Shown here one piece after another: positions 1 through 42,044 of a stretch of DNA of 42,044 nucleotides (position 1 is its first letter; the number at the start of each line of letters is the position of its first letter). Made by a program: the position numbers and the translations under genes. Source of the stretch: Syntrophomonadaceae bacterium (lineage in GTDB: Bacteria > Bacillota > Syntrophomonadia > Syntrophomonadales > DTU052); the NCBI GenBank assembly GCA_012729505.1, contig JAAYDA010000004.1, positions 1 to 42,044 of the forward strand, in the 5' to 3' direction. The notes under the pieces were generated by a model. The model had not been told where the DNA came from, made no database searches, and saw only the letters and a program-made list of their open reading frames with translations.

Positions 1-93
1 CCCGCCGAGGGAGAAATAAGTCTGGTGCAGATATGCAGAAGGCCCAATGGAATAAATTATAGTTATATTTCCTATGCAATGAAGGAATATTGA
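1..93 (+). CDS. possible C-terminal tail of an unknown protein
   Basis: Frame 1 is open from the window edge to a TGA at 91-93 and gives about 30 residues ending in a Tyr/Ile-rich stretch (ends YAMKEY). It could be the 3' end of a gene lying outside the window. The fragment is too short to recognise, and an open frame of this length can occur by chance. Confidence 0.3.
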   Translation, partial: PAEGEISLVQICRRPNGINYSYISYAMKEY

Positions 94-682
94 TATTTGT
101 GTTTAATATATAAAAGCTACGATAATTTAAGTGTTTGATAACAGGCAACTGCAAGAACGGAGGATGGAGGTGAGGAAATGCCGTCACACCTTAGGTCGGA
201 GCGAATGATGAACCAGACAAATTGAGCAAATATCAATGAACCGGGGGTTCGTTTTTGTTGCACGGTTAAAATGCAAGCAAGGGAATTGCGGGCAAGAGGG
301 CTTTTTCTTACCGTTCCGGATACTAGGCTTATTTTCGCCTGTTAATTTGGTTGTGCTTTTTCACTCAGGACAATCACCCTTCCAAAAACCGATTCTATTG
401 CTTCCATAAACCCCAAACCCAAACAAGCTCTGGCTTTGTTGTTTTGTGTCGGCTATCGAAAGAGAGCAGAGACGCTCCGTGGCAGTCATGTTGAATGCGG
501 AGATAACTGCGATCCGGAAAAGGGTTTTATTTGCCTGGTCTATTGGCGCGGAAAGAGACGCGAATAAGCTGACCGATGCCGACGCCCTCGGCTTCGCTGA
601 AGGTAATCCCGATAGTGAGTGCGGCTGGCTGAAAAAGAGCTATAATCGATTTTTGTAATTATATTCAAGGAGTGCGGTTTAA
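94..682. other. stretch without a convincing gene, upstream of the nuo remnant
   Basis: AT-rich up to about 150, then mixed. A strong purine-rich Shine-Dalgarno (GGAGGTGAGG, around 167) precedes an ATG at 178 that opens only a 14-codon frame (178-225), so it may be a leader peptide or the start of a decayed gene. A 70-codon frame (446-658, GTG start) has no Shine-Dalgarno and no recognisable motif, and I do not count it as a gene. The AAGGAG at about 667-672 belongs to the next gene. Confidence 0.4.
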
Positions 683-2032
683 TTGTCCAACTTAGAAATG
701 TGGTTAATTCTTGCCGGCCTGTGTCTGGCCTTCCCGGTTGCCGCTATGGCAACGGCCTGGTTGGTGAGGCCTGCCAAAAAGCAGAGTGATGAAAAACTGA
801 CCTGCTATGAATGTGGTGTGGACACGGTTGGTCCCACCTGGACTCCGTTCAAGGCCAACTATTTCAAGTACGCTCTGGTCTTTCTCTTGTTTGATGTGGA
901 GGTTCTGTTTCTATTTCCCTGGGCCGTTATCTTTTACGAAGTAGTAGTCATACCCATTTATTTGATGGTTATCATGTTTGGCAGTTCCAAGCGAGTTACC
1001 AAGGAGTATGCCGGGATGAAGCTGACCATCTACCTCTTGATCGGGAGCGCTTTATTGCTGCTGGGGCTGCTTTGGCTGTTTGTTATGGGTCAGCAGATTA
1101 CGGGAACCTACACCATGGATATCTTTGAGCTGGCTAAAATCGATTTCCCCGTCATGTACCAGATCATAATATTTGCCATGATGTCGGTGGGCTTTGGAAC
1201 CCTTTTGTCAATGTTCCCTTTCCATGCCTGGTCGCCGGATGGATATGCGGGGGCCCCTACTGCTGTCAGCATGATTCATGCCGGAGTCTTGAAGAAGATT
1301 GGCGGCTATGCTCTGATTAGAGTGGGGCTTTTTATCTTGCCTGTGGGCGCCAAGGCATTGGCGCCGATACTGGTGGTGTTGGGTCTGGCTAATGTGGTGT
1401 ATGCCGCCTTCATATGCTTACGGCAGACCGACCTGAAATATGTGGTGGGCTATTCCAGTGTGAGTCACATGGGATATGTGGTTATCGGGATAGCGGCCCT
1501 TAACATTATAAGTCTCAACGGTGCGGTGGTCATGATGTTTGCTCATGGGGTAATGGCCGCCCTGTTTTTTGCCATGGTAGGTTCGGTTTATGACAAGACC
1601 CACACCCGCCATATTCCGGATCTGGGGGGCCTGGCCCATCAGATGCCGCGGACTGCGGTGGGATTAATGCTGGCCGGCCTGGCCTCGCTGGGATTGCCCG
1701 GAACGGTAAACTTTATTGGTGAATTCACGATATTTGTAGGGGTTTTTCGTGTTTATCCGGCCATTGCGGTTCTGGCCATTTCCGGGATTGTATTTACTGC
1801 GGTTTACGTGCTTCGGGCTCTGGGCAATGTTCTGTTCGGCCCTCGCAAGGAAAACTGGGACCAACTCCAGGACCTGCGGGGGGTGGAGCTTATTCCCCTG
1901 GTGGTTCTCGGTCTGGGCATTCTGATTCCGGGGATTCTGCCCGCCACGATTATGGATATTGTTAACAGCGGAGTGGAGGGGATAGGCCCGGCAACGGCTG
2001 TTCTCAGCCAGGTGTTTGGAGGTGTAAGGTAA
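683..2032 (+). CDS. NuoA-NuoM in-frame fusion (NADH-quinone oxidoreductase remnant)
   Basis: Residues 1 to about 86 are NuoA: N-terminal membrane helix, the loop with YECGVD, and a helix with FDVEVLFLFPWAV. Without a frame break the protein then becomes NuoM from its fifth helix onward (IPIYLM at 90-95), with the conserved lysines of the proton channel at about 204/205 (VLKKIGGY) and 252 (QTDLK) and the motif SVSHMG. Normal NuoA is about 120 and NuoM about 500 residues; nuoB to nuoL and the first part of nuoM are missing. The Glu at residue 86 lies where NuoM has its essential TM5 Glu, so the join falls at a shared F-x-E. The start is TTG at 683 after AAGGAG. Complex I would move protons or sodium at the membrane, but this chimera lacks the electron-carrying subunits, so a working enzyme is unlikely. 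The cause is either a genomic deletion or an assembly join. Confidence 0.85.
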   Translation: MSNLEMWLILAGLCLAFPVAAMATAWLVRPAKKQSDEKLTCYECGVDTVGPTWTPFKANYFKYALVFLLFDVEVLFLFPWAVIFYEVVVIPIYLMVIMFGSSKRVTKEYAGMKLTIYLLIGSALLLLGLLWLFVMGQQITGTYTMDIFELAKIDFPVMYQIIIFAMMSVGFGTLLSMFPFHAWSPDGYAGAPTAVSMIHAGVLKKIGGYALIRVGLFILPVGAKALAPILVVLGLANVVYAAFICLRQTDLKYVVGYSSVSHMGYVVIGIAALNIISLNGAVVMMFAHGVMAALFFAMVGSVYDKTHTRHIPDLGGLAHQMPRTAVGLMLAGLASLGLPGTVNFIGEFTIFVGVFRVYPAIAVLAISGIVFTAVYVLRALGNVLFGPRKENWDQLQDLRGVELIPLVVLGLGILIPGILPATIMDIVNSGVEGIGPATAVLSQVFGGVR

Positions 2033-2689
2033 ATGAATTTAACCCCGCTGGTTGTTGAAATTGCATTGGCCCTGGCAGCCATAATTTTGCTGGTGCTGGG
2101 ATTGATAAACTCAGGACTGGCTAAACGGATAAACGGCGGCGCCGCCGTATTGGCGGCCATGGGAATCCTGGTGCTGGCCTTCATTATGCCGGATTTTGGG
2201 TCTTCTGTGTTCGATGGAACATATATATCTGACGGACTGAGCTGGTTTTTTACGCTCCTGTTCCTGGTCGCTGCGGTATTGGTTCTGACCGGCACTCATC
2301 GCTATGCGGAACAGAACTTTAAGGCCCGCTGGCAGTTTCCGCCTTTGGTACTTCTGGCGATTCTGGGCATGACGGTAATGGTGTCCGGCACTGATCTTCT
2401 GGTTATTTATATCGGCTTGGAGCTGATGACAGTCACCTTCTATTTGCTGTCCGCCTATATGGATGTGGACCTGCGCACTTATGAAGCCGGTCTGAAATAT
2501 TTGGTGCTGGGGGCCTTTTCCTCAGCGGTGCTTCTGATGGGACTTTCATACCTTTATGCCATGACGGGAGGCACCGATATTCGAGCAATCGGTTTGCTTC
2601 TCGATCCGGCCCAGAATTCGGTTATTATCTTGTCTCTGGGGCCGGTGCTGGCTGGATTAGGCTCTAAGCCGGCCCGGATTCAAGCTTAA
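2033..2689 (+). pseudogene. nuoN: NuoN, truncated after about 205 residues
   Basis: It starts directly after the NuoM stop, the usual nuoM-nuoN order. About five to six hydrophobic helices are recognisable, including the NuoN region DLLVIYIGLELMTVTFYLLSAY and the conserved helix with YEAGLKYLVLGAFSSA, whose lysine is part of the antiporter-like channel. Intact NuoN is about 480 residues; this one ends at 218. At LAGLGSKPARIQA the normal continuation (FKIAAVPFHxWxPDVYEGAP) is replaced by unrelated residues and a stop, so the 3' half has been lost and only a terminator follows. Together with the nuoA-nuoM fusion this looks like a broken operon. Confidence 0.85.
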
Positions 2690-2697
2690 AAACAAAA

Positions 2698-2732
2698 GCG
2701 GTGCGGCCCGAAAAGAGCCTGCACCGTTTTTT
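2698..2732. terminator. bidirectional Rho-independent terminator
   Basis: CGGTGC (2699-2704) pairs with GCACCG (2721-2726), with an inner GGC/GCC. A T-run follows on the plus strand (2727-2732), and an A-rich tract precedes it, which gives a T-run on the minus strand. It sits between the convergent ends of nuoN and yyaC. Confidence 0.8.
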
Positions 2733-2756
2733 AGCCTGCAGATGCAGGAGGCTTTG

Positions 2757-3332
2757 TTAACGACGAGGATGATTCAGATTGCTGAAGCCTGCTATTCCGT
2801 GAGCGATTTTATCAGCCATGGTAAATACCAGGTTTAATCTGGTGTTTTGCAGTACCAGATGTTCAAGGTAGCCGCCTATATTCACTATCCCGGAAATGTG
2901 CAGATCTCCTACTGATGGCAGTGTTTTACGCAATGCAGTCCCAGGGCAAAGGCTGCCGGGGCGCACATTAATATACCCTACCCTTTCGGCTCTTCCCAAA
3001 CAGGCATCTATAGCAATAACAGCAGGGCTGTTTTTTCGAGCCCTTATTAGCTCAATGGTATCAGAGATGTTTACGGCATGAACCGGTTGGGAAAGAGTGC
3101 CATACACGTCTATTCCCCGGACATCCATTTCTTTTAGACGGGTTCCAACCAAGGGACCCAGAGAATCTCCGGTGGAACGGTCTGTTCCAATGCAAAGGAC
3201 GATAATTTCCCGATGCCACGTATTTAATGCTTCAAACAGGTTAAACAAGGACCTTTGAATTTGGGACGAACATAGTGGGTCACTATACAGAACGGAGATA
3301 CTCTCCATTTGCTCAGCCTTATCAAGCAACAC
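2757..3332 (-). CDS. yyaC: spore protease YyaC family protein
   Basis: The 191-residue protein has the hallmarks of the YyaC/DUF1256 family, a Gpr/hydrogenase-maturation-protease-like fold found in spore formers. Visible are the glycine-rich CIGTDRSTGDSLGPLVG block (about residues 47-63), AIDACLG in the middle, and a C-terminal half with several conserved glycines (GDLHISGIVN). The family is linked to sporulation, with an exact substrate not established. The GTG start at 3332 follows GGGGGAGG at a somewhat long distance; an internal ATG nine codons in (MESISV) is an alternative. It is convergent with the nuo remnant and divergent from ykvI, and a forespore-type promoter may lie upstream. Confidence 0.9.
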   Translation of the reverse strand: MLLDKAEQMESISVLYSDPLCSSQIQRSLFNLFEALNTWHREIIVLCIGTDRSTGDSLGPLVGTRLKEMDVRGIDVYGTLSQPVHAVNISDTIELIRARKNSPAVIAIDACLGRAERVGYINVRPGSLCPGTALRKTLPSVGDLHISGIVNIGGYLEHLVLQNTRLNLVFTMADKIAHGIAGFSNLNHPRR

Positions 3333-3365
3333 GCCGCCAAGCCTCCCCCGTAACAGTTTAGCAGG

Positions 3366-3395
3366 AAGTATTTACAAAAATAATGATAAATATAC
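3366..3395 (-). promoter_or_regulatory. possible sigma-F/sigma-G type promoter of yyaC
   Basis: Read on the minus strand: GTATA (3391-3395), a 15-base spacer, then GTAAATACTT (3366-3375). This resembles the forespore sigma consensus (GYATA, then GGNNANANTR) with two mismatches in the -10. It lies about 35 bases before the yyaC start, and a forespore promoter fits a sporulation gene. The match is short and the region AT-rich. Confidence 0.4.
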
Positions 3396-3445
3396 TGCAT
3401 CCCAGACGTTTTCTTTAGATATATATGTCCAAAGGAGGTGAACTC

Positions 3446-4546
3446 TTGAGAAGCAGGAGCTTGAGTGTTGCCTGGGGGTATATGGGGGCCGTTATCGGCG
3501 CGGGCTTTGCTTCAGGACAGGAGCTGGTGCAATTTTTTGTGGGTTATGGCTGGGGCGGATTGTGGGGTACAGTTTTAGCCGGGGTATTGTTTGCGGTTTT
3601 TGGCGGCTTACTGTTATTCTGGGTTAACGCCAATCGGCTTAATGATTATTATGATGTCCTGAAAAGCCTGTTTGGGAACAGACTCGTGTATATTATGGAT
3701 GCATTGTTGGCAATCTTTTTGTTTTTGGGTGTATGTACCATGTTTTCCGCCAGTGGTGCGGTATTTTACGAGCAAATCAATCATTCCAAAATAACCGGTA
3801 TTGGGGTGGCCTACATTGGAGTATTGATGTTTTTAATGACCGGACGACAGGGATTAGTAAAAGCTTATAATTTTTTGGTCCCCATAAAATTTCTGCTATT
3901 ATTAATTGTAGCGGGTTATGCGGCTATGGTGGGCAGCAAGGTTGCTTTGGCCGGTAATGTAATTCCGGCCCATATGCTTAATCCTCCTGCTGCCGACTGG
4001 GTTCTGGCCAGCATATTGTATGTGGCTTATAATTTTGCATTGGCCATGGTGGTTTTGTCCGAGTACAGGGCGGTAACCTCCCGCCAAGAGGGAATCAGTG
4101 GTGCGGTAATAGGCGGATTGATGCTGGGGCTGGTGGCATTAGTATGTTATTTGGCCATGCTGCCCAGTATGCCTGCTCTTATCCATTATCAGATTCCGAT
4201 GCTTTTTGTAGCGGGGGCGGTATCCTCTCAAGCCAAAATGGTGTATACGTTAGTATTGTGGCTGGGGATTCTGACTACTGCCATTGCCAACGCATTTGGT
4301 TTTGCTCAAAGATTCAGCAGTGTGACTGGATTAGGTTATGGTGTGTGTCTGTTTTTAACGGTGACTATGGCTTTGCCCTTGGCAACCCAGAGCTTTTCGG
4401 TTTTGGTGGCCACAATATACCCGTTATTGGGGTTGTTTGGGCTGGTTATCATGATAGCATTAACATACTCTCTGATAAAATTTGGTATGGGAGGTATAAT
4501 GTTCAGAACACGATGGAGTTTGGGCAAATTTTTCAAGGGGGGTTAA
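3446..4546 (+). CDS. ykvI: YkvI-family integral membrane protein (putative amino acid-type transporter)
   Basis: The protein is about 366 residues, almost entirely hydrophobic, with roughly ten helices. It opens with the GYMGAVIGAGFASGQELVQFF signature of the YkvI family, which belongs to the APC-like transporter superfamily (unwound helix 1 rich in Gly); the substrate is unknown. I take the TTG at 3446 as start because AAAGGAGGTGAAC (3431-3443) is an ideal Shine-Dalgarno for it; the upstream ATG at 3425 would translate the ribosome site itself. The end of the gene lies four bases before selA, whose ribosome site (AAGGGGGGTT) is inside ykvI, so the two are probably co-transcribed. A role in selenium handling is not shown by this. 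Confidence 0.85.
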   Translation: MRSRSLSVAWGYMGAVIGAGFASGQELVQFFVGYGWGGLWGTVLAGVLFAVFGGLLLFWVNANRLNDYYDVLKSLFGNRLVYIMDALLAIFLFLGVCTMFSASGAVFYEQINHSKITGIGVAYIGVLMFLMTGRQGLVKAYNFLVPIKFLLLLIVAGYAAMVGSKVALAGNVIPAHMLNPPAADWVLASILYVAYNFALAMVVLSEYRAVTSRQEGISGAVIGGLMLGLVALVCYLAMLPSMPALIHYQIPMLFVAGAVSSQAKMVYTLVLWLGILTTAIANAFGFAQRFSSVTGLGYGVCLFLTVTMALPLATQSFSVLVATIYPLLGLFGLVIMIALTYSLIKFGMGGIMFRTRWSLGKFFKGG

Positions 4547-4549
4547 AAG

Positions 4550-5953
4550 TTGGGCTTAAAAAACCTGCCTTCAGTAGATGAAGTGTTAAGAGACAGCAGA
4601 ATAGTTGTCAAAGAGGCCCATTGTTCCCGGGATCTGGTGGTAGACGAGATAAGAAGGGTGTTGGGAGGCCTGCGGGAAGAATTTATTCATAAGAATATTT
4701 TAATGGACCGTGAATCGGCCAAGGAGCGAGTGGTCGGAGAGGTTCTGCAGGCCCTGGACCGGCTGCGGACAGGTACTTTGCGCCGGGTTTTGAATGGGAC
4801 CGGGGTAGTATTACATACCAATCTGGGCAGGGCGCCCCTTATGGCCGAAACCCTTGATTATAGCCTGGATTTGGCCCGAAGCTATACAAATCTGGAGCTG
4901 GATCTTGATACCGGTAAGCGAGGATCCCGTTATCAGCATCTTGAATCAATGTTAGTAAAGCTTACCGGTGCTGAGGCGGCATTGGTTGTAAACAATAATG
5001 CGGCGGCAGTATTGCTGGTGCTGAATTCGTTGGCCCAGGACAGAGAAGTAATAGTATCCCGGGGACAGCTGGTAGAAATCGGGGGCTCTTTTCGTATTCC
5101 GGAGATAATGAGCCTCAGTGGCGCAATTCTGGTTGAGGCAGGTACTACCAACAAGACTTATATCAGCGATTATGCCGGAAATATTACGGAGAATACGGCG
5201 GCCTTACTGGCGGTTCATACTTCTAATTACCGGATTGTAGGATTTAGTCAGGAAGTGCCTTTGGATGAGCTGGCTAGTTTAGGCCGGAGCAAAAATCTGC
5301 CGGTAATACAGGACCTGGGCAGCGGCAGTCTCCTGGACTTGTCGCCATGGGGATTGGACTATGAGCCTACCGTAACCGAGTGTCTCCAATTCGGAGTCGA
5401 TGTGGTGACCTTTAGCGGAGACAAGCTTTTGGGCGGGCCCCAGGCGGGTATAATTGTGGGTAAGCGGGCCTTGATTGAAGGCATGAAGAAAAATCATCTG
5501 CTAAGGGCCTTAAGGGTGGATAAAATAACGATTGCGGCCCTGGAAGCCACCTTGAGACACTATATTGACGGGAACCCCCGGCAAACCGTTCCGGTTTTGG
5601 AGATGCTAACCTGTGAAAAAGCTGATTTGCAGAACAAGGCTCATCAGCTATGTTCCCTGATAGAGGATTTTCTTCAGGATTGGGAAGGAGGTTATTCCCT
5701 AAGGGTGGTAGAGACCCAGGATAAAGTAGGCGGAGGGGCCTATCCTCTCCAGGTACTTCCGGGCTTTGGCGTAGAGGTTCAGTTTGGCTTTGATCCTGAA
5801 ATCCTGGCCCGGCAGCTTCGATTGCAGGAACCCGCAGTATTATTGCGAATTCAAGAAGGAGCCCTCCTTTTCAGCGTTCGAACTTTACGAGACGGCGAAG
5901 TTGAAATGATACCGGGGCTATTACTGGAAGCATTGAGGGAGACAGTTAATTGA
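4550..5953 (+). CDS. selA: L-seryl-tRNA(Sec) selenium transferase
   Basis: SelA is the PLP enzyme that turns seryl-tRNA(Sec) into selenocysteyl-tRNA(Sec) using selenophosphate made by SelD. The 467-residue length is normal. Visible are the N-terminal tRNA-binding region, the LNGTGVVLHTNLGRAPL block (about residues 82-98), and FSGDKLLGGPQAG with the PLP lysine at residue 292 (codon at 5423). The start is TTG at 4550 after AAGGGGGGTT. The stop overlaps the selB start by four bases (TTGA), typical selAB coupling. With selB, tRNA-Sec, selD and yedF all within 12 kb the Sec pathway is complete. Confidence 0.97.
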   Translation: MGLKNLPSVDEVLRDSRIVVKEAHCSRDLVVDEIRRVLGGLREEFIHKNILMDRESAKERVVGEVLQALDRLRTGTLRRVLNGTGVVLHTNLGRAPLMAETLDYSLDLARSYTNLELDLDTGKRGSRYQHLESMLVKLTGAEAALVVNNNAAAVLLVLNSLAQDREVIVSRGQLVEIGGSFRIPEIMSLSGAILVEAGTTNKTYISDYAGNITENTAALLAVHTSNYRIVGFSQEVPLDELASLGRSKNLPVIQDLGSGSLLDLSPWGLDYEPTVTECLQFGVDVVTFSGDKLLGGPQAGIIVGKRALIEGMKKNHLLRALRVDKITIAALEATLRHYIDGNPRQTVPVLEMLTCEKADLQNKAHQLCSLIEDFLQDWEGGYSLRVVETQDKVGGGAYPLQVLPGFGVEVQFGFDPEILARQLRLQEPAVLLRIQEGALLFSVRTLRDGEVEMIPGLLLEALRETVN

Positions 5954-7860
5954 AGAGAATTATTATAGGGACAGCAGGCCATATTGATCATGGAAAAACC
6001 GCCTTAGTACGGGCCATTACCGGAATCGATACCGACCGGCTCAAAGAAGAGAAGAAGCGGGGCATATCTATCGAATTGGGGTTCGCTCCCCTTACGCTTC
6101 CTGACGGCCAATTAGCCGGCATAGTAGATGTTCCCGGCCATGAGCGGTTTGTAAGACAGATGCTGGCAGGGGCCTTTGGGATGGATCTGGTTCTGCTTAT
6201 TATTGCAGCCGATGAAGGCATAATGCCACAGACCAGAGAGCACCTGGACATAATTCAGCTGTTGGGCATCAGCCAGGGAATAGTGGTGATTACCAAAAAG
6301 GATCTGGTTGACGAAGAATGGCTGATGATGGTGGAAGATGATATTAAGGAATATCTTAAAGACAGTGAGCTGAAAAATTGGCCGATAATGGCGGTCTCTT
6401 CCGTTACAAAAGAAGGAATAGCTGAGATATTACGGACAATAGAGGAGCTTTCCGTCCAGGTGGAGGAAAAGCCAACGGTTGGTCAGGCCCGACTGCCAAT
6501 TGACCGGATTTTTACCATGACAGGCTTCGGAACGGTAGCAACCGGAACGCTCTGGTCGGGTAAGATCCGGATAAATGATGTCTTGCAGGTGCTGCCTCAG
6601 GATATTTCCGTGCGGGTAAGGACTTTGCATGTGCATAATCACAAGGTGGAAGAAGCCCTGGCCGGGCAGCGAGTGGCGGTGAATCTTCAGGGAGTTGATA
6701 TTAGTGAGATCAGCAGAGGAAGCACTTTGGCATCGCCGGGCTTTCTGAAGCCGACTCATCGGGTCAGTGCCAAGCTAAATCTTCTCTCCTCTGGCCGTCC
6801 GGTAAAAAATTGGACCCGAATCCGCTTCCATCTGGGAACTGACGAATGTCTGGGGCGCTTGGTTTTACTGGAGCATGATGAACTTCAGCCCGGAGAAAAC
6901 GGATATGTGCAGATTGTAATGGAAGAGCCGGTGGTATGTGCGAAAAATGACCGCTTTGTAATTCGGTTTTATTCGCCGGTAACTACCATTGGGGGAGGGG
7001 TAATAATTGACCCTAATCCACCCCGGCAGAAACGATTCAATGAAGCAGTTCTTGAAGAAATAGCCATAAAAGAAGAGGGCGATCTGGAAGAAGTTCTCCT
7101 TCAGGAGATGAATAAACGTCCGGACCGGATATTATCGGTGCAGGAATTAGCTGAGTTCACCAATGCCCAGCAAGATGAAATAAGGGATATTTTAGAGGAC
7201 CTGTCTCGGTCGGGACTGGCTTATAGCTTGACTCAAGAATCGCCTGATCTTTTTATCAGCCGGCCTGGTCTGGAACAGAATAGCCAGACCATCAACAAGG
7301 TGTTAGTAGATTACCTCAAGAAATATCCTTTGCGTCGAGGAATGCCCCGGGAGGAATTGAGGAGCAGATATTTCAAGCAGTACCCGGTCAAGGTCTTTAA
7401 CCCTTTCCTGGCCTTCCTTGAAAGCACGGGCCTGGTATCCTTGGATTCAACCCATATAAAACCCTCGGGCTTTGAGGTAGTGCCGGATGAAGAGACTAAA
7501 AAGGCCTTAAATCGGCTCATGGAAAAATTGCAGCAGAATCCCTTGGCCCCACCGGGATTAAAAGAGCTTCAGGAGGAAGTGAAAGATTTTCGCGGGGAAT
7601 TTGCCGAGCTGATTGCCTACATGGAGGAAACCGACCAAATAGTTAAGGTTGCGGAAAGCACCTATTTTAGCCGTGCCGCTCTTGACATGGCCTGGGAACG
7701 AATAGACGAGCATTTTGCTCATTCCAGCCAGCTGTCTCTGGCTGAGGCTCGTGATTTGTGGGAATCGTCCCGAAAACATACCCTGCCCTTGTTGGAATAC
7801 TTTGATAGGATAAAATATACCAAGAGGATGGGTGATAATCGAATAAAGATGGTGCGATAG
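5950..7860 (+). CDS. selB: selenocysteine-specific elongation factor SelB
   Basis: SelB is a GTPase that carries Sec-tRNA(Sec) to UGA codons and binds the SECIS hairpin in the mRNA. The 636 residues show an EF-Tu-like GTPase: P-loop GHIDHGKT (about 9-16), DVPGHERF switch II, and TKKD for guanine specificity, followed by beta-barrel domains ([25 protein letters not shown]). The C-terminal ~260 residues, rich in short helical repeats, correspond to the four winged-helix domains that bind SECIS RNA. It starts with TTG inside the last codons of selA. A direct client lies downstream: selD with an in-frame TGA. Confidence 0.97.
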
Positions 7861-7923
7861 AGCTTCGCGTAATTGGGATATCTGCCATACAGTCTCCGGA
7901 CCATCAGGAGAGGAGCCGAGAAG

Positions 7924-8628
7924 TTGTTAGAGCTAGAAAACATCAATGTATATTATGGACCGATTCACGCCTTAAAAGAAGTGTCTTTAGTTGTAAACGA
8001 GGGTGAAATAGTGAGTCTTATTGGAGCTAATGGCGCCGGCAAGACGACAACCCTTAAAACTATTTCCGGTTTGCTTCGGGCTCGGTCAGGAACTATGAGA
8101 TTTAAAGGACAAAACATTACGGCCAGTCCTGCTCAAGATATTGTTCGTCTGGGTATTTCCCAGGTTCCGGAGGGAAGAAGGGTCTTTCCGGCTATGTCAG
8201 TGCAAGAGAATCTGGAGATAGGGGCTTTCCTGCGCCGGGATAAAATGGGAATCGCTCAGGATTTCGCCCGGGTTTTCCAACGGTTTCCCCGGCTGGAGGA
8301 AAGGAGCAAGCAATTAGCGGGTACCCTGAGCGGTGGAGAGCAACAGATGCTGGCTATCGGCAGAGCTCTCATGGCTAAACCGACGTTATTGCTCCTTGAT
8401 GAGCCTTCTATGGGGTTGGCCCCCCTGTTGGTCCGAGAAATTTTCGAGATTATTAAGGATATTAACCAGCAGGGCACCACCATTCTTTTGGTTGAACAGA
8501 ATGCGCGTATGGCTTTATCCATTGCCAATCAGGCCTATGTATTGGAGACCGGCAGTATTGTTTTGCAGGGAGAGGCCCATGGCCTGTTGGAGAGTGATCA
8601 GGTAAAAAGGGCCTATTTAGGCGGCTAG
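7924..8628 (+). CDS. livF: branched-chain amino acid-type ABC transporter ATP-binding protein LivF
   Basis: This is the ATPase subunit of a LivFGHMK-type importer. Visible are Walker A GANGAGKTT (about residues 34-42), the signature LSGGEQQ, Walker B LLLLDEPSMGL and the LivF-typical TILLVEQN near residue 185. I chose TTG at 7924 because GGAGAGGAG lies 9 bases upstream and this gives the family length (234 residues); the open frame extends upstream to 7873. The permeases livH and livM, the partner ATPase livG and a binding protein are absent, and the preceding gene is selB. It must pair with subunits encoded elsewhere or be a leftover. Confidence 0.92.
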   Translation: MLELENINVYYGPIHALKEVSLVVNEGEIVSLIGANGAGKTTTLKTISGLLRARSGTMRFKGQNITASPAQDIVRLGISQVPEGRRVFPAMSVQENLEIGAFLRRDKMGIAQDFARVFQRFPRLEERSKQLAGTLSGGEQQMLAIGRALMAKPTLLLLDEPSMGLAPLLVREIFEIIKDINQQGTTILLVEQNARMALSIANQAYVLETGSIVLQGEAHGLLESDQVKRAYLGG

Positions 8629-8646
8629 CAAAAGGAGGGGATTCTG

Positions 8647-9297
8647 GTGAAGGTTAGGGAGAGAATGAGTCGGGATCTGGCAGTAATAAGTCCGGAAACA
8701 TTAATAGTAGATGCCTTTCAGCTGATGCAGGATCGCAATATTCGAAGACTGCCGGTGATGTCTAACCATAAGCTGGTAGGAATAGTTACGATCAAGGATT
8801 TGAACCGGGTAACCCAATCTACGGCTACTAGTCTCAGCATTTTTGAAATAAATTATCTGGTGGCCAAAGCCAGGATAAAAGATATATTGCCCCGAGGTAT
8901 GCAGGTTGCCACCATTGATGCTGGTGCCAATATCGAAAAAGCTGCGGTATTAATGAGAGAGCATGAGGTGGGTGGAATACCGGTTCTCGAAAATGGGGAA
9001 TTGGTGGGAATAATAACAGAAACGGACATCTTTGATGCCTTTATAGATATTTTGGGGGTCAATCGTATCGGAACACGTATCGATATGGAGGTTGATGAAA
9101 AAGTAGGCTCGGTGGCGGCGGTTACCGGAATAATCGCTGAACATGGTATCAGTATTGAAAATATAGTGTTAGTGGAAAAGGAAGATACCTCCACCTACGA
9201 TCTGATTTTGCGCATTGATACAACTCAGGCTGATGATATCGTTAATTCCCTGAAAGAAAAGGGCTTTAAAATTATTGAGGTAATTACTCAGCTTTGA
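8647..9297 (+). CDS. CBS-CBS-ACT domain protein (AcuB-like)
   Basis: The 216 residues contain two CBS domains (about 7-60, with RRLPVMSNHKLVGIVT; and 78-135, with GGIPVLENGELVGIITETD) and a C-terminal ACT domain (about 143-214). The combination is found in AcuB-type proteins, which sense adenine nucleotides or amino acids; their target in Clostridia is not established. The start is GTG at 8647 after AAAGGAGGGG. It lies 18 bases after livF and probably shares its mRNA. Confidence 0.88.
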   Translation: MKVRERMSRDLAVISPETLIVDAFQLMQDRNIRRLPVMSNHKLVGIVTIKDLNRVTQSTATSLSIFEINYLVAKARIKDILPRGMQVATIDAGANIEKAAVLMREHEVGGIPVLENGELVGIITETDIFDAFIDILGVNRIGTRIDMEVDEKVGSVAAVTGIIAEHGISIENIVLVEKEDTSTYDLILRIDTTQADDIVNSLKEKGFKIIEVITQL

Positions 9298-9347
9298 TAT
9301 TGTCAATGATCAGGAAGAATTTCTTTGTCGGGACTATCGTAAGGCCC

Positions 9348-9551
9348 GGGGTTAATTCCACTTGCTCCCGGAATGAGAACCGGCAATCTCAGCTGCTCAG
9401 GTTCGGCCTCCGAGCAGCACACCGCCAATTCGCCCTCCATGGCTCAGGAGGCGGACTCGGGACCTCCTGTCCCTCGGCTGCTCTTCCGCCTCAACTTCGC
9501 AGGAGTTTACCCGATTCTCATCCCCACGGTCGCTGCATTGAAATTAACCCC
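9348..9551 (+). repeat. ~204-bp element with 13-bp terminal inverted repeats, copy A (MITE-like)
   Basis: The ends are GGGGTTAATTCCA (9348-9360) and TGAAATTAACCCC (9539-9551), inverted repeats matching at 12 of 13 positions. The interior is GC-rich and has no convincing gene. Almost the whole element occurs again in opposite orientation at 30257-30459 with roughly 85% identity by eye, including a shared block around the inner CCTCCATGGCTCA. No transposase is encoded and I saw no clear target-site duplication. It lies between the CBS-ACT gene and the tRNA-Sec promoter. Confidence 0.85.
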
Positions 9552-9653
9552 GTGTCTCCTCACCCGGTTTCCGGATTGTGGGGATGACATTTTCCCTGAC
9601 GACTTATACAATGATAATAATACTGATAAACAACATTTCATCAGCTTTGATAT

Positions 9654-9682
9654 TTGCTATATTTGCAGAATTCCTATATTAT
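9654..9682 (+). promoter_or_regulatory. sigma-A-type promoter of tRNA-Sec
   Basis: TTGCTA (9654-9659), a 17-base spacer, and TATTAT (9677-9682). The predicted start point is about 22 bases before the mature tRNA 5' end, a normal distance for a tRNA gene. No other promoter is needed for this isolated RNA gene. Confidence 0.65.
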
Positions 9683-9711
9683 AAATCAGGATATTTATAA
9701 GAGGCCATCGA

Positions 9712-9809
9712 GGAGGCGGATCGGTCCTGGTGGGCCGCCTGGACTTCAAATCCAGTCGAGCGGTAGCGATCCTGCCGTTGGTGAGTTCGATTCTCACACG
9801 CTTCCGCCA
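9712..9809 (+). tRNA. selC: tRNA-Sec (anticodon TCA)
   Basis: The 98-base gene has all features that set bacterial tRNA-Sec apart. The anticodon loop CTTCAAA on a 5-bp stem reads UGA. The D stem has 6 bp (CGGTCC with GGGCCG) and a 4-base loop, and the variable arm is long (CGGTAG paired with CTGCCG). The T arm is GTGAG-TTCGATT-CTCAC, and discriminator G with CCA is encoded at 9806-9809. The acceptor arm pairs as GGAGGCGG with ACGCTTCC, with one G-T wobble and a mismatch at the eighth pair. It serves SelA/SelB encoded upstream and decodes the TGA in selD. Confidence 0.97.
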
Positions 9810-9922
9810 ATTTTATCGGCGCTTTAATCCAGTCGGCAGTCACCACCAATATAAACACCCAACAAAGAATGGGCGGGTTACGATTGCCGGCAAAATGAGG
9901 CAGAATTTTAACTGGGAAAAGA

Positions 9923-10237
9923 CTATTTATTCGGCACACTCTTTTTGATAAAACCTTCAATAAAATCTGTTCCGGCATATCCAATTGCCATTAGGGTAAT
10001 TAATAATTGTTTGTCTAATGCTTCCCCGTACAAGGAAATTGCGCCTAGAACTCCAGCAACAGAACCTATTATGATGCTAATTAAAAATTGTTTTGAATCA
10101 AACCAATCCTTTAGTTGGACATCCTTCTCGACTTTATCATTACCCTTTTTTAGTCCCACTATTACTCTTAAACATTGACCGGCAGCACCTAAAAAGGCAC
10201 CTAAAAGCATGAAAGCCAAAATTTGACAAACGTCCAT
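9923..10237 (-). CDS. small membrane protein, unknown function
   Basis: The 104 residues contain three hydrophobic segments: about 5-28 (FMLLGAFLGAAG), 50-70 (FLISIIIGSVAGVLGAI) and 78-95 (LLITLMAIGYAGTDFIEGF), with a charged linker between the first two. ATG at 10237 follows AAAGGGG. The size, helix layout and the AGTDFIEGF ending resemble small phage- or element-associated membrane proteins, but I cannot name a family. It stands alone on the minus strand next to tRNA-Sec, with no partner genes, so it may be a leftover of an integrated element. Confidence 0.65.
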   Translation of the reverse strand: MDVCQILAFMLLGAFLGAAGQCLRVIVGLKKGNDKVEKDVQLKDWFDSKQFLISIIIGSVAGVLGAISLYGEALDKQLLITLMAIGYAGTDFIEGFIKKSVPNK

Positions 10238-10670
10238 CTCGGCATCCCCTTTCTTTAGAAAATCGTTTACAATAATAGATTATTTCTACAAATGCGGAGG
10301 CGGCACCTGCACCGATGGTTAAAATGGTTGCGGAGTATTTGGAGGAACGGCTGGAATGGTATCTTAATATTTTGGGTGTATAATTTAGTACCGATTCTGA
10401 TAAAAGATCTTGCAATCAGGGTTCTTTGTCTTATGCCCGATAATATGCTAAAATCCTTTAAATGCGTAGTGAACAGATTGTAAGCCGGAGTGATTCGATG
10501 GAGTTAATTGGTACATATCTCCAATTTACAGGTGCTTCGGGGCATTGCCAATATATAGTCAATGCCTTTTTTATTCGGAAGAGCTTTTCTACATTAGCAA
10601 GGTAAAACAGCCGGACAGGATATGGGCCCGATAATAAAAGCAAGTATTGATACTACAGGGAGGAAACCCC
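10238..10670. other. 433-base stretch with no convincing gene
   Basis: The only item of note is a 22-codon frame at 10315-10383 (ATG; product includes AEYLEERLEWYLNILGV, amphipathic and acidic). A purine-rich GGAGGCGG lies about 13 bases upstream, too far to be a good ribosome site. The rest has scattered short frames without a Shine-Dalgarno. I see no terminator with a T-run and no clear promoter for the gene at 10671. Confidence 0.35.
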
Positions 10671-11024
10671 ATGACCTTTGATAAATTCGCGGCCATGCTC
10701 GATTATGTTGTAGACAGCATTCCCCAGCGTTTTCTCTATAACCTGAACGGGGGTTTTAATCTTCGGAAGGAGAAAAAGCGGGAGGGGGACTACTACATAA
10801 TGGGCGAATACATTGAAGATGGTTTTGGTGGTTGTATAATCATGTTTTATTATGGTTCTTTTGTAGAGGTGTTAGAGGGAGAAGCTGAGGATTGTTGGGC
10901 GGAGGAGATTGCAGACACGGTGTTTCATGAAATGCAGCATCATCTGGAGTCATTGGCCGGGCGGGAGGATTTAGCCAGAAAAGAGATAGAGGAATTGGCT
11001 AAGGCTCTTAAAAGGGGAGAATGA
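10671..11024 (+). CDS. small zincin-type metallopeptidase family protein
   Basis: The protein is 117 residues. HEMQHH (His86, Glu87, His90) is a zinc-metallopeptidase HExxH motif near the C-terminal end, preceded by a core with GEYIEDGFGGCIIMFYYGSF. This layout matches the small 'metallopeptidase family' proteins of about 110-130 residues that are widespread in bacteria and have no proven substrate. I use ATG at 10671, 5 bases after AGGGAGGAAA; an upstream ATG at 10647 would start before the ribosome site. A DUF554 gene follows 64 bases later. Confidence 0.8.
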   Translation: MTFDKFAAMLDYVVDSIPQRFLYNLNGGFNLRKEKKREGDYYIMGEYIEDGFGGCIIMFYYGSFVEVLEGEAEDCWAEEIADTVFHEMQHHLESLAGREDLARKEIEELAKALKRGE

Positions 11025-11088
11025 GCCCCGGAAGTCCCGGGGCGTGTGGTTGGGGTGGCGGGAGCTTTTGTGGTTAGGAGAGGACGCG

Positions 11089-11769
11089 TTGTTAGGTTCA
11101 GTTGTTAATTTCCTGGCGATTGCTGTGGGTGGAGGAATAGGCCTGATATTCAAAAAGGGTTTGCCTGAAAAGATCGGTGAAACGGTCATGTATGGGCTGG
11201 CTTTATGTGTTTTATATATTGGGTTTAGTGGAGCTTTATCCGGAGAGAATATTTTGATCGTGGTTTTATCCATGGCAATCGGAGCTGTTTTAGGGGAATG
11301 GATCGATCTGGATAGGTATATTATTTCTTTAGGTAATTGGTTGGAGGCCAGGTATAAGGGCCAGGAGGGAACGACCTCCATTTCCCAAGGCTTTGTGACG
11401 GCCAGCTTGCTTTTCTGTGTGGGGGCCCTGGCCATTGTCGGGTCGTTACAAAGCGGATTGACCGGAAATCATGAAACGCTGTTCACCAAGTCGTTAATTG
11501 ATGGGATTGCGGCAATAATACTTGCATCCAGCTTAGGGGCCGGGGTTATATTGTCGGCGGGAGCTGTGTTGATCTACCAAGGGACCATAACCCTTTTAGC
11601 TCAGGTTCTTTCACCTTATTTGACTCCTGTGGTCATCAATGAAATGACCTGTGTAGGCTCACTGATAATAATCGGCTTGGCTCTGAATATGCTGAAGATT
11701 ACCAGGCTCAAAGTGATGAATCTGGTGCCGGCCATCTTTTTTCCCATTATTTTGTGTCTGTTCATGTAA
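11089..11769 (+). CDS. DUF554 family membrane protein (YdfK-like)
   Basis: The 226-residue protein begins MLGSVVNFLAIAVGGGIGLIF, the typical DUF554 start, and has about six to seven hydrophobic helices. It contains the conserved GAVLGEWIDLD segment and, in the middle, FVTASLLFCVGALAIVGSLQSG, all family signatures. The function is unknown; transport is suggested for the family. TTG at 11089 follows GGAGAGG and restores family length; the frame continues upstream to 11044 without a ribosome site. A terminator lies about 50 bases after the stop. Confidence 0.85.
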   Translation: MLGSVVNFLAIAVGGGIGLIFKKGLPEKIGETVMYGLALCVLYIGFSGALSGENILIVVLSMAIGAVLGEWIDLDRYIISLGNWLEARYKGQEGTTSISQGFVTASLLFCVGALAIVGSLQSGLTGNHETLFTKSLIDGIAAIILASSLGAGVILSAGAVLIYQGTITLLAQVLSPYLTPVVINEMTCVGSLIIIGLALNMLKITRLKVMNLVPAIFFPIILCLFM

Positions 11770-11820
11770 ATGAAGGGCAGAGATTTTGGAGCACCAGGAA
11801 GTTTATATAGATATTAATAT

Positions 11821-11850
11821 GAACCCGGGCCACCCAGCTTCGGGTTTTTT
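11821..11850 (+). terminator. Rho-independent terminator after the DUF554 gene
   Basis: AACCCG (11822-11827) pairs with CGGGTT (11841-11846), followed by a T-run to 11850. It lies inside a 66-codon frame (11786-11986), which argues against that frame being a gene. Confidence 0.75.
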
Positions 11851-11898
11851 CGTATCATATATTAAGGATGGCTTTGCGTTTATCACAGAAGAATTACG

Positions 11899-11935
11899 TG
11901 TTATAATTCCCCTAACAGTAGGTAATACCTATTGT
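11899..11935 (+). promoter_or_regulatory. extended -10 promoter with an adjoining 21-bp dyad operator, upstream of cvpA
   Basis: TGTTATAAT (11899-11907) is an extended -10 element; no good -35 is seen. Directly after it, 11915-11935 is a near-perfect dyad centred on 11925: arms ACA-G-TAGGTA and TACCTA-T-TGT, with 18 of 20 positions symmetric. The dyad covers the likely transcription start, the usual place for a repressor. It would control cvpA and probably the M18 peptidase, selD and yedF behind it. The regulator is unknown. Confidence 0.55.
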
Positions 11936-11966
11936 ATTCTGAGGACAATTAAGGCGGGAGGACGAG

Positions 11967-12617
11967 ATGAGTTTCCATGCCGTTGATTGCATTATTCTGT
12001 TATTGATTGCCGGTGGCGCTCTGGCTGGGTTCAGAAAGGGCTTTATCAAAAGCGTCGGTGCCATAATATCTGCAGTTTTGGGGATATTTGCAGCGGTATA
12101 CTATTGGCAGCCCATTACTGAATATTTGCAGAAAAACTATGGGGTCATAACTTTTGTGGCCGAGAGATGTGAAAAAATCATTCCGATTACTGCCTTTGAG
12201 GATACCGGAGGAATGACTTCTCTTTTGATCTCATCCAGCTTATATGCATATCAGGGGTTGGCTTTTCATATTGCCAGGCTGCTGGTTTCGGCGTTGGTTT
12301 TTCTGGTCGTCTTAGGGGTTGTCTCCATATTGCTGAGGATGTTGTGGCATTTCCTCAGCATGATTTTCGGATGGGGAATTATGGGGGGGGCTGATCGAAT
12401 TGGCGGCATGGCCTTTGAAGCGGCCAAAGCAATCCTTCTGTTATCGATTATTGTGGGGTTAATGATGCCTCTTACCAGATCCTTTTCCGCCACAGGGATA
12501 TTTATATCTGAGGAAATGCTGAATACTATTAACACTTCAACATTACTCCCTTATCTGGAGAGCTTGTTTGAAGTTATGGGAACAATAATTGGTGTCCGTT
12601 TCGGATCTATAACTTAA
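11967..12617 (+). CDS. CvpA family membrane protein
   Basis: The 216 residues start with the CvpA signature VDCIILLLIAGGALAGFRKGFIKSVG and hold four main helices (about 5-25, 30-48, 100-125, 150-170), including the family's GGADRIGGMAFEAAKAIL segment. CvpA proteins are inner-membrane proteins linked to colicin V secretion and envelope integrity; the molecular role is unclear. ATG at 11967 follows GGCGGGAGG. A promoter with a dyad operator lies just upstream and the M18 aminopeptidase begins 14 bases after the stop. Confidence 0.88.
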   Translation: MSFHAVDCIILLLIAGGALAGFRKGFIKSVGAIISAVLGIFAAVYYWQPITEYLQKNYGVITFVAERCEKIIPITAFEDTGGMTSLLISSSLYAYQGLAFHIARLLVSALVFLVVLGVVSILLRMLWHFLSMIFGWGIMGGADRIGGMAFEAAKAILLLSIIVGLMMPLTRSFSATGIFISEEMLNTINTSTLLPYLESLFEVMGTIIGVRFGSIT

Positions 12618-12631
12618 GGGGGTATCAGACT

Positions 12632-14032
12632 ATGAGTAACACGGGTAAAAGAGAGAAAAACGCTTGGCTGGGTCTTTCAGAACCGGAGCGAAACGGGGTT
12701 TTCCCTCTTTGTAAGGAGTATCTGGAGTTTCTGAATACGGCTAAAACCGAGCGGGAGACGGTGGCTTATTTGCGCAGGGAGGCCTTGAAAAACGGTTTTG
12801 TGCTTTTTCAGGAGGTTGACAGCCTGGCCCCGGGTCAGAAGATTTTTATGGATTACAAGGGCAAGGCCGCCATAGCATTGGTAGTTGGTGAGCAGCCCTT
12901 GGACGAAGGCTTTAATCTGGTGGCTTCCCATGTGGATACTCCCCGCATCGATCTTAAAGGTGCGCCTTTGTATGAAAATGCGGGGATGGCTCTTTTCAAA
13001 ACCCATTATTATGGGGGAATCAAGAAATACCAGTGGCCCGGAATGCCTTTGGCCATGCATGGGGTAGTGGTAAAAAAGAACGGACAAATAATTGAGGTAA
13101 ATATAGGCGAGGCTGAGGATGATCCGGTCTTTACAATTACCGATCTGCTGGTTCACCTGGCTAAAGATCAAATGGAAAAAAAGATGAGTGAAGGTATTAC
13201 CGGAGAGGATCTCAATATCTTGGTGGGAAGTCTGCCTCTGGAGGAGGTGGCCGGGGATGAAGGCCAGGCGGTGAAAATTAAGGAGGCCATCAGCAAAATC
13301 CTCTGCCAAAGGTATGATATAGAGGATGATGATTTTACCAGTGCGGAGATCCAGATGGTGCCAGCCATTAAAGCTCGGGAAATTGGTTTTGACCGTAGTT
13401 TAATCGGTGGGTATGGCCAAGATGACCGGGTTTGTGTGTTTACATCCTTCAAAGCCCTGCTGGAAGTGAGTGCACCTCAGCGGACGGCTTTATGTGTTTT
13501 TGCCGACAAAGAGGAAATCGGCAGTGTTGGCAATACCGGTCTGCGCTCTTTTCTTTTGGAGAATGTGATCGCCGATTTGTTTAATAAAAGCGGTGGTGCC
13601 GACTATTATCGGGTGATGAAGGCTCTGCGCTGCTCTTGTGCTTTATCGGCTGATGTAAATGGGGCTTTGGATCCTAACTATGAACAGGCTTTCGACAAGC
13701 TGAATTCCGCCCTGGTAGGCCGGGGGGTATGCCTTACCAAGTATACCGGTTCCCGGGGCAAGTCGGAGTCAAACGATGCTCATCCCGAGTACCTGGCCCG
13801 GGTACGGTGTCTCTTTGACGATAACGGGGTTATTTGGCAAATTGGTGAGCTGGGTAAGGTGGATCAGGGCGGCGGCGGAACTGTAGCTCACTTTTTGTCC
13901 CGTTTCGGAATGGATGTAGTTGACTGTGGCGTGGCTTTGCTGGGGATGCATTCACCTTTTGAGGTGGCATCAAAGGCTGACGTTTATTCCGCGTACAAAG
14001 CTTACCGGGCATTCATGCAGGAATTCAAATAG
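12632..14032 (+). CDS. M18 family aminopeptidase
   Basis: The 466-residue length fits bacterial M18 aminopeptidases, which are cytoplasmic, zinc-dependent, tetrahedral complexes removing acidic or other N-terminal residues. Visible are SHVDTPR with zinc ligand His100 and Asp102, FADKEEIGSVG with the catalytic Glu pair (about 288-296), SADVNGALDPNY, and the C-terminal GMHSPFEVASKAD containing the last zinc His. ATG at 12632 follows AAGGGGGT. It lies between cvpA and selD with short gaps and is probably in one operon with them. Confidence 0.93.
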   Translation: MSNTGKREKNAWLGLSEPERNGVFPLCKEYLEFLNTAKTERETVAYLRREALKNGFVLFQEVDSLAPGQKIFMDYKGKAAIALVVGEQPLDEGFNLVASHVDTPRIDLKGAPLYENAGMALFKTHYYGGIKKYQWPGMPLAMHGVVVKKNGQIIEVNIGEAEDDPVFTITDLLVHLAKDQMEKKMSEGITGEDLNILVGSLPLEEVAGDEGQAVKIKEAISKILCQRYDIEDDDFTSAEIQMVPAIKAREIGFDRSLIGGYGQDDRVCVFTSFKALLEVSAPQRTALCVFADKEEIGSVGNTGLRSFLLENVIADLFNKSGGADYYRVMKALRCSCALSADVNGALDPNYEQAFDKLNSALVGRGVCLTKYTGSRGKSESNDAHPEYLARVRCLFDDNGVIWQIGELGKVDQGGGGTVAHFLSRFGMDVVDCGVALLGMHSPFEVASKADVYSAYKAYRAFMQEFK

Positions 14033-14054
14033 ACTTGGAAAGGGGGCGCGGACC

Positions 14055-15104
14055 ATGACTTCAGATAAGGTCAGGCTCACGGGAATGGTTAAAGCTGCCG
14101 GTTGAGCGGCGAAACTGGGTCCGGGGACCCTTAATAAGCTGCTGGATGGAATCAGGATGCCTGATGATCCCCGATTGCTGGTGGGATTTGACAAGGCCGA
14201 TGATGCCGGTGTTTTCAGAATATCGGATCAAATGGCCTTGATTCAAACTGTGGATTTTTTTACTCCCATGGTTGACGATCCCTATTCATTTGGACAGATT
14301 GCGGCTGCCAATGCATTAAGTGATGTTTATGCCATGGGGGGCAAGCCCCTGACGGCTATGAATATCGTCTGCTTTCCCGAGTGCCTGGATGTGGGCATAC
14401 TGAGAGAGATCATTAAAGGCGGACTGTCTAAAATTGAGGAAGCCGGGGCGGTTTTGGTAGGTGGTCATACTATTGATGACGCTGAACCCAAGTATGGCCT
14501 GTCAGTTACGGGTGTTATTGATCCCCAGAGGGTAACAACTAACCATGGGGCCCGGGAGGAAGATTGCCTGTATATGACAAAATCTCTGGGGACCGGAATC
14601 ATAGCTACTGCTATAAAAGGGGAGATGGCAGATGAAAATCAGATCGCGGCGGTTATCTCCTCGATGACTGCTTTGAACGACCGGGCCCGAGATGCCATGA
14701 TGGAGGTCGGTGTAAACGCCTGTACTGATGTTACCGGCTTTGGTCTGCTGGGTCATGCCATGGAAATGGCGGAAGGCAGCGGAGTGGGGATAGAATTATG
14801 GTCTGATTCTCTGGGCTTTCTGCCGGGGGCTATGGAGCTGGCCAATATGGGGCTGATCCCGGGCGGAGCTTATTCCAATCGGGATTATTTGCAGGATAGG
14901 GTTGAGGTTGAAGAGGGCTTGGATTTGACTTGCCTGGATATAATGTATTCTCCTGAGACATCTGGGGGACTGTTGATATCGGTGGATCAGATGAGCAGTC
15001 GGCGATTGGAGGAAGAATTCGTCAGGCAGGGGGTAGTTTTTTTTAAGGTGGGCCGGGTAAAGGGGGCGAAACCCGGAAGAATTCGAGTTTTAAGGAGGGA
15101 ATAG
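14055..15104 (+). CDS. selD: selenide, water dikinase SelD, itself a selenoprotein (TGA = Sec17)
   Basis: SelD makes selenophosphate from selenide and ATP for SelA. The frame from ATG 14055 runs MTSDKVRLTGMVKAAG, meets TGA at 14103-14105 and continues in the same frame to 15104 (349 residues with Sec). Sec17 falls on the catalytic Cys/Sec position of the family (Cys17 in E. coli), and the conserved Lys20 follows (U-A-A-K). Downstream are the glycine-rich motif and metal-binding Asp (VDFFTPMVDDPY), the Asn/Asp block AANALSDVYAMGGKP, and GGHTIDDAEPKYG. A hairpin able to act as SECIS lies right after the TGA. The ribosome site is AAAGGGGGCG. Ordinary gene calling would give a truncated protein from 14157 without the active site. 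Confidence 0.96.
14103..14141 (+). promoter_or_regulatory. bacterial SECIS element in selD mRNA
   Basis: The Sec codon TGA (14103-14105) is followed by a hairpin whose apical stem is GGGTC (14117-14121) with GACCC (14126-14130). The small G-rich loop lies about 16 bases after the TGA, within the window SelB needs. A longer lower stem (AGC near the TGA with GCT near 14138) is possible. Confidence 0.7.
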
Positions 15105-15105
15105 G

Positions 15106-15681
15106 ATGCAAGACATTATTGATGCCCGGGGGCTGTCTTGTCCGGAACCGGTTATTTTGACTAAGAAGGCTCTGGATGAAGCCGGAAATGGGTTCGTGAC
15201 TACAGTTGTGGACAACACTGCTGCCTTGGAAAATGTGAGCAGATTGGCCAAAGGGTTGGGTTATAGTGTTGAGGTGGAGCAGCGGGGGGAGGACTACCAC
15301 GTTCGAATTGACAAGACTGGAACCCGCCCGGATCAGATGGTCTATAACCGGTGTGTAATTTTGGTGACCAGTCAATTTTTGGGGCAGGGTGATGATGCCC
15401 TGGGGCGAACCCTTATGAGGAGCTTTCATTATACCCTTACTCAAATGGAGGGCATGATCGGTTCAATTATTTTTATGAACAGTGGAGTGGTTTTGACCAC
15501 CAAGGGGTCGGAAGTTCTTGAACACCTGCTGTCTCTGGAGAAGGCTGGGGTAGGAATTTGGTCTTGTGGGACCTGTCTGGAATTCTATAATCTCAAAGAG
15601 CAGCTGGCGGTGGGACAGATAAGTAATATGTATTCGATAATGGAAATGTTATTTGCAGCACCCAAGGTCATCTCTTTATAG
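15106..15681 (+). CDS. yedF: selenium metabolism protein YedF (TusA-DsrE fusion)
   Basis: The 191 residues contain an N-terminal TusA-like domain (about 1-70) with the LSCPEPV motif (Cys12) and a C-terminal DsrE-like domain (about 80-190) with GIWSCGTCLEFYN, whose cysteines could carry sulfane sulfur or selenium. Proteins of this kind accompany selD in many selenium users and are thought to deliver selenium, though this is not proven. It starts one base after the selD stop, with GGAGGG inside the selD end, so it is clearly in one operon. Confidence 0.93.
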   Translation: MQDIIDARGLSCPEPVILTKKALDEAGNGFVTTVVDNTAALENVSRLAKGLGYSVEVEQRGEDYHVRIDKTGTRPDQMVYNRCVILVTSQFLGQGDDALGRTLMRSFHYTLTQMEGMIGSIIFMNSGVVLTTKGSEVLEHLLSLEKAGVGIWSCGTCLEFYNLKEQLAVGQISNMYSIMEMLFAAPKVISL

Positions 15682-15717
15682 TCTTGCCTGGCTATCCCGC
15701 TGTAAAGGGGGATTCGA

Positions 15718-15924
15718 ATGGAAATCAAAAAGATTAATTTGGGGGATATAGTACGGATGAAGAAAAAGCATCCGTGTGGCAGCTGGGAATGGGTGGTAAC
15801 CAGAGTTGGAGCGGATATTAAAATCAAATGCTGCGGGTGCGGGCATCAGGTTATGATGGTCAGATCAAAATTTGAAAAAAGCATGGCCCAAGTGGTAACT
15901 AATGACCAGAACCAAGCTCAATAA
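15718..15924 (+). CDS. DUF951 family protein (YyzM-like)
   Basis: The 68-residue basic protein has LGDIVRMKKKHPCGSWEW and KIKCCGCGHQVMM, the two conserved blocks of DUF951; its cysteines (CGS and CCGCG) look able to hold a metal. The function is unknown. In Bacillus the homologue lies close to rpsF-ssb-rpsR, as it does here. ATG at 15718 follows AAAGGGGG. Confidence 0.88.
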   Translation: MEIKKINLGDIVRMKKKHPCGSWEWVVTRVGADIKIKCCGCGHQVMMVRSKFEKSMAQVVTNDQNQAQ

Positions 15925-15997
15925 AAGAAACATATATGTTCATTAATCCATATAATGCCTACAGGATCATTGCTCCATAACAAAGGGGGAGAAGCCT

Positions 15998-16213
15998 GTG
16001 GTGATCAGGGAAGTTACCGGCCATAGATTTAATCGGGGAGACTTGGTAAAAGTAGCATCCCTGGAAGATAAGCTGACTTTTTGTATAATCGGCTTCAGAT
16101 ACAATCTTCAAGGCGACAGGATAGCTATTCTAAAAGGGCTGTTCAATCAGGACCTAATTATTGAAAAACCGGTGACGGAGTTAACGAACCTGTTAATCCG
16201 GGGTATACTGTAA
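15998..16213 (+). CDS. hypothetical 71-residue protein
   Basis: Product begins MVIREVTGHRFNRGDLVKVASL and ends in LTNLLIRGIL. It reads like a small all-beta protein (alternating hydrophobic residues, GDLVKV and ILKGLF), possibly an SH3/KOW-like barrel, but I do not recognise it. The start is one of two adjacent GTG codons (15998 or 16001) after AAAGGGGGA, a very good ribosome site. It stands between the DUF951 gene and the rpsF promoter. Confidence 0.65.
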   Translation: MVIREVTGHRFNRGDLVKVASLEDKLTFCIIGFRYNLQGDRIAILKGLFNQDLIIEKPVTELTNLLIRGIL

Positions 16214-16230
16214 CCCTCAGGAAGGCAAAA

Positions 16231-16320
16231 CCCCGCTGTTGCTAATGATTGGATAATGTCTTCCCCACAATTGGAAAGCGGGGAGCCGGGAGCAAGTGGA
16301 ACTAACCCTGTGACCCCGCT
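16231..16320. repeat. end fragment of the TIR element (copy C) inside alternative hairpins
   Basis: 16286-16314 resembles the end of copy B at 30436-30464 (CCGGGAGC-AGTGGAA-TAA-CC-GTGAC in both). The fragment is flanked by AGCGGGG (16277-16283), which can pair either with CCCCGCT upstream (16231-16237) or with CCCCGCT downstream (16314-16320), so two mutually exclusive hairpins are possible. There is no T-run. It lies between the hypothetical gene and the rpsF promoter. Confidence 0.6.
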
Positions 16321-16347
16321 GATTAACAACACTCAGGTCACCTTTTG

Positions 16348-16376
16348 TTGCCAATTAATTGAGTAGTTGATATACT
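16348..16376 (+). promoter_or_regulatory. sigma-A promoter of the rpsF-ssb-rpsR operon
   Basis: TTGCCA (16348-16353), a 17-base spacer, and TATACT (16371-16376). The start would be at about 16383, just before the hairpins of the S6 leader, about 55 bases upstream of the rpsF start. Confidence 0.75.
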
Positions 16377-16383
16377 GTTAGGG

Positions 16384-16426
16384 TATCCCTGCCCCGGGTC
16401 AGACTGGGGCCGCAGTCCACAGGGAG
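16384..16426 (+). promoter_or_regulatory. likely S6:S18 autoregulatory mRNA leader
   Basis: An outer stem TCCCTG (16386-16391) with CAGGGA (16420-16425) encloses CCCC (16392-16395) paired with GGGG (16406-16409), followed by an unpaired CCGCAGTCC. This layout, with an exposed CCG next to the inner stem, matches the known motif that the S6:S18 complex binds to repress its own operon. The outer stem reaches into the ribosome site GGGAGGAGG, so binding would block translation of rpsF. Confidence 0.6.
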
Positions 16427-16437
16427 GAGGTGACACA

Positions 16438-16725
16438 ATGCGTCCGTACGAGATGATGTTCATCTTGACACCGGAATTGCCCACAGAGAGTATTGATGCG
16501 GCCAAGGATAGGGTTGCCGATATCATTACTCAAACCGGCGGTGAATTCCAGGAGTTCGATGTATGGGGCAAACGAAGGCTGGCCTATGAAATCAATGATT
16601 TCAGAGAAGGTATTTACATTCTTGCCTATTTTAATGGAACAACGGAAACTGTCAATGAACTTGACCGGGTACTAAAGATTTCCGACAGTTTCCTGCGGCA
16701 CATGATTGTTCGTAAAGAAGCGTAA
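16438..16725 (+). CDS. rpsF: 30S ribosomal protein S6
   Basis: The 95-residue protein has the S6 landmarks MRPYEMMFIL at the start, the central VWGKRRLAYEINDFREGIY block and the end ISDSFLRHMIVRKEA. S6 binds S18 on the 30S platform. ATG follows GGGAGGAGGTGA. It is first in rpsF-ssb-rpsR, behind its own promoter and leader. Confidence 0.98.
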   Translation: MRPYEMMFILTPELPTESIDAAKDRVADIITQTGGEFQEFDVWGKRRLAYEINDFREGIYILAYFNGTTETVNELDRVLKISDSFLRHMIVRKEA

Positions 16726-16740
16726 GGGGGATGGGAGAAG

Positions 16741-17184
16741 ATGCTTAATCGAGTTATTTTGATTGGACGTCTAACCAGAGATCCCGAACTTAGGTACACT
16801 GGCAACGGAATCGCAGTATGTACGTTTTCGTTAGCGGTAAACCGTCCCTATGTCAGTCAGGGGGGCGAAAGACAGGCTGATTTTATTGATATCGTAGCAT
16901 GGAGAGGCCTGGCCGAAAACGTAGCTAATTACATGACTAAAGGTCGTTTAGTGGCAGTGGAAGGTCGGCTCCAGGTTAGAAGCTATGAAAATCAGGAGGG
17001 TCAAAAGCGGAAGGCGGTCGAAGTTGTTGCTGATTCCGTCAAGTTTTTGGAAAGGGCCTCAGGTTCAGGTTCCGGCCCCTCTGCCAAAAGGTCTTCCGAT
17101 AGTGATAGCTGGGAGTCTCTCGGCAGAGAGATTGACCCGGGTGGAGTAGACATTATGACTGACGATGATGAAATACCCTTCTAG
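16741..17184 (+). CDS. ssb: single-stranded DNA-binding protein
   Basis: The 147 residues contain an OB fold (about 1-105) with MLNRVILIGRLTRDPELRYT and FIDIVAWRGLAENVANYMTKG, then a Ser/Gly-rich linker and the acidic tip DDDEIPF that recruits replication and repair partners. The position between rpsF and rpsR is the classical one. ATG follows GGGGGATGGGAG. Confidence 0.98.
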   Translation: MLNRVILIGRLTRDPELRYTGNGIAVCTFSLAVNRPYVSQGGERQADFIDIVAWRGLAENVANYMTKGRLVAVEGRLQVRSYENQEGQKRKAVEVVADSVKFLERASGSGSGPSAKRSSDSDSWESLGREIDPGGVDIMTDDDEIPF

Positions 17185-17196
17185 GGAGGTAATAAT

Positions 17197-17421
17197 TTGA
17201 AAAGGGAGCGCAAGAAAAAAAGGCGCCCGTGCAATTTCTGTGCGGAAAAGGTTGAGTTTGTAGATTATAAGGACGTGCCCCGCTTACGTAGGTTTATTAC
17301 GGAAAAGGGCAAGATTTTACCCCGGCGGATCACCGGTAATTGTGCCCACCATCAAAGGCAGATTACTACCGCAATAAAGCGGGCCCGAAACATAGCTCTT
17401 CTGCCTTTTACATCCGAATAG
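17197..17421 (+). CDS. rpsR: 30S ribosomal protein S18
   Basis: The 74 residues match S18: basic N-terminus, RPCNFC with a CxxC pair (Cys12, Cys15) and GNCAHHQRQ with further ligands, indicating the zinc-binding form, then [16 protein letters not shown] start at 17197 after AGGGAGGT. A terminator follows directly. Confidence 0.97.
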
Positions 17422-17428
17422 GACTCTT

Positions 17429-17460
17429 GACCGCAAGATTTCTTAGTCTTGCGGTTTTGT
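17429..17460 (+). terminator. Rho-independent terminator of rpsF-ssb-rpsR
   Basis: ACCGCAAGA (17430-17438) pairs perfectly with TCTTGCGGT (17447-17455) over 9 bp with an 8-base loop, followed by TTTTGT. Confidence 0.85.
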
Positions 17461-17570
17461 AACTTGGTCACCTGAAGTGTCGGTGGTTGCAATTCTTTGC
17501 CTCGTGGATGGTTAATTCAGAAGGATAACTCTTAGAAGTTAGAGAATTAATGAATTGATTAGAGACGGGG

Positions 17571-17894
17571 GTGGAGAGTCTGAACCTAAAAAATCAGGTT
17601 GACATTGCCAAAAATATGCGAATAATTGAATGGCTTAAGGCGGAATTAGTAGAGTCGGTGGGAGCTCTTTTCAAAGCCCTGCTCAAAACAGGAGATGAGG
17701 CAATCAGCGACTGCCTGGCTTCAATTATTATCAGCACTTACACTCTGGGGAAAAGAGTAGGGGTCAATTTTCAATATATTGATTTTAAGGTGGAAAGCAA
17801 ATTAAAGCTGAGCATCAACGAAGCCCATGAGGTTGAGATGTGGTATGGAGATCTCTCGGCTTTGCTGGCTTATCTGGAGAACAAGAAGAAGTGA
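17571..17894 (+). CDS. MazG-like family protein
   Basis: The 107 residues are mostly helical; EWLKAELVESVGALFKALLKTGDEAISDCLASIIISTYTLGKRVG matches the MazG-like family of Clostridia, a shortened relative of all-alpha NTP pyrophosphatases. It keeps an acidic E...E/D pattern but not the full EExxE motif, so activity is uncertain. The GTG start at 17571 has a weak ribosome site (GACGGGG). Its stop overlaps the next start (GTGA), and the same pair is often found near rpsR in Clostridia. Confidence 0.8.
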   Translation: MESLNLKNQVDIAKNMRIIEWLKAELVESVGALFKALLKTGDEAISDCLASIIISTYTLGKRVGVNFQYIDFKVESKLKLSINEAHEVEMWYGDLSALLAYLENKKK

Positions 17895-18853
17895 GTAACG
17901 CTTTAGAACTATTTGGGTATTTATTGGCCTTGGCTGTGTTAGGAATTGGTATGGTTCAGTGGCCGGAGCTGGCAAATGTATGGATCATACTGGTAATAAC
18001 GGCTCTGACGCTGGCCGGTAGCCGAGGATCGAATTTTATGCTGCTCCTGGCTTCGGCGGTAATTGTGCTTGCATTTTCCATAGCCGGAGCAGGTGTTGTT
18101 CCTTTCCTGCTGGTATCTGTCATTCCGGGAATTGCCATGGGCCATGCAGTTGCCAGCTCGGCTTCACTGGGATGGGCGGCAACCGGTGGATTTATTGCTG
18201 GAATCATAGCTTTCTTTATTACCTGGGCATGGCAATTCGGTCAGAATGGCTTGTATATCAGTATTCATCCGGTAGAAACCATGTTCGTCAGTTATTTCCA
18301 GCAGATGCTGGAGTTCATGAAAACCTCTGGCTTTGAAGAGTATTATGCTGCTCAGGGCCTGAGCAATGTGGTTCTGAGCGATATTTTTGCGGGCTTTCTC
18401 AGGTCTTTGGAAAAAGTGCGGCCTGCTCTGTATGTCTTGTCAGGTTGGATCAAAATTATACTGGCTCTTTTATTGGCGCGAGTCTTGCTAAACAATAAAG
18501 AGGCTCTGCCCAGGCCTCCCTTTGCATTACAACGGATGGCATGGCAATTGGATTGGGTCATTATTCTGGGACTGATTCTTTGGTTGGCAGGTCAGCATTG
18601 GCAGGTTGATCTAATGCAGCAGGGCGGCTCTAATTTGTTGCTGCTCATGATGCCCATCGCCTTTTACTTTGGCATGAGCCTGACTGTTTTCATATATCGG
18701 AAATTTAAAATACGAATTTGGGTCAGGGCAGTTTTGCTGTTGCTGATTGTAGGCATGCCTTTTCAGGTGGTTCTTTTTATTGTGATCTTAGGTATTTTTG
18801 ATCCGCTGATTGACTATAGGAATTTGGATGGTGAAAGGGGGAGTCCGGCATGA
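17891..18853 (+). CDS. DUF2232 (YybS-like) membrane protein
   Basis: The protein is 320 residues with about eight hydrophobic helices, distributed evenly; PFLLVSVIPGIAMGHAVAS and the C-terminal LLIVGMPFQVVLFIVILGIFDPLIDYRNL are typical of DUF2232, resembling the membrane part of ECF-type transporters. The substrate is unknown. GTG at 17891 overlaps the MazG-like stop; the frame is open further upstream to 17840, but only within the previous gene. It overlaps rplI by four bases. In many Firmicutes gdpP stands between these two genes; it is absent here. Confidence 0.85.
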   Translation: MSNALELFGYLLALAVLGIGMVQWPELANVWIILVITALTLAGSRGSNFMLLLASAVIVLAFSIAGAGVVPFLLVSVIPGIAMGHAVASSASLGWAATGGFIAGIIAFFITWAWQFGQNGLYISIHPVETMFVSYFQQMLEFMKTSGFEEYYAAQGLSNVVLSDIFAGFLRSLEKVRPALYVLSGWIKIILALLLARVLLNNKEALPRPPFALQRMAWQLDWVIILGLILWLAGQHWQVDLMQQGGSNLLLLMMPIAFYFGMSLTVFIYRKFKIRIWVRAVLLLLIVGMPFQVVLFIVILGIFDPLIDYRNLDGERGSPA

Positions 18854-19302
18854 AGATTATTTTGATGACGGATGTTCCAAAGCTCGGCAAACAAGGAACG
18901 GTTGTACAGGTACCGGATGGCTATGCCCGCAATTATATTATCCCCAAAGGATTGGGTATTGAGGCGTCGGCAGGCAGGCTTAAGGAGCTGGAGCAGCAGC
19001 ATCAACTGGATGAAAAACGGAAAGAACAGAATGAGGAAAAGGCTGTCAAAATAAAAGAGAAGATTGATGGAAAGATGGTAGTAATTCAGGCCAAATGCGG
19101 TGAGGGAGGCAAGCTGTTTGGGGCGGTTACTTCCAAGGAGATTGCAGATGGTCTCAAGAAGGGCTTCAAGGTTGATGTTGACAAGAAGAGAATCGAGATC
19201 AGTGAGCCAATCCGGCATCTGGGAGAGTATTCGGTAAAGATAAAAATACATCAGAAGGCACATGCGGAAATCACGGTTAAGGTTGAGGAGCATAACGGCT
19301 AG
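18850..19302 (+). CDS. rplI: 50S ribosomal protein L9
   Basis: The 150 residues are typical L9: N-terminal domain MKIILMTDVPKLGKQGTVV..VPDGYARNYIIPKGL, the long connecting helix rich in Glu/Lys (about 40-75), and a C-terminal domain with GEGGKLFGAVTSKEIADGL. ATG overlaps the DUF2232 stop (ATGA) after GAAAGGGGGAG. The next gene is purA; dnaB, often found between them, is not here. Confidence 0.98.
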   Translation: MKIILMTDVPKLGKQGTVVQVPDGYARNYIIPKGLGIEASAGRLKELEQQHQLDEKRKEQNEEKAVKIKEKIDGKMVVIQAKCGEGGKLFGAVTSKEIADGLKKGFKVDVDKKRIEISEPIRHLGEYSVKIKIHQKAHAEITVKVEEHNG

Positions 19303-19335
19303 GTATTTGTCGGGGCTATGGTGTTTAGGGCTTCG

Positions 19336-19364
19336 TTGACTTACGTGTTTCCAATTGTTAATAT
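19336..19364 (+). promoter_or_regulatory. sigma-A promoter of purA
   Basis: TTGACT (19336-19341), a 17-base spacer, and TAATAT (19359-19364), close to consensus. The start point would be about 19371, some 35 bases before purA. It can also drive the downstream tRNA-Gly. No purine riboswitch or other structure is seen between promoter and gene. Confidence 0.75.
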
Positions 19365-19402
19365 AGGAATGACTTCGGTTCGAGGCACTTTGCAGGAGGT
19401 AG

Positions 19403-20686
<1,284 letters not shown>

Positions 20687-20700
20687 CAGATTTTATATGA

Positions 20701-20775
20701 GCGGGAGTAGCTCAGTGGCAGAGCATCGGCTTCCCAAGCCGAGGGTCGAGGGTTCGAATCCCTTTTCCCGCTCCA
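20701..20775 (+). tRNA. tRNA-Gly (anticodon CCC)
   Basis: A standard cloverleaf of 75 bases: acceptor GCGGGAG pairing with the 3' strand TTCCCGC, with one wobble-type pair; D arm with GCTCAGTGGCAGAGC; anticodon stem-loop CGGCT-TCCCAAG-CCG reading GGG; T arm GAGGG-TTCGAAT-CCCTT; discriminator T and encoded CCA. It is probably transcribed together with purA, as no separate promoter fits in the 14-base gap. Confidence 0.96.
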
Positions 20776-20813
20776 TTAAACTTTTATTATATTATTTAAA
20801 GGAGGGTGACCGA

Positions 20814-20951
20814 ATGTCCAATCATATTAAAACCATAGTCAAGCCTAACCTTAAGAGTGATAAAGATACCAATTGCAGAGAATGTCAGGCTTCCTGCCAA
20901 TCGGCCTGCAAGACTTCGTGTACGGTAGGCAATCAAGTGTGTAATAAATAG
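20814..20951 (+). CDS. scfA: SCIFF peptide (six cysteines in forty-five residues), RiPP precursor
   Basis: Exactly 45 residues with six Cys in the last 22: C-x2-C-x3-C-x3-C-x3-C-x6-C, ending NQVCNK. This is the SCIFF precursor almost universal in Clostridia, cross-linked by a radical-SAM enzyme that forms Cys-to-Thr thioether bonds (the Thr lies in CKTSCT here). Its cellular role is unknown. ATG at 20814 follows AAAGGAGGGTGA. The matching maturase follows after a hairpin-rich gap. Confidence 0.95.
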   Translation: MSNHIKTIVKPNLKSDKDTNCRECQASCQSACKTSCTVGNQVCNK

Positions 20952-20971
20952 CATATTTTGCTTCGATCAAG

Positions 20972-21053
20972 GAGAAGCTGGCAGCTTAGGCTGTCTTTCT
21001 CGCATTTTGGTGGTAAACTATAACCTGAGTGACCCTACCTGTCAAGGTAGGGT
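20972..21053 (+). terminator. two tandem hairpins between SCIFF precursor and maturase
   Basis: Hairpin 1: GAGAA (20972-20976) with TTCTC (20997-21001), plus an inner GGCAGC with GCTGTC. Hairpin 2: ACCCTACCT (21032-21040) with AGGTAGGGT (21045-21053), perfect over 9 bp with loop GTCA and a short TTT. Neither has a long T-run. They may partly stop transcription or protect the 3' end of the precursor message, giving more peptide than enzyme. Confidence 0.55.
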
Positions 21054-21079
21054 TTAATGCTTATAAATGGAGGCTAATT

Positions 21080-22456
21080 GTGGTTGATTTGCAGGGGTAT
21101 GATTTTTCATCCCATCTTCATTTGTTTCATATCAAAGGGTATGACATGTTGCTGGACGTTAACTCCGGATCGATCCATGTTTTAGATGAACAGGCCCGTT
21201 CTTTTATTCAGGAGCTTATCAAAGCCGACGGGAATTGGAGTGTGGCCCATAAAGAGTTTGCCGCCCACTATGATCGGGAGATGGGCAATGAGGTACAAAG
21301 AGAGCTGGAACAGGCATACCATGAAGGGAGTATGTTTTCTTTGCCGGAAGATCTTCTTTCCTTTAATTATGGCCATGCAGTTCCGAAGTCCATCTGTCTT
21401 AATATTGCTCATATCTGTAACATGAGATGCCGGTATTGCTTCGCGGAGCAGGGCAGCTTCGGACAAGCCCGCGAAATAATGTCTCAAGATGTAGCCCGCC
21501 GGGCAGTAGATTTTTTGATAACTGCCAGTGGAGAACGAAACAATCTTGAACTGGATTTTTTCGGGGGGGAGCCTCTTCTTAACTTTGATGTGGTGAAAGA
21601 GACGGTGGCCTATGGGAGAGAAAGGGCGGCTGTGGCCGGTAAAAGGTTTAATTTCACCCTGACAACTAATGCTCTGAATTTAGATGAAGAAAAAAGGAAT
21701 TACCTGATTGATGAGGGAATCGCTATAATCATGAGTCTGGATGGACGCCCGGAAGTAAATGACCGGATGCGTATTCATCCGGAGGGTGCCGGTACTTACC
21801 ACGATATTGTTTCAAGAATACGGGAAATGGTAGCCATGCAGCCGGTCAGTTACTTTGTCAGAGGGACCTTCACCGCTGAGAACCTGGACTTTAGCCGGGA
21901 TTTTCTGCATTTATGCGAACTGGGCTTCGAAAACATATCCCTGGAACCGGTTACCGGCGGAGAGCCTGGCATAGCCCTGGAGGAAGAGCATCTTTTTCAA
22001 ATTATGGCGGAATATGAGGAACTGGCTGAAATTATTTGGGCCCGTGAACAAGATAATAAGCCGGTGAATTTCTTTCACTTCAATCTTGAGCTTAACCGGG
22101 GGCCTTGCTTGCCCAAGCGAATTACCGGATGTGGAGCAGGGATTGAATACCTGGCTGTCACCCCCGGAGGTGACATTTATCCCTGTCATCAGTTTATAGG
22201 TCAATCAGAGTTTAAAATGGGTAATGTAGCGGAGCAAGGGCTGGATCAGTCGATTAAAGATAGATTTGCATGGAATACAGTGCCCCACAAGGGGTGTCTG
22301 CAGTGCTGGGCCCGCTTTTATTGCGGGGGCGGGTGTCATGCGGCGGCCTTCTTCGCCAATGGTGATTTATCCAAGCCATACCAAATGGCGTGTGCCATGC
22401 ATAAAAAAAGACTGGAAGCAGCTTTTTATTTGGCAGCGAAAAGAATAGGGGGGTAA
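21080..22456 (+). CDS. scfB: SCIFF maturase, radical-SAM/SPASM thioether cross-linking enzyme
   Basis: The protein is about 458 residues. It has an N-terminal peptide-recognition domain (FHIKGYDMLLDVNSGSIHVLDE), a radical-SAM core with CNMRCRYC (Cys113, 117, 120) followed by FFGGEPLLN, and a C-terminal SPASM region with many Cys (GCGAGIEYLAVTPGGDIYPCHQF; GCLQCWARFYCGGGCH; CAMH) for two auxiliary iron-sulfur clusters. This is the family that installs thioether links in SCIFF. I chose GTG at 21080 because AUGGAGG lies 6 bases upstream and the protein then starts like its relatives; the open frame extends to 21029. Confidence 0.95.
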   Translation: MVDLQGYDFSSHLHLFHIKGYDMLLDVNSGSIHVLDEQARSFIQELIKADGNWSVAHKEFAAHYDREMGNEVQRELEQAYHEGSMFSLPEDLLSFNYGHAVPKSICLNIAHICNMRCRYCFAEQGSFGQAREIMSQDVARRAVDFLITASGERNNLELDFFGGEPLLNFDVVKETVAYGRERAAVAGKRFNFTLTTNALNLDEEKRNYLIDEGIAIIMSLDGRPEVNDRMRIHPEGAGTYHDIVSRIREMVAMQPVSYFVRGTFTAENLDFSRDFLHLCELGFENISLEPVTGGEPGIALEEEHLFQIMAEYEELAEIIWAREQDNKPVNFFHFNLELNRGPCLPKRITGCGAGIEYLAVTPGGDIYPCHQFIGQSEFKMGNVAEQGLDQSIKDRFAWNTVPHKGCLQCWARFYCGGGCHAAAFFANGDLSKPYQMACAMHKKRLEAAFYLAAKRIGG

Positions 22457-22497
22457 GCCGTATCAGAACATATCTTCCTTTTCTGAAAACCGGGTTT

Positions 22498-22992
22498 ATG
22501 GCTCTGGGCGGAGGAATTGGGATGATCCCATTTCTGGAAGAAATTGCTCGTACTCAGGCGGATATTGACGGAGACGAGTTCCTTCAGATTGTGGGCATAG
22601 CCCAGACCTTTCCGGGTGCCATGGGTATAAATACTGCGGTTATCATCGGATTCCGCATGGGTGGTTTTAAAGGTGCGATAGCCAGCCTGCTAGGGGTAAC
22701 CGTACCCAGTGTAATTTGTGCCACGGGCCTGTTCTATTTTCTGCTGATACTCCAGGGAGTATTTTGGATCGAGGCGGCCATGACAGCCCTGAAAGCCGCC
22801 ATAGTAGGAATAATTCTGGCGATGGCCATTCACCTGGGACGGCGATCCTGGCATGGATCTTTCGGGTGGATGGCCATTGCTGTACTGGCCATGCTATGTT
22901 TCTATCAGTTTCAGCTTAATCCGGTGTTTATTCTTTTGGGCACCGGAATTATAGGTTTGCTGGCTTTCTCTGGGGGTGGCTGGAAGCTATGA
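22498..22992 (+). CDS. chromate transporter subunit, first half of a split ChrA
   Basis: The product is 164 residues with GGGIGMIPFLEE, the family's signature FPGAMGINTAVIIGFRMGG (P-G-x-x-x-N-T) and four to five helices. Short CHR proteins act as pairs and are proposed to carry chromate or sulfate-like anions. The first ATG (22498) leaves out the conserved first helix start: codons 22453-22497 encode SRIRTYLPFLKTGF, which aligns with the start of the second subunit (MSIIQLYLTFLKIGL). At the aligned Met position stands GTA (22453), overlapping the scfB stop. The true start is therefore probably upstream with a non-standard or damaged codon. It overlaps the second gene by four bases. Confidence 0.85.
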   Translation: MALGGGIGMIPFLEEIARTQADIDGDEFLQIVGIAQTFPGAMGINTAVIIGFRMGGFKGAIASLLGVTVPSVICATGLFYFLLILQGVFWIEAAMTALKAAIVGIILAMAIHLGRRSWHGSFGWMAIAVLAMLCFYQFQLNPVFILLGTGIIGLLAFSGGGWKL

Positions 22993-23519
22993 GCATTATT
23001 CAGCTATATCTGACCTTCCTAAAAATTGGCCTCCTGGGATTTGGGGGAGGCTATATGATGATTCCTCTCTTTTTTATCGAGCTGGTAGACCGCTGGCAAT
23101 GTTTGACTTATGATCAGATGTTCAACATAGTATCGGTGGCCCAGCTGGTTCCGGGTACATTCGCCACGAATACGGCGGTTCTGGCCGGGATGAGTGTTGG
23201 TTCTATTTGGTTTGCATTGGGGGCAGTGGCGGGAGTGGTGACTCCGGCACCGTTTATAGCCTTTTTGGCAGAGCGTTATGTGAGACCGCTTCTAGATAAC
23301 TCCAAGCTGCAAGGGTTTTTAAAAGGCTTGACGGCAGGAGTAATTGGCATCATATTGGCCACGGGGTTCAAATTAATGCACTCAGTGGTAATTGATTGGG
23401 CAACGATGCTAACGGCGCTGCTGGCCTTCTATTTATTATTCTCTCGCCAGTGGAATGTTGGCGCAGCCATATTAACCTCTGCCCTGCTAGGGGTATTTGC
23501 AATTTCTTTCTTAATGTAG
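22989..23519 (+). CDS. chromate transporter subunit, second half of a split ChrA
   Basis: The 176 residues contain FLKIGLLGFGGGYMMIPLF, the signature VAQLVPGTFATNTAVLAGM (PG...NT motif, about 50-66) and about five helices. It pairs with the preceding subunit; the ATGA overlap gives translational coupling in the usual arrangement of two half-size CHR genes. The natural substrate may not be chromate. Nothing in the neighbourhood points to a specific anion. Confidence 0.9.
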   Translation: MSIIQLYLTFLKIGLLGFGGGYMMIPLFFIELVDRWQCLTYDQMFNIVSVAQLVPGTFATNTAVLAGMSVGSIWFALGAVAGVVTPAPFIAFLAERYVRPLLDNSKLQGFLKGLTAGVIGIILATGFKLMHSVVIDWATMLTALLAFYLLFSRQWNVGAAILTSALLGVFAISFLM

Positions 23520-23558
23520 GCAGGAATTTTAGTTAACCCATAGAAATATTATATTTGG

Positions 23559-23587
23559 TTGCATAAAAGGTGACTGGAGAATATTGT
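23559..23587 (+). promoter_or_regulatory. probable promoter of the M23 peptidase gene
   Basis: TTGCAT (23559-23564), a 17-base spacer, and TATTGT (23582-23587). The gene starts at 23604, so the leader is short, but the ribosome site AGAAAGG still fits. The -10 is imperfect. Confidence 0.45.
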
Positions 23588-23603
23588 ATAGAAAGGTCTT
23601 TTT

Positions 23604-24965
23604 ATGGAGAATGTTTTGAAACACAAAAAGATTGTTTTTCCTGTTATAATTGGACTTATTGGCTTACTTACATATCTGATGCTAAACATTGTATTGGCAG
23701 AAAAAACGAAAGCATATCAAGTAAAAATAAGTGAAAAACCTTTGTTTATAGTCAAAGATAAATCCCGGGTAGAACAAACAATTGCTCAGTTTATAGCTGA
23801 AGAAGAAGAAAGAATTGGTCATAAAGTTAATCTTGCCAATAAACCTACATATCAAATGGTCCTGGTGACTGCCGATAAGCTTACGAAACCATCCGCGATT
23901 CCGAAGATGATGGAAGAATCCTTAGAAATGCAGACGGAGGCTGCCCAGATTCTTGTGGATGGTAAATCATTGGTGTGTCTTCCTGACGAACCGGCGGCTC
24001 AACTGGTGCTGGAGGAAGCCAAGAAGCAGTTGACCGGCATTTGTGAAGGAGAGGAAATCTGCCAGGCTGAATTATTGGAAAATGTGGATGTGAAAGTAGC
24101 CCAAGTATCAAGTAAAGAGGTATTAGCCAACGAAGAAGCAGTGACATTTTTGGTGACCGGGAATGAAGCTCCGGTGGAATATATCGTAAAAGAAGGGGAT
24201 TCACTGTGGATGATTGCCCGTAATCACGATACCCGGGTAGCCAATCTAAAGGCGCAGAATAACTTAACGTCAGAAAATCTCCAGCTGGGTCAAGTATTGA
24301 AGATCAGTTCAAGTAATCCGTATATAACAGTTTCTGCGGTAGTGGAGGGCTGTAAAACCGAAGCAATTCCTTACTCCACTAAAATTATTAAGGATGCGTC
24401 GGTGACCACCTTCAAGGAGAAGCAAAAAGGTCAAAACGGAGAGAAGAAAGTCACCTATCGCCTTACCAAAGAAAATGGAAAAGTCATCGAAAATAAGGTG
24501 CTGGAAGAGTCCGTTATCAGTCAACCTGTTGAGAGGATCGTTGTCGAGGGAACCCGTAGCAGCGGCTATGCGATGACTGCCTCCCGTAGTGGATCCTTCG
24601 TGGGAGGATTGAGCTGGCCTCTTAGAGGGGCTATTACTTCCCACTATGGTACTCGGGGTGGAAAGCATACCGGTATGGATATCAATGGAAACACCGGGGA
24701 TCCTATTCGGGCTGCCAAGGGAGGAACCGTTACTTCCGCCAGCCGGGCTGGTGGCTATGGACTTATAATAACTATTAACCATGGCGATGGCTTGCAGACC
24801 CGTTATGCTCATTGCTCTAAATTTGAAGTCAGTGTAGGTGCCAAGGTGTCTGCCGGACAAATAATTGCGCGGGTAGGTTCTACGGGTAACAGCACCGGAT
24901 CTCATTTGCACTTTGAGGTGATTCAAGGAGGTTCGTACCGAAATCCTTTGAATTATCTGCGATAA
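23604..24965 (+). CDS. membrane-anchored LysM-G5-M23 peptidase
   Basis: The 453-residue protein begins with a cytoplasmic KHKK and one helix (about 10-31) that anchors it outside the cell. An unassigned region is followed by a LysM domain (about 192-235, EYIVKEGDSLWMIARNH) that binds peptidoglycan, a G5 domain (about 237-314) and a C-terminal M23 domain with HTGMDI (zinc His and Asp) and HLHFEV (catalytic HxH). M23 enzymes cut peptide bridges of the cell wall. All zinc ligands are present, so it should be active, in wall remodelling at growth or sporulation. ATG at 23604. A hairpin repeat follows the stop. Confidence 0.93.
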   Translation: MENVLKHKKIVFPVIIGLIGLLTYLMLNIVLAEKTKAYQVKISEKPLFIVKDKSRVEQTIAQFIAEEEERIGHKVNLANKPTYQMVLVTADKLTKPSAIPKMMEESLEMQTEAAQILVDGKSLVCLPDEPAAQLVLEEAKKQLTGICEGEEICQAELLENVDVKVAQVSSKEVLANEEAVTFLVTGNEAPVEYIVKEGDSLWMIARNHDTRVANLKAQNNLTSENLQLGQVLKISSSNPYITVSAVVEGCKTEAIPYSTKIIKDASVTTFKEKQKGQNGEKKVTYRLTKENGKVIENKVLEESVISQPVERIVVEGTRSSGYAMTASRSGSFVGGLSWPLRGAITSHYGTRGGKHTGMDINGNTGDPIRAAKGGTVTSASRAGGYGLIITINHGDGLQTRYAHCSKFEVSVGAKVSAGQIIARVGSTGNSTGSHLHFEVIQGGSYRNPLNYLR

Positions 24966-24975
24966 AGTAAGACTT

Positions 24976-25020
24976 GATTCAGGTGGAGTTTTAACTCCAT
25001 CTGAATCTTAGTCCCTGGAT
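24976..25020. repeat. palindromic hairpin repeat, copy 1
   Basis: GATTCAGGTGGAGTT (24976-24990) pairs with AACTCCATCTGAATC (24993-25007) over 15 bp with a single G-T pair, followed by TTAGTCCCTGGAT. Related modules stand at the right edge of the window (41986-42044). It lies eleven bases after a stop codon, so it could also end transcription, but no T-run follows. Confidence 0.75.
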
Positions 25021-25151
25021 AAAACCACCCATAAAAATTCCACAAGATGGTCAGACTGCTGACGGGAGTGAAGGCCAGGGTGTGAAGAAGTCTGCGATTG
25101 AGCGGGCTTCTAAGCAGTACAGAGATTCGCTGTTGTCATCGGTTTGAGGAT

Positions 25152-25173
25152 GCGGCCTGGGGCCGCTTTTTTT
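25152..25173 (+). terminator. Rho-independent terminator
   Basis: GCGGCC (25152-25157) pairs with GGCCGC (25161-25166), with a TTTTTTT tail to 25173. It lies 190 bases after the M23 peptidase gene; the sequence between (25021-25151) has no clear gene and could be a 3' UTR or a small RNA. Confidence 0.8.
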
Positions 25174-25244
25174 ACTTCCATAAACTGCTTTACCCATTAT
25201 ACAGGCCCGAATAGTATAATGAGATTCGGGAAGGGGGGCTAAAG

Positions 25245-26102
25245 TTGTTTGGGGAGGGGAAGACTAAATCATTTCAGGTCTTTTATGGCCTGATTGTAAC
25301 CATTCTGACCTTATCATGCTTTGCATGGATCCATCATAGCGATGTTGCCCGCCAAGCGCGCTTCAGCCTTTCGCGCCTGTTGATGCGGACGAATACGTCC
25401 CTGGCAACCTTTGATTATGCCCGGATGGATACCGAGCACTTCAGCATAAAATACAATGAGGCCAACTTATCAAATGCCTCGTTGGTGGCGGAGGCGGCAG
25501 AAGGCATCTATGGGTCAGTTATCGAATTCTTTGGTGTGGAGCCGCCTATTCGTACTCTGTTAGTCCTGTATCCTGATTCAGAGACTCTGGCTAAAAGCTT
25601 TGGGTGGGACAAGGATGAAAGAGCAATGGGTGTATATTATGGGGGCACTATTCGTTTATTAAATCCTGATGAGTGGATTACAGAAGGCGATAAAAGGATA
25701 AGATTTATTAAAGAAGGCCCTATGGCTCATGAATTTGCTCATCTTCTGGTGGATTTTGTTACCAGCGGCAACTACCCACGCTGGTATACTGAAGGAGTAG
25801 CACAGTACGTGGAGAAGCAGATTACCGGGTTTGAATTCTCCCCTCCATTGCAGTATAATCTTCAATCAGTAGGGGTATATGATTTTGCAACCTTGGAGAA
25901 GAATTTCGACCAGCTTGATCAGAGGGTGGCATACTGGGAATGCCTTCAGGCGGTGGAGTTGATAGTTGATAAATATGGTGAAGATCGGATTTTTTTGATT
26001 TTGCGTCTTTTGGGGCAAGGAAACGATATGGCGCAATCCTTTTTTGAAGCAACCGGACAGCCGTTAGCGGCTTTTGAAACAGAATTGTTGAGTCAGATAT
26101 AG
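25245..26102 (+). CDS. peptidase MA family metallohydrolase, membrane-anchored
   Basis: The 285-residue protein starts with one helix (about 12-30) and is then extracytoplasmic. Zinc motif HEFAH (His162, Glu163, His166) and downstream TEGVAQY with Glu183 form the gluzincin pattern of the MA clan (Peptidase_MA_2 type). The substrate is unknown. TTG start at 25245 after AAGGGGGG. A TATAAT at 25215-25220 may be its -10, though a good -35 is lacking. It precedes murA, with a 41-base gap. Confidence 0.88.
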   Translation: MFGEGKTKSFQVFYGLIVTILTLSCFAWIHHSDVARQARFSLSRLLMRTNTSLATFDYARMDTEHFSIKYNEANLSNASLVAEAAEGIYGSVIEFFGVEPPIRTLLVLYPDSETLAKSFGWDKDERAMGVYYGGTIRLLNPDEWITEGDKRIRFIKEGPMAHEFAHLLVDFVTSGNYPRWYTEGVAQYVEKQITGFEFSPPLQYNLQSVGVYDFATLEKNFDQLDQRVAYWECLQAVELIVDKYGEDRIFLILRLLGQGNDMAQSFFEATGQPLAAFETELLSQI

Positions 26103-26143
26103 AGCGACCGTTTTTTTAGCAATACGGGTGAGGAGGTCAGTTC

Positions 26144-27394
26144 ATGAGAGACTCTCTGATCATCGAAGGTGGTCACCGAGTATGTGGAGAAGTAAGAGTC
26201 AGCGGCGCGAAAAACGCCAGTTTGGTAATAATTGCAGCCAGTATTCTGGCCCGGGGCCGGACGCAGTTAGAGAATGTTCCTAAGATCAAAGATGTTGAGG
26301 TATTACTGGATATCCTCAAATATCAGGGTTGTCTGGTGGAATGGGAGGATGACGGTACTTTAGCCATTGAAGTGCCGGACAACATTCTTACGGAAAGCCC
26401 CTATGAGCTTTCTAAGAAGCTTAGAGCATCCAACCTGTTGCTTGGGTCTCTCCTTGGAAGGCGCCGGCAGGCTAAAATTAGTCTGCCTGGGGGATGTGAT
26501 ATTGGTTCGCGCCCTATGGATCTTCATTTAAAAGGGCTTCAGGTTTTGGGAAGCAAAGTGGTTTTAGAGCACGGATATATAGAAGCATCGGTTATAAAAT
26601 TACAGGGTGGTCGGATTTATCTGGACTTTCCCAGTGTAGGGGCTACTGAAAACATTATGATGCTTGCTTCGACTACTCCGGGTACAACCATTATTGATAA
26701 TGCAGCCAAGGAACCGGAAATTGTCGATTTGGCCAACTTCCTCAGTGCGATGGGGGCCAAGATCAGGGGTGCCGGAACTGATTTAATTAAAATTGAGGGC
26801 ACCGAAGAGCTTAAGGCGGTTCGTTATGCGGTAATTCCTGACCGGATCGAGGCCGGCACATATATGGCTGCTGCGGCGGCAACCGGAGGAGACGTTATGA
26901 TTGAAAACGTGATTCCGACTCACCTCCTGCCGATTAAAGCTAAATTGGAGGAAATTGGGGCTGACGTAACCCAGATTAACGGCGGAATTAGAGTGCGGGG
27001 TAATGACAAGATCTATCCGGTTGACATAAAGACCCTGCCTTATCCGGGTTTTCCTACTGATATGCAATCACAAATGCTGGCCATTTTGACTATTGCCCAG
27101 GGAACCAGTGTGATTGTGGAAAACGTATTTGAAAACCGGTTTCAAATGGTGGATGAACTGAAAAGAATGGGTGCTAAGGTCAAGGTTGAGGGACATACTG
27201 CAGTGGTGGAAGGGGTTCCGCATCTTCATGGAGCCCGGGTTAAGGCTACCGATCTCAGAGCCGGGGCTGCTTTAATTTTAGCGGCATTAATAGCCCGGGG
27301 ACAGACGGAAATCGACAATGCCCATTACATTTTCAGAGGATATGAGGATATAGAAAACAAATTGCGCGGTTTAGGGGTAAAGGTGATTAGCTAG
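26144..27394 (+). CDS. murA: UDP-N-acetylglucosamine 1-carboxyvinyltransferase
   Basis: MurA transfers enolpyruvate from PEP to UDP-GlcNAc, the first committed step of peptidoglycan synthesis. The 416 residues contain SGAKNA with the conserved Lys23, the catalytic loop LPGGCDIGSRPMDLH with Cys118 (Cys, not Asp, so the fosfomycin-sensitive form is predicted) and YPGFPTDMQSQ with the catalytic Asp. ATG follows GAGGAGGT. A terminator ends the unit. Confidence 0.97.
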   Translation: MRDSLIIEGGHRVCGEVRVSGAKNASLVIIAASILARGRTQLENVPKIKDVEVLLDILKYQGCLVEWEDDGTLAIEVPDNILTESPYELSKKLRASNLLLGSLLGRRRQAKISLPGGCDIGSRPMDLHLKGLQVLGSKVVLEHGYIEASVIKLQGGRIYLDFPSVGATENIMMLASTTPGTTIIDNAAKEPEIVDLANFLSAMGAKIRGAGTDLIKIEGTEELKAVRYAVIPDRIEAGTYMAAAAATGGDVMIENVIPTHLLPIKAKLEEIGADVTQINGGIRVRGNDKIYPVDIKTLPYPGFPTDMQSQMLAILTIAQGTSVIVENVFENRFQMVDELKRMGAKVKVEGHTAVVEGVPHLHGARVKATDLRAGAALILAALIARGQTEIDNAHYIFRGYEDIENKLRGLGVKVIS

Positions 27395-27415
27395 TCTAAT
27401 AATCGCATACAAGTT

Positions 27416-27455
27416 CAAGGGCAAGTCAGGAATCATATCTGACCTGCCCTTTTCT
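27416..27455 (+). terminator. Rho-independent terminator after murA
   Basis: AAGGGCA-A-GTCAG (27417-27429) pairs with CTGAC-C-TGCCCTT (27439-27451), followed by TTTTCT. Confidence 0.85.
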
Positions 27456-27525
27456 ATTTCATTGATGGTTGGTACATATTCGGTCTTCGTCCTTCGAATA
27501 CTAATTCTGGACGGAGGTGCTGCAA

Positions 27526-28599
27526 TTGAAAAGAAGCCTGCTGATAGCAGCGGCGGTTATTTTACTGGTTTTATCCGGTTTTTTTGGTGCGCAATTGGTG
27601 AATCCTTTAATGGCTGAGCGACACACGGAGGATGCAAGTACTCTAGCAGAGGAATCGGTTGTTCAGACCGCCAGTGATATAAGCCCATCCATAGTCAGTA
27701 TTGTTAGCTATGAAGAACAGGGGGATTTCTTTTCTAAAAAGACTGTGACCAAAAGCGGATCGGGAGTGATAATCGATCCTTCCGGTTATATAGTCACCAA
27801 CAACCATGTGATTGCAAATGCCAAGCAGATTCAGGTTTCATTTCATGATGAAACCAAAAAAACGGCGAAGCTTATTGGTGGAGATGCCAGAACTGATTTG
27901 GCCCTCCTGAAAGTTGAGGCGAAAAAGCTAAGGCCTGCCGATTGGGGCGACTCGGATAAGCTGTCGGTGGGGCAGGATGTTATTGCCATCGGAAACCCTT
28001 TAGGAGCGCAGTTTGCTCGTTCGGTTACCGCTGGAATTGTCAGCGGCCTGAATCGGGTCCTTGCCACCGAAGAGGGCTTTGTATTCCGTTTAATTCAAAC
28101 CGATGCCGCCATTAATCCGGGCAATTCAGGAGGGGCCCTGGCTAATCTCAGTGGTGAAGTCATTGGTATTAATACCATCAAAATATCGGTGCCGGGATTT
28201 GAAGGAATGGGCTTTGCCATCCCCTCCAATCAAGTAGTCGAAGTTGTTAACGCTCTTCGCAAGGACGGACGAGTGGAACGACCGGTGGCAGGGCTCCAGG
28301 TAGTCAATGAGCTGACTCCGGAGCTGGCGACTTATTATAACCTGCCGGTAGACTTTGGAGTGGCGGTTATGCCTGTAGAGGGAGGACCGTCATTAAAGGC
28401 CGGCCTAAAGGAGTATGACATTATCAGATCTGTCAATGGGCAACCGGTTAAAAGTGCGTATGATCTGCAAAATTGTATGTTTGGCTGCAAGGTAGATGAC
28501 GAGGTTACCTTCGGTGTAACCAGACTGGCCAGGGAACCCGGGGAAAAATTAAGAGATTTTGAATTTAAGGTCAGGCTTTGCAGTGATAAGATTGATTGA
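27526..28599 (+). CDS. HtrA/DegP-type trypsin-like serine protease with PDZ domain
   Basis: The protein is about 357 residues. A single N-terminal helix (about 5-25) anchors it outside the membrane. The protease domain has the full triad: His94 (TNNHVIA), Asp124 (ARTDLALLK) and Ser201 (NPGNSGGAL). One PDZ domain lies at about 260-345. Such proteases degrade or refold damaged exported proteins. I prefer TTG at 27526 because GGAGGTG (27513-27519) lies 6 bases before it; the GTG at 27517 overlaps the ribosome site. The pair htrA-rlmH is conserved near the origin in Bacilli. Confidence 0.94.
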   Translation: MKRSLLIAAAVILLVLSGFFGAQLVNPLMAERHTEDASTLAEESVVQTASDISPSIVSIVSYEEQGDFFSKKTVTKSGSGVIIDPSGYIVTNNHVIANAKQIQVSFHDETKKTAKLIGGDARTDLALLKVEAKKLRPADWGDSDKLSVGQDVIAIGNPLGAQFARSVTAGIVSGLNRVLATEEGFVFRLIQTDAAINPGNSGGALANLSGEVIGINTIKISVPGFEGMGFAIPSNQVVEVVNALRKDGRVERPVAGLQVVNELTPELATYYNLPVDFGVAVMPVEGGPSLKAGLKEYDIIRSVNGQPVKSAYDLQNCMFGCKVDDEVTFGVTRLAREPGEKLRDFEFKVRLCSDKID

Positions 28600-28615
28600 T
28601 CGGCGCAAAACAGAA

Positions 28616-28643
28616 TGAGGGGGCATTGCCTCCTTTTCTTTTT
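28616..28643 (+). terminator. Rho-independent terminator after htrA
   Basis: GAGGGGGC (28617-28624) pairs with GCCTCCTT (28628-28635, with G-T pairs) around loop ATT, followed by a T-rich tail. The T-rich tail and GATAAT at 28648-28653 could also contribute to a promoter for rlmH. Confidence 0.65.
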
Positions 28644-28670
28644 ATGGGATAATAGCTTTGAGGTGCTGTT

Positions 28671-29150
28671 ATGAAGCTCAAGATAATATCTGTAGGCAAA
28701 ATCAGGGAGCCTTACATTAAAGAAGGCATTACGGAATATCTGAACCGGCTCCGCTCTTATACGAGTCTTGAATTTATTGAAGGACTGGAAGAAAAGACCC
28801 CTCCCAATCCTACGGAAACACAAATTAACTCTGTCCTGGCTCGGGAAGGGAACCGGGTTTTAAGCCTGATTCGCGAAAATGACTATCTGGTGGCCCTGGA
28901 TTATCGGGGAAAAGCTCCCGATTCGGTGGCTATGGCCGGGATGGTAACAGACTGGATGAACCAGGGCATTTCAACGGTTGTATTTGTGATCGGTGCTTCT
29001 CACGGTCTGGCACCGGAGGTTATGCAAAGAGCCAATTATAAATTATCTCTGTCTAACCTGACTTTTCTCCATCAAATGACTGCCTTGATTCTTCTGGAGC
29101 AGCTTTACCGCAGCTTCAAAATTATTCGGGGCGAACCCTATCATAAGTAA
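28671..29150 (+). CDS. rlmH: 23S rRNA (pseudouridine-1915-N3)-methyltransferase RlmH
   Basis: RlmH methylates pseudouridine 1915 in helix 69 of 23S rRNA, using SAM on assembled 70S ribosomes. The 159 residues match the family exactly: MKLKIISVGKIREPYIKEGI at the start, the SPOUT knot with FVIGASHGLAPEV, and the invariant C-terminus LEQLYRSFKIIRGEPYHK. ATG follows GAGGTG. Confidence 0.98.
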   Translation: MKLKIISVGKIREPYIKEGITEYLNRLRSYTSLEFIEGLEEKTPPNPTETQINSVLAREGNRVLSLIRENDYLVALDYRGKAPDSVAMAGMVTDWMNQGISTVVFVIGASHGLAPEVMQRANYKLSLSNLTFLHQMTALILLEQLYRSFKIIRGEPYHK

Positions 29151-29170
29151 TCTCGTAGAATACTTCCGGT

Positions 29171-30124
29171 TCAAGTGATTTGATTCACGGGATGGCCTGA
29201 CAGGAAAGAGCTAAGGTTATTGACGGCAATTTTAATAAGCCGGGTTCGGGCTTCCCTGGCTGCCCAGGCAATGTGGGGAGTGATCAGGCAGTTTCGGGCG
29301 GTTAATAGTGGATTATCCCGGGCAGGGGGTTCCTGAGCCAGGACATCCAAGCCTGCGCCGGCGATTACTCCGTTATTCAGAGCATCGGCCAGGTCCTGTT
29401 CTGCCACCAATGGTCCCCGGCTGGTATTAAGGAAAAAAGCTTCAGGCTTCATTTGCTTCAGGAAAGACCGGTCAACCATGCCTTGATTTTCGGGAGTAAG
29501 GGGGCAGTGAAGACTAACAATGTCTGAACGGGCCAGAAGCTCCGGAATTTCTAACCACTTCACAGCAGAGGACGTTTCCTGATCACAGCTAATATCATAG
29601 GCAAAAACTTTCATTCCGAAGGCGGCGGCGATTTCAGCTACCTGCCGGCCAATTTTACCCATACCAATAATGCCCATAATTTTTCGGTCCAGTTCAACAA
29701 TGGGATAATCCCAATAGCAGAAGTCAATGCTTTGGGACCATCGGCCTTGTCTGACGGCGTTGCTGTGCTCCTGGACATGGTTGCAAAGCTCCAGCAGCAG
29801 AGCAAAGGTCATCTGGGCCACGGTCCGGGTAGAGTAGGCGGGTATATTAGTTACGGTGATATTCCGGTCCCTGGCAGCCTGAAGATCTATCACGTTATAA
29901 CCAGTGGCCAATACACCTACATAACGAAGATCGGGAAGCTGAGCTATAATATCTTTATTCAGGATGGTCTTATTGGTCAGGAGGATTTCAGCTTTCTGGG
30001 ATCGGGAGATTACCAGATCTTTAGGGGTGCGGTCATAAACAGTGACTTCACCCAGCTCTCGCAAATCATCCCAGCTCAAGTCCCCGGGATTCAGGGTATA
30101 GCCGTCCAGCACAACAATCTTCAT
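29171..30124 (-). CDS. D-isomer-specific 2-hydroxyacid dehydrogenase (glycerate dehydrogenase-like)
   Basis: The 317-residue protein interconverts a 2-keto acid and D-2-hydroxy acid with NAD(P)H. Visible are GIIGMGKIGRQVAE (Rossmann GxGxxG, about 150-163), TSRGPLV with the catalytic Arg, the Glu block AGLDVLAQEPP, and PHIAWAA with the catalytic His. The sequence is closest in style to glycerate dehydrogenase/hydroxypyruvate reductase, but the substrate cannot be read from it. ATG at 30124 follows GAGGAGG and a strong promoter; the open frame continuing upstream to 30301 runs through the promoter and is not translated. Confidence 0.93.
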   Translation of the reverse strand: MKIVVLDGYTLNPGDLSWDDLRELGEVTVYDRTPKDLVISRSQKAEILLTNKTILNKDIIAQLPDLRYVGVLATGYNVIDLQAARDRNITVTNIPAYSTRTVAQMTFALLLELCNHVQEHSNAVRQGRWSQSIDFCYWDYPIVELDRKIMGIIGMGKIGRQVAEIAAAFGMKVFAYDISCDQETSSAVKWLEIPELLARSDIVSLHCPLTPENQGMVDRSFLKQMKPEAFFLNTSRGPLVAEQDLADALNNGVIAGAGLDVLAQEPPARDNPLLTARNCLITPHIAWAAREARTRLIKIAVNNLSSFLSGHPVNQIT

Positions 30125-30154
30125 GGAATAATCCTCCTCATATTTTGTTTGCTC

Positions 30155-30183
30155 ATAATAAACTAAAGGCCAGCCCGGGTCAA
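30155..30183 (-). promoter_or_regulatory. sigma-A promoter of the 2-hydroxyacid dehydrogenase gene
   Basis: On the minus strand TTGACC (30178-30183), a 17-base spacer, and TATTAT (30155-30160), close to consensus. The start lies about 25 bases before the ATG. Confidence 0.75.
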
Positions 30184-30256
30184 GACGGCACCTGAGGCCG
30201 AGTCTCACCGCTCCCCTCGTTCCCATATGCGTTTCCCTGTTTAATACTAGTGGTGC

Positions 30257-30459
30257 GGGTTTAATTCCAGCGTAGCGATCGTTGGGATGAGGATCGAGCA
30301 AACTCCTGCAAAGGTGAGGCGGGAGAGCAGCCGGAGGACAGGAGGTTCGGAGTCCGCCATTGAGCCATGGAGGGCGAATTGGCGGTGTGCCGCTCGGAGG
30401 CTGAAACTGAGCAGTTGAGTTTGCCGGTACTTATTCCGGGAGCGAGTGGAATTAAACCC
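30257..30459 (-). repeat. ~203-bp element with perfect 13-bp terminal inverted repeats, copy B (MITE-like)
   Basis: The ends GGGTTTAATTCCA (30257-30269) and TGGAATTAAACCC (30447-30459) are exact inverted repeats. The interior is the reverse complement of copy A (9348-9551) with scattered changes and few length changes. There is no convincing gene inside and no obvious target duplication. It lies upstream of the dehydrogenase promoter. Confidence 0.88.
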
Positions 30460-30540
30460 GTGACTAAACTTTTACCATCTGCGATAATCATAACAATCTG
30501 AGTCATACGTCCCCCGTTTCCTTGTGTAGGGATTAAGGAA

Positions 30541-30628
30541 GTTCAGCGCTCCACGCTGAACCAAGCGGAGAGCACGAATCACCCTTAGAGATTCGGCCCC
30601 CGCCTGCCTTCTCACTGATTCAGGCAGG
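30541..30628. other. cluster of three hairpins, possible structured RNA or repeat
   Basis: Hairpin 1: GTTCAGCG (30541-30548) with CGCTGAAC (30554-30561). Hairpin 2: CGAATC (30575-30580) with GATTCG (30590-30595), extended beyond an internal loop by GCGG (30565-30568) with CCGC (30600-30603). Hairpin 3: CCTGCC (30603-30608) with GGCAGG (30623-30628). It stands 64 bases before the small gene at 30692, and I do not recognise a known riboswitch. Confidence 0.5.
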
Positions 30629-30691
30629 AAAGTTATCCTGATCAGCAGAATTTAATGAAGGAATAATTACAATGGAGGTGAGGTTGATTTA

Positions 30692-30916
30692 ATGTATAGA
30701 GGCAGAGAAGTCATATTTTACTATCTCACCAGAGAGAAAGACGGGACCTGGAATGAGATGGTGGCGGTAGAGATAGATGGTTCCAGGGAGCCGGTTTCCT
30801 ATAATGTTCACGAAGTATTCCCTGAATCATATCGAGAGTTTTATATTTTCAGAGAAGACTTATCCAAAGGCGAGGATTTTCTGGTTTTTCAGGAGCCAAG
30901 TGATTCGCGGGGATAA
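30692..30916 (+). CDS. hypothetical 74-residue protein
   Basis: An acidic small protein starting MYRGREVIFYYLTREKDGTWNEMVAVEIDG, with many aromatic residues and FREDLSKGEDFLVF near the end. It reads like a compact beta-rich domain; I do not recognise the family. ATG at 30692 follows GGAGGTGAGG. It is preceded by a hairpin cluster and followed by a strong terminator shared with the convergent flavodoxin gene. Confidence 0.6.
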   Translation: MYRGREVIFYYLTREKDGTWNEMVAVEIDGSREPVSYNVHEVFPESYREFYIFREDLSKGEDFLVFQEPSDSRG

Positions 30917-30960
30917 AAATCTGCAGGCTGATAACATAAGTGAATTTATGTGAAGCCGGA

Positions 30961-31008
30961 AAAGCCCGCTCCATCAACGTACCAATGTACGTTTCAATCG
31001 CGGGCTTT
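30961..31008. terminator. hairpin terminator between convergent genes
   Basis: AAAGCCCGC (30961-30969) pairs with GCGGGCTTT (31000-31008). Inside is a second perfect stem, AACGTAC (30976-30982) with GTACGTT (30987-30993). It can serve both the gene at 30692 and the flavodoxin gene on the minus strand. Confidence 0.7.
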
Positions 31009-31030
31009 CTCGCGTCTTGTCCGGTTTGTA

Positions 31031-31777
31031 TCAGGACTGTTTGCCGGCCCGCCGTTTTTTCCAGCGGTCGATGTCCCAGTCCCAGAAAGCGTTGGCCTGT
31101 TTAAGGAATGTCTCCTGGTCGGGCATTATGTCTAGCTGAATAGCTTTCATGGTATCCTCATGAATACGGCCGTCCCGGACGTATTCCTCTCCGGCCTTTT
31201 TTGTCGCCTCCAGAATTTTATCGGTTAAAGGTTTCAAAGGGGGAGCGCTCATAAATTCCGCCGAGGAGCGATATATCTCGGCGCCGATTCTGCCCAGCCC
31301 CCTTCCGGCCATGAAGTGAAGCCAATCCGACATGGGGCGGAAGTGGTCCAGCTCATAGAAGCCGGCCACCGAAATTACGACTATATCTGAAACCTGGTCC
31401 GCCACCCGCGGGGGATGAGCGCAAAGACCATCCTTTTCAACTATATACGGTTCGTAGAGGGGGATGGAGCGATCCAGGAAGTTTTTGAACATGGCGGTGG
31501 GCCCAAAGATATATAAAGGCGTGGCCCAAACCTCAACATCGGCACCTTTGCGAATATCCAGGATATCCTTCATGTCATCTTTGTGTACACAAACTCCCGG
31601 TGTTTTAACCCAACAGGTATAGCAGCCGATACACATATTAATAGTTTTTTCTCGCAGGTTGATGACTTCTACTTCAGCTCCGGCTTTCCGGCAGCCTTCC
31701 AAGAATGCTTCCAGCATCATGGTTGTTTTTGAAACCTGGCCTTTTCTGGGACCTCCATTGATAGCCACAATCTTCAT
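31031..31777 (-). CDS. flavodoxin-family protein with compact Cys cluster (iron-sulfur flavoprotein-like)
   Basis: The 248-residue protein begins with the FMN-phosphate loop NGGPRKGQVSKT (about 7-18). CIGCYTCWVKTPGVC (about 49-63) gives C-x2-C-x2-C-x7-C, the compact motif for a 4Fe-4S cluster in Isf-type flavoproteins. ATPLYIFGPTAMFKNFLDR is the NADPH-dependent FMN reductase signature. The C-terminal ~60 residues are helical and end in a basic KKRRAGKQS tail. It probably moves electrons from ferredoxin or NAD(P)H to oxygen species or small molecules; the partner is unknown. It is divergent from the thioesterase gene, and an inverted repeat lies in the shared region. Confidence 0.87.
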   Translation of the reverse strand: MKIVAINGGPRKGQVSKTTMMLEAFLEGCRKAGAEVEVINLREKTINMCIGCYTCWVKTPGVCVHKDDMKDILDIRKGADVEVWATPLYIFGPTAMFKNFLDRSIPLYEPYIVEKDGLCAHPPRVADQVSDIVVISVAGFYELDHFRPMSDWLHFMAGRGLGRIGAEIYRSSAEFMSAPPLKPLTDKILEATKKAGEEYVRDGRIHEDTMKAIQLDIMPDQETFLKQANAFWDWDIDRWKKRRAGKQS

Positions 31778-31992
31778 GAATAGCCCTCCTTCATTATTTT
31801 GTGGTTCAGTCTATTAATTAAGGGTGATGGGAATTGGCGCGGCGTTCTGTATATCTTGAAGAGGTGTGTGGTATTATGGGTGATAACAACCCTTAATCAC
31901 GGATATTTTGTTTTCGGAGTATTTATTCGCCAGGGATTCCTTTAAACCTGCTTGCCCGGCCGCAAAAAAACATCGGCGCTCTTGTGCAATAT

Positions 31993-32022
31993 TTGGGTTT
32001 TATCCGATTATTCTGGTATATT
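31993..32022 (+). promoter_or_regulatory. probable promoter of the thioesterase gene
   Basis: TTGGGT (31993-31998), an 18-base spacer, and TATATT (32017-32022). The ribosome site and ATG (32056) follow at a suitable distance. Further upstream ATTAAGGGT (31817-31825) and ACCCTTAAT (31889-31897) form an inverted pair. Confidence 0.5.
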
Positions 32023-32055
32023 AATATTGAATTAGCCGGAAGGGAGATAGTGAAC

Positions 32056-32478
32056 ATGATCGAAGGTTATCATTTTTGTCATAGTATCCGGATCAGGTAT
32101 ACCGAAATCGACGGCCAGATGATAGTATTGAATAGCAATTATCTGAATTACATTGTGGTGACAAACTGCGAATTCTTCCGGCAATTGGGCATAGACGTTA
32201 CAAATTTTGAAAAAGCGCAGTTTGACATCGCTTTGGTCGCTTCTAATCTGGAATTTAAGGAGCCGGGTTTTTTTGATGATCTTATCCAGGTGAACCTTAA
32301 GATTGGAGAGATCGGCAATAAAAGCTATAAGGCCGAGTATGCCATGGTAAGAGAAACCACTGGGGAGCTTTTGTTTACTGCCAAAAATGTATATGTTTGC
32401 TTCAATCCTATTTTGAAGAAAAGCACCCCCATTCCTGATTACGTCAGGAAGAAGTTCCAGGCTCTGCAGAATACATAA
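32056..32478 (+). CDS. hot-dog-fold acyl-CoA thioesterase (4-hydroxybenzoyl-CoA thioesterase type)
   Basis: The 140-residue single hot-dog domain has RIRYTEIDGQMIVLNSNYLNY near the start, where the family has a catalytic Asp followed by G and the N-Y pair (usually D-x-x-G-x-V-x-x-x-x-Y); here the pattern is slightly altered (IDGQMIVLNSNY). The middle AEYAMVRETTGELLFTAKNVYVCF matches the core strand. It hydrolyses some acyl-CoA; the chain is unknown. I use ATG at 32056 with AAGGGAG nine bases before; GTG at 32050 is too near that site. Confidence 0.85.
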   Translation: MIEGYHFCHSIRIRYTEIDGQMIVLNSNYLNYIVVTNCEFFRQLGIDVTNFEKAQFDIALVASNLEFKEPGFFDDLIQVNLKIGEIGNKSYKAEYAMVRETTGELLFTAKNVYVCFNPILKKSTPIPDYVRKKFQALQNT

Positions 32479-32562
32479 AATATAATATGGAGCCGGGCAA
32501 CAATGGCGAATGCTTAGGTTTGACAAGGGAAAACTGAAATAAATGTAAGGAGATGATAGTAA

Positions 32563-32739
32563 ATGGATGCGAAACAAGCGGTATTGGATGCCATGAAAAA
32601 AGCGGGCGAACCCGTTAATGCCAGTAAGATAGTGGAACTATCGGGGCTGGACAAAAAAGAAGTGGACAAGGTCATGAAAGTGCTCAAGAAGGAAGAGTTG
32701 ATCGTTTCTCCAAAAAGGTGTTACTGGGAGCCCAAATAG
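32563..32739 (+). CDS. 58-residue winged-helix-like small protein
   Basis: The product is MDAKQAVLDAMKKAGEPV and onward, ending CYWEPK. Three predicted helices (about 2-13, 19-28, 31-43; NASKIVELSGLDKKEVDKVMKVL is a helix-turn-helix) are followed by a hairpin with LIVSPKRCYWEP, the wing. This is the minimal winged-helix of small archaeal/clostridial regulators. ATG at 32563 follows TAAGGAGATGA. A hairpin GGAGCCC with GGGCTCC spans its stop (around 32727-32744). Whether it binds DNA or a protein partner is unknown. Confidence 0.8.
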   Translation: MDAKQAVLDAMKKAGEPVNASKIVELSGLDKKEVDKVMKVLKKEELIVSPKRCYWEPK

Positions 32740-32943
32740 GGCTCCTGATAAATGTATTACCGGAAAGGAGATAACCGGCAGCAGGAAAAGGTTTCCGCGA
32801 TGAGGACCGCTGGTTCTTGAAAGAAAACCTCATTATAATCGTATTTATTTATTGAACAGACAAGAATCGACGCTATAAGTCAAGGTTTGCTCAGTTGGGG
32901 AAAATGGAGCAGCAATGAATTTGATGGGGATGGGGGAATCATC

Positions 32944-34440
32944 GTGGAACCTGTTATTGATCAAAAGACAGAGGTTGATGTTCAGGGCAGGAAGGTACCA
33001 ATTGTTCTGGGGCTTATCCTTTTATTATCGATCATACTGGGAGTAGCTTTTGTTCCGGTATATAATGGCATCGGAAAGGCCAAAGCTGAGTTTGCCGTGC
33101 TTCTCGCCCAGAGACAATATGAGGAAGCAGGGGCTTTATATGAAGAAACAGGTTCATTTATTCCCGAGCCTCTCCGACAGAGAATCCTGCAGCCTTTCAC
33201 AAAAGAGCTGGAAGGGGAATTGGAGCGGCTAACCCGGGAATATCTTGATAAAAGAGCAGACTATGTTCAGGTGGACAGCTTGCTGGAGCTTATTGACCGG
33301 ATAGGTACAGTTCCCGGCAATCTGGAGTGGAGCCAGGTCATTTTCAGCGCCGAAGAGGCTAGTCGAAAAAGTAACATACAGGAAGCCATCTCCATAATTC
33401 AGGCGAGTCTGAAGGATTACCCTGAGGATGCTTTGCTCAAAGCCCAGCTGAGAAAGTACCAAGCCCAGGCTGCTACCTTAGTCGTATATGAGGGTCCGGT
33501 TCAGCACATCTTCTTTCACCCCCTCATCGCTTATCCGGAAATGGCCTTTGATGGCGACAGAATGTCCAAGGGGCTAAACGAATTTTTTGTCACGGTAAAG
33601 GAATTTGACCGTATGCTGACATCCTTATATAATAAGGGTTTTATCCTCATAGATACCCACGAATTATTTGAGGAACGGATTGAGGGTGAGGAAAAGGTCC
33701 TGGTCCGCAAAGAGCTGCGGTTACCGAAGGATAAGAAGCCCCTTATTATATCGGTTGACGATATTAACTATTACCCCTACATGATAGAAAACGGCATGAA
33801 CCATAAGCTGATGCTGGATGAAGAGGGGAAAATCGCAACTTACTCGGTAAACCCTGCCGGGGAAGAGGTGGTTTCCTATTATAACGAGATCGTGACCATG
33901 GTGGATAGTTTTGTTGAAGATCATCCCGATTTTTCATATAAAGGGGCCAAAGGAATTCTGGCACTTACCGGCTTTGACGGGGTATTAGGATATCGAACCA
34001 ATGATACGAGTGCACCCAACTATGCCAGTGAAAAGGAACAAGCTCTGGCGGTGATAAAGCGGTTGAAGGAAACCGGCTGGGCTTTTGCCTCCCACAGCTA
34101 TGGACATCTGGATACCCGGCAGCGAAGCTTCGAGGATGTAGCAAAGGATACGCAGAAATGGAAAGCAGAGGTGGAATCTCTGGTGGGTCCCACCGACTTA
34201 TATATTTATCCTTACGGCAGTACTGTCCCCGCCAATGATCCTAAATTCAAGCTTTTGCAGCAAAATGGGTTCAATGTATTTTGTGGGGTAGGTCCCCGGG
34301 AATATATGAAATTCTATTCTGATTCGATAATTATGGATCGGCGCCACATGGATGGGATTGCCTTTTGGAACCAGCCTGAGACTTTGGAGGATCTTTTCGA
34401 CGTAAACGAAATAATTGATCCTGCCCGGCCCTCGTTATGA
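32944..34440 (+). CDS. membrane-anchored polysaccharide deacetylase (NodB homology)
   Basis: The protein is about 498 residues. A helix at about 20-40 anchors it outside the membrane, followed by a helical region (about 45-180, repeats of 30-35 residues that look TPR-like) and a NodB domain from about 255: SVDDINYY (metal Asp), SHSYGH (His pair of the HSxxH motif) and YIYPYG. These sites suggest metal-dependent deacetylation of an N-acetyl sugar in wall or capsule. The insert between the first and second motif is long (about 100 residues). I use GTG at 32944, six bases after GGGGGAA; the frame extends to 32887 without a ribosome site. Confidence 0.87.
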   Translation: MEPVIDQKTEVDVQGRKVPIVLGLILLLSIILGVAFVPVYNGIGKAKAEFAVLLAQRQYEEAGALYEETGSFIPEPLRQRILQPFTKELEGELERLTREYLDKRADYVQVDSLLELIDRIGTVPGNLEWSQVIFSAEEASRKSNIQEAISIIQASLKDYPEDALLKAQLRKYQAQAATLVVYEGPVQHIFFHPLIAYPEMAFDGDRMSKGLNEFFVTVKEFDRMLTSLYNKGFILIDTHELFEERIEGEEKVLVRKELRLPKDKKPLIISVDDINYYPYMIENGMNHKLMLDEEGKIATYSVNPAGEEVVSYYNEIVTMVDSFVEDHPDFSYKGAKGILALTGFDGVLGYRTNDTSAPNYASEKEQALAVIKRLKETGWAFASHSYGHLDTRQRSFEDVAKDTQKWKAEVESLVGPTDLYIYPYGSTVPANDPKFKLLQQNGFNVFCGVGPREYMKFYSDSIIMDRRHMDGIAFWNQPETLEDLFDVNEIIDPARPSL

Positions 34441-34505
34441 TCGGGTCAAATTAAAAGGAAACGGCATAATAAGAAAAAGGCGGATTGAATCCGGGAGGAA
34501 TAGAT

Positions 34506-35900
34506 TTGGAAAAAACCGTGATGCGAATTCTGGTCAGGGATCCGGAGCGATATGCCGACCGGGAAATAGAAGTGAGTGGATGGGTAAGAGGCAACCGAGA
34601 TCAAAAAGCCTTCGGATTCTTAGCGATTAATGACGGCACCCATTTCAATCCGCTCCAGGTAGTTTATGACCAAGGAAATGTCAGCAGCTTTGAAGAGGTG
34701 TCACGCCTTAGAGTGGGTGCGGCTGTAACTGTCCGGGGAAAATTCCTGGTTACTCCTGATGCAAAGCAGCCTTTTGAAATTATAGCCCATGAGATTGTCC
34801 TGGAAGGAGATGCACCGGAAGACTATCCAATTCAGCCCAAGAGACATACTCGGGAGTTTTTGCGGGAAGTGGCCCATCTGCGGCCCCGTACCAATTTATT
34901 CTCGGCTGTCTTCAGGATTCGTTCCCTGGCTGCTTATGCTGTTCATGAGTTTTTTCAAGAACGTGGTTTTGTCTATATACACTCTCCGATTATTACTGCC
35001 AGTGATGCGGAGGGGGCCGGAGAATTGTTCAGAGTAACAACTCTTCCTGCTCAAAAGCCGCCGGTCAATGAACAGGGGGAAGTGGACTTTTCCCAGGATT
35101 TCTTTGGCCGCAAAGCTAATCTGACCGTTAGCGGCCAATTGGAAGCGGAAGCTTTTGCCTTGGCTTTTAGAGATGTCTATACTTTTGGGCCTACTTTTCG
35201 GGCCGAGAATTCTAACACCCCCCGCCATGCCGCCGAATTTTGGATGATCGAGCCGGAGATTGCTTTTGCAGATCTCCAGGATGATATGGATCTGGCAGAA
35301 CAGATGATTAAGAGTGTTATAGGAAAAATCATGGCCCTGGCACCGGAGGAGATGGAGTTTTTCTTCAAATTTGTAGACAAGGGACTGGAAGTGCGGCTGC
35401 GGACTATTCTGGAGCAAGATTTTGCCCGTGTTACCTATACAAATGCTATCGAAATTCTTGAAAAAGCTAAGGCCCAATTCGAGTATCCGGTGGCCTGGGG
35501 AAATGACCTGCAGACAGAGCATGAGCGGTATCTGACGGAGCAGGTTTTTCACAAGCCGGTTTTTGTAACTGACTATCCCCGTGATATTAAAGCTTTCTAT
35601 ATGCGGCAGAATGACGACGGAAAAACGGTGGCTGCCATGGACCTGTTAGTTCCGGGAGTGGGAGAATTAATCGGAGGCAGCCAGAGAGAGGAAAGAGCGG
35701 AGCTGCTGGAACAAAGAATGAAGGAGACGAACATAAACCGGGATGAGCTGTGGTGGTATCTGGAGCTTAGAAAATACGGAGGGGTTAAACATGCCGGTTT
35801 TGGTGTGGGCTTTGAACGGCTCATTATGTACCTGACCGGAGTCGGTAACATAAGGGATGTGATTCCCTTTCCCCGCACGGTAAACTCATGTGAGTTTTAA
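34506..35900 (+). CDS. asnS: asparaginyl-tRNA synthetase
   Basis: The 464-residue class IIb enzyme has an N-terminal OB fold (about 15-110, [22 protein letters not shown]) and a catalytic core with motif 2 [25 protein letters not shown] and motif 3 [13 protein letters not shown]...RDVIPFPRT. The ending FPRT followed by a short tail fits AsnRS rather than AspRS. It charges tRNA-Asn with asparagine. I use TTG at 34506 after GGGAGGAA; an ATG five codons further (34521) is possible. Confidence 0.95.
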
Positions 35901-35919
35901 GTCAATCCAACCCGAAACG

Positions 35920-35946
35920 AAGGCCGCCAGGAGGCGGTCTTTTTTA
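35920..35946 (+). terminator. Rho-independent terminator after asnS
   Basis: GGCCGCC (35922-35928) pairs with GGCGGTC (35933-35939) around a 4-base loop, followed by TTTTTT. Confidence 0.9.
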
Positions 35947-36127
35947 TATTCCTGGCTATCTCAAAGATTTTCGAAGGTGGATTAGATGGCCGGAGGGAAT
36001 TATGGTAAGGAAAGAGAAAAGTAGTCGTATTTATCAAAAAGGGATTTAATATAGTAACTCCGGAATTCTTTCCGGACTTGGGGGAAGTGCAGAAAGTTGC
36101 GATTAAATCTGAAAGGGATGGTGGGGG

Positions 36128-39100
36128 ATGAATAGAGACTCAGAAAACCGAGAGACAGACCCTGTCCAGGAATCTAATGCATCGGGATCATCTGTTGCGG
36201 CCGGACTGCAAATCCTTTGGGGCAGACTGGGCAAATGGAAACCGGTTCTCGGTGTGGTTTTGGCCTTGGTGGTAGTAGCAGGTGTTGTGTGGGGGATGGA
36301 CTGGCTGGGCCCCTCAACGGCCGATGCCGGCGAGATTAGCATTATCGCTCTCCAGGAGGATGAGACCGGAGTCGATCCCCAATCGGTTTTTTTATTAAAA
36401 ACAGAAAATCCGGTTAATGCCCGGATGGTAACGGATAATCTTAAGCTCAGCCCTGAATTTACATATGATCTGAAGAAGGGCGACGATGGCAAAGAGTATA
36501 AAATTATTCCCCGGGAAGAATTGACGGAAAATACTGTATATAGGCTGGCTTTTGACCCTACCGGCCAGGAACGGGAAGATTTAAGCTGGGCATTTCAAAC
36601 CCGCGGGAAATTCCGGGTTATCGGGCAGCTTCCTCAGAACGAGACCAGCGGAGTTCCTATTGAGACCGGAATTGAATTTACCTTGTCATATGAAGATTAT
36701 GATCTGGCAGCGGCTCAAAAGTATTTCAGCATTTCTCCCCAGGTGAAAGGGAAGCTGGAAAAGCATAAGAAAACTTTGGTATTTGTTCCCCAGAAGCTGG
36801 AGCCGAAAACGGTTTACACGGTTACTCTAAAAAAAGGGATGCCTCTTCTGAACGGAAAAGAGGAATTAGCCCAGGATTCCGTAATCAAGTTTGAAACTGC
36901 CTCCGATCAAGAATCGCCTGCTTTTTCTTTTGATATTGATTACCGCCTGACCGAGTTTACATCCAGTCAGGCACCGGCCTTTGCCGCCTATTATGATAAT
37001 AATATCCAGGCGCCGCCTTTACATATAGATGTATATCGTTACCCGGACCACAGCTCATTTATCGCCTCACTGACCAAGGTGGATGAGATTCCCGGGTGGT
37101 CTTATTGGGCCCGCATGAATTACCGGGAGGACACAAAAGAGCTGGATAAGGTGGCAGGTTATGATACGGAGTTTCAAAAAGCAGACCGTTATTCTTCCTT
37201 TGCCGCGTTTCCTGAGGCCTTGCCGGTGGGATACTATTTAGCCGAATTCAAAGCGGGCGAAGCGGTGCGCCAGGTCTGGTTTCAGATTAGTGATTTAGCG
37301 GTTTATCGAACTCAGAATGAACATAGTACCCTTTTCTGGGCTAATGACCTGACCAACAATTCTCCCGCAGAGGAAATAAAGGTTCTTTTGGGAGACCGTT
37401 CGTTAAAAGTTACCGGTGATGAAGCCGGAGTAGTTCTTACCCAGGAAAATCTGTTTTTGGCCAGCTCGGGGTATGTGTTATTAAAATCCAAGGATAAGGA
37501 GATCCTGGTTCCGCTTAAGACGGAAAGGGAGCAGTGGTATAAAAGCATCATTATCGCTCAGGATTACTGGAAGTACTTATATCTGGACCGGGAAGTATAC
37601 CTCCCCGGGGATACTGTTAATTACTGGGGGGTCCTGGCAGCCCGCAAAGGGAGTCAGGCTGATTTGAAAGAAATAACCCTGGAGTTGAGAGGACAAGAGT
37701 ATCTGAGATATGGTCAATATGATAACAGCCCTGTCCTTAGCGAGAGTATAGCCATTGACGGCAACACCTTCGATGGTCAGGTAAAGCTGCCGGTTCTCAA
37801 ACCGGGTTACTACAGTCTGAACATTGTGTCGGGAGATACGGTATTAACTTCTCGGGGATTTTCGGTGCAGACCTATCAAAAGCCTGCCTACAATCTAAGC
37901 ATTGAGCCGGAGAAAAAAACTCTGCTCTTAGGAGAAAAAACCCGGGTTAAGGTTAAGACTGCTTTTTTCGAAGGCACTCCTGTACCGGAGGTTAATTTGA
38001 GCTATTATGCGGGCAACAAGCAGGGTAAAGTGACTACTGATGCCCTGGGTGAAGCCCAGATTGAATTAATTGGTGAGGCTCCTTCTGACTCATATGGCCT
38101 CTACAATTATCGATATATCAGTGTTACCGCTAATCTGCCGGAGGTTGGGCATATCCAGGCAAATACAGGCTTAATAGTATTCGGCAGCAAAGTATATCTT
38201 ACCGGTGAAGCTCAAGCAAAGGGCAATACCTTTGACCTTAAGGCTCGTCTGCGCCATGTGGATATAAACGGCATGAAGGATGATGCAAATTTCCAGATGG
38301 ATGAATTCATTAAAGGTCCGGTAGTCAATGGAGCAGTAAAGGGCCAGCTGTGGGAGGAGGTCTGGAAGAAAACTGAAGCAGGAGAGCGTTATGATTTTAT
38401 CAATAAGAAGGTTGAAAAAATCTATGATTACCAGCGTTCTGAACGGCTGATTGAGGAGTTTTCTATACAGACCGGTCCGGACGGGTATGCCACATATAAG
38501 GGGAGGATTGATCCGGATAAGAATTATTTTGTGACTCTGACTGCTGTTGATGGGGAAGGGCGAGAAAGCCGGGCCAAGCTTTATATTAATCCTTTCTTCG
38601 ATATGAATTCTAAGTATTACTATATCCAGTCTTCCCAGGGTTACCAAAAATATCAACCAGGTGATCAGGTGAGTCTGACCATGATGGAAAATGACCGGGA
38701 ACTGGCAGCAGCCGGGGGCAAAGTTTTATTTATGCAGGGGCAGGACCGGATTGAATCATATGTCGTAACCGGCGATCCTGTATACAAATTTGAGTTTACC
38801 AAAGAAAGCATTCCTAATGTTAATGTGGCAGGAGTGTATTTCCATGAGGGAGATTATCATATTGCTGACCAGTACGCAGTCCTTTTTAATCCCGAGAATC
38901 AGGCCTTAAATGTGAAGATTCAGAGTGATAAGGCTGAGTATCGCCCGGGTGAGCAGGTAAAGCTTGAGGTTGTGGTGACCGATGCCCAAAAACGTCCGGT
39001 GAAAAACGTGCGGGTAAATCTGAATTTGGTGGATGAAGCCTTGTATGCTTTGGGTGACCAAGAGGTTAATATCCTGGAGAGACTTTATCAGGATCTTTAC

Positions 39101-41044
39101 GGCTTATTCATGGATACATGGCAATCCCATTATTATCCGGAGCTGCGAGGAGGTGCCGAAAAAGGTGGAGAGGGGGGCCTGGAGCGCAAAGATTTTCGGG
39201 ATACGGTTTTATTTACCACTCTTGAAACCGGAGCAGACGGCAGAACTACATGTGAATTTACTCTGCCTGACAATCTGACCTCCTGGCGAGTGACTTATCA
39301 CGCTCTGGATTCCAATATGAGAGCCGCCGGCGGCACCCAACAGATCCCGGTAAGATTGCCCTTCTTTGTAGATATGAGCCTGGGAACCGACTGCCTGGAG
39401 GGTGATTCACCGGTGGTAATATTGAGAGGATTCGGTGCCAAACTGAGGGCTAATGAAAATATAGCTTATAAAATGACCCTGGTTGATCCTCAGGGCAAGA
39501 CCGTCAGCCAGACCGGCCAGGGAAAATCCTTTACCCCCTTTGACTGGACTATGCCTGAATTGGAGGTGGGTTCATATTCCTTGACGGTGGAAGCCACCAG
39601 TGGCAAGCATAAGGACACCCTGACCCGAGAATTTACCGTAGTAAAATCTCTGCAGGAACGGACAGTTTCCAGCCATGAGGTCCTCAGCAATGGTCTGGTA
39701 GTAAAGGGTGGGGCGGTGGAGCCTACTCAGCTGGTTTTCTGCGATTACGAAAAGAGTCAATACCTGAATGGCCTGTATAACCTGAGCTGGCTCAATGGAG
39801 GCCGCCTGGAGCAAGGCCTGGCCGGGCGGGAAGCGATTAAGCTGATAAAACAGTACTTCCCGGAGGAAAAGGACTATTTCGAAGCAGGTTCAGCCGTGAC
39901 AGCCATTGATTACCAGCGGCCGGATGGAGGCATTAGCATTCTGCCTTATGGATCCAGCGACCTGGCTCTTTCCGCCCGGGTGGCTGCAGATTATCCAGAT
40001 GAAATTGATCGAGGGGCCTTAATCGGGTATTTTTATAAGATACTGGAGGAAGATGAACAGGATGTGAGTCTGGCTCTGCTGGGGCTGGCCTCTCTGGATG
40101 AGCCGGTTCTGAATCAAATTAAACAGAAAATAAAGGAGCCAAAATTGGCGGCGGAAACCAGGATTAACCTGGCGGCGGCTTTGCTGGAGATAGGAGATGG
40201 CTCTGAGGCCCTCAAGGTATATGGGGAATTATTAAACAAAAACCGCCAAGACCTGGAGGATTCTATCAGAATCAACACCGGACGGGATCAGGATGAAATA
40301 TTAGCGGCTACTATCAGCATGGCCCAGTTGGCTGCCCGTCTGGATCAACCGGAAAAAAATAAGCTCTATCAATATATCCTGAACAACTCCGGTGAGGAGC
40401 AGATATATTACCTGGAGGAGATCCAAATATTAAAAGAGCTTCTCCGCCGTATGAATCCTCAGCCGGTTAGTTTCAGCTATGAGCTTAACGGGAAAAAGAC
40501 TAATAAGAATCTAAAAGCGGGTGAATCTTTTACAATGACGGTATTGCCCCAGGATCTGTCCCGGATCAGGTTTAGCCAAGTGGAAGGGAAAGTGGGCCTT
40601 ACGGCCAAATACTCCCAGGCTTATCTGGGCGACGGGTCCGGTTCTCCTGACTTGAGCATCAGCCGCCAGTACCAGGTTGGTGACAAGACCACCAATTCTC
40701 TGCAGCGAACCGATCTGGTAAAAGTGACTATTACCTTCAAGGTGGGGAATAAAGCTCCGGGCCGCGATTATGAAGTGGTTGATATTTTGCCCGCCGGATT
40801 AAGGCATATTTCCTCACCCTATGACTACGGCATCGATGGAAGCCAATTACAATGGTGGTCATATCCCTCTGAAGTGAAGGGAACAAAGCTGGTTTTCACA
40901 GTGGGCAGGGACGCGGGGAAAATAACTTATTATGCCCGAGTGGCATCTCCCGGGGAGTTTCGGGCCCAGGCACCGATTATCAGCAATGTGGCCAGTCCGG
41001 CCATATTTGCTCAGGGAGCTAAGGAGAGGATCACAATCAGATGA
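36128..41044 (+). CDS. alpha-2-macroglobulin family protein lacking the thioester Cys
   Basis: The 1638-residue protein has one N-terminal helix (about 37-58) and is otherwise outside the cell. It carries the bacterial A2M order: Ig-like and MG domains (about 75-560) with the PGDTVNYWGVLAARKG segment, then YQKPAYNLSI and YRPGEQVKLEVVV, VNLVDEALYAL, the TLPDNLTSWRVTYHALD block (MG/bait border), and a helical barrel (about 1195-1420) in the place of the thioester domain. In that barrel the family motif GCxEQ reads G-R-L-E-Q: Arg1226 (codon 39803-39805) replaces Cys. The C-terminal ~120 residues form the last beta domain. Bacterial A2Ms trap proteases; a version without the thioester cannot attach covalently to its target and must work by conformation or have another role. 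It overlaps the next gene by four bases. Confidence 0.93.
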   Translation: MNRDSENRETDPVQESNASGSSVAAGLQILWGRLGKWKPVLGVVLALVVVAGVVWGMDWLGPSTADAGEISIIALQEDETGVDPQSVFLLKTENPVNARMVTDNLKLSPEFTYDLKKGDDGKEYKIIPREELTENTVYRLAFDPTGQEREDLSWAFQTRGKFRVIGQLPQNETSGVPIETGIEFTLSYEDYDLAAAQKYFSISPQVKGKLEKHKKTLVFVPQKLEPKTVYTVTLKKGMPLLNGKEELAQDSVIKFETASDQESPAFSFDIDYRLTEFTSSQAPAFAAYYDNNIQAPPLHIDVYRYPDHSSFIASLTKVDEIPGWSYWARMNYREDTKELDKVAGYDTEFQKADRYSSFAAFPEALPVGYYLAEFKAGEAVRQVWFQISDLAVYRTQNEHSTLFWANDLTNNSPAEEIKVLLGDRSLKVTGDEAGVVLTQENLFLASSGYVLLKSKDKEILVPLKTEREQWYKSIIIAQDYWKYLYLDREVYLPGDTVNYWGVLAARKGSQADLKEITLELRGQEYLRYGQYDNSPVLSESIAIDGNTFDGQVKLPVLKPGYYSLNIVSGDTVLTSRGFSVQTYQKPAYNLSIEPEKKTLLLGEKTRVKVKTAFFEGTPVPEVNLSYYAGNKQGKVTTDALGEAQIELIGEAPSDSYGLYNYRYISVTANLPEVGHIQANTGLIVFGSKVYLTGEAQAKGNTFDLKARLRHVDINGMKDDANFQMDEFIKGPVVNGAVKGQLWEEVWKKTEAGERYDFINKKVEKIYDYQRSERLIEEFSIQTGPDGYATYKGRIDPDKNYFVTLTAVDGEGRESRAKLYINPFFDMNSKYYYIQSSQGYQKYQPGDQVSLTMMENDRELAAAGGKVLFMQGQDRIESYVVTGDPVYKFEFTKESIPNVNVAGVYFHEGDYHIADQYAVLFNPENQALNVKIQSDKAEYRPGEQVKLEVVVTDAQKRPVKNVRVNLNLVDEALYALGDQEVNILERLYQDLYGLFMDTWQSHYYPELRGGAEKGGEGGLERKDFRDTVLFTTLETGADGRTTCEFTLPDNLTSWRVTYHALDSNMRAAGGTQQIPVRLPFFVDMSLGTDCLEGDSPVVILRGFGAKLRANENIAYKMTLVDPQGKTVSQTGQGKSFTPFDWTMPELEVGSYSLTVEATSGKHKDTLTREFTVVKSLQERTVSSHEVLSNGLVVKGGAVEPTQLVFCDYEKSQYLNGLYNLSWLNGGRLEQGLAGREAIKLIKQYFPEEKDYFEAGSAVTAIDYQRPDGGISILPYGSSDLALSARVAADYPDEIDRGALIGYFYKILEEDEQDVSLALLGLASLDEPVLNQIKQKIKEPKLAAETRINLAAALLEIGDGSEALKVYGELLNKNRQDLEDSIRINTGRDQDEILAATISMAQLAARLDQPEKNKLYQYILNNSGEEQIYYLEEIQILKELLRRMNPQPVSFSYELNGKKTNKNLKAGESFTMTVLPQDLSRIRFSQVEGKVGLTAKYSQAYLGDGSGSPDLSISRQYQVGDKTTNSLQRTDLVKVTITFKVGNKAPGRDYEVVDILPAGLRHISSPYDYGIDGSQLQWWSYPSEVKGTKLVFTVGRDAGKITYYARVASPGEFRAQAPIISNVASPAIFAQGAKERITIR

Positions 41045-41904
41045 CAAGCTTGCTGCTGCGCATATCTTTCCTTTGCTTATTGGTTTTTATAGGGGGGTGT
41101 GGGGATACCGGGCAAAAGTCTGATCAAGCAATGCCTAATCCGGCCCATCCCAGTTTTGTTACGCGGCAGGAATGGGAGAGTATTCGCAGCTATATACCTT
41201 TGGATTTAGATATGGGGCACCAGCTTAGTGGGGTGGTGCCCCATCACTTGGTGGCCGCTGATTTGATCGCCGACTATTTCCAGCTTCTTTCTCAACAGCA
41301 GCCGGAGGTATTAATTATTGTCGGCCCCAACCACGAAAACCAGGGGGCACCAATTATAACCGGACTCTATGATTGGCAGACTCCCCAGGGATCGGTCAGA
41401 TGTGAAGAAAAGATAGTGAAGGCCCTTATTAACTCTGATTTGGCAGTCAGAAATGAGGAGGTTCTTTCCCGTGAACATTCTATCGGCAGTCTGGTGCCTT
41501 TTGTCCGTCATTTTCTGCCGGAGACCAGAATTGTCCCGATAATATTTAAGCATGGGGTTAGTCTGCAGGAAGTGGACTCCCTTATAAAGGGGCTGAGAGA
41601 TCTAACTGATGGAGAGGCAGTTCTCCTGGCTTCCGTGGATTTTTCCCACTATCTTACCCGCAGTGAAGCAGAGGTTCGGGATAAAGAGACCTTGAGCTAT
41701 ATGGAAAACCGTGATTTGGCAACTCTTTTTCGCTTGGGAAATGACCATCTGGATTCCCCCGCATCCCTGGCCTCAGCTTTTCATTGGGCTCAGGCCGGAG
41801 GTGGCGGCGAGTTTATTCTTATCCATAACACCAACTCCGGCATTCTAATGAATAGCGAGATAATGGAAACCACTAGTTATTTTGTCCTGGCCTTTGGGGA
41901 TTAG
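41041..41904 (+). CDS. Memo/AmmeMemoRadiSam-B family lipoprotein
   Basis: The protein is 287 residues with an N-terminal signal of about 19 residues and lipobox FIGG-Cys20, so it is predicted to be anchored to the outside of the membrane. The rest matches the Memo family (AmmeMemoRadiSam system protein B): GVVPHHL, PNHENQG, the segment with EHSIGSLVPF, and VDFSHY, carrying the His/Asp/Cys-type metal-site positions of the Memo dioxygenase-like fold. The usual partners (AMMECR1 and a radical-SAM protein) are not in the window. It starts inside the A2M stop (ATGA), so both are translationally coupled. The function is unknown. Confidence 0.9.
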   Translation: MTSLLLRISFLCLLVFIGGCGDTGQKSDQAMPNPAHPSFVTRQEWESIRSYIPLDLDMGHQLSGVVPHHLVAADLIADYFQLLSQQQPEVLIIVGPNHENQGAPIITGLYDWQTPQGSVRCEEKIVKALINSDLAVRNEEVLSREHSIGSLVPFVRHFLPETRIVPIIFKHGVSLQEVDSLIKGLRDLTDGEAVLLASVDFSHYLTRSEAEVRDKETLSYMENRDLATLFRLGNDHLDSPASLASAFHWAQAGGGGEFILIHNTNSGILMNSEIMETTSYFVLAFGD

Positions 41905-41938
41905 GAATAGCCCGGTCCGGCTTTATCCGATGACTAAC

Positions 41939-42044
41939 CCGCCCTAAGACCCCCGCCACCTTTAGAGGCAGGTGCCCAAGGGCGGCTAAGTCCCTGGATC
42001 CGTGCGACTAAGATTCAGATGGAGTTAAAGCACCACCTGAATCA
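41939..42044. repeat. palindromic repeat, copy 2, running to the window edge
   Basis: Module 1: CCGCCCT (41939-41945) pairs with AGGGCGG (41979-41985), with a nested CACCT/AGGTG. Module 2: CTAAGTCCCTGGAT (41986-41999), which also appears as TTAGTCCCTGGAT after copy 1. Module 3: GATTCAGATGG (42012-42022) pairs with CCACCTGAATC (42033-42043), the same palindrome as at 24976-25007. It follows the Memo gene and may also end its message. Confidence 0.7.

Follow-up and report, generated by a model that had tools for sequence, protein, structure and literature searches.

Near its left end, on the plus strand, the window (the whole stretch of 42,044 nucleotides analyzed) carries a single uninterrupted open reading frame at 683-2032, which starts at TTG, is preceded by a plausible ribosome-binding site (AAGGAG), contains no internal stop and encodes a protein of 449 aa. 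The domain content of the protein is composite: Oxidored_q4 (NuoA/ND3, PF00507) covers residues 20-99 (E = 1.4e-20), Proton_antipo_M (PF00361) spans residues 82-372 (E = 8.8e-64), and residues 68-432 are recognized as NuoM by NCBIfam TIGR01972 with 342 bits. The NuoA plus NuoM structure is far above chance, and the in-frame fusion of the two genes reported in the first-pass annotation is borne out; random joining alone would keep the frame in one case out of three. No promoter-like site was detected upstream of the chimera on the plus strand by a consensus scan. The TIGR01972 cut-off being passed, annotation pipelines will label this ORF 'NADH-quinone oxidoreductase subunit M'.

Intact complex I operons of related bacteria consist of 11 genes in the order A-B-C-D-H-I-J-K-L-M-N (in Syntrophomonas zehnderi, genes up to nuoM were confirmed by Pfam, nuoN by position and alignment). 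Codons 1-82 of the chimera (683-928), aligned with 25 relatives, correspond to the 5' part of nuoA, and encode TM1, the Cys loop and TM2 up to FPWAV. This segment is about 58-70% identical to NuoA (ND3) of the 11-subunit complex I of Syntrophomonadales, with which it shares the ECGVDT loop and the TM2 motif FDVE, but lacks the last third of the protein (VKFxxLGLFAFIEM..., TM3), and is hence not a full three-TM Oxidored_q4 protein. The 3' part of nuoM (932-2032) runs from FYEVVVIP, in the second half of TM5, to the stop codon, as indicated by TIGR01972 and by alignment to 3rko_M, and is 70-76% identical to NuoM (ND4) of Syntrophomonadales operons down to the C-terminus. The first 140 residues or so of NuoM (TM1-4 and half of TM5) are gone, with NuoA in their place; the chimera matches positions 122-480 of the 486 of TIGR01972 only, and does not feature the 14 TMs of a full-length NuoM. 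A truncated nuoN (2033-2689, plus strand; NF004440, E = 4e-39 over positions 2-212 of 477) begins directly after the nuoM stop. The gene is cut to 212 of about 480 codons, homology to relatives ending after LAGLG(F>S)K at about nt 2668, and is closed by 6 foreign codons and a stop. This truncation was missed in the first-pass annotation.

The alignment to Syntrophomonadales relatives places the end of NuoA homology at V82 of FPWAV (nt 928). Across the join position, NuoA relatives read FLFPWAVKFxxLGLFAF and NuoM relatives DLFIFFLFYEVVVIPIYL (DLFIFF(L/M)FYEVVVIPIYL), while the window reads FLFPWAVIFYEVVVIPIYL. NuoM begins at the codon before FYE, or one base into that codon. Comparison of codons with those of relatives suggests that the join lies within codon 83 (ATC, 929-931, plus strand): this Ile codon may be made up by the A of a NuoA Lys codon (AAA/AAG) and the TC of a NuoM Leu codon (CTC), no mutation being needed, and the break point is accordingly set at about 929/930. 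This is the upstream limit of the range first assigned to the join (930-960). NuoA does not run into FYE, as had been proposed, (I)FYEVVVIPIYL being NuoM sequence. An aromatic-x-Glu motif common to the two proteins had been invoked to guide the deletion. The motif was found at the join position in none of the 25 related NuoA proteins, and it would follow that no shared motif guided the event; in the sequences compared, identity between nuoA and nuoM at the join is limited to a few bases. What stands of that proposal is a nuoA-nuoM join of the deletion type, since a deletion at a shared motif is ruled out by NuoA relatives lacking FYE. Between the two parts, as first noted, nuoB-nuoL are missing, eight genes in all, together with the beginning of nuoM; the lost stretch measures 7.04-7.49 kb in relatives (median 7.11 kb, 25 operons).

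In the alignment to 3rko_M, residue E86 (nt 938-940) falls on E144 of E. coli NuoM, and its identification with this Glu is upheld. It is NuoM's own residue, kept because the NuoM part starts three residues before it. In the same alignment, H262 and H288 of the chimera correspond to H322 and H348. E144 and K234 are ion-paired in E. coli NuoM (PMC9271201). The TM7 lysine K234 is replaced by L174 in the chimera. Every NuoM read of the Syntrophomonadales or Desulfosporosinus type carries Leu or Ile at this position, with the TM5 Glu kept, and absence of the TM7 lysine is therefore a clade trait, a property of intact operons; S. zehnderi NuoL and NuoN retain their lysines (the S. zehnderi NuoM resides at 9605-11110 of locus L059). 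Changes are found in the chimera at 8 out of 168 columns invariant in NuoM relatives, all conservative; the next most divergent intact sequences have 6-7. The NuoA part features two radical changes, R55P and a K in TM2 where relatives have L or I.

The genes on either side of the nuo fragment are unrelated to it. Positions 1-127 are 100% identical to the reverse complement of residues 1-127 of another contig of the genome (C44), a terminal k-mer overlap beyond which C44 carries bactofilin, M23 peptidase, DUF4446 and the parAB-gidAB region. On the other side lies yyaC (DUF1256; 2757-3332, minus strand; PF06866, E = 4.8e-57), which by synteny is the right-hand neighbour of the site, conserved beside bactofilin in relatives. 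The two genes face each other in 9 of the 9 relatives carrying both on the fetched locus. In four same-family genomes, all without nuo genes, they lie 112-133 nt apart; the distance is 8-109 nt in three other genomes of the order, and 611-752 nt in two relatives, in which the gap is filled with other sequence. In the source genome the gap measures 2,832 nt against the 112-133 nt of the family, which makes the nuo fragment an insertion of about 2.7 kb relative to close relatives, and not what is left of an operon in its normal location. A usual nuo locus is ruled out because the nuo operons of relatives have other flanking genes; the foreign location had also escaped the first-pass annotation. 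No close sister genome carries the insert intact. A stretch of about 550 nt (128-682) separates the C44 overlap from nuoA. It gave no blastn or tblastx match in the fetched loci, the stretch 1-682 matching only via the C44 overlap, and no family in Pfam or NCBIfam matches the ORF it contains (446-658, 70 aa). C44 (locus L137) carries two perfect copies of a parS-like site, TGTTTCACGTGAAACA, at 148 and 3738; one copy separates bactofilin from the nuo insert, the other is beside parB.

Other features of the window include selA, selB and tRNA-Sec genes, found at 4550-9805, and a SelD gene (14064-15104) in which an in-frame TGA precedes the ATG-started ORF (AAG-U-AAKLGPGTL); SelD itself is on this account probably a selenoprotein. 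The right end of the window (41922-42044) is occupied by a dispersed hairpin-forming repeat, about 123-136 nt long, present in around 40 copies in the source genome. The repeat has a DNA fold z of -6.7 and no Rfam match, was not found in the examined genomes of the same family, and gives 6-10 matches in each examined genome of another genus of the order. It is possibly a non-autonomous mobile element.

The genome, made up of 80 contigs and rated 100% complete, was searched for nuoA/nuoM, nuoH and nuoB. Neither a second nuoA or nuoM, nor a nuoB or nuoH of the complex I type were found in the 80 contigs. The only NuoH-family match sits in a group-4-hydrogenase-type cluster (contig C70), and NuoB-family matches are limited to the same contig and to a 361-aa protein on contig C68. 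The absence of nuoB and nuoH of the complex I kind, for which a search of the genome had been advised, is thus supported, and an intact nuoA-N operon, the finding that would have spoken against a fusion, did not emerge from any of these searches. With nuoB-nuoL absent between its two parts, the locus is not a functional complex I (NDH-1) operon. A NuoM-grade match was missing in four genomes of the same family, and a NuoA-NuoM fusion in the 63 genomes of the class; none was found in GTDB contigs, a scan which may omit the window's own or very near records, and nothing was found in the literature on such a fusion.

The base composition of the nuo pieces sets them apart from the host. GC3 is 0.606 vs. 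0.495 +/- 0.039 in host genes, above all the 52 tested, a value only suggestive as a sign of transfer. In trees, the NuoM of the chimera falls outside the group formed by all other Syntrophomonadales NuoM sequences, on a long terminal branch. Composition and branching are both compatible with import from an unsampled relative. The NuoM/PurA distance ratio is 0.69 for the window and 0.53-0.57 in other pairs, denoting mild acceleration. No stops and no frameshifts or indels were found over the 661 codons of the nuo pieces; the probability of frames as clean as these after 2% neutral drift is about 0.005, if indels are assumed to occur at 10% of the rate of substitutions. Since reading frames are still clean, breakage should be recent, or selection may not have ended: open frames and conservative changes at invariant NuoM sites leave room for selection until very recently, or even now.

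The whole is best explained (probability around 0.82) by a recently broken, probably imported, non-functional remnant of a complex I operon. As in other relics, genes are truncated, their partners lost, and the arrangement is not common to relatives. Of the 11-gene operon nuoABCDHIJKLMN, most would be gone, and only nuoA', 'nuoM and nuoN' would survive, within some 2.7 kb. A single deletion, about 7.1 kb long, may have joined nuoA codon 82 to the nuoM codon before FYE, the frame being kept by chance, and a second break would have taken the 3' half of nuoN. Horizontal transfer, with a relative of Syntrophomonadales as donor, probably brought the piece to the bactofilin-yyaC site, intact or already reduced. 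The remnant, which may still be translated, is predicted to make no complex I, having neither a quinone module nor an intact partner subunit. Pseudogenes fused in frame by a deletion inside an operon form a general class, not a database family. As in members of this class, two operon ends are joined here, a neighbour gene is truncated, and relatives lack the fusion; differences are that the frame of the chimera happens to stay open, and that the remnant lies at an insertion site and not at the usual operon position.

The same relic could have arisen with no horizontal import, from an operon inherited vertically in the family, relocated to this site, and then decayed. This variant is compatible with the core of the preferred explanation, and has a real but minor share of the probability. 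The NuoM tree would fit it, as a vertical copy could be sister to other Syntrophomonadales in the same way; the high GC3 relative to the 52 host genes, and the four genomes of the family in which nuo genes are missing and the site is empty, argue against it.

That the chimera is a working protein, in which the two NuoA helices replace TM1-4 and half of TM5 of NuoM, seems very unlikely. Such a protein would be a stand-alone or hydrogenase-associated cation/proton antiporter subunit, and expression as a minimal antiporter-like membrane protein in a cell without complex I is judged just as improbable. The open frame and the AAGGAG site would suit this role, as would the equivalents of E144, H322 and H348, all kept, the few and conservative changes at invariant NuoM sites, and a helix parity which could be preserved. 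Yet nuoB-L are missing and nuoN is cut; there is no complex to join; TM1-4 and the first half of TM5 are lost, R55P and the TM2 lysine of the NuoA part are radical, no consensus promoter is found upstream, and no other genome of the class has the chimera. AlphaFold gives pLDDT 57 and pTM 0.50, whereas an intact NuoM of similar depth reaches 72 and 0.79; this is weak evidence, as the five models of the control span 50 to 72. The chimeric antiporter-like protein first envisaged gains no positive evidence, with its partners gone, nuoN cut, a foreign insertion as its seat and no counterpart in the class.

The other option initially put forward, that the assembly wrongly joined two places of a nuo operon, has an equally slim chance of being correct. 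In its favour, the genome is a draft in 80 contigs, and a contig end is only 0.9 kb away from the join. Against it, the overlap between contig ends is exactly 127 nt at the window/C44 end and 126-127 nt at an end of C75, and for this reason the assembly graph probably used k=127. For a mis-join to arise within a contig, the two places would have to share about that length of sequence; nuoA and nuoM have no common stretch approaching it, and the join does not sit on a repeat as long as the assembly k-mer or longer. In addition, nuoN is cut independently, and nuoH and nuoB are on no other contig, where a mis-join should have left them. Derivation of the chimera from the antiporter-like subunits encoded by the Mrp-like antiporter cluster (C75) and the group-4-hydrogenase-type cluster (C70) of the same genome is ruled out, these homologous proteins having intact long frames and being only 24-28% identical to it.

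Were the chimera functional, and only then, it would bear on how antiporter-like subunits arise, as a case of a transporter newly created by a single in-frame deletion in an operon. A NuoM devoid of the TM7 lysine across the clade may matter more than the chimera, and may merit a study of its own. Read as a relic, the fragment would testify that complex I was lost recently in a family in which the other members examined show none, and could help to date that loss.
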